DNA of 64,000 nucleotides from Sphingopyxis sp. (GTDB lineage: Bacteria; Pseudomonadota; Alphaproteobacteria; Sphingomonadales; Sphingomonadaceae): the NCBI RefSeq assembly GCF_019459305.1, contig NZ_JAIBES010000139.1, forward strand, positions 1 through 64,000. The letters are read 5' to 3'. The translations under genes and the position numbers were made by a program. Positions 1 through 64,000 of the stretch are shown piece by piece (positions within the stretch are counted from its first letter, which is position 1; each line of letters starts with the position of its first letter). The notes beneath the pieces are model-generated. The model saw only the letters and a list, made by a program, of their open reading frames with translations, did not search any database and was not told the origin of the DNA.

Positions 1-120
1 GCCAATGAACCCCTTACATTCCGCTTCTTGCCCTTGCGCGCCGCTGGGTTTACCGCCCGGACCATTGGCGGCCCGCCCCGCGCGGGGGGGCCCTTATTAT
101 TTCCGCTTGGAGAAATCGCC

Positions 121-795
121 ATGGCCACCGCCGACGCCACCCCGCTGATGCCGCATGCGACCGCCGCCTGGCTGGTCGACAATACCGGTCTGACCTTTAT
201 CCAGATCGCCGAATATTGCGGCATCCACATCCTGGAAGTGCAGGCGATCGCCGACGAGACCGCCGCGACCAAATATACCGGCCGCGATCCCGTCCGCGCG
301 CACGAACTGTCGATGGAAGAAATCGAAAAGGGTCAGAACGACCCGAACTACAAGCTCAAGATGAGCAAGCAGGCGCAGGACACGATCCGCCGCACCCGCG
401 GTCCGCGCTATACCCCGGTCAGCAAGCGCCAGGACAAGCCCGACGGCATCGCGTGGATCCTGAAGAACCACCCCGAGGTTTCGGACGGCGCGATCGGCAA
501 GCTGATCGGCACCACCCGCAACACGATCGGCGCGATCCGCGACCGCAGCCATTGGAACAGCGCCAATATCGTCGCCAAGGATCCGGTGACGCTGGGCCTG
601 TGCTCGCAGCGCGAACTCGACGCGCTGGTCGCCAAGGCGGCGAAAAAGGCAGGGATTGAAGCGCCCACCGACAACCGCTTCGAAGGCGACCGCGAAGCGT
701 TGCTCGAAGAACTGCGCGCCGAACGTACCGCCGCGAACGAAGCGCGTGCGGCCGAAGAAGCGGCTGAAACCGCAAGCGACGCGGCGGCAGACTGA
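121..795 (+). CDS. DUF1013 family protein (TrcR-like cell-cycle regulator)
   Basis: ORF with internal ATG at 121; WLVDNTGLTFIQIAEYCGIHILEVQAIADE and SDGAIGKLIGTTRNTIGAIRDRSHWN are typical of DUF1013. Confidence 0.85.
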   Translation: MATADATPLMPHATAAWLVDNTGLTFIQIAEYCGIHILEVQAIADETAATKYTGRDPVRAHELSMEEIEKGQNDPNYKLKMSKQAQDTIRRTRGPRYTPVSKRQDKPDGIAWILKNHPEVSDGAIGKLIGTTRNTIGAIRDRSHWNSANIVAKDPVTLGLCSQRELDALVAKAAKKAGIEAPTDNRFEGDREALLEELRAERTAANEARAAEEAAETASDAAAD

Positions 796-798
796 CGC

Positions 799-1929
799 GT
801 GGCATCGGGGCAGGATGAAGACAATATCCCGGCAGCCAGCGGCTCGCCGGACGCCTCGCTGACCCAGGACGACAGTTTTACCGCGACCAGCCATGCCGGC
901 CTGACCTACCCGTGGGGCGACGCCGCGCCGGGGTCGGGCGAGACGATCCGCATTGCGGGTGGGATCAGCTGGGCGCGCATCCCGATGCCGGGGTCGCTGG
1001 GGCATATCAACAGCTGGCTGCTCGACGACGCGGACGATGGCGTCGCGATTGTTGATACCGGCATTTGCCTCACCATGTGTTCCGACGCGTGGAAGGCGCT
1101 CTATTCCGGGGCGCTGAACGCCAAGCGCATCACGCGGGTCATCGGCACCCACCTCCACCCCGACCATATCGGGCTGGCCGGCTGGATCGCCAAAAAGCAG
1201 GGCGTGAAGCTGTGGATGACGCGCGGCGAGATACTGACTGCGCGGGCGATCGTGGCCGATTCATCCGAAACCGCCCCCGACGAGGTGCTGGCGCAATCAC
1301 GCGCCGCAGGCTGGGACGAGGCGGCGATCGAGGCGCAGCGGTCGCGCGGCTGGAATATGTTCCAGCGGATGATCTTCACCCTGCCGCGCAGCTATGTGCG
1401 GATCGAGGATGGCGACCGGCTGGATTTTGGTGTGCATCAATGGCGCGTCGTGGTCGGGTCGGGGCATAGCCCCGAACATGCGTGTCTGTGGAACGAGCGC
1501 GAGGGCGTGCTGGTGTCGGGCGATCAGGTGCTGCCGCGGATCAGTTCGAACGTGTCGGTCAACATCACGGAACCCGACGCGGATCCGCTGGGCGAATGGC
1601 TGGCGTCGATCGACAAATTGCTCGCGACGGTTCCCGCCGACGTCATCGTCTGCCCCGCGCATGGCGAGCCGTTCAAGGGGCTCCACGTCCGGCTGATGGC
1701 GCTGCGCGACGAGCATCGCATGCGGCTCTATAATCTGGCCGAGGCCGCGGCGAAGGCGCCGATGCGCGCGGTCGACAGTTTTCCGCTGCTGTTCAACCGG
1801 CCGATCGGCGAGCATAATCAGGGGCTGGCGACCGGGGAAGCGCTGGCGCATCTGAAGCGGCTGGAGGTTGAGGGCCGGGTGCAGCGCGAGAACCGCGATG
1901 GCGTCTGGTGGTTCCACGGGGTGGCGTGA
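799..1929 (+). CDS. MBL-fold metallo-hydrolase
   Basis: GTG start; THLHPDHIG metal-binding motif, GHSPEHACL, SGDQVLP. Confidence 0.88.
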   Translation: MASGQDEDNIPAASGSPDASLTQDDSFTATSHAGLTYPWGDAAPGSGETIRIAGGISWARIPMPGSLGHINSWLLDDADDGVAIVDTGICLTMCSDAWKALYSGALNAKRITRVIGTHLHPDHIGLAGWIAKKQGVKLWMTRGEILTARAIVADSSETAPDEVLAQSRAAGWDEAAIEAQRSRGWNMFQRMIFTLPRSYVRIEDGDRLDFGVHQWRVVVGSGHSPEHACLWNEREGVLVSGDQVLPRISSNVSVNITEPDADPLGEWLASIDKLLATVPADVIVCPAHGEPFKGLHVRLMALRDEHRMRLYNLAEAAAKAPMRAVDSFPLLFNRPIGEHNQGLATGEALAHLKRLEVEGRVQRENRDGVWWFHGVA

Positions 1930-2044
1930 AGCCCGCCTTGCCAATGTCGGCTTTGGCGTGGTGGGTTCAACTGGTCATCGTAACGCTTTAGTCTAGGAAG
2001 GATGGAGTGCAGGTCATGGCCGAAGCTGGTCGATAGCGGCCCCC

Positions 2045-2320
2045 TCAATCCCGCCGCTGCATGATCCAGCTAAACGCCATCGCGTTGAACATCGTGTAGA
2101 GCCCATAGAGCATCAGCGCGGTGAACCAGCCGTGCGTCGCGATCGCCATCGCGCCGACCAGCAGCAGGAATTCGAAGATGTATGTGATGTGCGGCCCCGC
2201 CTTGTCGGCGAGCGGTTTGACCATCTTCTGGATCAGCGGGTCGTCGCTTTCCATGAAGGCGCGGTGCATCGCGAAATTGCCGACGCCGGCGCAAAAAATG
2301 GCGATGAGGGCTATAACCAT
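2045..2320 (-). CDS. small hypothetical membrane protein
   Basis: 91 aa, two to three hydrophobic segments. Confidence 0.65.
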   Translation of the reverse strand: MVIALIAIFCAGVGNFAMHRAFMESDDPLIQKMVKPLADKAGPHITYIFEFLLLVGAMAIATHGWFTALMLYGLYTMFNAMAFSWIMQRRD

Positions 2321-2451
2321 AGGTTTGCAAATGGGGGAGGCGGGGTGGAAATGCCAGCCTCTTTCGGGCTATAGCGAGGCATCGGACGCGCCAGGGCGGC
2401 GCCAATGATCGAACGAACCCGGCTTCTGCCTCCCCAGAGAAGGACTCTTCG

Positions 2452-3630
2452 ATGGCATCTTTCCCCCCCTCGGCGGCCATCGGCCTGCTGACCCTCGTAA
2501 TTCAGCCTGCGCACGCCGCGCAGGAACCGGCGAACCCGCCGCAGCCGAACCCCGCGCTCGCCGATCCGGTGCTGGCCAATCCGGTTCCCACCTTTCAGGT
2601 GCCGCTCGATCCGCCGTTGCCAGACGCGGTGCGCGCAATGATCGACGCCACTTTTGCAAGCGGTCAGCACGACGATGTCGAAGCCGTCGCCAAATTCGCG
2701 CGGATGACCCACCCGCGCAATGTCGGGGAAATCGACGCGATGCTGGCCTTTTATCGCAGCGGGCATCCGCCGATCGTGCCGGCCGACCCGGTGCGCAACA
2801 TGCTCGCCGCCGCGATCGCCAGCGGCAAGGATGCCGACGTCGAGGCGGTGGCCAAGCTGGCGATGGATACCCACCCCCAAGACGCGGCGGAAATCGAGGC
2901 GCGGCTGGTCGCCTATCGCGCCGAACGCCAGCGGCTGAAGGACGAAGCGGCGGCGGCGGCGCGCGCGAAGCTGGCGGCGGCCAAAATCTGGGAGAACTGG
3001 AAGGGTGAAGGCCAGATCGGCGCGTCGCAGAGCAGCGGCAACACAAAATCGGCGGGACTTAGTGCGGGGCTGGCCTTGTCGCGCCAGGGGATCGACTGGA
3101 CGCACAAATTGCGGGCGCAGGCCGATTATCAACGCACCAACGGGCGGACGTCGGTCGAACGCTATCTGGTCGAGCTTGAGCCGCAGTACCGGATCAACGA
3201 TCGCGCCTTTGGCTTTGGCTTCGGACGGTGGGAGCATGACAGGATATTGGGGTATGACACGCGCTGGAACGTGTCGGGTGGGCTAGGTTACAAGGTGATC
3301 GACGGAAAGACGATGTCGCTGAGCCTGAAGGGCGGCCCGGCGTGGCGCCAGACCGATTTCATCAGCGGCGCGCGCGACAGCGAACTGACCGCGCTGGGCG
3401 GGCTCGATTTTGGATGGCAATTGTCGCCGACCCTGCGGCTGACGCAGGTCGCCTCGACGATCATCGGTGAAGCGAACAGCTCGACCAACTCCCTGACCGC
3501 GCTCAACGCCAAGCTGAGCGGGGCGCTATCGGCGCGCATCGCCTATTCGGCGCAGATCGACACCAGCCCGCCGCCGGGCATCGAAAGCGTCGATACGCAG
3601 ACGCGGTTTACATTGGTGTACGGGTTTTAG
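2452..3630 (+). CDS. DUF481 family outer-membrane protein (YdiY-like)
   Basis: Signal peptide; GQIGASQSSGNTKSAGLSAGLALSRQG...RWEHDRILGYDTRWNVSGGLGYKV; C-terminal aromatic (YGF). Confidence 0.8.
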   Translation: MASFPPSAAIGLLTLVIQPAHAAQEPANPPQPNPALADPVLANPVPTFQVPLDPPLPDAVRAMIDATFASGQHDDVEAVAKFARMTHPRNVGEIDAMLAFYRSGHPPIVPADPVRNMLAAAIASGKDADVEAVAKLAMDTHPQDAAEIEARLVAYRAERQRLKDEAAAAARAKLAAAKIWENWKGEGQIGASQSSGNTKSAGLSAGLALSRQGIDWTHKLRAQADYQRTNGRTSVERYLVELEPQYRINDRAFGFGFGRWEHDRILGYDTRWNVSGGLGYKVIDGKTMSLSLKGGPAWRQTDFISGARDSELTALGGLDFGWQLSPTLRLTQVASTIIGEANSSTNSLTALNAKLSGALSARIAYSAQIDTSPPPGIESVDTQTRFTLVYGF

Positions 3631-4085
3631 TCAAAGGCGTCAGCGCCGCCGATGTCCTGCCCGTCGACGAGCAAGCCACTCCCTGGGACATGGTTGAACT
3701 CGATCCGAATGCCGTCGGGGTCTTCGAACAACACCGAATAATAGCCTGGCGCCCAGGGCTCCTCCTGCGGCGGGTGAACGACTTGGATGTCGGTGCGCTT
3801 CGCCAGAAAGGCATGGACGGCATCGACTGCGGCGCGGTCGCGCATCCGGAAGCAGACGTGGTGCAGTCCCGGTGCGCCCTGGTCGAAGCGTTTGCCGACA
3901 TTCTCTGCGCTCGGGGTACGGATCCCTATCGCCGTGCGCCCACCGACGCCATAGAGCATCGCGTCGCTGTCGAGCACGAGCTTGAGGCCCAGATAGCCGA
4001 TCATGTCGCGCCAGAAGGCGGTCGAGCTGGCAAAATTCCCCGCGGTCAGGATGACATGCGCGACCCCGTTGAGGCCGCCCGTCAT
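3627..4085 (-). CDS. VOC family (glyoxalase-like) protein
   Basis: GLHHVCFRMRDRAAVDAV and YYSVLFEDPDGIRIEFNHVPG. Confidence 0.85.
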   Translation of the reverse strand: MTGGLNGVAHVILTAGNFASSTAFWRDMIGYLGLKLVLDSDAMLYGVGGRTAIGIRTPSAENVGKRFDQGAPGLHHVCFRMRDRAAVDAVHAFLAKRTDIQVVHPPQEEPWAPGYYSVLFEDPDGIRIEFNHVPGSGLLVDGQDIGGADAFD

Positions 4086-5629
4086 TTGATCGCCGCCAGC
4101 GTGTAGAGAAATTCGGCAAAGCCCATCGTCGCGTCGACCAGCCCTGCGACTTTGGGATTGGTCGAATCGATCAGATAATATTCGTCGGGGGCGTGCGCGC
4201 CCGACCCGTGGCCGATGCCGAAATGCGCCGCGGGGATAGACACCGGCGGCGCGGTGAAGGTCGCGCCCGGCCAGCTGCCCGCCATGCGCGGGTTGAGGCT
4301 GGTCGCGATGCCGAGCTGTTTGTAGGTCGCGAGTTCGGAGCGGACGAGGCGGCTGTCCTCGGCGACCTCGGTCGGGTCGTAGCCGCCCGAAACATTCACC
4401 TCGACGTCCTTGAAGCCATGTTTGTCGAGATGCGCGCGCAATTTCTGTTCGGCCTCGGCGCGGGTCTGGTCGGGGACGAGGCGGAGGTCGAGCTTGGCAA
4501 CCGCGCGGCCGGGCAGGATCGTCTTGCCGCCGGGGCCGGTGTAGCCGGCGACCAGCCCCTCGATATTCACCGTCGGTTCCTGCGCCAGCCGGATCAGGGC
4601 GTCGTCAAAGGCCAGGTTGTCGATCCAGTGGGTGACGCCGAGCGCGGCCTTTTGCTGCGCCTCGTCGCCCGCCTTCGCCGCTTCGCGGATCAGCGTCTTC
4701 TCTCGCTCGGTCAGGGGGCGGACATTTTCGAACCAGCCCTCGATCGCGGGCTTGTTGCCGTCGGGGGTGACCAAAGTCTGGAGCGCCTGGACCAGCCGCC
4801 AGGCGGGCGAATCGACCATCGCCTTCAGGCTGGAGTGGACGTCGCCCTTGGGCCCGCGGCCCCATTTTTCGCCGCTCGCGACGAGTTCGAGTTCGATGAT
4901 GCCTTTCGAGCCGAGGTTGACGGTGACGTTGCCGGTCCTGCCCTGCGAGGCGAAGGGGATGAAGATGCCTTCGCACCTCCTGAGCGCGGCGAGCACATTC
5001 GGCTTGGTGGCGATCTGGCGGAAATGCGGCGAGCCGATCTCCTCTTCGCCCTCACAGATGAGGACGATGTTGACCGGCAATTTCGCTTTGACGGCGCGGA
5101 TCGCGTGGAGGGCGGCGAGGAAGGCGGCTTCCGGTCCCTTCTGGTTTACCGCACCGCGGCCCATGATTGCCTGGCCGAAGCCGGGGCGTTCGACCATCCG
5201 CCCTTCGAGCGGCGGCGACGACCATTCGGCCGGGTCGAACTGTTTGACATCGTACATGAAATAGATGCCGAGGGTGCGTGGCGCGCCGACGTCGATCGTC
5301 CCGAACACGCCGGGATGGCCGTCGGTGGGGACAATCTCGACATTGCTGAACCCCGCGTCGCGCGCGAGTTCGGCCATATAGGCCGCGCCCTCGGCCATGT
5401 TGCGGTTTTCGGCGGCGATCGAGGGGAGCGCGATCCAGTCGCGGATGCGTTTGATCGATGCGTCCTTGCCCGCCTCGGCGGCCTTGCGGATCGCGGCGGA
5501 CTGGCTGCTCGCGGCGAGGACGGGGAGGGGGCTCATCACCGCCGCGCCCGCGCCGAGCATGGCAGCGCCGCGCAGCAGACCGCGCCGTTCGAGCATCATC
5601 TGAAAAGCCTGATCATCGTTGCGCATCAT
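4082..5629 (-). CDS. M20 family metallopeptidase, Tat/Sec exported
   Basis: M20 motifs (YDVKQFDP, ICEGEEEIGSPHF, GHGSGAHAPDEYY); internal start chosen from the 535-aa ORF; ATGA-type overlap with the VOC gene. Confidence 0.85.
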   Translation of the reverse strand: MMRNDDQAFQMMLERRGLLRGAAMLGAGAAVMSPLPVLAASSQSAAIRKAAEAGKDASIKRIRDWIALPSIAAENRNMAEGAAYMAELARDAGFSNVEIVPTDGHPGVFGTIDVGAPRTLGIYFMYDVKQFDPAEWSSPPLEGRMVERPGFGQAIMGRGAVNQKGPEAAFLAALHAIRAVKAKLPVNIVLICEGEEEIGSPHFRQIATKPNVLAALRRCEGIFIPFASQGRTGNVTVNLGSKGIIELELVASGEKWGRGPKGDVHSSLKAMVDSPAWRLVQALQTLVTPDGNKPAIEGWFENVRPLTEREKTLIREAAKAGDEAQQKAALGVTHWIDNLAFDDALIRLAQEPTVNIEGLVAGYTGPGGKTILPGRAVAKLDLRLVPDQTRAEAEQKLRAHLDKHGFKDVEVNVSGGYDPTEVAEDSRLVRSELATYKQLGIATSLNPRMAGSWPGATFTAPPVSIPAAHFGIGHGSGAHAPDEYYLIDSTNPKVAGLVDATMGFAEFLYTLAAIK

Positions 5630-5646
5630 AAACCCCTTTTTGGTTG

Positions 5647-6117
5647 TTACGGACTTTCCCAATATCCTTGCATCAATTCGCGCGACCAATCGGGTTGTCG
5701 CACATTCCCACGCGGAAGAAACTCCGCCATCACGGGCTTGATGTCGAGTACCGGCGTGCCGTCAATCGCATCGAGTCCCTCGACCTCGACATTCAGACCA
5801 TTGACTGCGACGATCCGGCAGGTGGTGAGGCCAATGCGGTTGGGGCGGTTCTTGCCGCGCTGCGCGAAAATGCCGACGAGTGGCCAGTCGGCGCGATTGC
5901 GCGGGTGACGAGCCCCGGTCTCGATCTTCGCGTCGGGCACCTTGTCAAAGAGGAAGATCACCTCGGCATGGCTGAAATCGGCGAGGCCTGCGAGCGCGTC
6001 ACCGGTGAATTTTGCGGCGTCGAGCATGATCGTCGCACGGCTTGCGCCCCAGTCGTCGTCGATCGCGTCGACGCGGCCACCACGGACATGGCCGATCGGG
6101 GTGAGGGTAAAGGTCAT
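5647..6117 (-). CDS. TrmO/TsaA-family tRNA methyltransferase
   Basis: TPIGHVRGGR...SHAEVIFLFDKV...RHPRNRADWPLVGIFAQRGKNRPNRIGLTTCRI. Confidence 0.85.
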   Translation of the reverse strand: MTFTLTPIGHVRGGRVDAIDDDWGASRATIMLDAAKFTGDALAGLADFSHAEVIFLFDKVPDAKIETGARHPRNRADWPLVGIFAQRGKNRPNRIGLTTCRIVAVNGLNVEVEGLDAIDGTPVLDIKPVMAEFLPRGNVRQPDWSRELMQGYWESP

Positions 6118-6184
6118 TGATATCCCCTGCTGCGTTGACGCTGATGGCGCAGCGCGCCTAGCCTTGCAAGGAAGGAGAGGGGCC

Positions 6185-6994
6185 ATGGACTTTCGAGGCA
6201 AGAGCGTCGTCATAACTGGCGGCGCGACTGGGATTGGTTTTGCGCTCGCGAAACGGATCGGCGCCAATGGCGCGCGGATCATCCTGTTCGAACCGCGCGA
6301 GAAGAAGCTGGCCGAAGCGGTCGGTGCGCTGGGCGCGCTCGGGATCGATGCAAGCTCGTTCGCAGGCGACGTCACCGACGGAGCGTCCGTCGAAGCTCTT
6401 GCCGATTTCGCCTGGCGTCAACATGGCCGCGCCGACGTGATCATCGCCAACGCCGGAGTGGGCGGCATCCGCACCGAGATACTCGACACCGACGATGACG
6501 CGGCGCGCGCGCTGATGGAAGTGAATGTCTGGGGCGTGTGGAATTGCATCCGAACCTTCGGGCGGCGCTTTCGCGACGACGCACGGCCGTCGGCGATCTA
6601 TGCGACGGCGTCGGAGAATGGCCTGTTTAACGCTGTGCGCCGGAATGGCGGCATCTATGTCGCGAGCAAACACGCGGTGGTCGGCCTGATGGACACGCTG
6701 CGCAATGAGGCTCCGGCAACGATCGAGGTGGCGGTGATCATCCCTGGTTGGGTCAAGTCCGACATGACGCGCCATGCCGACGCCGCGATGGACGCCGATA
6801 TCTTTGCGAACCGCATCGTGCCGCAAATGGAGGCGGGGCAATTCTACCTCGTCAGCCACCCCTACAATGTCGTGCGGATGGAAGAGCGCTGGGCCGAGGC
6901 ATATGCGGCCTTTGCCAGCTATGCGCCGCGCGAGCCCGGCGACGAGGCGATGGACGTCGCGCTGTTCGTCGAACGGATGCGTGCCGAACGCTGA
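6185..6994 (+). CDS. SDR family oxidoreductase
   Basis: VVITGGATGIGFALAKRIG, NAGVGG, YVASKHAVVGL. Confidence 0.9.
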   Translation: MDFRGKSVVITGGATGIGFALAKRIGANGARIILFEPREKKLAEAVGALGALGIDASSFAGDVTDGASVEALADFAWRQHGRADVIIANAGVGGIRTEILDTDDDAARALMEVNVWGVWNCIRTFGRRFRDDARPSAIYATASENGLFNAVRRNGGIYVASKHAVVGLMDTLRNEAPATIEVAVIIPGWVKSDMTRHADAAMDADIFANRIVPQMEAGQFYLVSHPYNVVRMEERWAEAYAAFASYAPREPGDEAMDVALFVERMRAER

Positions 6995-7000
6995 CGTCGG

Positions 7001-8524
7001 CTACGCCTTCTCGAGCAGCCCCTCGTCCCTGATCCGCTTTTGCCACAGCTTCGGCGCGTTGACGTGGACGTTTTGGCCTTCGCTGTCGACCGCGACCGTT
7101 ACCGGGAAATCCTGCACCTCGAACTCGTAGATCGCTTCCATGCCGAGATCGGCAAAACCGACGACCTCGCTGCCCTTGATCGCCCGCGACACGAGGTACG
7201 CGGCGCCGCCGACGGCCATCAGATAGGCGCTCTTGTGCTTGGCGATCGATTGCGTCGCGGCCGGGCCGCGTTCGGCCTTGCCGACGCAAGCGAGCAGGCC
7301 TTGGTCCAGCATCATGTCCATGAACTTGTCCATGCGCGTGGCGGTAGTCGGGCCGGCGGGGCCGACGATTTCCTCGCCGACCGGATCGACCGGGCCGACA
7401 TAATAGATGACGCGGTCGCGGAAGCTGACGGGCAGCTCTTCGCCCTTGGCGAGCATCTCGGCGATGCGCTTGTGCGCGGCGTCGCGGCCGGTGAGCATCT
7501 TGCCGTTGAGAAGGAGTCGGTCGCCCTGTTTCCAGCTCGCGACGACGTCCGGGGTCAGTGTGTCCAGGTCGACGCGGATCGCGGCCTGGTCGGGTTTCCA
7601 GTCGATCTGCGGGTAATCGGAGAGCACCGGCGGTTCGAGGAAGGCCGGGCCGCTGCCGTCGAGCGTCACATGCGCGTGGCGGGTCGCGGCGCAGTTCGGG
7701 ATCATCGCGACGGGCTTCGACGCGGCGTGGGTCGGCCAGTCGGCGATCTTGACGTCGAGCACGGTAGCGAGGCCGCCCAATCCCTGCGCGCCGATACCGA
7801 GCGCGTTGACCTTTTCATAAAGCTCGATGCGCAGCTCTTCGGTCGGGTTCGACGGCCCGCGCGCGAGCAGTTCGGTCATGTCGATCGGGTCCATCAGCGA
7901 TTGCTTGGCGAGCAGCATCGCCTTTTCGGCGGTGCCGCCGATGCCGATGCCCAGCATCCCGGGCGGGCACCAGCCGGCGCCCATCTGCGGCACCATTTCG
8001 AGCACCCAGTCGACGATGCTGTCGGACGGGTTCATCATCTTGAACTTCGACTTATTCTCGCTGCCGCCGCCTTTCGCGGCAACGTCGATCACGACCTTGT
8101 TGCCGGGGACCATCTCAACATTGAGAACCGAGGGGGTGTTGTCCTTGGTGTTGACGCGACTGAACGCGGGGTCGGCGAGGATCGAGGCGCGGAGCTTGTT
8201 TTCGGGGTGGAGATAGGCGCGGCGCACGCCTTCATCGACGACCTGTTGCAGGCTGCGCGGGCTGTCGAGGCGGCAGTCCATGCCCCATTTGATAAAAACG
8301 GTGACGATGCCGGTGTCCTGACAGATCGGGCGATGCCCCTCGGCGCACATGCGGCTGTTCGACAGAATCTGGGCCATCGCATCCTTGGCGGCGGGCGAGA
8401 CCTCGCGCTCATAGGCGGCGGCGAGTGCGCGGATATAGTCCATCGGGTGGAAATAGCTGATGTACTGGAGCGCGTCGGCGATGGTTTCGACCAAATCGTC
8501 CTCGCGAATGATGACGCTATTCAT
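7001..8524 (-). CDS. fumA: class I fumarate hydratase (Fe-S, single-chain)
   Basis: RPICQDTGIVTVFIKWG, GAGWCPPGMLGIGIGGTAEKAM, YYVGPVDPVGEEIVGPAGPTTATRMDKF. Confidence 0.92.
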   Translation of the reverse strand: MNSVIIREDDLVETIADALQYISYFHPMDYIRALAAAYEREVSPAAKDAMAQILSNSRMCAEGHRPICQDTGIVTVFIKWGMDCRLDSPRSLQQVVDEGVRRAYLHPENKLRASILADPAFSRVNTKDNTPSVLNVEMVPGNKVVIDVAAKGGGSENKSKFKMMNPSDSIVDWVLEMVPQMGAGWCPPGMLGIGIGGTAEKAMLLAKQSLMDPIDMTELLARGPSNPTEELRIELYEKVNALGIGAQGLGGLATVLDVKIADWPTHAASKPVAMIPNCAATRHAHVTLDGSGPAFLEPPVLSDYPQIDWKPDQAAIRVDLDTLTPDVVASWKQGDRLLLNGKMLTGRDAAHKRIAEMLAKGEELPVSFRDRVIYYVGPVDPVGEEIVGPAGPTTATRMDKFMDMMLDQGLLACVGKAERGPAATQSIAKHKSAYLMAVGGAAYLVSRAIKGSEVVGFADLGMEAIYEFEVQDFPVTVAVDSEGQNVHVNAPKLWQKRIRDEGLLEKA

Positions 8525-8596
8525 GGGTGCAGCCTTTCGCCCTGTTTGCGGGATTCGGGGTTTCCCTAGACCCGCATCGCCGGAGTGGGAAGGGGG

Positions 8597-9367
8597 TCAG
8601 GCGTGGCCGAAATCGACGAGCGGGCGTTTCTGGACCAGCGCGCGCCAGCTTCCCGTTGCGGCCAGCGCGAGCAGCAACAGCCAGCCGCCCGCCGCGGAGG
8701 GGATTAGCGCCCAAGCGAAGGCGGCGGGGGCGATCAGTCCCACAACACTCGGGATCGCAGCGAGGATCGCGATCGTACCGAACAGCGCCCACCAGCGGCC
8801 CAGCTGCGTCGCCGCGGCGCCGATGACGACATTGGTTACGGCAAGGAGCAGGAATTTCGCCGCGACCGGATAGGGCAGGCTGGCGATTGCGGGCGAATAG
8901 TCGCCCGCGGTAAAGGCGGCCTGGATGTCGAAGAGCAGCCGGTTTTCATAAGCATCGCACAGCGCCGCGGCGACCGGGAGCGCCGCCGCGGCGAGCAGCG
9001 GGCGCAGGCGAAGCTCGCGCCACAGGGCGAGACAGCCGCTGGCGAGGAAGCCCGCGTAGAGCAGCATATAGAGATAATCCTGCTCGTTACCGGCGCGCAT
9101 CGCCGCGAGGCGGGTGACCTGCTGCGGGTCGGTAAAAAAGCCGAATATCGCTTCAAGATCGGTTTGACTGCCTGCGAATTCGAAGGCGAGAACGGGCGGC
9201 CCATAGCCGGGGGCGATGTCATGCCCGGTTTGCGGGAAGACCTGCCCGAGATAGAGGCCGAACAGCACCACGGCGATGCCAAAGAGCAAGGTGGCGACCC
9301 ACCAGCGCGTCGGTGCGGGCGGGCGCTCGCGCTGCGCTTCGATCCAATGCTGAAGCCCCCCGACCAT
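8597..9367 (-). CDS. hypothetical multi-pass membrane protein
   Basis: 256 aa with several hydrophobic helices. Confidence 0.65.
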   Translation of the reverse strand: MVGGLQHWIEAQRERPPAPTRWWVATLLFGIAVVLFGLYLGQVFPQTGHDIAPGYGPPVLAFEFAGSQTDLEAIFGFFTDPQQVTRLAAMRAGNEQDYLYMLLYAGFLASGCLALWRELRLRPLLAAAALPVAAALCDAYENRLLFDIQAAFTAGDYSPAIASLPYPVAAKFLLLAVTNVVIGAAATQLGRWWALFGTIAILAAIPSVVGLIAPAAFAWALIPSAAGGWLLLLALAATGSWRALVQKRPLVDFGHA

Positions 9368-9401
9368 TTTCTAGCGGTCCGGTGGAGCGCGCTCACTCAC
9401 C

Positions 9402-9866
9402 TTATTGGCACTCGGCGCATTTGCCGCGCACTTCGATCACCGGGCGCTCGGCAGCAAAGCCAGTGGCGTTGGCGGCGGCGCGGACACCGGTCGACAATTT
9501 GTCGTCATCGACATGCACCGCGCTGCCGCAGCTGTCGCAGATCAGGAAGATGCAGTCGTGGAGGCAGCCGGGATGGCTGTTGGCAACAAAGGCGTTGGCG
9601 CTTTCGACGCGGCGCACCAGGTTGTTGGCGACGAACAGGTCGAGGATGCGATAGACGGAGTTCGGCGCGACGCGCTTGCCGCGCGCTTTCGACACCATAT
9701 CGGCGATTTCATAGGCGCTGGCGGGCTTGCCGATGGCGGCAACGGCGTCGAAAATCTGCGCGCGCATGTCGGTCCACGCTTCGCCCGCGCCCTCGAGCGC
9801 GGTCTGCGCTGCCTTGGCGAGCGAGGCGCCGCTGGCCTCGACGTGCGGATGATCATGCTTGCCCAT
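9402..9866 (-). CDS. Fur family transcriptional regulator, Zur-like
   Basis: ASAYEIADMVSKARGKRVAPNSVYRILDLFVANNLVRRVES; CxxC pairs ICDSCG and KCAEC; starts at internal ATG. Confidence 0.82.
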   Translation of the reverse strand: MGKHDHPHVEASGASLAKAAQTALEGAGEAWTDMRAQIFDAVAAIGKPASAYEIADMVSKARGKRVAPNSVYRILDLFVANNLVRRVESANAFVANSHPGCLHDCIFLICDSCGSAVHVDDDKLSTGVRAAANATGFAAERPVIEVRGKCAECQ

Positions 9867-9982
9867 TGGCTGTTCCTCACGCGAGGGAAATCCCGCGCCA
9901 ACTATCATCGCAATGTAGGCTGTTTACCGGGTGTCCGCAAGTTGCGGACCGGTCCATTCCGGCGCCGGCGTCAGTGGCGTCT

Positions 9983-10435
9983 TCAGTGTCTGGCGCGGCG
10001 GTTGAGGTCGTGGCCGAGTGCGACGACGGCGACGCCGATCATGGTCGCCAGTACTTCGCTGCCATCATGTGGCCGCGACAGTGCGCCCGCCATCATGCCG
10101 AGCCCGAAGCTGCCGACCGCGAACGGCATCGTATAGCCGTGGCTGAGCACGCCCGAGACGAGGGTTACCAGCGCAAAGCCGATCGCAATGATCAGGCCGA
10201 TTTCGTGGAACAGATGATTGTCGAATGCGACCCCGACCGAAGCAATTGAGGCAAACAGCACCGTGCTGGCGAGGCAATGGACGAGGCACAGCCCCGACAG
10301 GCCCATCGCCAGCTGGTCGCCCGACAGCGAGGTAAGTGGCCGCGAATCGCGCGCAGCCCGGATCATCGCGGCCCACCGTCCCAAGAAAGGGATGGCGCGC
10401 GTTGATACATGGGCAGGGCTGGCGACTTGGGTCAC
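9983..10435 (-). CDS. MerC domain-containing membrane protein
   Basis: GLSGLCLVHCLAST (paired Cys in TM helix), DNHLFHEIGLIIAIGFALVTLVSG. Confidence 0.8.
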   Translation of the reverse strand: MTQVASPAHVSTRAIPFLGRWAAMIRAARDSRPLTSLSGDQLAMGLSGLCLVHCLASTVLFASIASVGVAFDNHLFHEIGLIIAIGFALVTLVSGVLSHGYTMPFAVGSFGLGMMAGALSRPHDGSEVLATMIGVAVVALGHDLNRRARH

Positions 10436-10520
10436 CCGATTCTCCGTTGGGGCAATTGCGGTGGTGGATATGGCATAACATGACAGAGGTTACAACATTA
10501 CATTGCTCGTGATGGTCGTT

Positions 10521-10958
10521 TTACCGCGATGTCCGGGCGAGCCGCGCGGCAAAAAGCTGGCGATTGGGGACCAGATCTGCCAGCGAATAGCCGTCGAGGC
10601 GGGTCAGGAAGTCACCGAGCGCCAGCGCCAGCGCGCCTTGCAAACCACAAGCCCCTGCCACTGCGCAGCTGTTGGTTTGAGGGTCGAAACATTCGACGAA
10701 GACGTCGAAAGCCTCGATCGAGCGCACGACCGATCCGACATTAATCTCTGCGGCCGGTCGCGCGAGCGTCAGTCCGCCGCCGCGCCCGCGGCGCGCGACG
10801 ACATAGCCAAGCTCCGCCAGCTTGCCCGCCACCTTCATCAGATGATGCCGCGAAATTCCGTAGGCATCGGCGATCTCGTCGACCGAGATCTGACCGCCCT
10901 GAGTGGCCAGCATCATCAAGGTGCGAAGGGCGTAGTCGGTTTGGAGGTTGAGCCGCAT
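10521..10958 (-). CDS. Rrf2 family transcriptional regulator, NsrR-like
   Basis: MRLNLQTDYALRTLMMLA...YGISRHHLMKVAGKLAELGYVVARRGRGGGL; C-x(5)-C-x(5)-C Fe-S ligand pattern CFDPQTNSCAVAGAC. Confidence 0.85.
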   Translation of the reverse strand: MRLNLQTDYALRTLMMLATQGGQISVDEIADAYGISRHHLMKVAGKLAELGYVVARRGRGGGLTLARPAAEINVGSVVRSIEAFDVFVECFDPQTNSCAVAGACGLQGALALALGDFLTRLDGYSLADLVPNRQLFAARLARTSR

Positions 10959-11005
10959 TAAAACGGTATATGAGATATTGCTTTCAAAGGCAAAGCGCTT
11001 TAAAG

Positions 11006-11020
11006 GGTATTTTAAATACC
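11006..11020. promoter_or_regulatory. palindromic operator, candidate NsrR/Rrf2 box
   Basis: GGTATTT-T-AAATACC perfect 7-1-7 inverted repeat in the divergent intergenic region, within AAGGGTATTTTAAATACCACTT. Confidence 0.6.
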
Positions 11021-11041
11021 ACTTAATAGGATCAATGCGCG

Positions 11042-11509
11042 ATGAATGCCAATCCCCACGCCGCCGCGGCGCGCCAATCGAAGCGCGAGGCGGCTGAGGC
11101 GTTAAAAATCGACCCACTCTTCATCCGGCAGATGGTCGAAGAATTTTACGCCGCAATCCGCAGCGACGACCGGCTCGGCCCGATTTTTTCCGCGCGCATC
11201 GCTGACTGGGATGATCATCTGGACCGCATGACCGCTTTCTGGTCGTCGGTGCTGTACGAAAGCGGCGGCTTTCGCGGCAATCCGATGGCCAAGCACATCG
11301 CGATCCCCGGCATCGAGCGCGATGATTTCCTGCGCTGGCTGGCGCTCTTTGGCGCGACGCTCGACCGGCTCGAACGTGACCCCGCCGCGACCCGGCTGAT
11401 TATCGATCGCGCGCGAATGATCGCCGACAGCCTGCTGACCGGCATCCGCATCCACCGCGACGGACGCGACGATCTTGGCGCCATGAAAGGATTGGACGAT
11501 GCTGGATGA
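11042..11509 (+). CDS. group III truncated haemoglobin
   Basis: IDPLFIRQMVEEFYAAIRSDDRLGPIF...DHLDRMTAFWSSVL..GNPMAKHI..FLRWLALFGATL. Confidence 0.85.
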   Translation: MNANPHAAAARQSKREAAEALKIDPLFIRQMVEEFYAAIRSDDRLGPIFSARIADWDDHLDRMTAFWSSVLYESGGFRGNPMAKHIAIPGIERDDFLRWLALFGATLDRLERDPAATRLIIDRARMIADSLLTGIRIHRDGRDDLGAMKGLDDAG

Positions 11510-11942
11510 AATGAATCTGTATGCCGCGATCGAAGCGCCGGGGCGTGGCGATAGCGACACGGTCGAGCGCCGACCGCTATCGATCCCGGCCCATCCGGCG
11601 CATAACGCTTTGCAGGTTCCGGCGGCGATCTGGCGCGTGATGTTCGGCTGTTACGGCATATTTCTGGGCGGACTGCTCTATGCCACCGGACGCGATGGCG
11701 AGGCGCTGTTCATGATCGCGATCAGCGTGGCCTACACCATCCTCTATTTCGGATTGAGCGGGGTGCTGATCGGACTCGATGGCCATGGCACGCGTAATGG
11801 CCGGATTGCTGCAGGCGGCGATCTCGACACCTGGACCGGGCCGATGTCGCCCGGCGCGGTTGCGGCGCAAATCCTGACCATTCCGGTCTGTCTTGCCTTC
11901 TTTGGTGTTGCAGTCGCCGTGATCCGGGGGCTGGTAGGATGA
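11499..11942 (+). CDS. hypothetical membrane protein in nitrosative-stress cluster
   Basis: Overlaps the trHb gene; three hydrophobic segments. Confidence 0.7.
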   Translation: MLDEMNLYAAIEAPGRGDSDTVERRPLSIPAHPAHNALQVPAAIWRVMFGCYGIFLGGLLYATGRDGEALFMIAISVAYTILYFGLSGVLIGLDGHGTRNGRIAAGGDLDTWTGPMSPGAVAAQILTIPVCLAFFGVAVAVIRGLVG

Positions 11943-12262
11943 TGGGCGCGCGCCTGCCAGATAATTGCGAAGCCTATCGGCGGCTCGGCCCCTTTGCCGC
12001 GGTGACGCTGCCGCCGGGACTGCTCCGCGCGCACGCGCTGAAGCCGGGGTGCTGGGGTTTGCTGACGATCGCGGCGGGTCATATCGGCTTTGTCTGGGAG
12101 GATGCGCCCGACAGGTCGATCCGGCTTGGCGCGGGCGACAATATCGTGATCGCACCCGAACGGCGCCACCACATCGCCCTCGATGGCGAATTCACGCTGG
12201 AGATTTGCTTGTACCGGCAATCGGAATCGGCGGGAGTGGAATCCTCCGCTTCTAAGGCTTAG
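11939..12262 (+). CDS. DUF1971 (YeaR/TehB-like) domain protein
   Basis: LPPGLLRAHALKPGCWGLLTIAAGHIGFVWE...IAPERRHHIALDGEFTLEICLYR; ATGA overlap with upstream ORF. Confidence 0.75.
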   Translation: MMGARLPDNCEAYRRLGPFAAVTLPPGLLRAHALKPGCWGLLTIAAGHIGFVWEDAPDRSIRLGAGDNIVIAPERRHHIALDGEFTLEICLYRQSESAGVESSASKA

Positions 12263-13931
12263 CCGAGGTGCCTTCTTCCGCCCTGAGCGCCTTCCGGTCC
12301 AGCTTGCCGATCATCGTCTTGGGCAGGTTGAGCCGCACTTCGACCGCGTTGACCCGTTCGTGCTTGCCGAGCTGGGGGTTGAGCCAGGCGGCGAGTGCTT
12401 CCCCGGAAATCTCGAAGCCTTCCTCCAGCGTGACAAAGGCTTTGGGCGCTTCGCCGCGATAGGCATCAGGGACGCCGAGGACGATCGCTTCCTTCACCGC
12501 AGGATGCTCATAGAGATGCGCCTCGATGACGCTGGGATAGACTTTGAAGCCGCCGACCGCGATCATGTCCTTCAGCCGGTCGACGATACGGATGTAGCCG
12601 CCGTCCTCGACGACCGCGACGTCGCCGGTGCGCAACCAGCCGTCGGCGGTAAAGCTGTCGAGATCTGCGTCGGGGCGGTTCCAGTAACCATGCATGATCT
12701 GCGGCCCCTTGACCGCCAGCTCGCCGGGTTCGCCCGCGGGCGCGGCTTTGGTCGGGTTTTCCTTGTCGAGCAGGCGGATGTGGGTCGCGGGGAGCGGCTG
12801 GCCGATCGTGCCTGGTCGCACCGGGCCGTCATAGGGATTGGTCGCGACGACCCCCGAGCTTTCAGTGAGGCCATAGCCTTCGACAAGCGAAGCGCCGGTC
12901 GCCGCGGTGAATTTTTCGCGCAGTTCGGCGGGCATCGGCGCGCCGCCCGAAATGCAGATGCGCAGCGATGAGAAATCGGTCTTGGCCAGATCGGGATGGT
13001 CGAGCAGCGCCTGATACATCGTTGGCACGCCGGGCAGTGCGGTCGTCTTGGTGCGGGTGATCGCCGCCAGTGCCTGCTGCGCATCGAAGCGCGGCAGCAT
13101 CGTGATCGTGCCACCGTTCAGCACGGTGCGGTTGAGCACGCAGGTGTTGGCGAAGACGTGGAAGAAAGGCAGTACGCCGAGGATGCGGTCGTCGGCGTCA
13201 TGGTCGGGATCGATCGCATTCACCTGCCGCGCATTGGCGGTCAGGTTCTGGTGGGTGAGCTTCGCGCCTTTGGGGGAGCCGGTGGTGCCGCCGGTGTACT
13301 GGATCAGCGCGACGTCTTTTTCGGGATCGATCGTGATGGCTTCGGGGCGTCCGTCGTTGTCGATCAGCGTCGAGAAGCGAATGACGCGCGAGTCGTCAGG
13401 GATCGGTGCGATTTCGGCATGTTTGAACAGACGGTAAAGGAGCGCCTTGTGGCAAGCCAGCCCACCCGCCACCGAGCCGACCACGAGCCGCCGGAGGCTC
13501 GATCCATCGAGCACCTTGAGCGCGGTGGGCAGCAGCGCCGCGGCGCTGACGGTGAACAACGTGTCGGTACCCGAATCCTCGACCTGATCTTCCAGTTCGC
13601 GCGCGGTGTAGAGCGGCGAGAAATTCACCACCGTCGCGCCGATCACGAGCGCGCCATAATAGGCCGCGACATAATGCGGGACGTTGGGGAGGAACAGGCC
13701 TACGCGGCTGCCCTTGCCCAGCCCGAGCAGCTGGAGACCGCGCGCCACCCGCGCCGCGCCGCGAGTGACTTCGGCATAGGAAAAGCGGCGGCCCATGAAA
13801 TCGAGCATCGCCGCTTCGCCGCGTTGTGCGGCGCTATCGGCGAGCATATCGGGGAGCGACAGCGGCGCGAAAGACTGATCCCAGGCCGTTGGGTGCTGAT
13901 AATCGGTCGACCAGGAAAATTCGCTGTCCAT
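12252..13931 (-). CDS. long-chain fatty acid--CoA ligase
   Basis: AMP-binding motif IQYTGGTTGSPKGAKLTH; YGLTES; WLRTGDVAVVEDGGYIRIVDRLKDMI. Confidence 0.92.
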   Translation of the reverse strand: MDSEFSWSTDYQHPTAWDQSFAPLSLPDMLADSAAQRGEAAMLDFMGRRFSYAEVTRGAARVARGLQLLGLGKGSRVGLFLPNVPHYVAAYYGALVIGATVVNFSPLYTARELEDQVEDSGTDTLFTVSAAALLPTALKVLDGSSLRRLVVGSVAGGLACHKALLYRLFKHAEIAPIPDDSRVIRFSTLIDNDGRPEAITIDPEKDVALIQYTGGTTGSPKGAKLTHQNLTANARQVNAIDPDHDADDRILGVLPFFHVFANTCVLNRTVLNGGTITMLPRFDAQQALAAITRTKTTALPGVPTMYQALLDHPDLAKTDFSSLRICISGGAPMPAELREKFTAATGASLVEGYGLTESSGVVATNPYDGPVRPGTIGQPLPATHIRLLDKENPTKAAPAGEPGELAVKGPQIMHGYWNRPDADLDSFTADGWLRTGDVAVVEDGGYIRIVDRLKDMIAVGGFKVYPSVIEAHLYEHPAVKEAIVLGVPDAYRGEAPKAFVTLEEGFEISGEALAAWLNPQLGKHERVNAVEVRLNLPKTMIGKLDRKALRAEEGTSAKP

Positions 13932-14067
13932 CGCGGTGGCTTGATCCTTTTGTGCAGGTGCGGGTTCCTGACACTAGGGTCAGCAAGCCGACATCGCAAC
14001 CGGGCCGCGCTTGCGGCGCGCGACCGCCGCCGCTAGGCAGGGCCATCTTTCTCGTCAGGGGTTTATC

Positions 14068-14604
14068 ATGTTGCAACTGTCGTCGCGCGTCGCCGTCCCG
14101 CTTGCCCTTCTTGCCTGCGTGGTTGCAGTGCCGGCTGCGGCAAAGGATAAAGATGCACCGGTCCGACCGGCGCAGATTCAGGAACTGTATGCGTGTCGGG
14201 ACATCGCCGATCCCGCCGCGCGCCTCGCCTGTTTCGACCGCGAGGTCGGCGAGTTGTCGGCGGCCGATACCGCGCGCGAGATCACCTTTACCGACAGGGA
14301 GACCGCCAAAAAGGCGCGGCGCGGCCTGTTCGGTTTTTCCTTTCCCAAGCTTGGCGGCATATTTGGCGGTGACGAGGACGAGGTCAAAGAAATTGAAACC
14401 ACGATCCGCTCCGCCAGCATCGATCGATCGGGTAAATATACGCTGGTGATGGAAGATGACGCGGTCTGGGTCCAGATCGATACGACCACACTGCCGCGCC
14501 AACCCAAACCGGGTCAGAAGGTCAAGATCAAGGTGGCAACGATGGGCAGCTATTTTGCCACGATCGACGGCGGTCGCACGATCCGCATGAAGCGCGACCG
14601 CTGA
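14068..14604 (+). CDS. exported hypothetical protein
   Basis: Signal peptide MLQLSSRVAVPLALLACVVAVPAAAK; ACRDIADPAARLACFD motif. Confidence 0.75.
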   Translation: MLQLSSRVAVPLALLACVVAVPAAAKDKDAPVRPAQIQELYACRDIADPAARLACFDREVGELSAADTAREITFTDRETAKKARRGLFGFSFPKLGGIFGGDEDEVKEIETTIRSASIDRSGKYTLVMEDDAVWVQIDTTTLPRQPKPGQKVKIKVATMGSYFATIDGGRTIRMKRDR

Positions 14605-14639
14605 TCTCGGCGCGCCGCGGCGCACGCGAGCCGTCGGGC

Positions 14640-16499
14640 ATGACAGCCAGAGCTGCGATACCGGCGGCGGCGGTGGGGTCGCCGCCGTTTGTGCTGCTTG
14701 ATGATGCACGCATAAATGATGCCGCGGCGGCGCGGCTGTTCGTCGATCCGGTCGACACGCTGGTCGCACGGTCGGCGGCCGAAGTTCCGGACTTGCTGAC
14801 GGCGGTCGAAACAGCGACGGCGCGCGGGCTCCAGGCGGCGGGCTATCTGACTTATGAAGCGGGGCGAGGCATGGCCTCGGCATGGCGAGGGCCGATCGAA
14901 GAAGCAGCCGACAGCGAGCGTGGAGCGCCTGCCGGTTGGTTCGGATTGTTCGAGACCGTCGAGCGGATTGACGCCGATTTGGTTGCGGACCTGCTGCCCG
15001 ATCCGGCAAGCGCGTGGATCGGTCCGGTGACCCCGCGGATCGCGCGCGCTGATTATATCGCCGCGGTCGAGGCGGTGCTCGCCTATATCGCGGCGGGCGA
15101 CATTTATCAGGCGAATTTGACCTTTCGCGCCGAGGTGCCGGTGCTGGGCAACCCGCTGGCGATCCATGCGCGGCTGCGGCAAACCGCGCGCGCGGGCTAT
15201 GGCGGGGTGATCTGGACCGGCGAACAGGCGATTGTGTCGCATTCGCCCGAGCTGTTCTTTGCGTTGCGCAACGGACAGGTGATGGCGCGGCCGATGAAGG
15301 GGACGTCGGCGCGGCTGGCTGATAGCGACGCTGACGCTGCGGCGGCGCGCGCGCTTGCTGACGATCCCAAGCAGCGCGCCGAAAATCTGATGATTGTCGA
15401 TCTGATCCGCAACGACCTGTCGCGCGTTGCGGTGCCGGGGTCGGTCGCAGTGCCCGACCTCTTTCGTGTCGAGAGCTTTCCGACGATCCACCAGCTCGTT
15501 TCCGACGTCAGCGCGCGACTGCCCGATGGCGTCGGCGCGGTCGACGTGCTGCGGGCCGCCTTTCCCTGCGGTTCGATCACCGGGGCGCCCAAGGTGCGGG
15601 CGATGGAGATCATCGACGAACTGGAGGTCGATGCGCGGGGGCTTTACACCGGATCGATCGGTTTCATCGACCCCGGGGGCGACGCGGCGTTCAATGTTGC
15701 GATCCGCACGCTGGTGCTTCCGCGCGCGGGCGGCTTGCAAGGCGGCGCAAATCGCGCCACGCTGGGATTGGGTTCGGGAATTGTCGCCGACAGCCAACCG
15801 GCTGACGAATGGCGCGAATGTCTGGCGAAGGGGGAGTTTGTGGGGGCAGCGGGGGCGCGTTTCGACCTGATCGAAACCATGTTCTTTGATCCCGTCGAGG
15901 GGGTCCAGCGGCTGGAGGGGCATCTGGCGCGGATGAAGGCGAGCGCTGAAACGCTTGGCTTTGCGTTCGACCGGCACGGCGCGCGAAACAGTTTGCAATC
16001 GGCCACCTTCCGCCTGCGCCACGCGGCGCGGGTGCGGATGCGGCTCGCGCCGTCGGGGGCGCTCGCGGTCGAGGTGTCGCCGATGCCGCGGCTGGCCGAA
16101 CTGCCGGTGCCCGTCGCGGTCCGCCCTGCGCCGATGACGGCGGACGATTTTCGCCTGGCGCACAAGACCAGCCAGCGCGCCGCCTATGACGCGGCGCGGT
16201 TGGAGAGCAGCGCGGCCGAGGTGGTGTTCGTCGACGAGCCGGGCTTTGTCACCGAGGGCAGCTGGAGCAACATCTTTGTCGAACGCGACGGCCAGCTGCT
16301 GACCCCACCGCTGGCGCTGGGGCTGCTGCCCGGGGTGCTGCGCGCCGAGCTGATCGACAAGGGCCGCGCGGTCGAATCGCATCTGCGGCTCGCCGATCTG
16401 GCGGACGGTTTCTTCATCGGCAATTCGCTGCGCGGGCTGATCCCGGCGCGGCTGGTGGACGCTACGGCAACGGGACAGCATGACCTGCATGGTGCATAG
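14640..16499 (+). CDS. pabB: aminodeoxychorismate synthase component I fused to 4-amino-4-deoxychorismate lyase-like domain (PabB-PabC)
   Basis: N-terminal chorismate-binding (DLIRNDLSRVAVPGSV, GSITGAPKVRAMEIIDELE) and C-terminal class IV aminotransferase (VVFVDEPGFVTEGSWSNIFVERDGQLLTPPL..GLLPGVLR). Confidence 0.88.
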   Translation: MTARAAIPAAAVGSPPFVLLDDARINDAAAARLFVDPVDTLVARSAAEVPDLLTAVETATARGLQAAGYLTYEAGRGMASAWRGPIEEAADSERGAPAGWFGLFETVERIDADLVADLLPDPASAWIGPVTPRIARADYIAAVEAVLAYIAAGDIYQANLTFRAEVPVLGNPLAIHARLRQTARAGYGGVIWTGEQAIVSHSPELFFALRNGQVMARPMKGTSARLADSDADAAAARALADDPKQRAENLMIVDLIRNDLSRVAVPGSVAVPDLFRVESFPTIHQLVSDVSARLPDGVGAVDVLRAAFPCGSITGAPKVRAMEIIDELEVDARGLYTGSIGFIDPGGDAAFNVAIRTLVLPRAGGLQGGANRATLGLGSGIVADSQPADEWRECLAKGEFVGAAGARFDLIETMFFDPVEGVQRLEGHLARMKASAETLGFAFDRHGARNSLQSATFRLRHAARVRMRLAPSGALAVEVSPMPRLAELPVPVAVRPAPMTADDFRLAHKTSQRAAYDAARLESSAAEVVFVDEPGFVTEGSWSNIFVERDGQLLTPPLALGLLPGVLRAELIDKGRAVESHLRLADLADGFFIGNSLRGLIPARLVDATATGQHDLHGA

Positions 16500-16611
16500 G
16501 TAATTTATCCAACGCTGCGCTTGCGAAGATCGAGCGGAGGCTTTAGGCGCGGCCCCGCGCAATTTCCTGTCAAATCGCCGCCTGTCCGCGCAAGCCACGG
16601 AAAGAAGTCCC

Positions 16612-17823
16612 ATGTCGCTGAAGCCGCATATCTCCGCCGCCCTCAACCGCATCCAGCCGTCGGCGACGCTCGCGATGACCGCGCGCGTTTCGGCGCTGAA
16701 AGCCGCGGGCGTCGATGTGATTGGGCTCAGCGCGGGCGAGCCCGATTTCGACACCCCCGATTTCGTCAAGGAAGCGGCAATCGAGGCGATCCGTAATGGC
16801 CAGACAAAATATACTTTGGTCGACGGCACGGTGGCGTTGAAAGAAGCGATCCGCGGCAAGTTTCGCCGCGACAACGGGCTCGATTTCGGACTCGACCAGA
16901 TCACGGTCAATGTCGGCGGCAAGCACACCTTGTTCAATGCGCTCGTCGCGACGGTCGACCAGGGCGATGAGGTGATCATCCCGGCGCCCTATTGGGTGAG
17001 CTATCCCGACATCGTCGCCTTCGCGGGCGGCACCCCGGTAGTCATCGAGGGCAGCGCGGCGCAGAATTACAAGATCACCCCCGTACAGCTTGATGCGGCG
17101 ATCACGCCGAAAACGCGCTGGGTGATGCTCAATTCGCCGTCGAACCCGTCGGGCGCCGCCTATTCGGGCGAAGAGCTCGATGCGCTCGGCGAAGTCATCC
17201 GCCGCCACGGCCATGTGATGGTGATGACCGACGATATGTACGAGCATGTCTGGTACGCCGATTTCGAATTTTCGACCTTCGCGCAGCGCTGCCCCGACCT
17301 GATCGATCGCATCCTGACGGTGAACGGCTGTTCGAAAGCCTATGCAATGACGGGCTGGCGGATCGGCTATGCGGGTGGTCCGGCCTGGCTGATCAAGGCG
17401 ATGGGCAAGCTCCAGTCGCAATCGACGTCGAACCCCTGTTCGATCGCGCAGGCCGCCGCCGCCGCCGCGCTCGGCGGACCGCAGCAGTTTCTCGACGATC
17501 GCAACGCGGCATTCAAAAAGCGCCGCGACAAGGTCGTTGCGATGCTCAACGATGCGCCGGGGCTGAACTGCCCGACCCCCGATGGTGCCTTTTATGTCTA
17601 TCCCGATGCCAGCGGCTGCATGGGCAAGACGACTCCCGACGGCCTGCTGATCGACAGCGATGAAAAGCTGATCGACTATTTCCTCGACAGCGCGAAAGTC
17701 GCGGCGGTGCATGGCGCGGCCTTTGGACTGTCGCCCGCGTTCCGCGTTTCTTATGCGACATCGGAGGCGGTGCTGAAAGAAGCGTGCGTGCGCATCCAGC
17801 AGGCGTGCGCGGCGCTGCGCTAA
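16612..17823 (+). CDS. pyridoxal phosphate-dependent aminotransferase (aspartate aminotransferase type)
   Basis: VIGLSAGEPDFDTPDFVKEAA; NGCSKAYAMTGWRIGYAGG PLP-lysine region. Confidence 0.92.
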   Translation: MSLKPHISAALNRIQPSATLAMTARVSALKAAGVDVIGLSAGEPDFDTPDFVKEAAIEAIRNGQTKYTLVDGTVALKEAIRGKFRRDNGLDFGLDQITVNVGGKHTLFNALVATVDQGDEVIIPAPYWVSYPDIVAFAGGTPVVIEGSAAQNYKITPVQLDAAITPKTRWVMLNSPSNPSGAAYSGEELDALGEVIRRHGHVMVMTDDMYEHVWYADFEFSTFAQRCPDLIDRILTVNGCSKAYAMTGWRIGYAGGPAWLIKAMGKLQSQSTSNPCSIAQAAAAAALGGPQQFLDDRNAAFKKRRDKVVAMLNDAPGLNCPTPDGAFYVYPDASGCMGKTTPDGLLIDSDEKLIDYFLDSAKVAAVHGAAFGLSPAFRVSYATSEAVLKEACVRIQQACAALR

Positions 17824-18052
17824 AGCGCCACTCGCCCCGCGCATAGGAATTCTGTACCGATCGGTCTTGTAATGCCGGCGGTGGAACCTATCTGAACCTG
17901 AACGGCGGTTAAGCGCCCGGTTCACCGGATAGTAAGCCATCCTGTTTAGGGTGACGGACATCACTGCACGGTTGGTCGGGGCGCGCCATATCGTCGGTGT
18001 AACCAAAGCGGTCTTGGCCGCGAACCATAATAGATGAAAAAAGAGGCTCCCC

Positions 18053-18160
18053 ATGCTCAACCTTTTCCGCTCCGACTGGTTTTTGTCGATGCTCGCCGGT
18101 TTCGCGATTGGCGCGACCTATATCGTGCTCAACCAGCCCGCGCTCCCGATCGCCGCGTGA
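18053..18160 (+). CDS. 35-aa single-TM microprotein upstream of msrA
   Basis: MLNLFRSDWFLSMLAGFAIGATYIVLNQPALPIAA*; AGAGG Shine-Dalgarno upstream; TGA overlaps the GTG start of msrA (GTGA). Confidence 0.6.
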   Translation: MLNLFRSDWFLSMLAGFAIGATYIVLNQPALPIAA

Positions 18161-18846
18161 CGCAAGTCCGCGGCGCACCATTCAGCCTTATCATCGCGAC
18201 AATCGTCGCGGGGGCGATCGTGGCGCAATGCACCCCGGCGCAGGCCGAAAGCGTCGTCAAGCTGCCCGCCGCCGCCGTTGATCCGGCGGTCAAGGCGAAG
18301 CGCGCGACAGCGGTGCTTGCCGGCGGCTGTTTCTGGGGTGTCGAGGGCGTCTTTGCCAATGTGAAGGGCGTGATCTCGGTCGAATCGGGCTATCATGGCG
18401 GGAGCGCCGCGACCGCCAAATATGAGCTGACACACGACGGCAAGTCCGGCCATGCGGAGGCGGTGCGAATCGTTTATGATCCGACGCAGGTCAGCTATGG
18501 CACCTTGCTCCGTGTCCTGTTTTCGGTAGTCGCCGATCCAACCTTGAAGAATCGTCAGGGGCCGGACGTCGGGTCGCAATATCGCGCTGCGATCGTCCCG
18601 CTCGACGCCACCCAGCGCCAGGTCGCGACGAGCTATCTGGCGCAGATCGGCAAGGGCAAATATTTCGCGCGGCCGATCGTCGTCCCGGTCGAAAGCTACA
18701 AGCGCTTTTATCGCGCCGAGGCCAATCACCAGGATTTCATGCGCCGCAATCCGTCGAACGGCTATATCGTCCGCTGGGATGCGCCGAAGCTTGCGGCGTT
18801 TAAGCGGCTGTTCCCGGCGATGGTGCGCGCGACCCCGGCACCCTGA
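18157..18846 (+). CDS. msrA: peptide-methionine (S)-S-oxide reductase, exported
   Basis: AVLAGGCFWGVEGVFANVKGVISVESGYHGG; SGHAEAVRIVYDP; GTG start with signal peptide. Confidence 0.9.
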   Translation: MTQVRGAPFSLIIATIVAGAIVAQCTPAQAESVVKLPAAAVDPAVKAKRATAVLAGGCFWGVEGVFANVKGVISVESGYHGGSAATAKYELTHDGKSGHAEAVRIVYDPTQVSYGTLLRVLFSVVADPTLKNRQGPDVGSQYRAAIVPLDATQRQVATSYLAQIGKGKYFARPIVVPVESYKRFYRAEANHQDFMRRNPSNGYIVRWDAPKLAAFKRLFPAMVRATPAP

Positions 18847-18973
18847 CGGCTTCACTGTTCCCCCACTCGTCGCGCCTGAGGAATCATTCGTCGCAAACTG
18901 CTGGCCCCCCCTGCCCACGTGCGAGAGCAGATGGCTCGGGGATTTTGTACAAGTCGCAGGTTGCGGGGTTTTC

Positions 18974-20131
18974 ATGAAGTTTGCGTTATCGGGCCGGCCG
19001 CTCCTCGCCATCACGATGAGTGCCGCCGTGCTCGCGGGTTGCGTCAGCAGCGCCGCTGTCGTCCCGACGCCGCGCACGCAGACCGCGACGCCGCGCCCCG
19101 CCGTTGCGCCGCGACCCGCGGGATCGGTGACCGTCCCGATCGGCCAGCCGGTACGATCGACGATGCCGCGCCCCGCGGGGCCGCTCGATCCCGGCTTTCG
19201 CCGCCCCCCAGCCGGGCTCAGCGAGCGCATCCATTTCCTGTGGCGCGCCTTTCCGGGCAAAACCGGCATCGCTGTGCAGCGCATCGACGGCGAATGGGCG
19301 CTTGCCGAGCGCGGCGGCGACCTTTTCCCGCAGCAGAGCGTGTCGAAATTTTGGGTCGCGCTGACCGCGCTCGATGCGGTCGATCAGGGTCGGCTGCAGC
19401 TCGACCAACAAGTGCGGATCGGTCCCGAAGATCTGACCTTGTTTTACCAGCCGCTCGCCGCGCGCGTCCGCGCGCAGGGGGCGGTGACCATGACCGTGCG
19501 CAGCCTGATCGAAACCGCAGTCACGCAAAGCGACAATACCGCCAACGACAGCCTGCTGCGCACCATCGGCGGGCCGGGTGCAGTGCGCGCCTATCTGTCC
19601 AAGAAGGATCTGGGCGCGATCCGTTTCGGCCCCGGCGAACGCTTGCTGCAAAGCGGCATCGCCGGAATGTCGTGGCAGCAAAGCTATTCGGTCGGCCGCA
19701 ATTTCGAGGCTGCGCGGTCGGCGCTGTCTCCCGCGACCCGCCGCGCCGCGATGGACAATTATCTCGCCAACCCGATCGATGGCGCAAGCCCGACGGCGAT
19801 CGCCAGCGCGCTTGCGCGGCTGGCGCGCGGGAAGCTGCTCTCACCCGAATCGACCGGATACCTGCTCGATGTGATGAGCCGGACCAAAAGCGGGCCGAGG
19901 CGGCTCAAGGCAGGTCTGCCGCCCGGCTGGAAATTCCTGCACAAGACCGGGACAGGGCAGAATCTGGGCGGGATGACCGCGGGTTATAATGACATCGGCA
20001 TCGCCACTGCGCCCGACGGCACGCGCTATGCGATCGTCGTGATGTTGGGAACCACCACCTCACCGATCCCTGCGCGCATGGCGTTGATGCAGGCGGTGTC
20101 GAGCGCGGTTGCCGAATTTCATGGAAGATAA
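18974..20131 (+). CDS. class A beta-lactamase-like serine hydrolase, lipoprotein
   Basis: Lipobox LAGC; SxxK (SVSKFW), SDN (SDNTAND), KTG (HKTGTG). Confidence 0.82.
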   Translation: MKFALSGRPLLAITMSAAVLAGCVSSAAVVPTPRTQTATPRPAVAPRPAGSVTVPIGQPVRSTMPRPAGPLDPGFRRPPAGLSERIHFLWRAFPGKTGIAVQRIDGEWALAERGGDLFPQQSVSKFWVALTALDAVDQGRLQLDQQVRIGPEDLTLFYQPLAARVRAQGAVTMTVRSLIETAVTQSDNTANDSLLRTIGGPGAVRAYLSKKDLGAIRFGPGERLLQSGIAGMSWQQSYSVGRNFEAARSALSPATRRAAMDNYLANPIDGASPTAIASALARLARGKLLSPESTGYLLDVMSRTKSGPRRLKAGLPPGWKFLHKTGTGQNLGGMTAGYNDIGIATAPDGTRYAIVVMLGTTTSPIPARMALMQAVSSAVAEFHGR

Positions 20132-20137
20132 TTGCTG

Positions 20138-20443
20138 ATGCGGATCGCTGTTCTGTCGCTGTCGCTGCTCGCGCTGGCCGCCTGTGCGACCCCCGAAGCG
20201 CGGCTGCGGACCGGGCTGGTCAATGCCGGACTGTCGCAATCGATCGCATCGTGCATGTCCGAGCGGATGGCCGACCGGCTGTCGCTGCTCCAGCTGCGCC
20301 GCCTCGGATCGCTGTCGAGCCTGAAGGACAAGCGAATGAGCGATTTGTCGCTCAATCAGTTCCTCCACAAGGTCCGCGCGCTCAAAGACCCCGAGATTTT
20401 GACGGTCACGACCAGCTCGGCGGCGCTCTGCGCTTTTCGCTAA
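20138..20443 (+). CDS. small putative lipoprotein
   Basis: MRIAVLSLSLLALAAC lipobox; 101 aa. Confidence 0.65.
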   Translation: MRIAVLSLSLLALAACATPEARLRTGLVNAGLSQSIASCMSERMADRLSLLQLRRLGSLSSLKDKRMSDLSLNQFLHKVRALKDPEILTVTTSSAALCAFR

Positions 20444-20454
20444 AGCAACGTCGC

Positions 20455-20517
20455 CCCCGCGAAGGCGGGGGCTGCTATCGGGGTTTCGGGACGCCAGCCG
20501 CCCCCGCCTTTGCGGGG
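20455..20517. repeat. intergenic REP-like inverted repeat
   Basis: CCCCGCGAAGGCGGGGGC ... reverse complement CCCCGCAAAGGCGGGGGC; each arm also folds on itself (GCCCCCGC-GAAG-GCGGGGGC). Confidence 0.7.
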
Positions 20518-20614
20518 CCGAGGAGTTCATTCGCGGGGTAGCCTTGCCCGCCAACTTGTGCTTAGGCGGCGGCAATTCTCCCCGCCCCAAGACTCGAAAG
20601 GCCCGGCAGACCTC

Positions 20615-21820
20615 ATGAACATCCACGAATATCAGGCGAAAGAACTGCTCGCGAAATATGGCGTGGCGGTGCCCAAGGGCATCGCCGCGATGAGCGTCGA
20701 GGAAGCCGTCGCCGCGGCAAAGCAGCTCCCCGGGCCGCTCTATGTGGTGAAATCGCAGATCCACGCGGGTGGTCGCGGCAAGGGCAAGTTCAAGGAGCTC
20801 GGCCCCGATGCGAAGGGCGGTGTCCGCTTGGCCAAGAGCATCGAAGAGGTCGAAGCGCACGCCAAGGATATGCTCGGCAACACTCTGGTGACGATCCAGA
20901 CCGGCGATGCGGGCAAACAGGTCAACCGCCTGTACATCACCGACGGCGCCGACATTAAGCAGGAATTCTACCTTGCCCTGCTCGTCGATCGCGGTTCGAG
21001 CCGCGTTGCGATCGTCGCGTCGACCGAGGGTGGCATGGACATCGAAACCGTCGCGCACGACTCGCCGGAAAAAATCCACACGATCACCATCGATCCCGCC
21101 ACCGGCCTCCAGCCGCACCATGGCCGCAGCGTCGCCGCGGCGCTTGGCCTGTCGGGCGATCTGGCGAAACAGGCCGCCAAGGTCCTGGCCGGTTTGTACG
21201 CCGCATTCCTCGGCACCGATGCCGAACAGATCGAAATCAACCCGCTCGCTGTGTGCGAGGGCAAGGACGGCGACGAGCTGCTTGTACTCGACGCCAAGGT
21301 CGCGTTCGATGGCAATGCGATGTTCCGCCACAAGGATCTGGCCGAGCTGCGCGACCTGACCGAAGAAGACCCGGCCGAGGTCGAGGCGTCGGAATATGAC
21401 CTCGCGTACATCAAGCTCGACGGCAACATCGGCTGCATGGTTAATGGCGCGGGCCTGGCGATGGCGACGATGGACATCATCAAACTGAACGGCGAATTCC
21501 CCGCCAACTTCCTCGACGTCGGCGGCGGCGCGAGCAAGGAAAAGGTCACTGCGGCGTTCAAGATCATCCTGAAAGACCCCGCGGTGAAGGGCATCCTCGT
21601 CAACATCTTTGGCGGGATCATGAAGTGCGACATCATCGCCGACGGCATCGTCGCGGCGGCGAAGGAAGTGAATCTGTCGGTGCCGCTGGTTGTTCGTCTG
21701 GAAGGCACGAATGTGCAGCAGGGCAAGGATATCCTGGCCAATTCGGGACTGCCGATTGTCGCCGCCAATGACCTGGGCGATGCGGCGAAGAAGATTGTCG
21801 CTGAAGTCCGCGCGGCATGA
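20615..21820 (+). CDS. sucC: succinyl-CoA ligase (ADP-forming) subunit beta
   Basis: [54 protein letters not shown]. Confidence 0.95.
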
Positions 21821-21827
21821 TGTAATT

Positions 21828-21976
21828 GCCTCTCCCCTTGGGGGAGAGGGTTACGAAGACTTGCGGACTTGTCCGCTAGTCGAAGCTGGGAGAGGGTAAC
21901 GTCAGTCACCGATCCTCACCAAGCCCGACTAGGCAGCAAGCTGCCAAGTCTCCCTCCTCTCCCCCAAGGGGAGAGG
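21828..21976. repeat. REPIN-like inverted doublet with covarying internal hairpins
   Basis: Terminal arms CCTCTCCCCTTGGGGGAGAGG / exact reverse complement; internal hairpins GCGGAC-TT-GTCCGC (left) and GGCAGC-TT-GCTGCC (right, reverse complement) in conserved AGACTT...TAGTCG flanks. Confidence 0.8.
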
Positions 21977-22047
21977 TGTCAGGTTGACGTTTACGTAAGC
22001 GCGAATTATGGCGCAGTGCACAATTTGCTGAGAGGAGCCAAGAGCCC

Positions 22048-22797
22048 ATGAAAATCCTCGTCCCCGTGAAGCGGGTGCTCGATTACAATGTGAAGCCGCG
22101 GGTCAAATCCGACGGCACCGGCGTCGATCTGGCGAACGTCAAAATGTCGATGAACCCGTTCGACGAAATCGGCGTCGAAGAAGCGATCCGCCTGAAGGAA
22201 AAGGGCGTCGCGACCGAGATCGTGGCGATCAGCGTCGGCCCGGCGAAGGCGCAGGAAACGCTGCGCACCGCGCTGGCGATGGGCGCCGACCGCGCGATCC
22301 TGGTCCAGACCGACGACGACGTCGAACCGCTGGCGCTTGCGAAAATCTTCAAGGCGATCGCTGACACCGAAGCGCCGGGTCTCGTGATCCTCGGCAAGCA
22401 GGCGATCGACGGCGACAACAACCAGACCGGCCAGATGCTCGCCGCGCTCACCGGATGGGCGCAGGGCACCTTTGCCAGCGCGGTCAATGTCGAGGGCGAT
22501 CATGTGGCGGTCACCCGCGAAGTTGATGGCGGCCTCGAAACGGTGAAGCTTAAGCTTCCCGCGATCGTCACCACCGACCTGCGTCTGAACGAGCCGCGCT
22601 ATGCGTCGCTGCCGAACATCATGAAAGCGAAGTCGAAGCCGCTCGATACCAAGACCCCCGCCGATTACGGCGTCGACACGACCCCGCGGGTCAAGACGGT
22701 CAAGGTTTCGGAGCCGCCGGTCCGCTCGGCGGGCGTCAAGGTTGCCGATGTCGATGAACTGGTTGCCAAGCTCAAGGCTATGGGAGTGCATTCATGA
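22048..22797 (+). CDS. etfB: electron transfer flavoprotein subunit beta
   Basis: [63 protein letters not shown]. Confidence 0.95.
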
Positions 22798-23723
22798 AAA
22801 CGCTCGTTTGGGTCGAACATGACGGCAAGGCCGTCAAGGACGCCACGCTCGCGGTGGTCACCGCCGCAGCAAAGCTCGGCGAAGTCCATCTGCTCGTCGC
22901 TGGTAGCGGCGTCGATGCGGTCGCCAAGGAAGCCGCGCAGATTGCCGGTGTGGGCAAGGTGCATGTCGCCGACAACGCCGCCTTCGATCATAATCTGCCC
23001 GAAAATGTCGCGCCGCTCGTCGCCGAATTGATGGGTCACCATGACGCCTTCCTCGCGCCCGCAACAACGACGGGCAAGAATATCGCGCCGCGCGTCGCGG
23101 CGCTGCTCGACGTGATGCAGATCAGCGAGATCCTGTCGGTCGAGGGTCCCAAGACCTTCACCCGCCCGATCTACGCCGGTAATGCGATCGCGACCGTCGA
23201 AAGCTCGGACGCGAAGCTGGTCCTCACCGTTCGCGGCACCGCGTTCGACAAGGCTGCGATGACAGGCGGTTCGGGCACCGTGGAAACCGTGGGCGCGGGC
23301 AGCGATGCCGGTATATCGAGCTTCGTCGGCGCCGAAATCGCCAAGTCGGAGCGCCCCGAACTGACCTCGGCGAAGATCATCGTGTCGGGCGGCCGCGCGC
23401 TGGGCTCATCCGAGAAATATCAGGAAGTGATCGTCCCGCTCGCCGACAAGCTGAACGCCGCGCTCGGTGCCAGCCGCGCCGCGGTCGATGCGGGCTATGT
23501 CCCCAACGACTATCAGGTCGGCCAGACCGGCAAGATCGTTGCGCCGCAGGTCTATTTTGCGATTGGCATTTCGGGCGCGATCCAGCATCTTGCGGGCATG
23601 AAGGACAGCAAGACCATCGTCGCGATCAACAAGGACGAAGACGCCCCGATCTTCCAGGTCGCCGACTTCGGCCTTGTCGCCGACCTGTTCAATGCCGTCC
23701 CCGAACTGACCGGCAAGATCTAA
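22794..23723 (+). CDS. etfA: electron transfer flavoprotein subunit alpha
   Basis: [76 protein letters not shown]. Confidence 0.95.
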
Positions 23724-23736
23724 AACGGTCCTGTCT

Positions 23737-25101
23737 GTGGTCGGCAACCATCCTGGAGTCCCCGGCCTCGGCGACGCCCCGTTCAATGCCGGGGGTCGCC
23801 GGTCGGCGAGCCCGGGGATTGGCCGCGAAGTCGACGACGACGAGGATGATGGCGCCGCGGAAGACGTCCATGGCCGCGCGCTGGTCCTCGCCAGCGTCGC
23901 GCGCGATGCGCGGCTCAACCAGAAATTCCTGCTGCTGATTACCCTGTCGTCGGCGATCGCGACACTGGGCCTGCTACAAAGCTCGGCGGCGGTGGTGATC
24001 GGCGCGATGCTCGTGTCGCCGCTGCTCGGTCCGATCATGGGGGTTGGCTTCGGGTTGGCGACGCTCGAAAGCAATTTGATCAAACGGTCGCTGGTGACGA
24101 TGGCGGCCGGGATGGCGGTCGCGATCATCGTTGCGATGCTGATCATCTGGGTGTCGCCGATCCAGGACGTCACACCCGAACTGCGCGCGCGCACCCAGCC
24201 GACGCTGCTCGACTTGGGGGTTGCGGTCGTCGGCGGGATCGCCGGGGTCTATGCGATCATGCGCAAGCTGTCGGGGGTGATGGTGGGCGTTGCGATTGCA
24301 ACCGCATTGGTGCCGCCGTTGTCGACAATCGGTTTTGGTCTGGCAACGGGCCGGTTCGACTTCGCATTGGGGGCGGCGCTGCTGTTCCTCACCAATACGC
24401 TGGCGATTGCGTTTGCGGCGACCGGCATTGCGCGGCTCAACCGTTTCGGGCCGTCGCTGACGCCGCAGCACACGGCGATGCAGGTGATCGGGATCATCGT
24501 CACCCTGGGCATCCTGTCGATCCCGCTCGCGCTGTCGCTGAATAACATCGCCCGCGAGCTGCGCGCGCGCACGACGGTGCAGGCGAAACTCGATAGCCTG
24601 CTGGGAGATGGCGATCGCATCGATACGCTGACTGTGCGCGTCGAAAATGACGACATCGCCGTGGACGGCGTCGTGCTTGTCGATCAATATGCCTCGCAGC
24701 TCAATCAACGGCTAGCGGGCAATGTCCGCAGTGAACTTGACCGCAATGTGCGCGTCAATATCGTCCAGCTGCGCCAGCAGACCAACGCTGCGGTGCAGTT
24801 TGAGGCGCGGTTGAACCAGCGTATCGCAACGCTGGAGCAGCGCGAAGCCGACAGCGGCACGATCTTGGCGAGCTTGACCGTCGGCGAGCTGGTACGCCGC
24901 GACCGCGTGTTGATCGACGCGCAGGCGCGCCGCGTCGTCGTCCAGCGCGACCGCGAGGCCGAGGGCGAACAGGTTGCGGCGGCGGTCGACCGGATTATGA
25001 ACTCGGTGCAGGCGGACCACCCGCAATGGCTGATCCAGAACGGCGCGCTGACCGCGGCAGAGGGACCGGAGCCGGAAACGGAAGCCGCAGACGCGCCTTA
25101 G
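23737..25101 (+). CDS. DUF389 family membrane protein
   Basis: LLQSSAAVVIGAMLVSPLLGPIMGVGFGLA; GVMVGVAIATALVPPLSTIGFGLA; GTG start uncertain. Confidence 0.85.
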   Translation: MVGNHPGVPGLGDAPFNAGGRRSASPGIGREVDDDEDDGAAEDVHGRALVLASVARDARLNQKFLLLITLSSAIATLGLLQSSAAVVIGAMLVSPLLGPIMGVGFGLATLESNLIKRSLVTMAAGMAVAIIVAMLIIWVSPIQDVTPELRARTQPTLLDLGVAVVGGIAGVYAIMRKLSGVMVGVAIATALVPPLSTIGFGLATGRFDFALGAALLFLTNTLAIAFAATGIARLNRFGPSLTPQHTAMQVIGIIVTLGILSIPLALSLNNIARELRARTTVQAKLDSLLGDGDRIDTLTVRVENDDIAVDGVVLVDQYASQLNQRLAGNVRSELDRNVRVNIVQLRQQTNAAVQFEARLNQRIATLEQREADSGTILASLTVGELVRRDRVLIDAQARRVVVQRDREAEGEQVAAAVDRIMNSVQADHPQWLIQNGALTAAEGPEPETEAADAP

Positions 25102-25204
25102 TCACGGTGGCGTGGGGCGCGCCGAGCGTGTGGAGGATTATGGGTCTTATGGGTCATTGTAACCTTTGCTTGCATCGTCATGCGTCGCAGGTAACATTAG
25201 GCCA

Positions 25205-26116
25205 ATGAAAACAACGGTACGCAACGTGGTGATGGCAGTCTTTGGGATTGCCTGTGCATCGTTGGGCACCGTCGTAGCCAAAGAGCCGATCCGGCTTGCG
25301 CCGAGTTCCAAATGGAACGTCCATTATGGCAACGACAATTGCAGCATGGGCCGCAGTTTTGGCGAAGGCGATCACAAGGTGGTGCTGGTCGCCAATCGTT
25401 ATCAGCCGGGCGATTCATTGCGGTTGAGCTTTACAGGCAAGCCCGCCTACACCAGCCGCAACGACGGGTCCGTTCAGATCCGGTTCGGCCCGATCGAGGC
25501 GGCGCAGGAGGTCGAGTTTTTTCCCGCGACGACGGCCGACAAGACACCGGCGCTGATCATTCGCGACGCGGTGCGCATCGCGGCGCGCTCACCAGAAGAG
25601 ATGGCGGCTTATGAGGCCGGGCTCAAGGCGGGCAACTATTCTTTCAAATTTTCCAATATCACGCCCGAACAGGAAGCCGCGGCAACCTATGTCGAGGTCA
25701 CCAAAGCTCTCCGCCAACCCTTCATCCTGGAAACCGGACCGTTGAGCGGGCCGCTGGCGGCGATGCGAAAATGCACCGACGAACTGCTCTATCATTGGGG
25801 GATCGATGTCGCAAAACATGCCCATCTGACGCGAGCGGCGACGCCGAAATCCGATCCGCGCCAATGGGTCAAACCGCGCGATTATCCGCCTGCCATGATC
25901 ATGGACGGCAAGCGTGCGATCGTTCATTTCCGGTTGAACGTTGGAACCGACGGCAAACCCACCGCGTGTCATATCCAGCAATCGACGCGGCCCAAAGCGT
26001 TCGACGATGCTGTCTGCAAAGCGATCATGCGCAATGCCGAATTCGAATCGGCGCTGGAAGCGGATGGAACGCCCGTTGCATCCTATTGGCTGAACACCGT
26101 AACGTTCATCTTATAA
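25205..26116 (+). CDS. exported protein with TonB C-terminal-like domain
   Basis: Signal peptide; C-terminal AIVHFRLNVGTDGKPTACHIQQSTRPKAFDDAVCKAIMRNAEFESA. Confidence 0.75.
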   Translation: MKTTVRNVVMAVFGIACASLGTVVAKEPIRLAPSSKWNVHYGNDNCSMGRSFGEGDHKVVLVANRYQPGDSLRLSFTGKPAYTSRNDGSVQIRFGPIEAAQEVEFFPATTADKTPALIIRDAVRIAARSPEEMAAYEAGLKAGNYSFKFSNITPEQEAAATYVEVTKALRQPFILETGPLSGPLAAMRKCTDELLYHWGIDVAKHAHLTRAATPKSDPRQWVKPRDYPPAMIMDGKRAIVHFRLNVGTDGKPTACHIQQSTRPKAFDDAVCKAIMRNAEFESALEADGTPVASYWLNTVTFIL

Positions 26117-26198
26117 TCCGCCGTAGAAGCTTAGCTTTCTTAGCAATGAAGAAATTGGCGGGTTGCACTCCCCGTTTTTCACCCGCATCGGTCTTTGC

Positions 26199-27536
26199 AT
26201 GACCGATCTTGCTGCGCCCTTGTCCACGTTCATGGCCAATGCCGTCGGCCCCGGCGATCTGTCGGGCCTCACCCGCCTGTCGGGCGGCGCCAATATGGAA
26301 AGCTGGGCGTTCGATTGGGCGGATGGCGCCTATGTGCTGCGCCGCGCGCCGTCGGCGGATTATATGGCGGGGCGGCCCTATGGCCATGCCGACGAGGCGG
26401 CGCTGGTGATTGCGGCGCATGGCGCGGGGGTGAAGGCGCCCGAGGTTGTTGGGGTGCTGACCGACAGCGACGGCATGGGTACCGGCTATGTGATGCGGCG
26501 CGTGATGGCCGAGGTGAACCCGGCGAAGATATTGGCCGATCCGCCGCCGTCGCTGCTGAGCGATCTGGGGCGCGAACTGGCACGCATTCACGCCATTCCC
26601 GCCGCGACGATTCCGGCCGCGATCCCGTTGATGGACAGCGCGGCAGCGCTGGCCGAGCTGAAGGCGCGTTTCCTGGATTATGGCGGCGATCGGCCGGTGA
26701 TCGCGCTGGCTATCAAATGGTGCGAGGAGCACCTGCCCCCGCCCGCCGAGCCGGTGCTGGTGCATGGCGATTACCGCATGGGCAATATCATGGTCGATGC
26801 GGACAGGCTGGCCGTCGTGCTCGACTGGGAACTGGCGCATCGCGGCGACGCGCATGAGGATCTGGCGTTCGGGTGCATGACGGTGTGGCGGTTCGGGCGG
26901 ATCGATCACCCCGCGTTCGGCGTCGGCAGCCTCGACGACTATTTCGCGGCCTATGAAGCCGCGGGCGGCGCTAAGGTCGATCGCGAGCGCTTCCACTTCT
27001 GGCTCGTCTATCGCACCCTGTGGTGGGCGCTCGGTTGTTTGCAGATGGGGCAGGCGTGGCGAAGCGGCGCCGATTCGACGGTCGAACGCGTCGTCGTCGG
27101 ACGGCGGACCGCCGAACAGGAGCTTGACCTGCTGTTGCTGCTGGAGGCGGAAGCGTCAGCAGAAGAGCGCGACCGCGCGCTGCCGTCGTCGTCACCCCCC
27201 GCTCCGGCGCCAGCCGGCGAGCCGACCAACCGCGAGATGGTGCAGGCGGTGCGCGACTGGCTGGCGGATGCGATCAAGCCCGACGCCGAGGGTCATGCGA
27301 AGTTTCAGGTCGCGGTGGCGATGAACGCGCTGGGGATCGTGATGCGCGATCTCGACGCCGGGGTGCGCGCCGAGGACCGGGCTTTGACCGATGCCTTGCT
27401 CAGCGGCGCGACCACGCTCGCTCAGCCCGGCCTGATTGCGAAACTGCGCCGCGCTGTGCTCGATAAATGCGCGGTCGACAGCCCCAAATATGCCGCGCTC
27501 GCCCGCGCCCGCGAGACGTGGGGCGGTCAAGAATAA
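26199..27536 (+). CDS. aminoglycoside phosphotransferase-like (APH/ACAD10-11 kinase-type) protein
   Basis: LVHGDYRMGNIMVD...VVLDWELAHRGDAHEDLAF kinase catalytic motifs. Confidence 0.85.
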   Translation: MTDLAAPLSTFMANAVGPGDLSGLTRLSGGANMESWAFDWADGAYVLRRAPSADYMAGRPYGHADEAALVIAAHGAGVKAPEVVGVLTDSDGMGTGYVMRRVMAEVNPAKILADPPPSLLSDLGRELARIHAIPAATIPAAIPLMDSAAALAELKARFLDYGGDRPVIALAIKWCEEHLPPPAEPVLVHGDYRMGNIMVDADRLAVVLDWELAHRGDAHEDLAFGCMTVWRFGRIDHPAFGVGSLDDYFAAYEAAGGAKVDRERFHFWLVYRTLWWALGCLQMGQAWRSGADSTVERVVVGRRTAEQELDLLLLLEAEASAEERDRALPSSSPPAPAPAGEPTNREMVQAVRDWLADAIKPDAEGHAKFQVAVAMNALGIVMRDLDAGVRAEDRALTDALLSGATTLAQPGLIAKLRRAVLDKCAVDSPKYAALARARETWGGQE

Positions 27537-27549
27537 CAGGGAGAGAGAC

Positions 27550-28839
27550 ATGGATTTTGCGATGCCCGCCGACTTGCAGGCGTATCTGGATGAACTCGAT
27601 GCGTTTATCGAGGCCGAGATCAAGCCGCTCGAGGACGCCGACGACAATATCCGCTTCTTCGACCATCGCCGCGAACATGCGCGCACCGACTGGGACAATC
27701 AGGGGTTGCCGCGGCACGAGTGGGAGCAATTGCTGCGCGAAGCCACGCGCAAGGCCGATGCCGCGGGGCACTGGCGTTTCTCGGCGCCGAAGAAATATGA
27801 CGGGCAGGACGGGTCGAACCTATGGATGGCGGTGATCCGCGAGCATTTCGCCGCCAAGGGGCTGGGGCTGCACAACGACCTGCAGAATGAGCATAGCATC
27901 GTCGGCAATTTCCCCTTCGTCGAAATGTTCGAACAGTTCGCCACGAGCGAGGAGCAGAAGCAGGAGTTCATCCTCGGCGGGTTCGAGGGCAAGCGGCGCA
28001 CCGCGTTCGGCCTGACCGAACCCGACCATGGATCGGACGCGACGCATATGGAAACGCGCGGGGTGCGCGAAACGCGCGACGGCGTCGACGGCTGGCGGAT
28101 CGACGGGCGCAAGATGTGGATCACTGGCATGCACGTCGCGACCCACTGCGCGACCTTTTGCCGCACCGATGGCCAGGACGGCGATGCGAAGGGGATTACC
28201 TGCCTGCTCGTGCCGACGGGGACGCCGGGGATGACGGTCGACGAATATATGTGGACCTTCAACATGCCGACCGACCATCCGCGGATGACCTTCGACAATG
28301 TGTGGGTACCGGACAGCGCGCGGCTCGGTCCGGTCGGCGGCGGGCTGTCGATCGCGCAGAGTTTCGTCCACCAGAACCGCATCCGGCAGGCGGCGTCGTC
28401 GCTGGGCGCCGCGGTCTTCTGTATCGAGGAAAGCGTCAAATATGCCCGCCAGCGCAAGCCGTTCGGCGAGGCGCTAGCGCGCAATCAGGCGATCCAGTTC
28501 CCGCTCGTCGAGCTGGCGACGCAGGCGGAGATGCTGCGGCTGCTGATCCGCAAGACCGCGTGGGACATGGACAACACGCCGCACAAGGAGATCGAGCACA
28601 CGCTGTCCGACAAGGTCAGCATGTGCAACTATTGGGCGAACCGGCTGTGCTGCGAAGCCGCCGACCGCGCGATGCAGGTGCATGGGGGCATCGGTTATTC
28701 GCGCCACAAGCCGTTCGAGCATATCTATCGCCACCACCGGCGGTACCGGATCACCGAGGGGGCGGAGGAGATCCAGATGCGCAAGGTGGGGGCGTATCTG
28801 TTCGGGTATCTGGGGTCAAGGCGGGGGACGATGGGGTAA
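27550..28839 (+). CDS. acyl-CoA dehydrogenase (ACAD10/11-like)
   Basis: FGLTEPDHGSDATHMETR; MWITGMHVATHC; AMQVHGGIGYSRHKPFEHIYRHHRRYRITEGAEEIQMRKV. Confidence 0.9.
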   Translation: MDFAMPADLQAYLDELDAFIEAEIKPLEDADDNIRFFDHRREHARTDWDNQGLPRHEWEQLLREATRKADAAGHWRFSAPKKYDGQDGSNLWMAVIREHFAAKGLGLHNDLQNEHSIVGNFPFVEMFEQFATSEEQKQEFILGGFEGKRRTAFGLTEPDHGSDATHMETRGVRETRDGVDGWRIDGRKMWITGMHVATHCATFCRTDGQDGDAKGITCLLVPTGTPGMTVDEYMWTFNMPTDHPRMTFDNVWVPDSARLGPVGGGLSIAQSFVHQNRIRQAASSLGAAVFCIEESVKYARQRKPFGEALARNQAIQFPLVELATQAEMLRLLIRKTAWDMDNTPHKEIEHTLSDKVSMCNYWANRLCCEAADRAMQVHGGIGYSRHKPFEHIYRHHRRYRITEGAEEIQMRKVGAYLFGYLGSRRGTMG

Positions 28840-28866
28840 GCTTCCCCTCCCTTGCAGAGAGGAGGG

Positions 28867-29172
28867 CTAACGCTTTCTTACAAACTCCGCACGCAGCACC
28901 AGCCCCTTGATCCCCTCATGGCGGCAGTCGATTTCCTGCGCGTCGCTGGTCAGGCGGATCGACTTGATCACGGTGCCGACCTTCAACGTCTGCCCCGCGC
29001 CCTTGACGGTCAGATCCTTGACGAGCACGACCGAGTCGCCATCAGCGAGCAAATTGCCGACCGCGTCGCGCACTTCGGGGCCGGCAGCATCGGCGGCATC
29101 GCGCGCGGCGATGTCTCCCGCCGACAACCATTCGCCGCTCGCCTCGTCATAAATATAATCGTCGTCGGCCAT
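28867..29172 (-). CDS. PhnA/YjdM domain protein
   Basis: VRDAVGNLLADGDSVVLVKDLTVKGAGQTLKVGTVIKSIRL. Confidence 0.85.
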   Translation of the reverse strand: MADDDYIYDEASGEWLSAGDIAARDAADAAGPEVRDAVGNLLADGDSVVLVKDLTVKGAGQTLKVGTVIKSIRLTSDAQEIDCRHEGIKGLVLRAEFVRKR

Positions 29173-29179
29173 GCTGGTC

Positions 29180-29929
29180 CTAACTCGGTTTGCGGAAGCG
29201 CAGGGTGAACTGGTCGGTCTTGCCGCGGATTGCGGGGTCGAAGACGTTCGTCGTGCGCGGATCGTCGGCTAGGCGGTAGAGATCGCTTTCGGCTTCGAGT
29301 TTGAACCCGGCCTTGGTCAGCGCCGCGACCGCCGCCGCTTTGTCGATGCGGTGCAGGCTGTCGGCTTGCGTCGTGCCGGTGCCGTCGGCGGCGCTATGAT
29401 CGACAATCACCAGCGTCCCACCGGGTTTCAGCGCCGCGAACAGCGCCGCGCTCGCCTTGTCGCCGGTGCCTTCGGGAAAGGGTTTCAGATAGAGGTCGTG
29501 GAAATTCTGCACAGTGATGATCGTGTCGAGCGGTGCGGCAAAGGCGGGTGCGGCAAACGGACCGGCGACGGCATCGACATTGGCATAAGCGGCGTCGACC
29601 GCGGCCTGATCATCGCCATATTGTTTGCGAAAGGTGATGAACTCGGCGGGCTGGAAGGCGTGGACCTTGCCCGTCGGGCCGACCGCGGCGGCGAGCAGGC
29701 GAGTGACATAACCACCGCCCATCACAAAATCGCCGACCTGTTCCCCCGGCGCGATCTGCGCGAACGCCAGCAGCTCGGCGGGCTTGCGCGCCGCATCACG
29801 CTCGCGGTCGGCGGCGGGGCGCGCCGGATCGGCGAGCGCTGCGGCATAGTCCGACGGCGCGGCATCTTTGGCGGCGAGTGGGGTCGCCGACAGGGCGAGC
29901 AGCAGGGCGAGGGTAAGCGGACGGATCAT
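29180..29929 (-). CDS. exported class I SAM-dependent methyltransferase-like protein
   Basis: Signal peptide; GEQVGDFVMGGGYVTRLLAAAVGPTGKVHAFQP; LVIVDHSAADGTG. Confidence 0.8.
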   Translation of the reverse strand: MIRPLTLALLLALSATPLAAKDAAPSDYAAALADPARPAADRERDAARKPAELLAFAQIAPGEQVGDFVMGGGYVTRLLAAAVGPTGKVHAFQPAEFITFRKQYGDDQAAVDAAYANVDAVAGPFAAPAFAAPLDTIITVQNFHDLYLKPFPEGTGDKASAALFAALKPGGTLVIVDHSAADGTGTTQADSLHRIDKAAAVAALTKAGFKLEAESDLYRLADDPRTTNVFDPAIRGKTDQFTLRFRKPS

Positions 29930-30054
29930 GGCATCGACTCCCGTGGTGTATCGCATCGGTATAACAGCATCGCAGCGGCTTCGCCCGTTTATTTGCATAT
30001 CGCAATTTTGATGATAGGTTTCTTCGTGAAACTAAAAAGATCGGGAGAGTCGGG

Positions 30055-31794
30055 ATGTTTGATCTGGTGATACGCGGCGGCACCGTCGTCGATGGTTCGG
30101 GCGGAACCCCCTTTGTCGCGGATGTCGCGGTCGATGGCGATCGCATCGTCGCGGTGGGCGAAAATCTCGGCGCCGGGCGCGACGAAATCGACGCGAGTGG
30201 GAAGATCGTCACCCCCGGCTTCGTCGACGTCCACACGCACTATGATGGCCAGGCAACGTGGGACGCCGAAATGGCGCCATCGAGTTGGCACGGCGTCACG
30301 ACCGTCGTCATGGGCAATTGCGGCGTCGGCTTCGCGCCCGCCAAGCCCGACCGCCACGAATGGCTGATCAGTTTAATGGAAGGCGTTGAAGATATTCCCG
30401 GCACCGCGCTCGCCGAGGGCATGTCGTGGGACTGGGAGACTTTCCCCGAATATATGGACGCGCTGGAGAAACTGCCGCGCACCGTCGACGTCGCGTGCCA
30501 CGTCCCGCACGGCGCAGTGCGTGCCTATGTGCTCGGCGACCGCGAGAAACCCGGCGCGATTCCCACCGAAGCCGACATCGCCGAAATGTCGCGCATCGTC
30601 GAGGAGGGCATCCGCGCCGGTGCGCTCGGTTTTTCGACCAGCCGCACCGTGCTCCACAAATCGATCGACGGCGAACTCGTCCCCGGCACCACCGCGACCG
30701 CCGAGGAACTGATCGCGATCGGCCGCGCGATGGGGCGCGTCGGTTATGGCGTGTTCGAAATGGCGAGCGACCTGAAGCGCGAGTGGAACGAATTTCAGTG
30801 GATGGGCGATCTCAGCCGCGAAACCGGCCTGCCGGTGACCTTCGCCGCGCTCCAGTCGATCGCTAAGGAACTGCCGCTAGAGGAGCAGATCGAGGAAATG
30901 CGCCGCCAGAATGCGACCGGTGCCAACATCGTCGCGCAGATCGCGCTGCGCGGCAACGGCATCATCATGGCGTGGCAGGGGACGGTCCACCCGTTCCGCT
31001 TCAAGCCGGCGTGGAGCGAAATCATCGATATGCCGTGGGAGCAGCAGCTCGCAAAGCTTCGCGATCCGGCGTTCAAGGCGCGCATGATCGCCGAGGAGAA
31101 TGTCTGGCCCGAAAGTGACATTATCGACTTCCTGAAAATCGTCGCGCTCGGCTGGCCGGTGCAGTTCGAAATGGACCCCGACTTCAATTACGAGCCGAAG
31201 ATGGACGAAAGCATCATGGCGCGCGCCACCGCGGCGGGGGTTTCGCCCGACGAATATGCCTATGACCTGCTGATGAAGGACGAGGGCAAGGGCTTCATCT
31301 ATTTCCCGATCCTCAACTACCGCGACGGCAACCTCAATTTCCTCGAGGATTTACAGCATGCCGACGACACGGTGAACAGCCTGTCCGATGGCGGCGCGCA
31401 TTGCGGGACGATATGTGACGCGGCCTCGCCGACCTTCATGCTCCAGCATTGGGTGCGCGACCGCGCGGGGAAGCGGATTGCACTCGAACATGCGGTCAGG
31501 CGCCAGTGCCGCGACACCGCCTTGCTCTATGGGCTTGAGGACCGCGGTGTGCTCGCGCCGGGCTATCTCGCCGATCTCAATGTCATCGACATGGACGCGA
31601 TTAAACTCGGCAAGCCGTGGCTGGCGTTCGACCTGCCCGCGGGCGGCAAGCGCCTGCTGCAAAAGGCCGACGGCTATGTCGCGACGATCAAGTCGGGCGA
31701 AGTGACCTTCCGCGACGGCGCAATGCAGGGACCGACCCCCGGCGGGGTGATCCGCGGACCGCAGCGCGTCGAAATGGCGATGGCGGCGGAATAG
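30055..31794 (+). CDS. amidohydrolase family 3 / N-acyl-D-amino-acid deacylase-like
   Basis: MFDLVIRGGTVVDGSGGTPFVADVAV; VTPGFVDVHTHYDGQATWD; SDGGAHCGTICDAA. Confidence 0.88.
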   Translation: MFDLVIRGGTVVDGSGGTPFVADVAVDGDRIVAVGENLGAGRDEIDASGKIVTPGFVDVHTHYDGQATWDAEMAPSSWHGVTTVVMGNCGVGFAPAKPDRHEWLISLMEGVEDIPGTALAEGMSWDWETFPEYMDALEKLPRTVDVACHVPHGAVRAYVLGDREKPGAIPTEADIAEMSRIVEEGIRAGALGFSTSRTVLHKSIDGELVPGTTATAEELIAIGRAMGRVGYGVFEMASDLKREWNEFQWMGDLSRETGLPVTFAALQSIAKELPLEEQIEEMRRQNATGANIVAQIALRGNGIIMAWQGTVHPFRFKPAWSEIIDMPWEQQLAKLRDPAFKARMIAEENVWPESDIIDFLKIVALGWPVQFEMDPDFNYEPKMDESIMARATAAGVSPDEYAYDLLMKDEGKGFIYFPILNYRDGNLNFLEDLQHADDTVNSLSDGGAHCGTICDAASPTFMLQHWVRDRAGKRIALEHAVRRQCRDTALLYGLEDRGVLAPGYLADLNVIDMDAIKLGKPWLAFDLPAGGKRLLQKADGYVATIKSGEVTFRDGAMQGPTPGGVIRGPQRVEMAMAAE

Positions 31795-31824
31795 GCGGGC
31801 TGAACCAAAGCTTCATTCCCGCTT

Positions 31825-31927
31825 CGTCATGCTGGACTTGTTTCAGCATCCCTGACCCGAACTATCGGCCTGTGCTGCGCCGGTTTCGAGGGCAGGCCAT
31901 GGACGCTGAAACACGTTCAGGGTGACG
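31825..31927. repeat. intergenic palindromic repeat (CGTCATGCTGAACTTGTTTCAGCATCC type)
   Basis: Left CGTCATGCTGGACTTGTTTCAGCATCC; right reverse complement CGTCACCCTGAACGTGTTTCAGCGTCC. Confidence 0.75.
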
Positions 31928-31977
31928 AGATTTGGGCGGAGGGTCCGCCGCACGCAACTCGACTGAAGGAAAATGCC

Positions 31978-32985
31978 ATGAAAGCCATGCAACTGCGCGC
32001 CCCCGCCTCGCCCGACAATCTGACGCTGACCGATCTGGCCGACCCCGGTGATCCGGGGCCGGGCGAGATCCGCGTCCGGCTTATCGCGTCGTCGCTCAAT
32101 TTTCACGACTATGCCGTCGTCGTCGGGATGATCCCCGCCGCCGACGGACGCATCCCGATGTCCGATGGCGCTGGGACGGTCGAGGCGGTGGGCGAGGGGG
32201 TCACGCAGTTCAAACCGGGCGACACGGTGGTGTCGATCTTCTTCCCCGACTGGATCGACGGCGCCCCGCCCGCGACCGCGTTTCGTGGCGTGCCGGGCGA
32301 CGGCATCGATGGTTATGCGCGCGAAGTGGTGGTAACCCCGCAGCATTGGTTCACGTGCGCCCCGCGGGGTTATAGCGCCGCCGAGGCTGCGACTTTGACC
32401 TGCGCCGGGCTGACCGCATGGCGCGCGTTGTTCGTCGATGGCTCAACCCGGCCGGGATCGACGGTGCTGGTGCAGGGCAGCGGCGGGGTGTCGGTGTTCG
32501 CGCTGCAGTTCGCCAAGGCTGCGGGCGCGCGGGTGATCGCGACCAGCTCGTCCGACGCCAAACTCGAGCGGCTGAAAGCACTCGGCGCCGACGAACTGAT
32601 CAACTACAAGGAGGTGCCCGCGTGGGGTGCCAAGGCGCTGGAGATCACGGGCGGGGCCGGGGTCGATACCGTTGTCGAAATCGGCGGCGCGGGAACGCTC
32701 GACCAGTCGATGATGGCAACCCGCGTCGGCGGCCATGTTGCGCTGATCGGCGTCCTTGCGGGCTTCGCCGGACCGGTCCAGACCGGCCTGCTGATGGCGA
32801 AGAACCTGCGCGTGCAGGGACTGACCGTGGGCAGCCGCCAGCAACAGCTCGACATGATCGCCGGGATCGAGGCGAACGGCATCCGCCCGATCATCAGCGA
32901 CCATTTCCCGCTCGACCGCCTCGCCGATGCGTTTCGGCATCAGGCCGCGAACGGGCATTTCGGGAAGATTGTCGTCGATATCTAA
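31978..32985 (+). CDS. MDR/zinc-type NAD(P)-dependent alcohol dehydrogenase (quinone oxidoreductase family)
   Basis: DGAGTVEAVGEGVTQFKPGDTV; VLVQGSGGVSVFALQFAKAAGARVIATSSS. Confidence 0.9.
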   Translation: MKAMQLRAPASPDNLTLTDLADPGDPGPGEIRVRLIASSLNFHDYAVVVGMIPAADGRIPMSDGAGTVEAVGEGVTQFKPGDTVVSIFFPDWIDGAPPATAFRGVPGDGIDGYAREVVVTPQHWFTCAPRGYSAAEAATLTCAGLTAWRALFVDGSTRPGSTVLVQGSGGVSVFALQFAKAAGARVIATSSSDAKLERLKALGADELINYKEVPAWGAKALEITGGAGVDTVVEIGGAGTLDQSMMATRVGGHVALIGVLAGFAGPVQTGLLMAKNLRVQGLTVGSRQQQLDMIAGIEANGIRPIISDHFPLDRLADAFRHQAANGHFGKIVVDI

Positions 32986-32989
32986 CCCG

Positions 32990-33067
32990 CGTCATTGCGA
33001 GCGTAGCGACGCAGTCCAGAGCCTACGTAAATCGTCCTGGATTGCTTTCGCTGGGGTCGCAATGACG
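32990..33067. repeat. REP-like intergenic repeat (GTCATTGCGAGCG...CAATGACG type)
   Basis: CGTCATTGCGAGCGTAGCGA... and reverse complement arm CGTCATTGCGACCCCAGCGA... Confidence 0.8.
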
Positions 33068-33083
33068 ACTAGTTGGCGAGTCT

Positions 33084-33360
33084 CTAAACCCCGCTGCCAT
33101 GCCCCGCGTCGCCGTGCCGGATGCTGTCGCGCTTGACGCCATATTCGGCGCCCCAGCGGTCGGTCATCTGGGCGCGGATGGTCCATAGTTCGGGGAAGAA
33201 GCGATGCCGTGCGCCGGCATTAAGCAGGTCGACGGCGCGGCCGCTGATCGCTTTCGATCCATGCCGATCGAGCGGTGGACGAGGCAGATGTGGTGGGCGC
33301 GGAATTTCTGGAACAGCTCGTCGAATTCGATCAGCGCCTCGGCGTCGGGTTTGATGCACC
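33084..33360 (-). pseudogene. tryptophan 2,3-dioxygenase-like C-terminal remnant, frameshifted
   Basis: Frame 1: IKPDAEALIEFDELFQKFRAHHICLVHRSIGMDRK; frame 2: KAISGRAVDLLNAGARHRFFPELWTIRAQMTDRWGAEYGVKRDSIRHG*. Confidence 0.55.
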
Positions 33361-33474
33361 AAACCTCTCTCCTTCAGGGGAGGGGCCTTTTTGCTCAACC
33401 CCGCCGGTACACCCCCGCGGGCGGACGCCGCGGCGATCCTGACTGGCCGAGCCACAAGGGCGTCGCCGCCATGG

Positions 33475-34824
33475 TCACCGTGCGAGCAGGTCCGATGGCA
33501 GCGTCGGTTCGCTGACCAGCTTCGCCATCCGCCGCCACATCTCGTCGCGGCTGGGCTTGCCGCGTTCGACATGCGCACGGACCATCGTTTCACCGAGGCC
33601 GTAGTTGATGACATAGCTGCGATATTGATCGGTGAAGCTGACCGACTGTTCGGCGCGCTTTTCCGACACCAGCAGATATTTCTGGGTCAGCGCCACTGCG
33701 GTCGGCCGGTCAATCACGCCGTCGAGATATTGCTGCGCGATCGTCAGTCGTGCGCCGCCCAGCGCGTCGATCGCTTTGAGCAGCTGCCAGTAGCGATCGT
33801 CCGACGGCACCGCGATTTCGGCGAGCGGCATCAGCACGTCGCGTTCGGTCTCGGCCTTGCTAGCTTCAGGGAAAGCGAGGTCGATGCCGTAATTGGCGGT
33901 TCCTTCGGCGATCAGGCTTTGCGGGCTGTAGAGTGGATAGACGCTGAATTCGGTCCAGCCGCGCTCTTTGACCAGCTTTTCCTCAAGCTTCATGTTGAGC
34001 AGATGGTGGCCCGGATAACCTTCGTGGCAGCCAAGATCGAGCGCGCGCGACAGACGGATCGGCAGGTCGGTGTTGACCTGGATCAAACTGTGATACGCGC
34101 CCTGATAATAATTATAGCCGCTCCAGCTTTTGCCGGTGACGAACTCGAGCCGGAAGCTCTCGCCGTCGGGCATCGGGATATGCGCGAGGCTGCGACCGCG
34201 GCAGCGCGCGATCGCGACGTCGAACACCTTTTGCAACCGGTCCTTGGGGATGGTGAAGGCGTCGAGATAGGCCTCGACGCGCGTCGCGAGCGGGCTGTCG
34301 CCAGGGACGAGCGCCTCGACCGCGGTGAGATGCCGGTCGTAGCTGGCGAGGGGTTTGAGCTGCGGGCGGACGCCGAACAGGCGTTCGGCCTCGTCGGCGA
34401 AGGTGAAGCGGGTGCCCTCCATCATCATCAGCCGCGTTTCGGCAGCGCGCAGCTGGGCGCGCAGGAAGGCGGCGCGGCGGCGGTGGAGCGGGTCGGACAG
34501 GCGGAGCGCGGTCGCGTTGAGCCGGGCGGTGAGGTCGCGCGTCGCGGCGAGCAAGGTGGGCTTGTCGCGCGGGGCCGCCTCGGCTGAAGTCTTGAGTTCG
34601 GGCGGGCCATAATAGGCGTCGATATAGCCGTCCTCATGGGTGCCGATTTCGAGTGTCAGCCGGAGGTACGTCGCGGCAATGTCGGTCAGCGCCTGCGCCG
34701 AGGCCGGAGCGCGCCGCACGTCGATGGTGGCGACGTCGGCCGTACCGCGCGCACTTTGGTTCGCCGCGCAGCCCGACAATATGGAGGCGGCCACCAGCGC
34801 CAAGGTTATCGAACGGAGCATCAT
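33475..34824 (-). CDS. DUF885 family protein, lipoprotein (putative metallopeptidase)
   Basis: Lipobox ILSGC; HEGYPGHH motif; LIAEGTANYGIDLAFPE. Confidence 0.88.
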   Translation of the reverse strand: MMLRSITLALVAASILSGCAANQSARGTADVATIDVRRAPASAQALTDIAATYLRLTLEIGTHEDGYIDAYYGPPELKTSAEAAPRDKPTLLAATRDLTARLNATALRLSDPLHRRRAAFLRAQLRAAETRLMMMEGTRFTFADEAERLFGVRPQLKPLASYDRHLTAVEALVPGDSPLATRVEAYLDAFTIPKDRLQKVFDVAIARCRGRSLAHIPMPDGESFRLEFVTGKSWSGYNYYQGAYHSLIQVNTDLPIRLSRALDLGCHEGYPGHHLLNMKLEEKLVKERGWTEFSVYPLYSPQSLIAEGTANYGIDLAFPEASKAETERDVLMPLAEIAVPSDDRYWQLLKAIDALGGARLTIAQQYLDGVIDRPTAVALTQKYLLVSEKRAEQSVSFTDQYRSYVINYGLGETMVRAHVERGKPSRDEMWRRMAKLVSEPTLPSDLLAR

Positions 34825-36107
34825 GCGGTAACCGGATCGTCGTCTTCTGAGGTGTCCTCAACATCGCCGTCGGCGGCGATTTCGGCGGCGGATTCGCGTT
34901 CGACAGCATCATGCTGGTGATGGAGCGGGGCGAAGCGTAGCACGGCAAAGCCGACCAGCGCCGCGGCGAGCGATCCCATCAGGACGCCGATCTTGGCCTC
35001 TTCGATCAGCAGCGCATTGCCAGGGAAGGCGAGGCCGCCGATGAATAGGCTCATCGTGAAGCCGATCCCGCACAGCATCGCAATGCCATAGATCTGGAGC
35101 CAGGTCGCGCCGCGCAGCTTGCCCGCGATGCCGAATTTGACCGCGAGCCAGACGCTGCCGAAAATCCCGATCTGTTTGCCGAAGAAGAGGCCGGCCGCGA
35201 TACCAAGCGGCAGTGGCGCAAAAATCTGTTCGATCGTCAGCGCGCCGATATCGACCCCGGCGTTGGCGAAGCCAAACAGCGGCACGATGGCAAAGGCGAC
35301 CCAGGGATGAAGACCGTGCTCGAGCCGGTGAAGCGGCGAGGTCTGGCTGTCGGGGGTGCCAGGGGTGCGCTCGAACGGGATCGCCATCGCAGCCAGCACC
35401 CCGGCGATCGTGGCGTGGACGCCCGAGAGTAGCATTGCGTACCACAGGAACAGGAACATCAGGACGTAGAGCGGCAGGCTTTTTACCCCTTGCCGGTTCA
35501 TGACGAACATCGTGCCCAGGATCGCGGCAGCGGCGGCGAGGGCCATCATGTTGATCTCGGCCGTATAGAAGAGCGCGATGATCGCGACCGCGCCCATGTC
35601 ATCGACAATGGCAACGGTGACGAGGAAGAGTTTGAGCGACGTCGGCGCGCGCTTGCCGAGGAGCGCCAGCACGCCCATCGCAAAGGCAATGTCGGTCGCG
35701 GCCGGGATCGCCCAGCCTTGCGCCAGTCCCGGCGTCGACCCGGCGAATATCAGGTATAGCGCAGCGGGTACCGCCATCCCCGCTGCCGCCGCGATAAAGG
35801 GCAAGCGCCGCCGGTCCCAACTCGCCAGCCGTCCGTCGACAAACTCACGCTTGATTTCAAGCCCGACGAGCAGGAAAAAAACCGCCATCAACCCGTCGTT
35901 GATCCACAGATGAACCGTCATCGGGCCGAGCTTGTCGGTGAGCACAGGTCCGGTCACCGCATGGATTAGATGGTGATAATCATCGCCCAGCGCCGAATTG
36001 GCGATAATCATCGCCATAATCGCGGCGAAAATCAGCAGCATTCCTCCGGCGCTTTCGCTTTCAAGAAAGTCGCGCAGCGCCGAACGGGGCGGATTTCTGC
36101 CGGTCAT
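34821..36107 (-). CDS. nhaA: Na+/H+ antiporter NhaA
   Basis: INDGLMAVFFLLVGLEIKREFVDG; AIPAATDIAFAMGVLALLGKRAPTSLKLFLVTVAIVDDMGAV; ATGA overlap with DUF885 gene. Confidence 0.95.
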   Translation of the reverse strand: MTGRNPPRSALRDFLESESAGGMLLIFAAIMAMIIANSALGDDYHHLIHAVTGPVLTDKLGPMTVHLWINDGLMAVFFLLVGLEIKREFVDGRLASWDRRRLPFIAAAAGMAVPAALYLIFAGSTPGLAQGWAIPAATDIAFAMGVLALLGKRAPTSLKLFLVTVAIVDDMGAVAIIALFYTAEINMMALAAAAAILGTMFVMNRQGVKSLPLYVLMFLFLWYAMLLSGVHATIAGVLAAMAIPFERTPGTPDSQTSPLHRLEHGLHPWVAFAIVPLFGFANAGVDIGALTIEQIFAPLPLGIAAGLFFGKQIGIFGSVWLAVKFGIAGKLRGATWLQIYGIAMLCGIGFTMSLFIGGLAFPGNALLIEEAKIGVLMGSLAAALVGFAVLRFAPLHHQHDAVERESAAEIAADGDVEDTSEDDDPVTA

Positions 36108-36157
36108 GGGTCGGTGGTTCCTCTTGTTGCCCAGGGATGGCCGGTGTCCTAGCTCTA

Positions 36158-36574
36158 TGCGCTCAGCTTTACAAATCCGCCTTGCGCTCCAGCAATATCG
36201 GGGTGGCCGGCGCTATCGATTGCATGGCTGGGGCGGGACTACGGCTGGGCTATGGCATTGGCGATACGGGCCGCGCGCGCGCCTATGGGCAGGCCGGTAT
36301 CGTCGGGGCGCGGCGGCGCGGCAGGTTTGCCGGTGGGGCGAGTGTGATCGACCACAGGGTCGGTGCTGGCGAGAGTGCGCCGCTGCGGGTCGGCGCGCTG
36401 GCGGCAGGCGCTGTGCAGCCGGGCGCGGCGCGCGTAAATGTCGGACCGCGGTTGACTTTGCGCCTGCCCGATGTCGGCGAAGGCAGCCGGATCGCGCTCG
36501 ATTGGCGCCAACGCATCGCGGGCGACGCGCGCCCCGCCAGCGGGCTTGCGCTGACGCTCGCGAGCGACTTTTAA
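36158..36574 (+). CDS. hypothetical; possible truncated outer-membrane beta-barrel C-terminus
   Basis: Amphipathic beta pattern ending in LTLASDF with terminal Phe; no clear signal peptide; start uncertain. Confidence 0.35.
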   Translation, partial: CAQLYKSALRSSNIGVAGAIDCMAGAGLRLGYGIGDTGRARAYGQAGIVGARRRGRFAGGASVIDHRVGAGESAPLRVGALAAGAVQPGAARVNVGPRLTLRLPDVGEGSRIALDWRQRIAGDARPASGLALTLASDF

Positions 36575-36679
36575 ACCGCGGCAAAAATAGCGGTCCAGCC
36601 GATTCCCCGCCCCGGAAAAATGGTCTAGGGTCATGGGACTCGGCGCAGTTTTACGCCGCAGACGCATGTTTCGAGGCCT

Positions 36680-37588
36680 ATGGACCTTTACCTTCCTGTC
36701 GCCAATCTGTCGGTCAATGCACTGGTCATCGTCTTGTTGGGCGGCGGCGTCGGGTTTTTGTCGGGCATGTTCGGGGTCGGCGGCGGGTTCCTGACCACGC
36801 CGCTGCTGATCTTTTACGGCATTCCGCCGACCGTTGCGGCGGCATCGGCGGCGACGCAGGTCACCGGCGCGAGCGTATCGGGGGTGATGGCGCATCTCGA
36901 ACGCGACGGAGTTGATCTGCGCATGGGGGCGGTGCTCGTCGCGGGCGGCCTGCTCGGGTCGTTGATTGGCGCCGGATTGTTCGAACTGCTCACCGCCTGG
37001 GGCCAGATCGATACGGTGATTTCGATCCTTTACGTGGCGCTGCTCGGCACCGTCGGCACGTTCATGGGCCGCGAGGCGTGGGGCAGCTTTCGCGCCGCGC
37101 AGGCCGGATTGCCCGCCCCGGCGCGCAAACGGCGCCACCATCCGATGGTCGCCAATCTGCCGCTGCGCTGGCGCTTCTATCGTTCGGGTCTGTACATCTC
37201 GCCGCTCGCGCCGCTGCTGCTCGGGATGATCGGCGGGGTGCTGACGATGCTGCTCGGGGTCGGTGGCGGGTTCATCATGGTCCCCGCGATGCTTTACCTG
37301 CTTGGCATGGGAACGCAGGTCGTTGTCGGCACGTCGCTGTTCCAGATCCTGTTCGTGACGATCGCGACAACGATGGTCCATGCGCTGACGACGGGAGCGG
37401 TCGACATCGTGCTCGCGGCGCTGCTGCTCCTGGGTAGCGTGGTGGGAGCGCAGTTCGGGGCGCGCTTTGCGCAAAAGGCGCGGCCAGAATATCTGCGGCT
37501 GGCGCTGGCGGTGATCGTGCTGTTGGTGGCGCTACAAATGGCGGTCGGGTTGTTCATCCGCCCCGATGAAATTTACTCGGTGCAATGA
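36680..37588 (+). CDS. TauE/SafE family sulfite exporter
   Basis: GGGVGFLSGMFGVGGGFLTTPLLIFYGIPP and second repeat GMIGGVLTMLLGVGGGFIMVPAMLYLLGM. Confidence 0.88.
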   Translation: MDLYLPVANLSVNALVIVLLGGGVGFLSGMFGVGGGFLTTPLLIFYGIPPTVAAASAATQVTGASVSGVMAHLERDGVDLRMGAVLVAGGLLGSLIGAGLFELLTAWGQIDTVISILYVALLGTVGTFMGREAWGSFRAAQAGLPAPARKRRHHPMVANLPLRWRFYRSGLYISPLAPLLLGMIGGVLTMLLGVGGGFIMVPAMLYLLGMGTQVVVGTSLFQILFVTIATTMVHALTTGAVDIVLAALLLLGSVVGAQFGARFAQKARPEYLRLALAVIVLLVALQMAVGLFIRPDEIYSVQ

Positions 37589-38358
37589 CCGGTTGGCGCG
37601 CCTCGGTTCTGATGCTCGTCGCGCTGACCTTCGCGCCGGTCACGGTGCAGGCGGCCGATCCGCGGCTGGTTCCCGATGTGTCGAGCCGCGCGATCGACAT
37701 CCAATACAGCTTTACCGGCGAGGAATTGCTGTTGTTCGGCGCGATCCTCTATCCCGGCCAGCGGCTGCCCGACGACCGCGCGGACATCGTCGTGGTGCTG
37801 AAGGGGCCAGTGCGCCCGATCGTGTTGCGCGAAAAGCGCCGCGTCGCCGGGATCTGGGTCAACGCCAGCAGCATCCGTTTGCGCACCTCGCCGGGATTCT
37901 ATGCGATCGGATCGTCGCGCCCGATTGACAAGCTGGTCGACGAACGCACCGCAGCGATTTTCGAACTGGGGCTCGCCAATCTGTCGATGTCGCCGACCGA
38001 GTTTTCCGAAGCCAGCAAGCTCGAACGCTTCGAAGCCGGGCTGACCGACCTCTATCGCCGCCTTGGCCTGTTCTATGAAAATCCGGCGGCGGTCGAGATT
38101 ACCGAGGGGGTGCTTTATCGCGCGCGCATCCCGGTACCCGCGCGCGTTCCGGTCGGTACCTATCGCGCCGAAACCTTTTTGATCAGCCGCGGCCGCGTGC
38201 TCGCGGTCGCGTCGCGCGACGTCCAGATCCGCAAGGCAGGGTTTGAGCGTTTTGTCGCGCTGGCTGCGGAGCGCCACGGCTTTCTCTATGGCCTGACCGC
38301 GGTGATTCTATCGTTGCTGCTCGGCTATGCCGCATCGGCGATTTTCCGCCGTCGTTGA
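37585..38358 (+). CDS. TIGR02186 family protein
   Basis: ATGA overlap with TauE gene; VPDVSSRAIDIQYSFTGEELLLFGAI...DIVVVLKGP; C-terminal TM anchor. Confidence 0.8.
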   Translation: MTGWRASVLMLVALTFAPVTVQAADPRLVPDVSSRAIDIQYSFTGEELLLFGAILYPGQRLPDDRADIVVVLKGPVRPIVLREKRRVAGIWVNASSIRLRTSPGFYAIGSSRPIDKLVDERTAAIFELGLANLSMSPTEFSEASKLERFEAGLTDLYRRLGLFYENPAAVEITEGVLYRARIPVPARVPVGTYRAETFLISRGRVLAVASRDVQIRKAGFERFVALAAERHGFLYGLTAVILSLLLGYAASAIFRRR

Positions 38359-38445
38359 CCCGAGTTCCGGGGCGGACGCCTTTAGCCAATATTTACCCTG
38401 ACCTGCGATACCGAAGTACGGGATCATTTTAGGCGGGGCATTTTG

Positions 38446-40158
38446 ATGGATATGCAGGGTGGCGGATTTCCCGCCGGTGATTCGACCGCGGCGCAGCATG
38501 TTCGGCTCGCCGGTGGAGGCGTGGCCGCTTCGGTGGCACCGGTGATCAATCATCATCGCGACGATCTGATGATCGGCGAAGTGATCGATATTTCGGGTTC
38601 GGCCTCGCGCATCCTGCTTGATGCGGCGACGATCGGCAAATTGTCGGCGTCGACCGATGCCGCCGTCGCCATGGCCGGGCAGGTCGGGGCGCAGGTCAAG
38701 GTTCGCGTCGGCAATATCTGGCTGATCGCCAGCATTCGCGACCAGCAATTGCACGAGCGCGGCGAAGGGCTGATCATTGCGACGATCGACTTCCTGGGCG
38801 AAGGCGAAGAGGAAAAAATCACCGGCCGTATTTCGAATTTCCGCCGCGGCGTCACCCGCTATCCGATCCCGGGCAGCCAGGTTTTCGCGGCGACCAGCGC
38901 CGACCTGAAACAGATTTATGCTGCTGACGAGCGCGCGCATGTCGAAATTGGCACCGTCTATCCGACCAAGGATATTCGCGGTTCGCTGTATGTCGATGCG
39001 ATGCTCGGCAAGCATTTTGCGCTGCTCGGCTCGACCGGTACCGGCAAATCGACCAGCGCGGCGCTGATTCTGCACAAGATTTGCGAACTCGCGCCGCAGG
39101 GTCATATCGTGATGATCGATCCGCACGGCGAATATTCGGCGGCGTTCAAGGGCATCGGCGCGCTGTTCGACGTCGACAACCTCGCTATGCCCTATTGGCT
39201 GATGAACTTCGAGGAGCATTGCGAAGTGTTCGTCACCGCTGAAGGCCGCGACCGCCAGTCCGACTGCGACGTGCTGTCGCGCTGTCTGCTGCAGGCGCGG
39301 ACGAAGAACCGGCTGGCCGAAGGCATGACCAAGATCACGGTCGATTCGCCGATCCCCTATCTGCTGTCCGACCTGCTGAGCATCCTGACCAACGAGATGG
39401 GCAAGCTCGACAAGGCGACGTCGAGCGCGCCGTTCATGCGCATCAAGGGCAAGATCGAGGAAATGCGCGCCGATCCGCGCTATAATTTCATGTTTTCGGG
39501 CATGCTGGTCGCCGACACGATGGCGAACTTTCTCGGCAAGATCTTCCGTCTGCCTTCCGACGGGCGCCCGATTTCTATCATCGACGTGTCGGGGGTGCCC
39601 TCGGACATCACCGGGGTTGTCGTCGCGGTACTGTCGCGGCTGACGTTCGACTATGCGATCTGGTCGCGCGGCGAGCCGCAGCGCCCGATCCTGCTCGTCT
39701 GTGAAGAAGCTCACCGCTACATCCCGTCGAAAGACACGGGGCAGGGTCAGGCGGTCCGCAAGATCCTGGAACGGATCGCCAAGGAAGGCCGCAAATATGG
39801 CGTGTCGCTGGGGCTAATCACCCAGCGCCCCTCCGATCTGGCCGAAGGCGTGCTGTCGCAGTGCGGTACGATCATTTCGATGCGTCTGAACAATGAGCGC
39901 GACCAGCATTTCGTGAAAGCCGCGATGCCCGAAGGCGCGCGTGGTTTCATCGATTCGATCCCGGCGCTGCGCAACCGCGAATGTATCGTCTGCGGCGAAG
40001 GCGTGTCGATCCCGATCCGCGTCTATCTCGATACGCTGGAGGAAGACAAGCGGCCGGCTTCGAGCGATCCGCTGTTCTCGAAGCTGTGGCGCGAAACCGG
40101 CGGCGAGGCGGAGATTCTGGAGCGCGTGGTCAAGCGCTGGCGCAGCCAGGGGCGGTGA
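38446..40158 (+). CDS. HerA-like ATP-binding protein (DUF87/FtsK-HerA fold)
   Basis: Walker A GSTGTGKSTSAALIL; HIVMIDPHGEYSAAF; ILLVCEEAHRYIPS Walker B; LGLITQRPSDLAEGVLSQCGT. Confidence 0.88.
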   Translation: MDMQGGGFPAGDSTAAQHVRLAGGGVAASVAPVINHHRDDLMIGEVIDISGSASRILLDAATIGKLSASTDAAVAMAGQVGAQVKVRVGNIWLIASIRDQQLHERGEGLIIATIDFLGEGEEEKITGRISNFRRGVTRYPIPGSQVFAATSADLKQIYAADERAHVEIGTVYPTKDIRGSLYVDAMLGKHFALLGSTGTGKSTSAALILHKICELAPQGHIVMIDPHGEYSAAFKGIGALFDVDNLAMPYWLMNFEEHCEVFVTAEGRDRQSDCDVLSRCLLQARTKNRLAEGMTKITVDSPIPYLLSDLLSILTNEMGKLDKATSSAPFMRIKGKIEEMRADPRYNFMFSGMLVADTMANFLGKIFRLPSDGRPISIIDVSGVPSDITGVVVAVLSRLTFDYAIWSRGEPQRPILLVCEEAHRYIPSKDTGQGQAVRKILERIAKEGRKYGVSLGLITQRPSDLAEGVLSQCGTIISMRLNNERDQHFVKAAMPEGARGFIDSIPALRNRECIVCGEGVSIPIRVYLDTLEEDKRPASSDPLFSKLWRETGGEAEILERVVKRWRSQGR

Positions 40159-40165
40159 GATTTCT

Positions 40166-40192
40166 CTCCTCCCTGCAAGGGAGGGGAGAAAA
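40166..40192. terminator. hairpin between convergent genes
   Basis: TCTCTCCTCCCT-GCA-AGGGAGGGGAGA followed by AAAA. Confidence 0.5.
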
Positions 40193-40197
40193 TGGGG

Positions 40198-40587
40198 CTA
40201 TTTGGTCGCGGGCGGTTCCCACAGCTCGATCGGATTGCCTTCGGGGTCCTGGACGCGCGCGAACCGGCCGGTGGCGGGGTCGTTCCATCCTTCCTTGATG
40301 ATCACATCGTCGCCCGCAGCATAAAATGGGGCGAGCACAGCTTCGAGATCGTCGACGCGCAGGTTGATCATATATTGGCGGTCACCAGCGAAATAGTCGG
40401 TGTCGGCCTTGAACGGCGCGAACACCACCGGACCTGCGGCGACATTCCATGTCCATTCGTTGATCGGGCCGGTGTCGTCGGCGTTGCACCCGGCACCGAT
40501 GCCCAGCCGTTCCTTGTACCAGGCGTTGAGCGCGTCGGGATCGCGCGCCCGAAAAAACAGCCCGCCGATGCCTTTGACATGTCCCAT
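40198..40587 (-). CDS. VOC family protein
   Basis: IGGLFFRARDPDALNAWYKERLGIG; RVQDPEGNPIELWEP. Confidence 0.88.
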   Translation of the reverse strand: MGHVKGIGGLFFRARDPDALNAWYKERLGIGAGCNADDTGPINEWTWNVAAGPVVFAPFKADTDYFAGDRQYMINLRVDDLEAVLAPFYAAGDDVIIKEGWNDPATGRFARVQDPEGNPIELWEPPATK

Positions 40588-40630
40588 ATCCGCCTCCTTG
40601 CCGCGTGGCAGGCAGGCTAGCCCGATTGGC

Positions 40631-41764
40631 TCAGCGTTTCCACTCTCCGCTGCCGCGGAATTCTTCGCGGACCTGACCCGACTGGTTTAGCCGGGGGTCG
40701 GTGTAGGTCGGCGCCGGAATCGGGGCGGCTACGGGCGATGACATGACAGGAGCGGTCGGTGCCATGGTGCCAGGTAGCGGCGCGGCGGCGACATCGGGCA
40801 GCGGGGCGCCGACGCCGCCGAGCATCGGGGCCGGACCCGCAACGGGCGGCAGCCCCTGACCCTTCAGGATCGCGAGTTGCTGCGCCAGCGGCAGATAGGG
40901 TCCGGGGACTGGCTCGCGGCCGAGGTACGGGGCGCGGAAAGCGTCGGGCATGCCCCAGCGACCGCGCCAGCGGTGGAAGATATGCGCGCCGACGACATTG
41001 GTCATCACCAGGCTCTTGCCCCAGCGCGGCCAAATCGCCTGGGTGTGATAATGGGTCGCGAGGCCGACCTTGGGGAACACGAATCCGCCGAGAGCTGCCG
41101 AAGCGACCCGGCTGGCGCGCAGCCAGTTGGGCTTGCTCGGCGCCCGCGCCATCGCGCCGTCGCAGCTGAAGGTGAACTGGCAGACCCCGGCGCGCTGCGA
41201 CCCCTGAAACACGACGCCGCACACGGTGTTGGGGAAACTCGGGTGGCGGACGCGGTTGATGACCGTCTGCGCGACGCCGCGCATGCCGTCGTCAGTCTCC
41301 GACGCTGCCTCGTAGTAGATGGCCGACGTCAGGCAATAATGCGCGCGTTCGCGGTCGAGCGCGGTGACGCCGCGAAAGGCATAGGGTTTGGCGGGCGGCC
41401 CGACAAAGGCTTCGTCGCGCAGCAAGGCCGGGTCGGCGGGGGGCAGCGCCGTAGCGTCGCCAAAGCCGATGCTGGCCGGATCGGGCAGCGTCGGGTCGAT
41501 CTTGAGCGCTTCCTCATAATCCTCGGCATTCATGATCGCCCAGCGCGCGGGGTCAAAGGCGCGAAAATCGAGCGGCACCGAGACGCTGTAGGGGCCGAAC
41601 ACGGCGGGCGGGCGAAGCTGCCCGCTCGACAGCAGAAACGCCAGACACGCGACTGCCATCACCGCAACGATCGCCGCCCAAAAGGCACGCCCCGGCCCCG
41701 CCGGTTTTTCCGGCGCCGGGTCGCGCCAGGTCGAGCGGGCGGTCAGGTTGAGTTCGGGCTTCAT
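40631..41764 (-). CDS. cell wall hydrolase (SleB family)
   Basis: CLTSAIYYEAASETDDGMRGVAQTVINRVRHPSFPNTVCGVVFQGSQRAGVCQFTFSCDG. Confidence 0.88.
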   Translation of the reverse strand: MKPELNLTARSTWRDPAPEKPAGPGRAFWAAIVAVMAVACLAFLLSSGQLRPPAVFGPYSVSVPLDFRAFDPARWAIMNAEDYEEALKIDPTLPDPASIGFGDATALPPADPALLRDEAFVGPPAKPYAFRGVTALDRERAHYCLTSAIYYEAASETDDGMRGVAQTVINRVRHPSFPNTVCGVVFQGSQRAGVCQFTFSCDGAMARAPSKPNWLRASRVASAALGGFVFPKVGLATHYHTQAIWPRWGKSLVMTNVVGAHIFHRWRGRWGMPDAFRAPYLGREPVPGPYLPLAQQLAILKGQGLPPVAGPAPMLGGVGAPLPDVAAAPLPGTMAPTAPVMSSPVAAPIPAPTYTDPRLNQSGQVREEFRGSGEWKR

Positions 41765-41967
41765 CAATCGCCAAATTTCCATCGCCGCGCCCGCGCCGAT
41801 TCGCGCGATCGTGGTGCCAATCAGCCTTATACCGCAAACGCCAATAAAATGTTGCAATGTGCGCGCGCCGTGCCGCAGCGGCACGGGCAGGGCGGTGGGG
41901 ATTGACCCAGAAAGGCCAACGAGCGGCCGTTAGTGACCTGTTGATGCCGTTCGGGTAACGCCGCGCC

Positions 41968-42474
41968 ATGACCGACGTGGGATTTCCAACCTACCGCCGC
42001 AGCGCGCGCACCGATTGGCGCATGTGGTTGCTGCTGGTTTTTGGGCTGGTGTTTCTGCGGGTCGGATCGGTCGTCGATCCGGCCGACAATTGCAGCGAGG
42101 ACGGCCGCGAATGCGCGCCGTGGCTGGTGCCGCTGGCGCAGGGTCTCGGGGCGCTGGTCGCGCTGGGCGCGGGACTCAACATGCTTGCCAATCCGAACCG
42201 CGGCAGCTTCATCGATCCGGCTACGGGCGAGCTGGTGTGGTGGCAAGGGCGCATCGGACGCAGCGGCGGCGACGAAGGGCGCATCCATCCCTCACAAATC
42301 TGCAAAGTGCGCATCGTGCGGCAGGAGGATAGCGATGACGAAGTGCATCTTTACGATCTTGCTGGCGAGCGGTTGTTCTGGCTCGATCAGGAAGTGATTC
42401 CGTGGCCCTATGAGCGCTGGGCCGGACGGCTGAAGGCGCGCTGGCCGCATATCGTCGTCGAAAGTGTCTACTAA
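41968..42474 (+). CDS. hypothetical membrane protein
   Basis: 168 aa with two TM segments and soluble PH-like C-terminal part. Confidence 0.7.
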   Translation: MTDVGFPTYRRSARTDWRMWLLLVFGLVFLRVGSVVDPADNCSEDGRECAPWLVPLAQGLGALVALGAGLNMLANPNRGSFIDPATGELVWWQGRIGRSGGDEGRIHPSQICKVRIVRQEDSDDEVHLYDLAGERLFWLDQEVIPWPYERWAGRLKARWPHIVVESVY

Positions 42475-42674
42475 CCGATCTTGGGCGTCTCGGAATGCGG
42501 GGGGGCGGCGAAATATTGGCGCATGCCGCGCTTGGCGCGATACGCATCGATGCGCTGCGCATAATGGCCGGGCAGGTCGAAGCTGGCATGGCGGGCACTG
42601 GCGCCGCGGCCGCGCGGCTCGTTCGATGCCATCAAGGCCATCTGGTGATGGTAGAAAAGCTCGTTCATATCCAT
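42471..42674 (-). CDS. small conserved-looking hypothetical protein
   Basis: MDMNELFYHHQMALMASNEPRGRGASARHASFDLPGHYAQRIDAYRAKRGMRQYF; upstream of a hairpin. Confidence 0.55.
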   Translation of the reverse strand: MDMNELFYHHQMALMASNEPRGRGASARHASFDLPGHYAQRIDAYRAKRGMRQYFAAPPHSETPKIG

Positions 42675-42727
42675 CGGGCAGTCCCTTGGCGCTGGAGCGA
42701 GCTGGATGCCGAATGATCGGCGAATGG

Positions 42728-42760
42728 TCCGGCACGGCGCCCCAGGGACGCCGTGCCGGA
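42728..42760 (-). terminator. 12-bp perfect inverted repeat downstream of csp gene
   Basis: TCCGGCACGGCG-ccccaggga-CGCCGTGCCGGA. Confidence 0.65.
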
Positions 42761-42766
42761 GTTCAT

Positions 42767-42973
42767 TCATGCAGGCTGAAGATTGACAGCCGAGGTCTTG
42801 CCGCGCTGGTCGGTTTCCAGCTCGTAAGAAACGCGCTGTTCCTTGTTCAGCGTCGACATGCCGGCGCGCTCGACGGCAGTGATGTGGACGAAGCTGTCGC
42901 CCGAACCATCTTCATTGGCAATGAAACCATAGCCTTTGTCGCTGTTGAAGAATTTTACGGTGCCGATGGGCAT
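42767..42973 (-). CDS. cold shock protein (CspA family)
   Basis: MPIGTVKFFNSDKGYGFIANEDGSGDSFVHITAVERAGMSTLNKEQRVSYELETDQRGKTSAVNL. Confidence 0.93.
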   Translation of the reverse strand: MPIGTVKFFNSDKGYGFIANEDGSGDSFVHITAVERAGMSTLNKEQRVSYELETDQRGKTSAVNLQPA

Positions 42974-43096
42974 AAGATGTTTCCTTTCACGAAAACAGAT
43001 AATCAACCGGCAAAAGCGCCGGAGGAGCTGGTAGCGCGTGAAGGGAAGTCTCAGCCGTAGGCATCAAATTTCCGTCGCAGGCGACGTTAGCAATGG

Positions 43097-43126
43097 TAGA
43101 TTGCAACAAATTTGGCAAAAAGTCAA
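43097..43126 (-). promoter_or_regulatory. candidate csp promoter
   Basis: Minus strand TTGACT (-35) followed at 17-18 bp by CAATCT/AATCTA; AT-rich patch upstream of a ~125-nt leader. Confidence 0.35.
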
Positions 43127-43265
43127 GCTTTTGCGCAATTCATCCGACGGCGGGTGCGTCGGCTGTCGGGGCGAGAGCGACTTTAGGTGAGGCGCGGGAA
43201 CCTCGATGCGAACGCACTGTGTCGGCTCGACGAGGTAAGGATTCCGTGACCCAATGAGCGCCGGA

Positions 43266-43783
43266 CTATTGCTGGTCGTCTCCGACGGGAGATTGTGGTG
43301 CGCGCACGACGGGCGTCTGGCGGGGAGGGTGGATCTTGGCCGCGTCCTTTTCTCCGCAATCATTTTCGAGTTGCCCGTCGACCGGTTCGGCCATGATGTG
43401 AGCCCGGGTGGCTTCAAGTGCATCGGCAGGAATGGCCTTGCCGACGTCCTCTGCGGCCGTGCAGCGAAAGGTATAGACCACGCGCGCGCATCTGCGGCCC
43501 GACCCGCGCCGCGTTTCGAACCATTGAATGTCGCGGCGAACGGCGTAACGAAATCCCGTGCACAGCGACCCGGCCGCGGATTGCATACGCGCAAACTCCC
43601 AGCTTGAATCGCGCATCTGGGCCAGCGTGAAATAGCCGATGCTGGCAACATAGCCATTTGATCGGTCATCGCATGCCAATCGGCGGCCAGGTTGTAGGGC
43701 GGAGCAGGGAGCGGCGTGCAGGATGTGGCGAGCCACGTCGTGGCGCAGGTGCAGACGAGCGGGATAAGCCTATTCTGGCGCAT
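43266..43783 (-). pseudogene. small lipoprotein gene apparently split by a frameshift
   Basis: N-terminal frame MRQNRLIPLVCTCATTWLATSCTPLPAPPYNLAADWHAMTDQ; continues in another frame as NGYVASIGYFTLAQMRDSSWEFARMQSAAGSLCTGFRY... Confidence 0.45.
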
Positions 43784-43985
43784 GCCGGTTTCTGGGCGCT
43801 AATGGGTTAACAAAGCAGATGTGCGCCCACATCGTCCGTCGATCGGCATTCCCCCTTGCCGACTCACCCGGTGCGGCCTATATGCGGCCTACTTCTTGAC
43901 ATGGTTAGCCAGTTGGGACGTCGGGGCCGCGGGCCGCGGCGGCTATACCCACATGCTTGCCGGTCATCCGATTTGAAAGACTCAC

Positions 43986-44531
43986 TTGGCCGATCTTGAC
44001 GTCCTCAATGCGATCATCGCGCCCGAAGCCGAGGCGATGGGCCTGTCGCTCGTGCGCGTCGCCTTTTTTGGTGGTGAGAGCGATCCGACCTTGCAGGTGA
44101 TGGCCGAACGCCCCGAAACGCGCCAGCTGTCGATCGACGATTGCGCCGACCTGTCGCGCCGCATTTCGGTACAGCTCGACGCGCTGGAGGAAGCGGGCAA
44201 GGATCCGATCGAGCAGGCGTATCGACTGGAAGTATCGTCGCCGGGGATCGACCGGCCGCTGACCCGCCGCAGCGACTTCGCCGATTGGGCGGGGCATGAA
44301 GCGAAGGTCGCGCTCAAGGAAAAACTCAACGGCCGCCAGCGCTTTAACGGCCTCTTGGTCGGGATCGACGGCGATGTCGTCACGATTTTGGACAAGGAAG
44401 AGGCCCTGCATAAGCTGCCGTTCGACGCGATCGATACGGCGAAGCTGGTGCTCACCGACAAACTCATTGCTGCAACCGTCCCGCTTTCAGCCGAAGGCGC
44501 CGACGAACTGGAAGAAGAAGGACAGGACTGA
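43986..44531 (+). CDS. rimP: ribosome maturation factor RimP
   Basis: TTG start; YRLEVSSPGIDRPLTRRSDFADWAGHEAKVALKEKLNGRQRFNGLL; directly upstream of nusA. Confidence 0.9.
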   Translation: MADLDVLNAIIAPEAEAMGLSLVRVAFFGGESDPTLQVMAERPETRQLSIDDCADLSRRISVQLDALEEAGKDPIEQAYRLEVSSPGIDRPLTRRSDFADWAGHEAKVALKEKLNGRQRFNGLLVGIDGDVVTILDKEEALHKLPFDAIDTAKLVLTDKLIAATVPLSAEGADELEEEGQD

Positions 44532-46156
44532 TGGCCACTGCCATTTCTGCCAACCGCGCCGAACTGCTGGCGATTGCCAACAGCGTCGCCAGCGAGAAGA
44601 TGATCGACAAGACGATCGTCATCGAGGCGATCGAAGAAGCGATCCAGCGTGCGGCGCGCGCCCGTTACGGCGCCGAGAATGACATTCGCGCCAAGCTGGA
44701 CGTCCAGACCGGCGACCTGCGTCTGTGGCGCGTCGTCGAGGTCGTCGAGACCGTCGAGGATTATTTCAAGCAGGTCGATCTGGCCGCGGGCCAGAAATTG
44801 CAGAAAGACGCCCAGCTGGGCGACTTCATCGTCGATCCGCTGCCCGCCGTGGATCTGGGCCGCATCGACGCGCAGTCGGCGAAGCAGGTGATTTTCCAGA
44901 AAGTCCGCGAAGCCGACCGGGCGCGTCAGTTTGAAGAATTCAAGGACCGCTCGGGCGAGCTGATCACCGGTGTCGTCAAGTCGGTCGAATTCGGCCACAT
45001 CGTCGTCAACCTCGGCCGCGCCGAGGGCGTCATCCGCCGCGACCAGCAGATCCCGCGCGAACTGATGCGTGTCGGCGACCGCGTCCGCGCGCTGATCCTG
45101 TCGGTGCGCAGCGAAACGCGCGGGCCGCAGATTTTCCTTTCGCGCGCCCACCCCGACTTCATGAAGAAGCTGTTCGCGCAGGAAGTCCCCGAGATTTACG
45201 ACGGCATCATCGAGATCAAGGCGGCTGCCCGCGACCCGGGTTCGCGCGCCAAGATCGGTGTCATCAGCTATGACGGCAGCATCGACCCCGTCGGCGCCTG
45301 CGTCGGCATGAAGGGCAGCCGCGTACAGGCGGTTGTGCAGGAAATGCAGGGCGAAAAGATCGACATCATCCCCTGGTCCGAAGACACCGCGACCTTCGTG
45401 GTCAACGCGCTCCAGCCGGCAACGGTCCAGCGCGTCGTCATCGACGAAGATGACAGCCGCATCGAAGTCGTCGTTCCCGACGACCAGCTGTCGCTCGCCA
45501 TCGGTCGCCGCGGCCAGAATGTCCGTCTCGCCAGCCAGCTGACCGGCAGCCAGATCGACATCATGACCGAGGCTGACGCGAGCGAAAAGCGCCAGCGCGA
45601 ATTCGTTGAGCGCTCGACGATGTTCCAGGAAGAGCTGGACGTCGACGAAACGCTGGCACAGCTGCTGGTCGCTGAAGGCTTCACCGAACTCGAAGAAGTC
45701 GCCTATGTCGGCATCGAGGAACTCGCCGGGATCGAAGGATTCGACGAGGAACTGGCGCAGGAACTGCAAAGCCGCGCGCTCGAGGGGCTGGAGCGGCGCG
45801 AAGAAGCATCGCGCGCCGAACGCCGCGAACTGGGCGTCGAAGACGATCTGGCTGCGATCCCGCACCTGACCGAAGCGATGCTGGTCGTGCTGGGCAAGGC
45901 GGGCATCAAGACGCTCGACGACCTCGCCGATCTGGCGACCGACGAGTTGATCGCCAAGAAGCGCACCGACAACCGCCGCGGCCCGCCGCGCAGCGAGCGC
46001 GCCGAGGACAAGGGCGGCGTGCTGGGCGAATATGGCCTGAGCGAAGAGCAGGGCAACGAGATCATCATGGCGGCGCGCGCCCACTGGTTCGAGGACGAAC
46101 CGGCGGAAGACGCACCGCAAGCCGGGGAGGCCGCTGATGCGGACCCCGCACAATGA
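44531..46156 (+). CDS. nusA: transcription termination/antitermination factor NusA
   Basis: S1/KH domains: [62 protein letters not shown]. Confidence 0.95.
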
Positions 46157-46907
46157 TCAGCTAAGCGAACCAGACCGCGCTGGTCGGCGCGGCCAGCATG
46201 TGCCTGAACGGCGCTGCGTCATCACCGGCGAGGTTTCGCCGGCCGAAAGGCTTGTGCGCCTGGCGCTCAGCCCTGACGGCGATATCGCGCCCGACGTGCT
46301 CGGCAAAGCGCCGGGCCGCGGAGCGTGGATCGGCGTCGACCGCGCGACGCTTGAAGCGGCCCAAACGAAGGGCAAGCTGAAGAGCGGACTTGCGCGGGCG
46401 TTGCAGGACGGCAATTTTACCATCCCCGACGATCTGGGCGCGCGCATCGAAGCGCAGTTGGCGCGGGCGACGCTCGACCGGCTGGGGCTGGAATCGCGAT
46501 CGGGCACCTTGCTCAGCGGCAATGAAAAGATCGAAACCGCGGCGCGCAAGGGTCAGGTTCGCTTGCTCCTTCACGCCAGCGATGCGGGCGAGGACGGGCG
46601 CAAGAAACTGGCGCAGGCGTGGCGCGTCGGCGAAGATGCCGAAGGGTCGGGGCGCGAGGGACTGGTCTTGCCGGTGGACCGCAGCACCCTATCTATGGCA
46701 TTGGGCCGCGAGAATGCGGTGCATCTGGCGTTGACCGACGCCCGGGCCGCGGCGCGGGTGCTGGCGCATTTGAGCCGCTGGCAGTTTTTTACAGGATGGA
46801 GTAGGGACGCGGCCAACCGCGATTCCGACCCGCACGCCCCGCCGCTTGCTGGCGAGGACAAAATTGGGGCGGCGCCGACAGGCTCCGCCGCTTCGGACGC
46901 GTTTTGA
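46137..46907 (+). CDS. DUF448 (YlxR) family RNA-binding protein, with L7Ae-like C-terminal region
   Basis: ERRCVITGEVSPAERLVRLALSPDG...GRGAWIGVDRATLE; second region SGNEKIETAARKGQVRLLLHASDAGEDGRKKL. Confidence 0.87.
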   Translation: MRTPHNDQLSEPDRAGRRGQHVPERRCVITGEVSPAERLVRLALSPDGDIAPDVLGKAPGRGAWIGVDRATLEAAQTKGKLKSGLARALQDGNFTIPDDLGARIEAQLARATLDRLGLESRSGTLLSGNEKIETAARKGQVRLLLHASDAGEDGRKKLAQAWRVGEDAEGSGREGLVLPVDRSTLSMALGRENAVHLALTDARAAARVLAHLSRWQFFTGWSRDAANRDSDPHAPPLAGEDKIGAAPTGSAASDAF

Positions 46908-46924
46908 AGGAATGATGAGTTTCG

Positions 46925-49456
<2,532 letters not shown>

Positions 49457-49492
49457 CAGGCGTCCGCCCTGCGCGGATCAGGAGGCGTCGGC

Positions 49493-50050
49493 ATGGCTCG
49501 CTATGTGGCCTTATTCGGCAGCATCAATGTCGGCGGCAACCGACTGACGATGGCCGATCTGCGCGCGGCGTTCGAGGCCGAGGGGTTCGCCGATGTCGAG
49601 ACGGTGGTGGCTAGCGGCAATGTCATTTTCTCGCACCCGGCGCGGCCGACGCGCGGGCTGGAGGAAAAGCTGACGTTGATGGTCGATGACCGGTTTGACA
49701 TGCAGTGCGCGGCGCTTGTGCGCGATCGTGACGAGCTTGCCGCGGCGATTGCCGACAATCCGTTTGCGGGAGCCAATGAGGACAAATTCGTCCATACGAT
49801 GTTCCTCGACGGGCAGCCAACGCAGGCGCAGTTTGATGCGCTGGCGGCCGACAAATGGATCAAGCCGAACGAGCGCCTCGCGCTCGGCGACCGCGCGCTC
49901 TATATCGATTATGGCGACGGCGTGGCCGAGAGCAAATTGACCGCGCGCCTGATCGAGCGGCAGCTGGAGCATAAGGGTACGGCGCGCAACATGCGCTCGA
50001 TCGCGCGGATTGTCGCGAAGCTGGATGAATTGGAGAAGGGCGCGGCATGA
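49493..50050 (+). CDS. DUF1697 domain-containing protein
   Basis: [48 protein letters not shown]. Confidence 0.9.
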
Positions 50051-50445
50051 AAGCGGCAGACACCAAAGGCCCCACGGTTCGCGCGCTGCGCGTCGGCGAA
50101 CAGGTGCGCCATATCCTGTCCGAAATCCTCGCGCGCGGCGACGTGCATGACGATCAGCTGACCAAGCACCCGGTGAGCGTCACCGAGGTTCGCATGTCGT
50201 CGGACCTGCGCCATGCGACGGTGTTCGTAAAGTCGCTGCTCGGCAAGGAAGAAGAAGCGGTGCTGAAGGCGCTGCGCACCAACACTGCCTGGCTGCAAAA
50301 GAGCGTCGCCGAACGGATGGCGATGAAATATGCCGCGAAGCTGAAATTCCTGTCGGATGAGAGCTTTGACGAGGCGAGCCATATCGAAAAACTGCTGCGC
50401 GATCCCAAGGTCGTGCGCGACCTGGCGGGCGGCGAGAGCGAGTAG
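50047..50445 (+). CDS. rbfA: 30S ribosome-binding factor RbfA
   Basis: [28 protein letters not shown]...[34 protein letters not shown]. Confidence 0.93.
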
Positions 50446-50547
50446 AGCGCCCAGTTTCAGAAATGATTGTGTAACCAAATAGGATATTTCGCCTAAAATC
50501 TTCGCGCCGATCTGGAACACTTGTCACATCATGAAGAATTGTGAGAC

Positions 50548-50590
50548 GGGCCGGAAGAGCCTTCCGTTTGGCGGAAGGCTGTTCCGGCCC
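50548..50590. other. long near-perfect hairpin
   Basis: GGGCCGGAA-G-AGCCTTCCG-tttgg-CGGAAGGCT-G-TTCCGGCCC (9 bp + G/G mismatch + 9 bp, 5-nt loop). Confidence 0.8.
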
Positions 50591-50615
50591 GACTGGCGTT
50601 TGGGGAGGGCGGTCC

Positions 50616-51520
50616 ATGGCGCAGATCGGCAAGTCAGCGACACGGGATGCGTGCAGCGTGCGTCCGGGGGCCGCGCCGATGACCCTGTTTCTGGAATCGC
50701 TGGCGGAGTCTTCGAACGTCGCCGCATCGGCGCGCTCGGCGGGGGTGGCGGGCAATGCGATGTATGGGGAACGGCTGCCCAATGCCGGATTCACGGCGCG
50801 CCGGCACTAGGCGCTGTGCGGAGGGTTCGCGCGGCTGACCATGGCAACCTGCCGATCGGGGAGGGGCAGGAGGCGTGGCGGATCACCTTGTCAACGCCGG
50901 GTCCCGGCTTTGCGCCTTGGGTTCGCACCAGCCCGGATTTGCATATCGCGGCCGCTGTTCTGGCGGCGCTGCCGCCTGATACGATGATCGCGATACGCCA
51001 GGTCGGCGACTTTGGACTGTCACTGCCCTTGTCCTTGTCCTTGTCCATGACATTAGAGGCTGAAACCATGAGTGAAATGCCGACGACCCTGCGCTTTGCA
51101 TTGCCTATGTTGGCCGTGGCGCAGGCACAAAAGGCGGTCACTTACAAGGAGGCGCTGACGCTGATTGATGCGCTGGACCATGCCAAGGTCGAAGGCGGGC
51201 CGCTAAACGATCGGCCCGCGGAACCTGACGCGGGGTGATGCTGGCTGGTTGGCGAGGTCCCGACGGGCGATTAGTCTGGGCAGGGGAATTCGATCGTGAT
51301 CTGGACGGCCGGCGACTGGCGATTTGTCGCGCCACAAGTCGGGATGGTGGTCGTGCGGCTGGCCGATGGGGCGCGGCTCCGATTCGACGACGGCGAATGG
51401 GTCGCACCGGTAACCATCGTCGGCCCATCTGGTAGCTCGACAATCGATGCCGAAGCGCGTAGCGCGCTAGCTGCGTTGATCCAGCACCTGCAGGCGCAGG
51501 GTCTTCTGATTTCAGGCTGA
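50616..51520 (+). pseudogene. decayed gene-transfer-agent/prophage relic: HTH (terminase-small-like) fragment, tail/host-specificity protein C-terminus, DUF2793 pseudogene
   Basis: FLESLAESSNVAASARSAGVAGNAMYGERLPNAGFTARRH*ALCGGFARL; then HIAAAVLAALPPDTMIAIRQVGDFGLSLPLSL; then LRFALPMLAVAQAQKAVTYKEALTLIDALD...PDAG*CWLVGEVPTGD*SGQGNSIVIWTAGDWRFVAPQVGM...DDGEW. Confidence 0.6.
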
Positions 51521-51607
51521 ATTTCCTCTCGTTGGTTTTAAAAGTGCGACTTTTTGGCAACAGATTAGCGATTTGTTCACTTGCACGGAACCAAAGCGGC
51601 GAGTAGG

Positions 51608-51623
51608 ACGTCTGCCGAGACGT
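51608..51623. other. small hairpin in ompA 5' leader
   Basis: ACGTCT-GCCG-AGACGT, ~28 nt upstream of the ATG. Confidence 0.5.
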
Positions 51624-51650
51624 ATATCTCAATTTGAAAGGGGAATTACT

Positions 51651-52769
51651 ATGAGGAAGCTTGCCTTAGCTGTGGCGTTAGCCTCCACTGCCCTGGCGTC
51701 GCCCGCTCTGGCCCGCGATGGCTCGTGGTACGTTGGCGTCGGCGGCGGTGTGATGATCGTCGAAGATCTGGATCTCGACATCGGGACCTTTAACAATGCC
51801 GCATCGCTGGACCATCGCACCGGTTATGATTTCGAAGGTACGGTTGGTTATGACTTCGGCGGTTTCCGCGCAGAAGTCGAAGTCGGTTATCGCGAAGCCG
51901 ACATCAAGTCGGGTCGCTTCGGCGTTCCGGGCATTCCGGCGACTGCGTCAGGAACCGGTGCGCTCTACACCGGCGGCACGGCGCTTAACGGCGATACGAA
52001 TGCGCTGAGCTTCATGGTCAACGGCATGCTCGACTTCGGCGACGACGACGGCCTGCAGGGCTTTGTCGGCGGTGGTGCCGGTGTTGCCCGCGTGTCGGTC
52101 GAACCCGTCTTCGCTGGTGCGTTCCTCGACGATTCGGACACGGGCTTCGCCTGGCAGGCGATTGCCGGCGTTCGCGCGCCGCTCAGCAGCAACTGGGATG
52201 CCGGTCTGAAGTATCGTTTCTTCAACGTCGACAATATCGATCTGGTTGATCAGGTCGGCCGTGACGTTTCGACGCGCTTCCGCTCGCACTCGATCCTGGG
52301 TACGCTGACGTACAACTTCGGTGGTGCACCGGAGCCGGTTGTGGCGCCGCCGCCCCCGCCGCCCCCGCCGCCCCCGCCGCCCCCGCCGCCCCCGCCGCCG
52401 CCGCCTCCGGTGGTGTGTGAGCCCGGACCGTACATCGTGTACTTCGACTGGGATCAGTCGAACATCACGCCGGAAGCGGCTTCGACGCTCGACAACGCAA
52501 TCAGCGCTTACAACCGTGGTTGCACGGGTACGCAGGTCATGCTGGCCGGTCACGCCGACCGTTCGGGTGCGGCCACGTACAACGTCGGCCTGTCGAACCG
52601 TCGTAACGACGCAGTTCGCAGCTATCTGACCGCTCGCGGTATCTCGGATAGCTCGATCGGCGCTGAAGGTTTCGGCGAAAGCCGTCCGGCCGTTGCTACC
52701 GCCGATGGCGTCCGCAACGACCAGAACCGTCGCGTGGAAATCACTTACGGTCCGAACTCGGGCATGTAA
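51651..52769 (+). CDS. OmpA family outer membrane protein with polyproline linker
   Basis: Signal peptide; beta-barrel N-terminus; 21-Pro run; OmpA C-terminal IVYFDWDQSNITPEAASTLDNAI...GHADRSGAATYNVGLSNRRNDAVRSYL. Confidence 0.93.
   Translation: MRKLALAVALASTALASPALARDGSWYVGVGGGVMIVEDLDLDIGTFNNAASLDHRTGYDFEGTVGYDFGGFRAEVEVGYREADIKSGRFGVPGIPATASGTGALYTGGTALNGDTNALSFMVNGMLDFGDDDGLQGFVGGGAGVARVSVEPVFAGAFLDDSDTGFAWQAIAGVRAPLSSNWDAGLKYRFFNVDNIDLVDQVGRDVSTRFRSHSILGTLTYNFGGAPEPVVAPPPPPPPPPPPPPPPPPPPPPVVCEPGPYIVYFDWDQSNITPEAASTLDNAISAYNRGCTGTQVMLAGHADRSGAATYNVGLSNRRNDAVRSYLTARGISDSSIGAEGFGESRPAVATADGVRNDQNRRVEITYGPNSGM
52348..52410 (+). repeat. CCG/CCC microsatellite-like repeat encoding polyproline linker
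   Basis: 21 consecutive Pro codons, largely (CCGCCGCCC)n. Confidence 0.9.
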
Positions 52770-52811
52770 GACCGGTTTCCGCTCCCGATCGGGACTGGAA
52801 GAAACAAGTGA

Positions 52812-52844
52812 GGGCGGTACCGCAAGGTGCCGCCCTTTCTTCTT
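52812..52844 (+). terminator. rho-independent terminator of ompA
   Basis: GGGCGGTACC-GCAA-GGTGCCGCCC followed by TTTCTTCTT. Confidence 0.85.
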
Positions 52845-53049
52845 GGGACGTGTCGATCCCGGCCTTACCCGCGCAAGACGCAGACGAGTTTGAACGCGCG
52901 AGTTTTGCTTGCCAGACCAGGAGAATGTTATATTATCACATAACGATTGTGCGGTCGGCTGATCGAGGCAGGGCGCAAGGTCGCCACATGCGCCGCTGAT
53001 TGCCAGTCAGGAAAGACAGCATTGGCTGTGCCCTATGGGGAGAGAGACT

Positions 53050-53475
53050 ATGCGCCGACGCCGCAGCATTTTTCGCACCGATCCCAATGCCAGTCCGTTG
53101 ATCAACACGACGCCGCTGATCGATGTCATGCTGGTGATGCTGGTAATGTTCATCATCACCATTCCGCCGCCGACGCATAGTGTCGATGTGACTTTGCCGG
53201 GCGTTGACGCTGGCCCCGCCGAGGTGCGCGAGGAGAACCGCATCACCATCGACACTGCAGACGTGATCCGCTGGAATGGCGAGGCGATCGACCTTGCGCA
53301 GCTTGGCGAACTGGTGAAGGTGGCATCAGGGCAGCGCGATCCTGCGACGCTGAAGTTCGAGCCCGAAGCCCGGGCGCGGTACCTGCGCGTCGATCAGGCC
53401 ATCGGTGAAATCCGGCGCAACGGGGGCTCAGCCATCGCTTTTCCAGGCATCGAGCGATATGCCGCGACCATCTGA
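53050..53475 (+). CDS. ExbD/TolR family biopolymer transport protein
   Basis: SPLINTTPLIDVMLVMLVMFIITIPPPTHSVDVTLP; DQAIGEIRRNGGSAIAFPG. Confidence 0.87.
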   Translation: MRRRRSIFRTDPNASPLINTTPLIDVMLVMLVMFIITIPPPTHSVDVTLPGVDAGPAEVREENRITIDTADVIRWNGEAIDLAQLGELVKVASGQRDPATLKFEPEARARYLRVDQAIGEIRRNGGSAIAFPGIERYAATI

Positions 53476-53498
53476 TCGCTAGCTGTTCCCAGCCCCGT

Positions 53499-54041
53499 TC
53501 AAGCAGACGGCGGCGTACCGGGGCGGAGATATGCCATCATATAGCCAACATAGTCGACTTTGCCGAGCGGGATGCCCATGTGGCGCAGGATCGAATAGGC
53601 CGCGACAAGATGGAAGTAAAATTGCGGCTGCGCCCAGTCGCGGACGTAGGCGCGCGCGGTCATGTCGAAGACCATGCCGTTGGGCAGATCGAAGCTGACA
53701 GCCCGGTCCGGGTCGGCGTCGAGCGTGGCTGCGTCGACGGTGTCGAGCCATGTCAGCGTCGCAGCAATTTGGGCCTGAAGGCCTGCGAAGTCGGTCGCGT
53801 CGTCGGTCAGCGTGGGCGCGCCGATTGCGCCGAGACGCGTCGGCGGCTGGATGGCCTGGAGGCAGCTGAAGCGAACCTGCGAGGCGAGGGGAAACATATC
53901 GGGCGCGAGCCGCGCGACGATCAGCTGCATTTCGCCGACGCCGTTCTCCGCGCCCGTCGCGAGCGCCTTGTCGAGCTGCGCGGACAGTGCGCCCAGGCCG
54001 TTCTTATAGGCCGGAACGATCATATCATAGAGCATCGTCAT
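53499..54041 (-). CDS. DUF1993 family protein
   Basis: MLYDMIVPAYKNGLGALSAQLDKA; PQFYFHLVAAYSILRHMGIPLGKVDYVG. Confidence 0.87.
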   Translation of the reverse strand: MTMLYDMIVPAYKNGLGALSAQLDKALATGAENGVGEMQLIVARLAPDMFPLASQVRFSCLQAIQPPTRLGAIGAPTLTDDATDFAGLQAQIAATLTWLDTVDAATLDADPDRAVSFDLPNGMVFDMTARAYVRDWAQPQFYFHLVAAYSILRHMGIPLGKVDYVGYMMAYLRPGTPPSA

Positions 54042-54060
54042 ATCCTTTGCGGGTGGGCGA

Positions 54061-55860
<1,800 letters not shown>

Positions 55861-56082
55861 CGCAGCGGCCCTAGCAGTGGTGGCGCCCGCGCTCAACGGC
55901 GCAGAATGGCGCTGTGCTTCATGGATCATGAAGCCGGGCTGCATAGTTGGACGCATAATTTCGGACAAAGATGATGGCGATCTGGGTTTATGACGCATTG
56001 CACAATAGATTGGATGCCCTAGACTGGCGCTAACGAACAGACGCCCATAGAGCGTCGGGGCTTGCCAAGGAACGTATCGATC

Positions 56083-57303
56083 ATGCTGTATCACGCCTTT
56101 GAAATGCACAAGAGCTGGCTGGCGGGCGCGAGCGCGCTGGCGACCGCGGGCGCGCAGGTGATGCAGCACCCGGCAAACCCACTGGGCTATTTTGGCGGCA
56201 GTTCGCAATTTGCATCGGCGCTGGAAGTATTCGCGCATGCCGCGGCGCCGCGCGGCAAGCCCGCGTTCGACCTTTACGAGACCGCCGTCGGTGGTGAAGT
56301 GGTGCCGGTGACCGAGGTAGTTGAGGCGCGCAAACCGTTCGGGCAGCTCAAGCATTTCAAGCACAAGGGTACGAAAGACGCGCCCAAGTTGCTGATCGTC
56401 GCACCGATGTCGGGCCATTATGCGACCTTGCTGCGCGGCACGGTCGAGCGAATGCTGCCCGGGCATGATGTGTGGATCACCGACTGGCGCGACGCGCGCA
56501 ACGTGCCGCTGGAGGCGGGCAGGTTCGACCTCGACGATTATATCGATTATCTGATCGGCTGGATGGAGCATATCGGCCCCGGCGCGCATATGCTGGCGGT
56601 GTGCCAGCCGTCCGTTCCGGCGCTTGCCGCTGCAGCGATCATGGCCGCCGACAAGAATAAATGCCGTCCGAAAACGCTGACGATGATGGGCGGCCCGATC
56701 GATACGCGCAAGGCGCCGACCGCGGTCAATCAGCATGCGATGACGCGCCCGCATGCGTGGTTCCAGGAAAATGTCATCGCGTCGGTCCCGGCCTATTATC
56801 CGGGCGCCGGTCGGCGTGTCTATCCGGGGTTCTTGCAACTCGCGGGCTTCATGTCGATGAACCTGGGCAATCACATGATGAGCCACTGGTCGATGTTCAA
56901 ACATCTGGTCGACGGTGACGGGGAAGAGGCCGACAAGACCAAGGAATTCTACGACGAATATCGCTCGGTGTGTGATATGACCGCCGAATTCTATCTGCAG
57001 ACCGTCGATGTCGTGTTCCAGCGCCACGCGCTGCCCAAGGGCGAGATGCTGCATCGCGGCAAGCCGGTGGATCTAAATGCGATCGAGGATATTGCCCTGC
57101 TCGCGATCGAAGGCGAGCGCGACGATATTTCGGGGATCGGCCAGACGAAAGCGGCGCTGACGCTGGCGAAGAACCTGCCGGCCGAACAGAAGAAATATCT
57201 GATGGCGAAGACGGTCGGTCATTACGGGATCTTCAACGGCCGCAAATGGCGCGAAGATATTGCGCCGGTGGTCGAAAAATGGATACGGAGCAACGGCGGA
57301 TAA
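56083..57303 (+). CDS. phaZ: intracellular polyhydroxyalkanoate depolymerase
   Basis: MLYHAFEMHKSWLAGASALA; LIVAPMSGHYATLLRGTVERMLPGHDVWITDWRDARNVPL; AVCQPSVPALAA; TVGHYGIFNGRKWRE. Confidence 0.93.
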   Translation: MLYHAFEMHKSWLAGASALATAGAQVMQHPANPLGYFGGSSQFASALEVFAHAAAPRGKPAFDLYETAVGGEVVPVTEVVEARKPFGQLKHFKHKGTKDAPKLLIVAPMSGHYATLLRGTVERMLPGHDVWITDWRDARNVPLEAGRFDLDDYIDYLIGWMEHIGPGAHMLAVCQPSVPALAAAAIMAADKNKCRPKTLTMMGGPIDTRKAPTAVNQHAMTRPHAWFQENVIASVPAYYPGAGRRVYPGFLQLAGFMSMNLGNHMMSHWSMFKHLVDGDGEEADKTKEFYDEYRSVCDMTAEFYLQTVDVVFQRHALPKGEMLHRGKPVDLNAIEDIALLAIEGERDDISGIGQTKAALTLAKNLPAEQKKYLMAKTVGHYGIFNGRKWREDIAPVVEKWIRSNGG

Positions 57304-57352
57304 CGTCCGCCGCCATCGGCATCGGCCTTTATCGCGGTCGATTCGAGCAGGA

Positions 57353-57697
57353 ATGATCCAAGTGACCAACCGCATCGGGGCAACCTTGGCTGCTGCAATG
57401 CGCGCCGTGGGCAACCAATGGCTGCCGATCGGCGTCGGCGCGGCGGTGTGGATGTTCGTTACGCTGGCCAGCGCGGCGCAAGGCCAGCTTTTTGCAACCT
57501 ATCACGGCCGCGAACAGGATTGGTGGCCGACGCTCGGTTACACTGCGGCGGTCTTTTCGGTCTGGGCGCTTTTGTCGCCCGCCGTGCTGATGGCGGCCGA
57601 CCGGATATGTGCCCCGTTGAAGCGGTGGCGATGGAGCCGGGCGGGGCGGTGTTCCAGGCGATCACGGGCGAGGCCGGGGCGGCATTCGATGCGCTAA
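57353..57697 (+). pseudogene. truncated sensor histidine kinase-like N-terminal membrane region
   Basis: WLPIGVGAAVWMFVTLASAAQGQLFATYHGREQDWWPTLGYTAAVFSVWALLSPAVLMAADRICAP, then loses sense; no kinase domain follows. Confidence 0.45.
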
Positions 57698-58080
57698 GGC
57701 GACGCAATCCCGACGGCGCCGCGGCGCTTTCGCGGCTGGGCGCCCAAGTCGATGACATACTCCTTCTCCATTGGCAGCGCGCCGGACAGGTGCAGGACGA
57801 TACGACCGCGTCGTTGACCACCGGCGTACAGGCGGCGCAGTTCGCATTGGCCGGACCAACATTTGCGGCGGCGCAGGCGCGCTGGGACAGCCATATGTCG
57901 GTCCGGATGGTAGAGGCCGTGCGAGCCAATCCGGGCAAACGCGTAATGGTGATCGGCAGCTACAAGAACCGGGCGATGCTGCAACAGGCCGCGCAGGCGG
58001 TCGCCCCGCAGCGTGTCATCAACGCATCGCAATGGTTCGAAAAGACGAATTCCGCCATAACCGTGATCGAAAGGAAGTGA
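57631..58080 (+). CDS. DUF5694/TraB-like C-terminal fragment, hypothetical
   Basis: RWDSHMSVRMVEAVRANPGKRVMVIGSYKNRAMLQQAAQAVAPQRVINASQWF; ATG at 57631 inside the run-on frame. Confidence 0.45.
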   Translation: MEPGGAVFQAITGEAGAAFDALRRRNPDGAAALSRLGAQVDDILLLHWQRAGQVQDDTTASLTTGVQAAQFALAGPTFAAAQARWDSHMSVRMVEAVRANPGKRVMVIGSYKNRAMLQQAAQAVAPQRVINASQWFEKTNSAITVIERK

Positions 58081-58082
58081 TG

Positions 58083-58496
58083 ATGAAACGCTGGTATGAT
58101 GGAAGCTGTCACTGCGGCGCGGTGAAATTTCGGTTTCACATGGATGTCGGTTCTGGCACCAGCAAGTGCAACTGCACCTTTTGCTGAAAGCAGCGGAACT
58201 GGAAAGTGGGCGGGTTGAAGCCCGAGGATTTCGAGCTGGTTTCGGGCGAAGACGCCCTGGCGACCTATGCGCGCGAAACCGAAGCGTTCGCGATAGCGCA
58301 CAAATTCTGTGCGACATGCAGAACCCAGACGCACGGCAGCGGCTATCTGAAAGAGCTGGGCGGCGCCTTTGCCTCGGTTCGGGTCGCTGCGATCGACGAT
58401 CTGGCGGTCGAGGAACTGGTCTCCGCCCCGGTCACCTTTTGCGACGGTCTGCAGAACAATTGGTGGACCAGCCCAAACGAGACGCGCCACCTCTAA
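58083..58496 (+). pseudogene. GFA/CENP-V family (glutathione-dependent formaldehyde-activating-like) protein interrupted by in-frame TGA
   Basis: MKRWYDGSCHCGAVKFRFHMDVGSGTSKCNCTFC[TGA]KQRNWKVGGLKPEDFELVSGEDALATYARETEAFAIAHKFCATCRTQTHGSGY...NNWWTSPNETRHL*. Confidence 0.8.
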
Positions 58497-58587
58497 TTGG
58501 TGGTTCTCGAGCCTTGCGCGCGGCGCGACGATTCCGGATTTGACGGGATGCCGACGACCGCAGCCACACCGTGCGGCATTGCGACCC

Positions 58588-58983
58588 TTAGTGCCAGGAC
58601 GAGGTGCGCACGCTCCAGTAGGCGACATACAGCAATCCTGCCCACAGCAGCAAGATCGCGGCCATGCCGACACGGCTCGACGGGCGTTCGCTTGCGGCCT
58701 CCGCGGCGGCGTGGAGTTCGCTCCAGAGCGGGCCGCGGATCAGGCGGCGGACCGCCCACAGTCCCAATGGGACGATAAGGAGGTCGTCGAGCCAGCCCAG
58801 CACCGGAATGAAATCGGGGATCAGGTCGATCGGCGACAATGCATAGGCGGCGACCGCGATCGCCAAGAACCGCGCGAGCACAGGCACGCGCGGGTCGCGT
58901 GCGGCAAGCCACGCGGCGTGCGCTTCGACCGCGAGACGATGGCCAAGATCGCCGATGCGTTCGGAAAGGGATTTGCCGGTCAT
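58588..58983 (-). CDS. DUF1232 (YkvA) family membrane protein
   Basis: VLARFLAIAVAAYALSPIDLIPDFIPVLGWLDDLLIVPLGLWAVRRLI. Confidence 0.9.
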   Translation of the reverse strand: MTGKSLSERIGDLGHRLAVEAHAAWLAARDPRVPVLARFLAIAVAAYALSPIDLIPDFIPVLGWLDDLLIVPLGLWAVRRLIRGPLWSELHAAAEAASERPSSRVGMAAILLLWAGLLYVAYWSVRTSSWH

Positions 58984-59007
58984 CGCGATCTATACTAGCC
59001 TTCCTGC

Positions 59008-60000
59008 ATGGCGATCCAACTGAAAAGCGCGCGGGTCGAGCGTTGGGCGGTGGCGGGATCGTCTGTGATCGCGCGCGGCGCCAATAATTTTGTCGATGTT
59101 GTGGTGGCGGAGGTTGAGAGCGAGGGCGCGATCGGGCGCGGCGAAGGCACGCCGGCCTATTATCTGGGCGAGGATGCCGCGGCATGCCGCGATCAGATAT
59201 TGCTGGCGGCGCCGCATATCGCCGACCTGGATGCCGCCACCGCGCGGGCGTTGGTGCAGGAATTGGTGGCGCCCGGCGCCGCGCGCAATGCGCTCGATTG
59301 CGCCTTGTGGGATCTGGCGGCGAAGCAGCGCGGGCTGCGACTCTGGCAGGTGGCGGGCTGCGATGGCGCGCCAACGGCACGGGTTACCGCCTTCACCATC
59401 TCGCTCGGCACGCCAGGGGCGATGGCCGAGCAGGCCGCGACCGCCGAGGCCGACGGCTATCGCCTGCTCAAGATCAAGCTGACCGGCGAGGATGATCGGC
59501 TGCGCGTTGCCGCGGTGCGGACGGGGGCGCCCGAAGCGCGGCTGATTGTCGATGCCAACGAAAGCTGGGGGCAGCTCGACATATTGGCTGAGGCCGAAGC
59601 ACTCGCCGATTTCGGGGTCGAGATGATCGAGCAGCCCGTCGCGGTCGGCGCCGACGCGCTGCTCGATCCGATTTATGCACCGATCCCGTTCGTTGCCGAC
59701 GAAAGCTGCCAGACCGCCGCCGACGTCGCGCGGATCGGCGCCTTCTACGATGGGGTGAACATCAAGCTCGACAAAGCGGGCGGGCTGACCGAGGCGTTGC
59801 GTATCGCCGATGCTGCCGACGCCGCCGGCCTGTCGATCATGGTCGGATGCATGTTGTCGACCAGCCTGGCGATCGCACCGGCGTTCGTACTGGCGCAGCG
59901 GGCGCGATGGGTCGACCTCGACGGCCCCGCGCTGCTGGCGCGGGACCGTGAGGGTGGGTTCGAGTTTCGCGAGGGACGGATTGGGCCGCCGGTCGTTTGA
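59008..60000 (+). CDS. dipeptide epimerase-like enolase superfamily enzyme
   Basis: ARNALDCALWDLAAKQRGLRLWQV; LLKIKLTGEDDRLRVAAVR; LIVDANESW; NIKLDKAGGLTEALRIA. Confidence 0.85.
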   Translation: MAIQLKSARVERWAVAGSSVIARGANNFVDVVVAEVESEGAIGRGEGTPAYYLGEDAAACRDQILLAAPHIADLDAATARALVQELVAPGAARNALDCALWDLAAKQRGLRLWQVAGCDGAPTARVTAFTISLGTPGAMAEQAATAEADGYRLLKIKLTGEDDRLRVAAVRTGAPEARLIVDANESWGQLDILAEAEALADFGVEMIEQPVAVGADALLDPIYAPIPFVADESCQTAADVARIGAFYDGVNIKLDKAGGLTEALRIADAADAAGLSIMVGCMLSTSLAIAPAFVLAQRARWVDLDGPALLARDREGGFEFREGRIGPPVV

Positions 60001-60001
60001 C

Positions 60002-60143
60002 AAATCCCTGTCGCGCAGCGATGGGGAGGGGAAGGGCTCATCGCAGATGAGTGGTGAAGGGGCGGCAGCGTTTCGCCTTAGACCCTCCGTCAGCCCTTCG
60101 GGCTGCCATCCCCTCCGATGCCTGCGGCACAGGGAGGATTTGG
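60002..60143. repeat. REPIN-like inverted doublet with two covarying hairpins per arm
   Basis: Left arm CAAATCCCTG-TCGC-GCA-GCGA-TGGGGAGGGGAAGGG-CTCATC-GCA-GATGAG; right arm (rc) CAAATCCTCCCTG-TGCC-GCA-GGCA-TCGGAGGGGATGG-CAGCCC-GAA-GGGCTG. Confidence 0.8.
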
Positions 60144-60145
60144 AG

Positions 60146-60610
60146 TTACAGCGCCACCTCGGCGTGCTTGCCGAGATCGCCTTCGTTCATCTTCATGCCG
60201 GTCATCAGTTTGAAAACGCCCTTTATCCCCGGATCGGCGGTCCAGATTTCGGCATCAGCCAGGTCGAAGCGCAGCAGAACAAGTGTGGGATCATCCTTGC
60301 CGCCGTCATACCAAGCCGCGACGCCGTTGCTCCACAGCCTGTCGAGCACGGCGCGGTCATTTTCGAGCACCAGCGTTCCTGCGATGCAGGCGAACAGGTC
60401 GTGGCCCTTGGATGCGAACTGCGCCATCGCCGGACCGCCGTTCGCAAGGCGGTTGTCGGTCGAGGTAAAGAACCAGAAAGCGCTGTTGGCATCCTTGTCA
60501 AGCTGCGCGTTCATCGGGATGTGATGCTCGCGGCTGCCGGTGGTGCCGACCATCACATAGGGGCTGTCGGCGAGGGCTTTCCAGAACTGCTTTTTGATAT
60601 CGTCGCTCAT
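60146..60610 (-). CDS. pyridoxamine 5'-phosphate oxidase-like (general stress FMN-binding) protein
   Basis: FWKALADSPYVMVGTTGSREHHIPMNAQLDKDANSAFWFFTSTDNRLA. Confidence 0.85.
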   Translation of the reverse strand: MSDDIKKQFWKALADSPYVMVGTTGSREHHIPMNAQLDKDANSAFWFFTSTDNRLANGGPAMAQFASKGHDLFACIAGTLVLENDRAVLDRLWSNGVAAWYDGGKDDPTLVLLRFDLADAEIWTADPGIKGVFKLMTGMKMNEGDLGKHAEVAL

Positions 60611-60672
60611 CGAGGGGTCTCCTTTTCTCTTGATGAGTCAACAACGCGGCAGCCGCTCCATTGTTGCCCGGC

Positions 60673-61068
60673 TTAGCGTCGCTGCGGCTCGACATAGCTC
60701 ACGACCTCATATTCGATGCCGTCGGGATCGAAGAAATAGAAGCGTCGGCCGGGGTCATAATCGTCGTGGTTGAAGGGGGTGAGGCCAGCCGCCTTTACGC
60801 GCCCTTCAATGGCGTCAAGATCGTCGACCTGCACCCCGACATGGTTAAGCGGCTCGCCCTTGGGATAGCGGATGCCTGCATGCTGTCCGTCCGGCCCGGT
60901 GTAGAGCGCGACATAGGCGGCATCGCTGCCAAGGTGGATCGTGCGGCCGCCGTCGCGCGCCGGGCCGCGCCACCGCTCGTGCCAGCCAAAGATGGCAGCG
61001 AGAAGGGTAGCGGTGCGATCGGGATCGCTGACCGTAAGATTGATATGCTCGATAAAGGGATACGTCAC
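60673..61068 (-). CDS. VOC family protein
   Basis: IEHINLTVSDPDRTATLLAAIFGW; LNHVGVQVDDLDAIEGRVKAAG; RFYFFDPDGIEYEVVSY. Confidence 0.88.
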   Translation of the reverse strand: MTYPFIEHINLTVSDPDRTATLLAAIFGWHERWRGPARDGGRTIHLGSDAAYVALYTGPDGQHAGIRYPKGEPLNHVGVQVDDLDAIEGRVKAAGLTPFNHDDYDPGRRFYFFDPDGIEYEVVSYVEPQRR

Positions 61069-61100
61069 GGATTGGCTCCTGATTCGGGTTGACGCAGCGA

Positions 61101-61131
61101 TTTATGAAAGCTGAAGTAAGGTTTAGGTCAA
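61101..61131 (-). promoter_or_regulatory. SoxR-type promoter/operator of the VOC gene
   Basis: Minus strand TTGACC-N19-CATAAA with dyad CCTAAA...TTCAGC inside the spacer. Confidence 0.6.
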
Positions 61132-61172
61132 GCGACGATTATACGGATGGTGATCGGGCAGGGGAGGGCGCA

Positions 61173-61646
61173 GTGAAGCAACGGACGGATTTAATCGCCA
61201 TCGGCGAACTCGCGGCGCGCACCGGCGTCGCAGTGTCGGCGATCCGTTTCTATGAAGCGAAGGGGCTGCTCGATGCACTGCGCACCGGCGGCGGCCAGCG
61301 CCGCTTCCTGCGCGCCGACATCCGCCGTGTGTCGTTCATCCTGATCGCGCAGCAGATGGGCTTAAGCCTGGAGGAGGTCGCCGCCGAACTGGCGCGCCTG
61401 CCCGCCGGACGGACCCCGAATGCCGCTGACTGGACGCGGATCAGCACCGGGCTGCGCGCGCGCATCGACGCGCAGATCGCGGCGCTGACCCGAACGCGCG
61501 GCTTGCTCGACCAGTGTATCGGTTGCGGTTGCCTAAGCCTGAAGAAATGCGGGCTGTACAACGCGCAGGACAAGGCGGCGCAGCGCGGCGCGGGGCCGCG
61601 TTACGTGCTGGGCGACCGGGCAGGAGATATTGCGGAACTTGGTTGA
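61173..61646 (+). CDS. soxR: redox-sensitive transcriptional activator SoxR
   Basis: MerR HTH GELAARTGVAVSAIRFYEAKGLL; Fe-S motif C-x2-C-x-C-x5-C (CIGCGCLSLKKC); GTG start. Confidence 0.92.
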   Translation: MKQRTDLIAIGELAARTGVAVSAIRFYEAKGLLDALRTGGGQRRFLRADIRRVSFILIAQQMGLSLEEVAAELARLPAGRTPNAADWTRISTGLRARIDAQIAALTRTRGLLDQCIGCGCLSLKKCGLYNAQDKAAQRGAGPRYVLGDRAGDIAELG

Positions 61647-61751
61647 AGCGCGCGAGTGTGTTTCGGCAATGGAGTCGTTAGCAGGCGCTCCAGCCAACGA
61701 GGAAATGTATGCGCGGGACAAGCCGCCGGTGGACTCGCGACGCCGCGCGCG

Positions 61752-63914
61752 TCAGTCGGACGGGCGCGCGGCGGCGGCACGGGTCCAGCCTTTGCGATAT
61801 TTGGCAAACCAGGCGAGGATCGCGGCAGCCTTGGCGGCCGATTGCGACGGGCGCGCGGCGATGCCGCCGTGACTGGCGCCGGGGATGGTGACGAGCGCGG
61901 TGGGCACGCCGCGTAGGCGGAGCGCGGTGTAATATTGTTCGGATTCGCTGACCGGGGTGCGATAATCCTCGGCGCCGACGACGACCAGGGTCGGGGTTTC
62001 GACATTCCCGACAAGTGACAGCGGCGACAGCGACCAGTAAAGTTCAGGCTTTTCCCACGGCATCGCGCCGAGCCAATAGGGGCCGAAAAAGGCGGGGCCG
62101 TCGGCGGTGAGCGCCTGCGTGGTCCAGTTGATCACCGGTTTCTGGGTGACCGCTGCCTTGAAGCGGTTGGTTTTGCCAACGATCCAGCTGGTGAGCACGC
62201 CGCCGCCCGAGCCGCCGGTGACGAACAGCGCGTCGGGATCGGCGACGCCGAGTGCGATGGCGCGGTCGACGATGCTGATCAGGTCGAAATAATCATTGCC
62301 CGGATAGGCCTTGTCAATTTCCTGCGCGAACGCCTCGCCATAGCTGGTCGAGCCGCGCGGGTTGGCCGAGAGGACGGCGTAGCCGCCTGCTGCATAAAGC
62401 TGGTTGTCAGTTGAAAAATGCGGACCATAGGCGGTGAAGGGGCCGCCGTGGATTTCGAGGATCAACGGCACGCGTTGACCCTCGACATAGCCGGGGGGCA
62501 GGGTCAGCCAGCCTTCGATCTCTTTGCCGTCGTGGCTGGAGGGGGTGGTGATCTTGCGGACTTCGCCGAGCGCTTTGACTTCGCGAAGCGAGCGGTTGAG
62601 ATCGGTGAGGATGCGCGCCGATCCGCCTCGCGCGAGTTGAACCTCGGCCGGGCGGGTGGCGGTGCCGCCGGTGAAGGCAATCGCGCCGCCGTCGGACACG
62701 GTGAAGCTGCCGCCGGTGTAGGGGCGGTCCATGCCGCCGCCCGACAGCCCCTTGGCGACGTCGCGGACCGATCCGTCGAGGTCGATGCGCGCGATTTTGG
62801 TTTCGCCATGATCGTCATATTGCGCGTAGAGTGCGCGGCCGCCGTCACCCCATAGGATCGCGTCGACGCTGTAATCCCAATTTTCGGTGAGGTTGCGGCG
62901 GCCCGAGCCGTCGCGGTTCATCACATAGAGGTGGGTGTTTTCATAGGCGCGCCCGGCGTCGTCGAACCCGAGATACGCGATCTTGCTGCCGTCGGGCGAG
63001 ACGAGCGGGTTCGCGTCGGGACCGTTGCGGTCGGTGAGCGCGGTGATGCGGCCGCTGGCGACGTCGAGCGCGTGGACCTCGCTTTCGAGCGCGTCGGTTT
63101 CCCAGTCGGGCTTGCGATTGGCGGCGAAATACAGCGTGCGGCCGTCGCGCGACCAGCTGAGCGGGCCATTGTCGTGATAGGGGCCAAAGGTTAGCTGGCG
63201 CGGGGCGCCGCCGTTGGCGGGGACGAGGAAGATTTTTTCGAAGCCCGGTTCGACATAGCCCTGTCCGTCGGCGCGATAGGTGAGGAGGTCGCGGATTTCG
63301 AGCGGTTCGGCCCAGGTCGCGCCCTTCGGCTTGTTGGCGGGTGCGGCGCCGAGTTTCAGTCCCTCATCCTTGACCAGCATCGTGTAGGCGATCGAACGGC
63401 CGTCAGGCGCCCAGGCAAGCGATGAGGGCGCGGTCGGCAGGCCGGTCAGCCGCACCGCCTCGCCGCCCTGCATCCAGCGCACCCACAGCTGGGCGCTGCC
63501 GCCGTCGGTCGAGGCATAGGCAAGGCGCTTGCCGTCAGGCGACCAGCGCGGCGCAAAGGCGCCGCCTTGCCGCCCGGCGAGCGGGGTTTCGTCGCCCGTC
63601 GCGGTGTCGATCAGCCAGATCGTGCTGACCGCGCGGTCGGTCATGATGTCGTTCTGGCGGCGGACATAGGCGATGTGGCGGCCGTCGGGGCTGATCTGCG
63701 GATCGGCGGCGATGGCGAGATCGAACAGGTCGGCGCCGGTCAGGCGGCGTTCGGGCGCGGTGCGCGCGCTGCCGACCGCCGATCCGGGTGTTGCAGCGGG
63801 GGTGGGGGTGGCTTTTTCCTCAGCGGTTGGCGTCGGGGGCGGCATATCCTGCGCAAAACTCAGCTGCGAAGAAAGTGCGAGCAGGCTCGCACCGAGAATT
63901 TCAAGTTTGCGCAT
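61752..63914 (-). CDS. S9 family peptidase (prolyl oligopeptidase/acylaminoacyl-type), exported
   Basis: Signal peptide; beta-propeller WSPDGKRLAYAS repeats; VTGGSGGGVLTSWIV nucleophile; ILEIHGGPFTAYGPHF; ASHGG. Confidence 0.92.
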   Translation of the reverse strand: MRKLEILGASLLALSSQLSFAQDMPPPTPTAEEKATPTPAATPGSAVGSARTAPERRLTGADLFDLAIAADPQISPDGRHIAYVRRQNDIMTDRAVSTIWLIDTATGDETPLAGRQGGAFAPRWSPDGKRLAYASTDGGSAQLWVRWMQGGEAVRLTGLPTAPSSLAWAPDGRSIAYTMLVKDEGLKLGAAPANKPKGATWAEPLEIRDLLTYRADGQGYVEPGFEKIFLVPANGGAPRQLTFGPYHDNGPLSWSRDGRTLYFAANRKPDWETDALESEVHALDVASGRITALTDRNGPDANPLVSPDGSKIAYLGFDDAGRAYENTHLYVMNRDGSGRRNLTENWDYSVDAILWGDGGRALYAQYDDHGETKIARIDLDGSVRDVAKGLSGGGMDRPYTGGSFTVSDGGAIAFTGGTATRPAEVQLARGGSARILTDLNRSLREVKALGEVRKITTPSSHDGKEIEGWLTLPPGYVEGQRVPLILEIHGGPFTAYGPHFSTDNQLYAAGGYAVLSANPRGSTSYGEAFAQEIDKAYPGNDYFDLISIVDRAIALGVADPDALFVTGGSGGGVLTSWIVGKTNRFKAAVTQKPVINWTTQALTADGPAFFGPYWLGAMPWEKPELYWSLSPLSLVGNVETPTLVVVGAEDYRTPVSESEQYYTALRLRGVPTALVTIPGASHGGIAARPSQSAAKAAAILAWFAKYRKGWTRAAAARPSD

Positions 63915-64000
63915 GAAAACCGTCCCTTTTTTTGCCAACCGGTGCAGGTCTGTCTCTTTCGGGACGGCGCGTCAACTACGTCCGGTTGCGTGCGGCGGAC

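Follow-up and report, generated by a model that had tools for sequence, protein, structure and literature searches.

The window analysed here, i.e. the whole 64,000-nt stretch of Sphingopyxis sp. DNA, contains a spacer between the end of the sucC open reading frame (position 21820) and the start of etfB (22048). This spacer, from the sucC stop codon to the etfB start, harbors a complete inverted-doublet element of 148 bp (21829–21976). The element begins with CCTCTCCCCTTGGGGGAGAGG at 21829–21849 and ends with the exact reverse complement of this sequence at 21956–21976, so that the inverted-repeat boundaries reported in an earlier note on this DNA are present as a 21-nt repeat; its right end, 21976, was correct, and its left end, 21828, was placed one base too early. 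Each of the two 21-mers is a hairpin by itself, i.e. the left outer hairpin P2 (21829–21849, plus strand), which has the form CCTCTCCCC-TTG-GGGGAGAGG, and the right outer hairpin P2′ (21956–21976, minus strand). Within the window, the 21-mer is confined to the element even when up to three mismatches are allowed (0.01 expected).

The outer hairpins enclose two inner 26-mers, which are imperfect palindromes of the form AGACTT-N6-TT-N6-TAGTCG. The left inner hairpin P3 (21857–21882, plus strand) has the variable stem GCGGAC/GTCCGC (21863–21868/21871–21876), the right inner hairpin P3′ (21926–21951, minus strand) has the variable stem GGCAGC/GCTGCC (21932–21937/21940–21945), and all positions of both stems are paired. 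These are the only two instances of AGACTT-N14-TAGTCG without mismatches in the window. As previously claimed, both arms have the same flanks and the same TT loop, while the stems differ at four of the six positions with exact compensation. Three further pairings are absent from the earlier note, i.e. the self-pairing of the 21-mers, an outer stem GACT/AGTC that flanks the variable stem (21858–21861 with 21878–21881), and a central stem. The latter, P1, is imperfect and lies together with a short spacer in the central region (21885–21924), where the left-arm tail GCTGGGAGAGG and the right-arm tail GATCCTCACCAAGC are able to link the two arms of the element. The element is predicted to fold much better than shuffled sequences, with z values of −8.0 for RNA and −7.2 for DNA.

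Shortly 3′ of the element, TTGACGTTTACGTAAGCG is found at 21984–22001. It is retained with minor changes in nearly all sucC-etfB spacers that were compared, and it looks like an operator or a part of the promoter of etfB, possibly of the LiuR type.

A dispersed repeat family of Sphingopyxis

The genome under study (3.97 Mb, 99.96% complete) contains 21 places that match a simple sequence pattern of the inner hairpin, about 15 of which are clear hairpins by eye. A covariance model, R1, is based on 38 units from this genome and from relatives. These units were chosen by their flank sequence and by the borders AG-N-CTT and TAG-N-CG, while pairing of the stem was not required. R1 has 41 matches in the genome under study (E values up to 0.1), including the left unit (21825–21898, plus strand, 81.4 bits) and the right unit (21910–21981, minus strand, 61.5 bits) of the sucC-etfB element. 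Across the genus sample, 35 of 36 genomes contain matches, ranging from 2 to at least 81 per genome, and two single-contig genomes have at least 148 and at least 150 matches, respectively. Sphingopyxis italica also carries an element between sucC and etfB, in which the right stem is identical and the left stem differs. The element in the window is a single copy from a non-coding family of palindromic repeats that is dispersed in Sphingopyxis and has a REP/REPIN-like layout. One unit consists of an outer pyrimidine/purine hairpin and an inner hairpin with a variable stem, and the full element consists of two inverted units and the central stem. The doublet is not obligatory everywhere, as about one third of the sampled loci (61 of 191) contain a single unit. 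A search of the open-access literature revealed no paper on this family. A phage or plasmid origin was also considered and rejected; no phage match was found, and the single plasmid match was 66 nt long and located on a Sphingobium plasmid.

The pairing of the variable stem is retained while its sequence changes. In the 38 units, 96.3% of the stem cells are standard pairs, and both sides are changed in 77 cells, compared to 22.8 cells in shuffles. The covariation score is 0.546 for the true partners, 0.136 for shuffles, and at most 0.091 when the partners are slid by one to three columns. The outer pair 35/58 covaries as well, being A-T in 32 units and C-G in 5 units. R1 yielded a larger set of 391 distinct units, in which Watson-Crick pairs make up 3398 of the 3490 stem cells (97%) and G-T pairs another 44, and there are 33 distinct 5-bp stems with full pairing; this set is biased towards paired copies because R1 encodes pairing, while the set of 38 units is free of that bias for the variable stem. 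The additional genomic copies and the stem covariation that the earlier note had suggested looking for thus both exist, and broken pairing in other copies, which it had named as evidence to the contrary, is rare.

Its view that structure rather than stem sequence is under selection is the natural reading of the stem changes, with either RNA or single-stranded DNA as the selected molecule. Selection at the RNA level predicts an excess of G-U over A-C pairs in the sense of transcription. The non-Watson-Crick stem pairs comprise 27 G-U and 16 A-C, or 17 and 12 without the position beside the T-T mismatch; this excess is weak and partly reflects a preference, at one position, of the unit’s own strand. 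The ratio leans weakly, and not decisively, towards RNA-level selection. The suggestion that the hypervariable stem could act as a barcode did not hold, because stems recur (GGCAG in 66 and GCCAG in 46 of 323 units) and the same stems are present at multiple loci and in multiple species.

Genomic positions and turnover

Genes were called by a codon-usage heuristic, and orthologous loci were counted separately. Of 145 classifiable elements, 113 are situated between tandem genes, 19 between convergent genes, and 13 between divergent genes. Elements follow the upstream stop codon at a median distance of 5 nt (15 nt or less in 103 of 151 cases), and the median distance to a start codon is 33 nt.

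The comparison of 79 sucC-etfB spacers of the genus revealed that short spacers of about 100–115 nt nearly always contain one GC-rich hairpin 3′ of sucC, and that most of the long spacers of about 220–275 nt contain the doublet. A tree of the flanks, which is based on 270 columns and weakly resolved, requires at least 23 changes between filled and empty spacers, and neighbors on the tree carry other arm combinations, or the same combination in reversed order. When filled and short spacers were compared by eye, the shared repeat was the element’s own end hairpin, and no separate target-site duplication was seen.

Several spacers deviate from these types. Three of them (L113, L241, and L243) contain a lone end hairpin of the family type with the usual flanks, which fits a deletion between the two end hairpins, and these lone hairpins are apparently leftovers of a lost doublet. 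In two further spacers (L112 and L211), an inner hairpin is swapped for CCCCGGATCAAGTCCGGGG or its complement, a palindrome that looks like a second, unrelated palindromic repeat. One spacer of 324 nt (L209, genome G077) is devoid of the element and apparently has a short open frame inserted into it.

Unlike arms within one element

All 153 adjacent unit pairs have the same inverted arrangement. The 5-bp stem is never the same in both arms (0 of 153 doublets, compared to 13.0 expected from random dealing), and the outer pair is alike in both arms of 27 doublets, compared to 64 expected. For complete or near-complete genomes only, the number of stem matches is 0 of 48 (4.05 expected, P 0.011), and for the newest independent set alone it is 0 of 23 (1.91 expected, P 0.12); these and the following P values from shuffles are indicative, as shared ancestry is ignored. 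When arm classes were defined by flank, outer pair, and tail, both arms belonged to the same class in 0 of 153 doublets (14.8 expected). Shuffling of the stems within fine arm classes resulted in 4.89 expected matches versus none observed (P 0.0034), and removal of duplicate combinations resulted in 4.38 expected versus 0 of 121 observed (P 0.0054). The difference between the arms could reflect history, i.e. two old arm lineages, instead of selection. The within-class shuffle, which ignores phylogeny, argues against such a history as the whole story. For the tails of the two arms, which make up the central stem, the within-element likeness is 7.21, slightly lower than the shuffled value of 7.93, and a perfectly paired center is thus unsupported.

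We tentatively propose, as a quite possible interpretation, that each doublet obeys an orthogonality rule, i.e. the two hairpins must pair with themselves and must not match each other, so that the stems diversify in the form of matched pairs. Such a rule would follow if selection acted against a long perfect palindrome or in favor of two independent local hairpins, and the agent that spreads the elements would not be a RAYT transposase. That the arms never match is the part of the results that is unexpected to a specialist. It offers a direct, testable constraint on the purpose of the structure, and it makes the family a natural data set on the bacterial tolerance of near-palindromes.

Taken as a whole, the observations may well be best explained by a 3′-UTR palindromic repeat, in which each arm folds locally and the heterology of the stems prevents the formation of one long perfect palindrome. 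The element would be transcribed together with the upstream gene, and its hairpins would represent the 3′ end of the sucC message, where they could block 3′ exonucleases or act as a transcription barrier, similar to the 3′-end role that has been reported for REP elements of Escherichia coli and Stenotrophomonas. An inner hairpin that folds on itself would allow stem changes only in pairs. With the same stem in both arms, the two halves could pair over some 70 bp and form one long near-perfect palindrome, which would be genetically unstable and would lack the two local hairpins, so that elements with unlike stems would persist. Recombination between family members, or a further enzyme, could account for the spread and the replacement of copies, and deletion between the two end hairpins could lead to collapse to a single outer hairpin. 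An intrinsic terminator was also considered and rejected; no T-run is present 3′ of the hairpins, and a search for terminator-like sites revealed none.

The compensated stems could instead have arisen by mutation and recombination without selection, i.e. by template switching at hairpins or by gene conversion that swaps whole stems. Hairpin swapping by gene conversion, as well as palindrome-correcting template switching, would yield compensated stems in the absence of any selection on RNA. This explanation is compatible with the observations that relatives differ at the sucC-etfB site by whole arms and by arm order, and that two spacers have the quite different palindrome mentioned above in place of an inner hairpin. 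We regard this explanation as rather unlikely, because broken stems are rare among the 391 units, one-sided changes that leave a wobble pair are present as intermediates, and blind conversion would sometimes make both arms alike, which was never observed. Far less probable is a structured trans-acting or cis-regulatory RNA (a riboswitch, an attenuator, or a small RNA) that is specific to the etfB or the sucC transcript. The strong predicted fold, the paired covariation, and the position in the sucC 3′-UTR would be in agreement with such an RNA; however, the element is also found 3′ of many other genes, both arm orders occur at one locus, and no Rfam family scored above its gathering cut-off (the whalefall-1 family was matched with 17.4 and 15.9 bits, the cut-off being 37).

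Relation to known repeats

REPs are defined by a conserved 5′-terminal GT(A/G)G next to a palindrome (PMC3686654). In the Sphingopyxis family this head is missing, and the inner hairpins are flanked by sequences of the TTGCGA, ATAGGGA, or GCAGCGA type. The family shares with REPs a palindrome of variable base composition, a high copy number, and, according to the heuristic gene calls, an almost exclusively intergenic location. A cognate RAYT gene flanked by the repeats was found neither in the genome under study nor in the genus genomes searched. REPINs consist of two REPs of the same class whose ends pair in one long hairpin, whereas the arms of the Sphingopyxis element never share class or stem; the outer ends of the element are nevertheless still able to pair. 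The REPs and REPINs of Pseudomonas and Stenotrophomonas are likewise small, intergenic, high-copy palindromes with paired variable stems, and the REPINs are likewise doublets in inverted orientation, with a spacer of lower conservation (PMC3686654, PMC3116915). The Sphingopyxis family differs from them in that it has no GT(A/G)G and, even at high copy number, no RAYT gene, contains two hairpins per unit, and always has unlike arms.

The usual explanation for REP-type repeats is a RAYT transposase. No match to Y1_Tnp (PF01797) was found in the genome under study. In 24 other genomes of the genus, Y1_Tnp is present in three, with a frame of 226 residues in G002, which is a RAYT-like length, and shorter frames in G004 and G021. 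Among 14 further genomes, most of which have high copy numbers, only G063 has Y1_Tnp, and both genomes with at least 148 copies are without a match. The stretches around the Y1 genes of G002 (4.2 kb), G063 (two genes), G004, and G021 contain no convincing unit, the sole match having 11.5 bits (L466). The surroundings of the RAYT-length Y1 gene (L255, G002:C1:3249000-3253200) contain different inverted repeats of their own, of the CAATTACGGTGACAG type, and no unit of the family. As a present mover, a RAYT is ruled out for the genomes tested, in which the Y1 gene is missing or has no convincing adjoining unit, and a present RAYT does not account for the high-copy genomes.

The family could still be a genuine REPIN/RAYT system, i.e. 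REPs that had been moved by a hairpin-recognizing Y1 HUH transposase, which has since been lost from most genomes. The layout of inverted doublets of small intergenic palindromes with high copy number and paired variable stems is that of REPs and REPINs (PMC3686654, PMC3116915), and abundant REPs have also been reported in strains that have lost the cognate RAYT (PMC3686654). We consider this improbable, as Y1_Tnp is missing from the genome under study (99.96% complete) and from both single-contig genomes that have 148 or more copies, the stretches searched around the Y1 genes of G002 and G063 yielded no convincing unit, the GT(A/G)G head is absent beside the palindrome, and the arms are never alike. 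Of the assignment to REPIN/RAYT-type elements in the earlier note, the inverted-doublet layout was confirmed; the predicted transposase gene was found neither in the genome under study nor in 13 of the 14 further genomes. The family is REP/REPIN-like in appearance and is not a member of the REP/RAYT group, as judged from the head sequence and the RAYT gene. A high-copy, genus-wide family without RAYT, even in complete genomes that harbor 148 or more copies, implies that another route of spread exists or has existed.

The BIMEs of Escherichia coli are mosaics of inverted palindromic units (REPs), which are located between genes in 3′-UTRs and can combine mixed unit types in one element. The mosaic, the place in the 3′-UTR, and the mixed unit types are shared with the Sphingopyxis family, while the unit sequences are unrelated; to our knowledge, a rule that inner stems must not match has not been described for BIMEs. 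MITEs are likewise short, non-coding, and dispersed, with inverted termini and with presence or absence at one site. The Sphingopyxis family has terminal inverted repeats as well; in contrast to MITEs, it showed no clear target-site duplication, and no parent transposon could be assigned to it.

Related repeats are found outside the genus. Three genomes from other families of the order (G033, G036, and G039) contain a single unit that is closed by CCCTCACCC and GGGTGAGGG and encloses a longer inner hairpin in addition to the outer hairpin. In these genomes the unit closes its own stem, whereas in Sphingopyxis the stem is shared with a second unit. At the level of the class, CCCTCACCC-N1-4-CCCTCTCCC is present in 31 of 142 genomes, and the backward control was almost empty, with one match (in the genome under study). 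No established name was found for these repeats. They have the outer hairpin and the closing stem in common with the Sphingopyxis element, and the class-level examples that were inspected lack the inner variable hairpin. Judged from these sequence similarities, the Sphingopyxis element resembles a palindromic repeat that is widespread in Alphaproteobacteria, in a doublet form that has inner hairpins, and it may have descended from that repeat. Inverted doublets of CCCTCTCCC hairpins with the CCCTCACCC closing stem and without an inner hairpin are seen at loci L390–L408 (G113, G140, G154, and G167), and the doublet arrangement in G113, G140, and G154 resembles that of Sphingopyxis.
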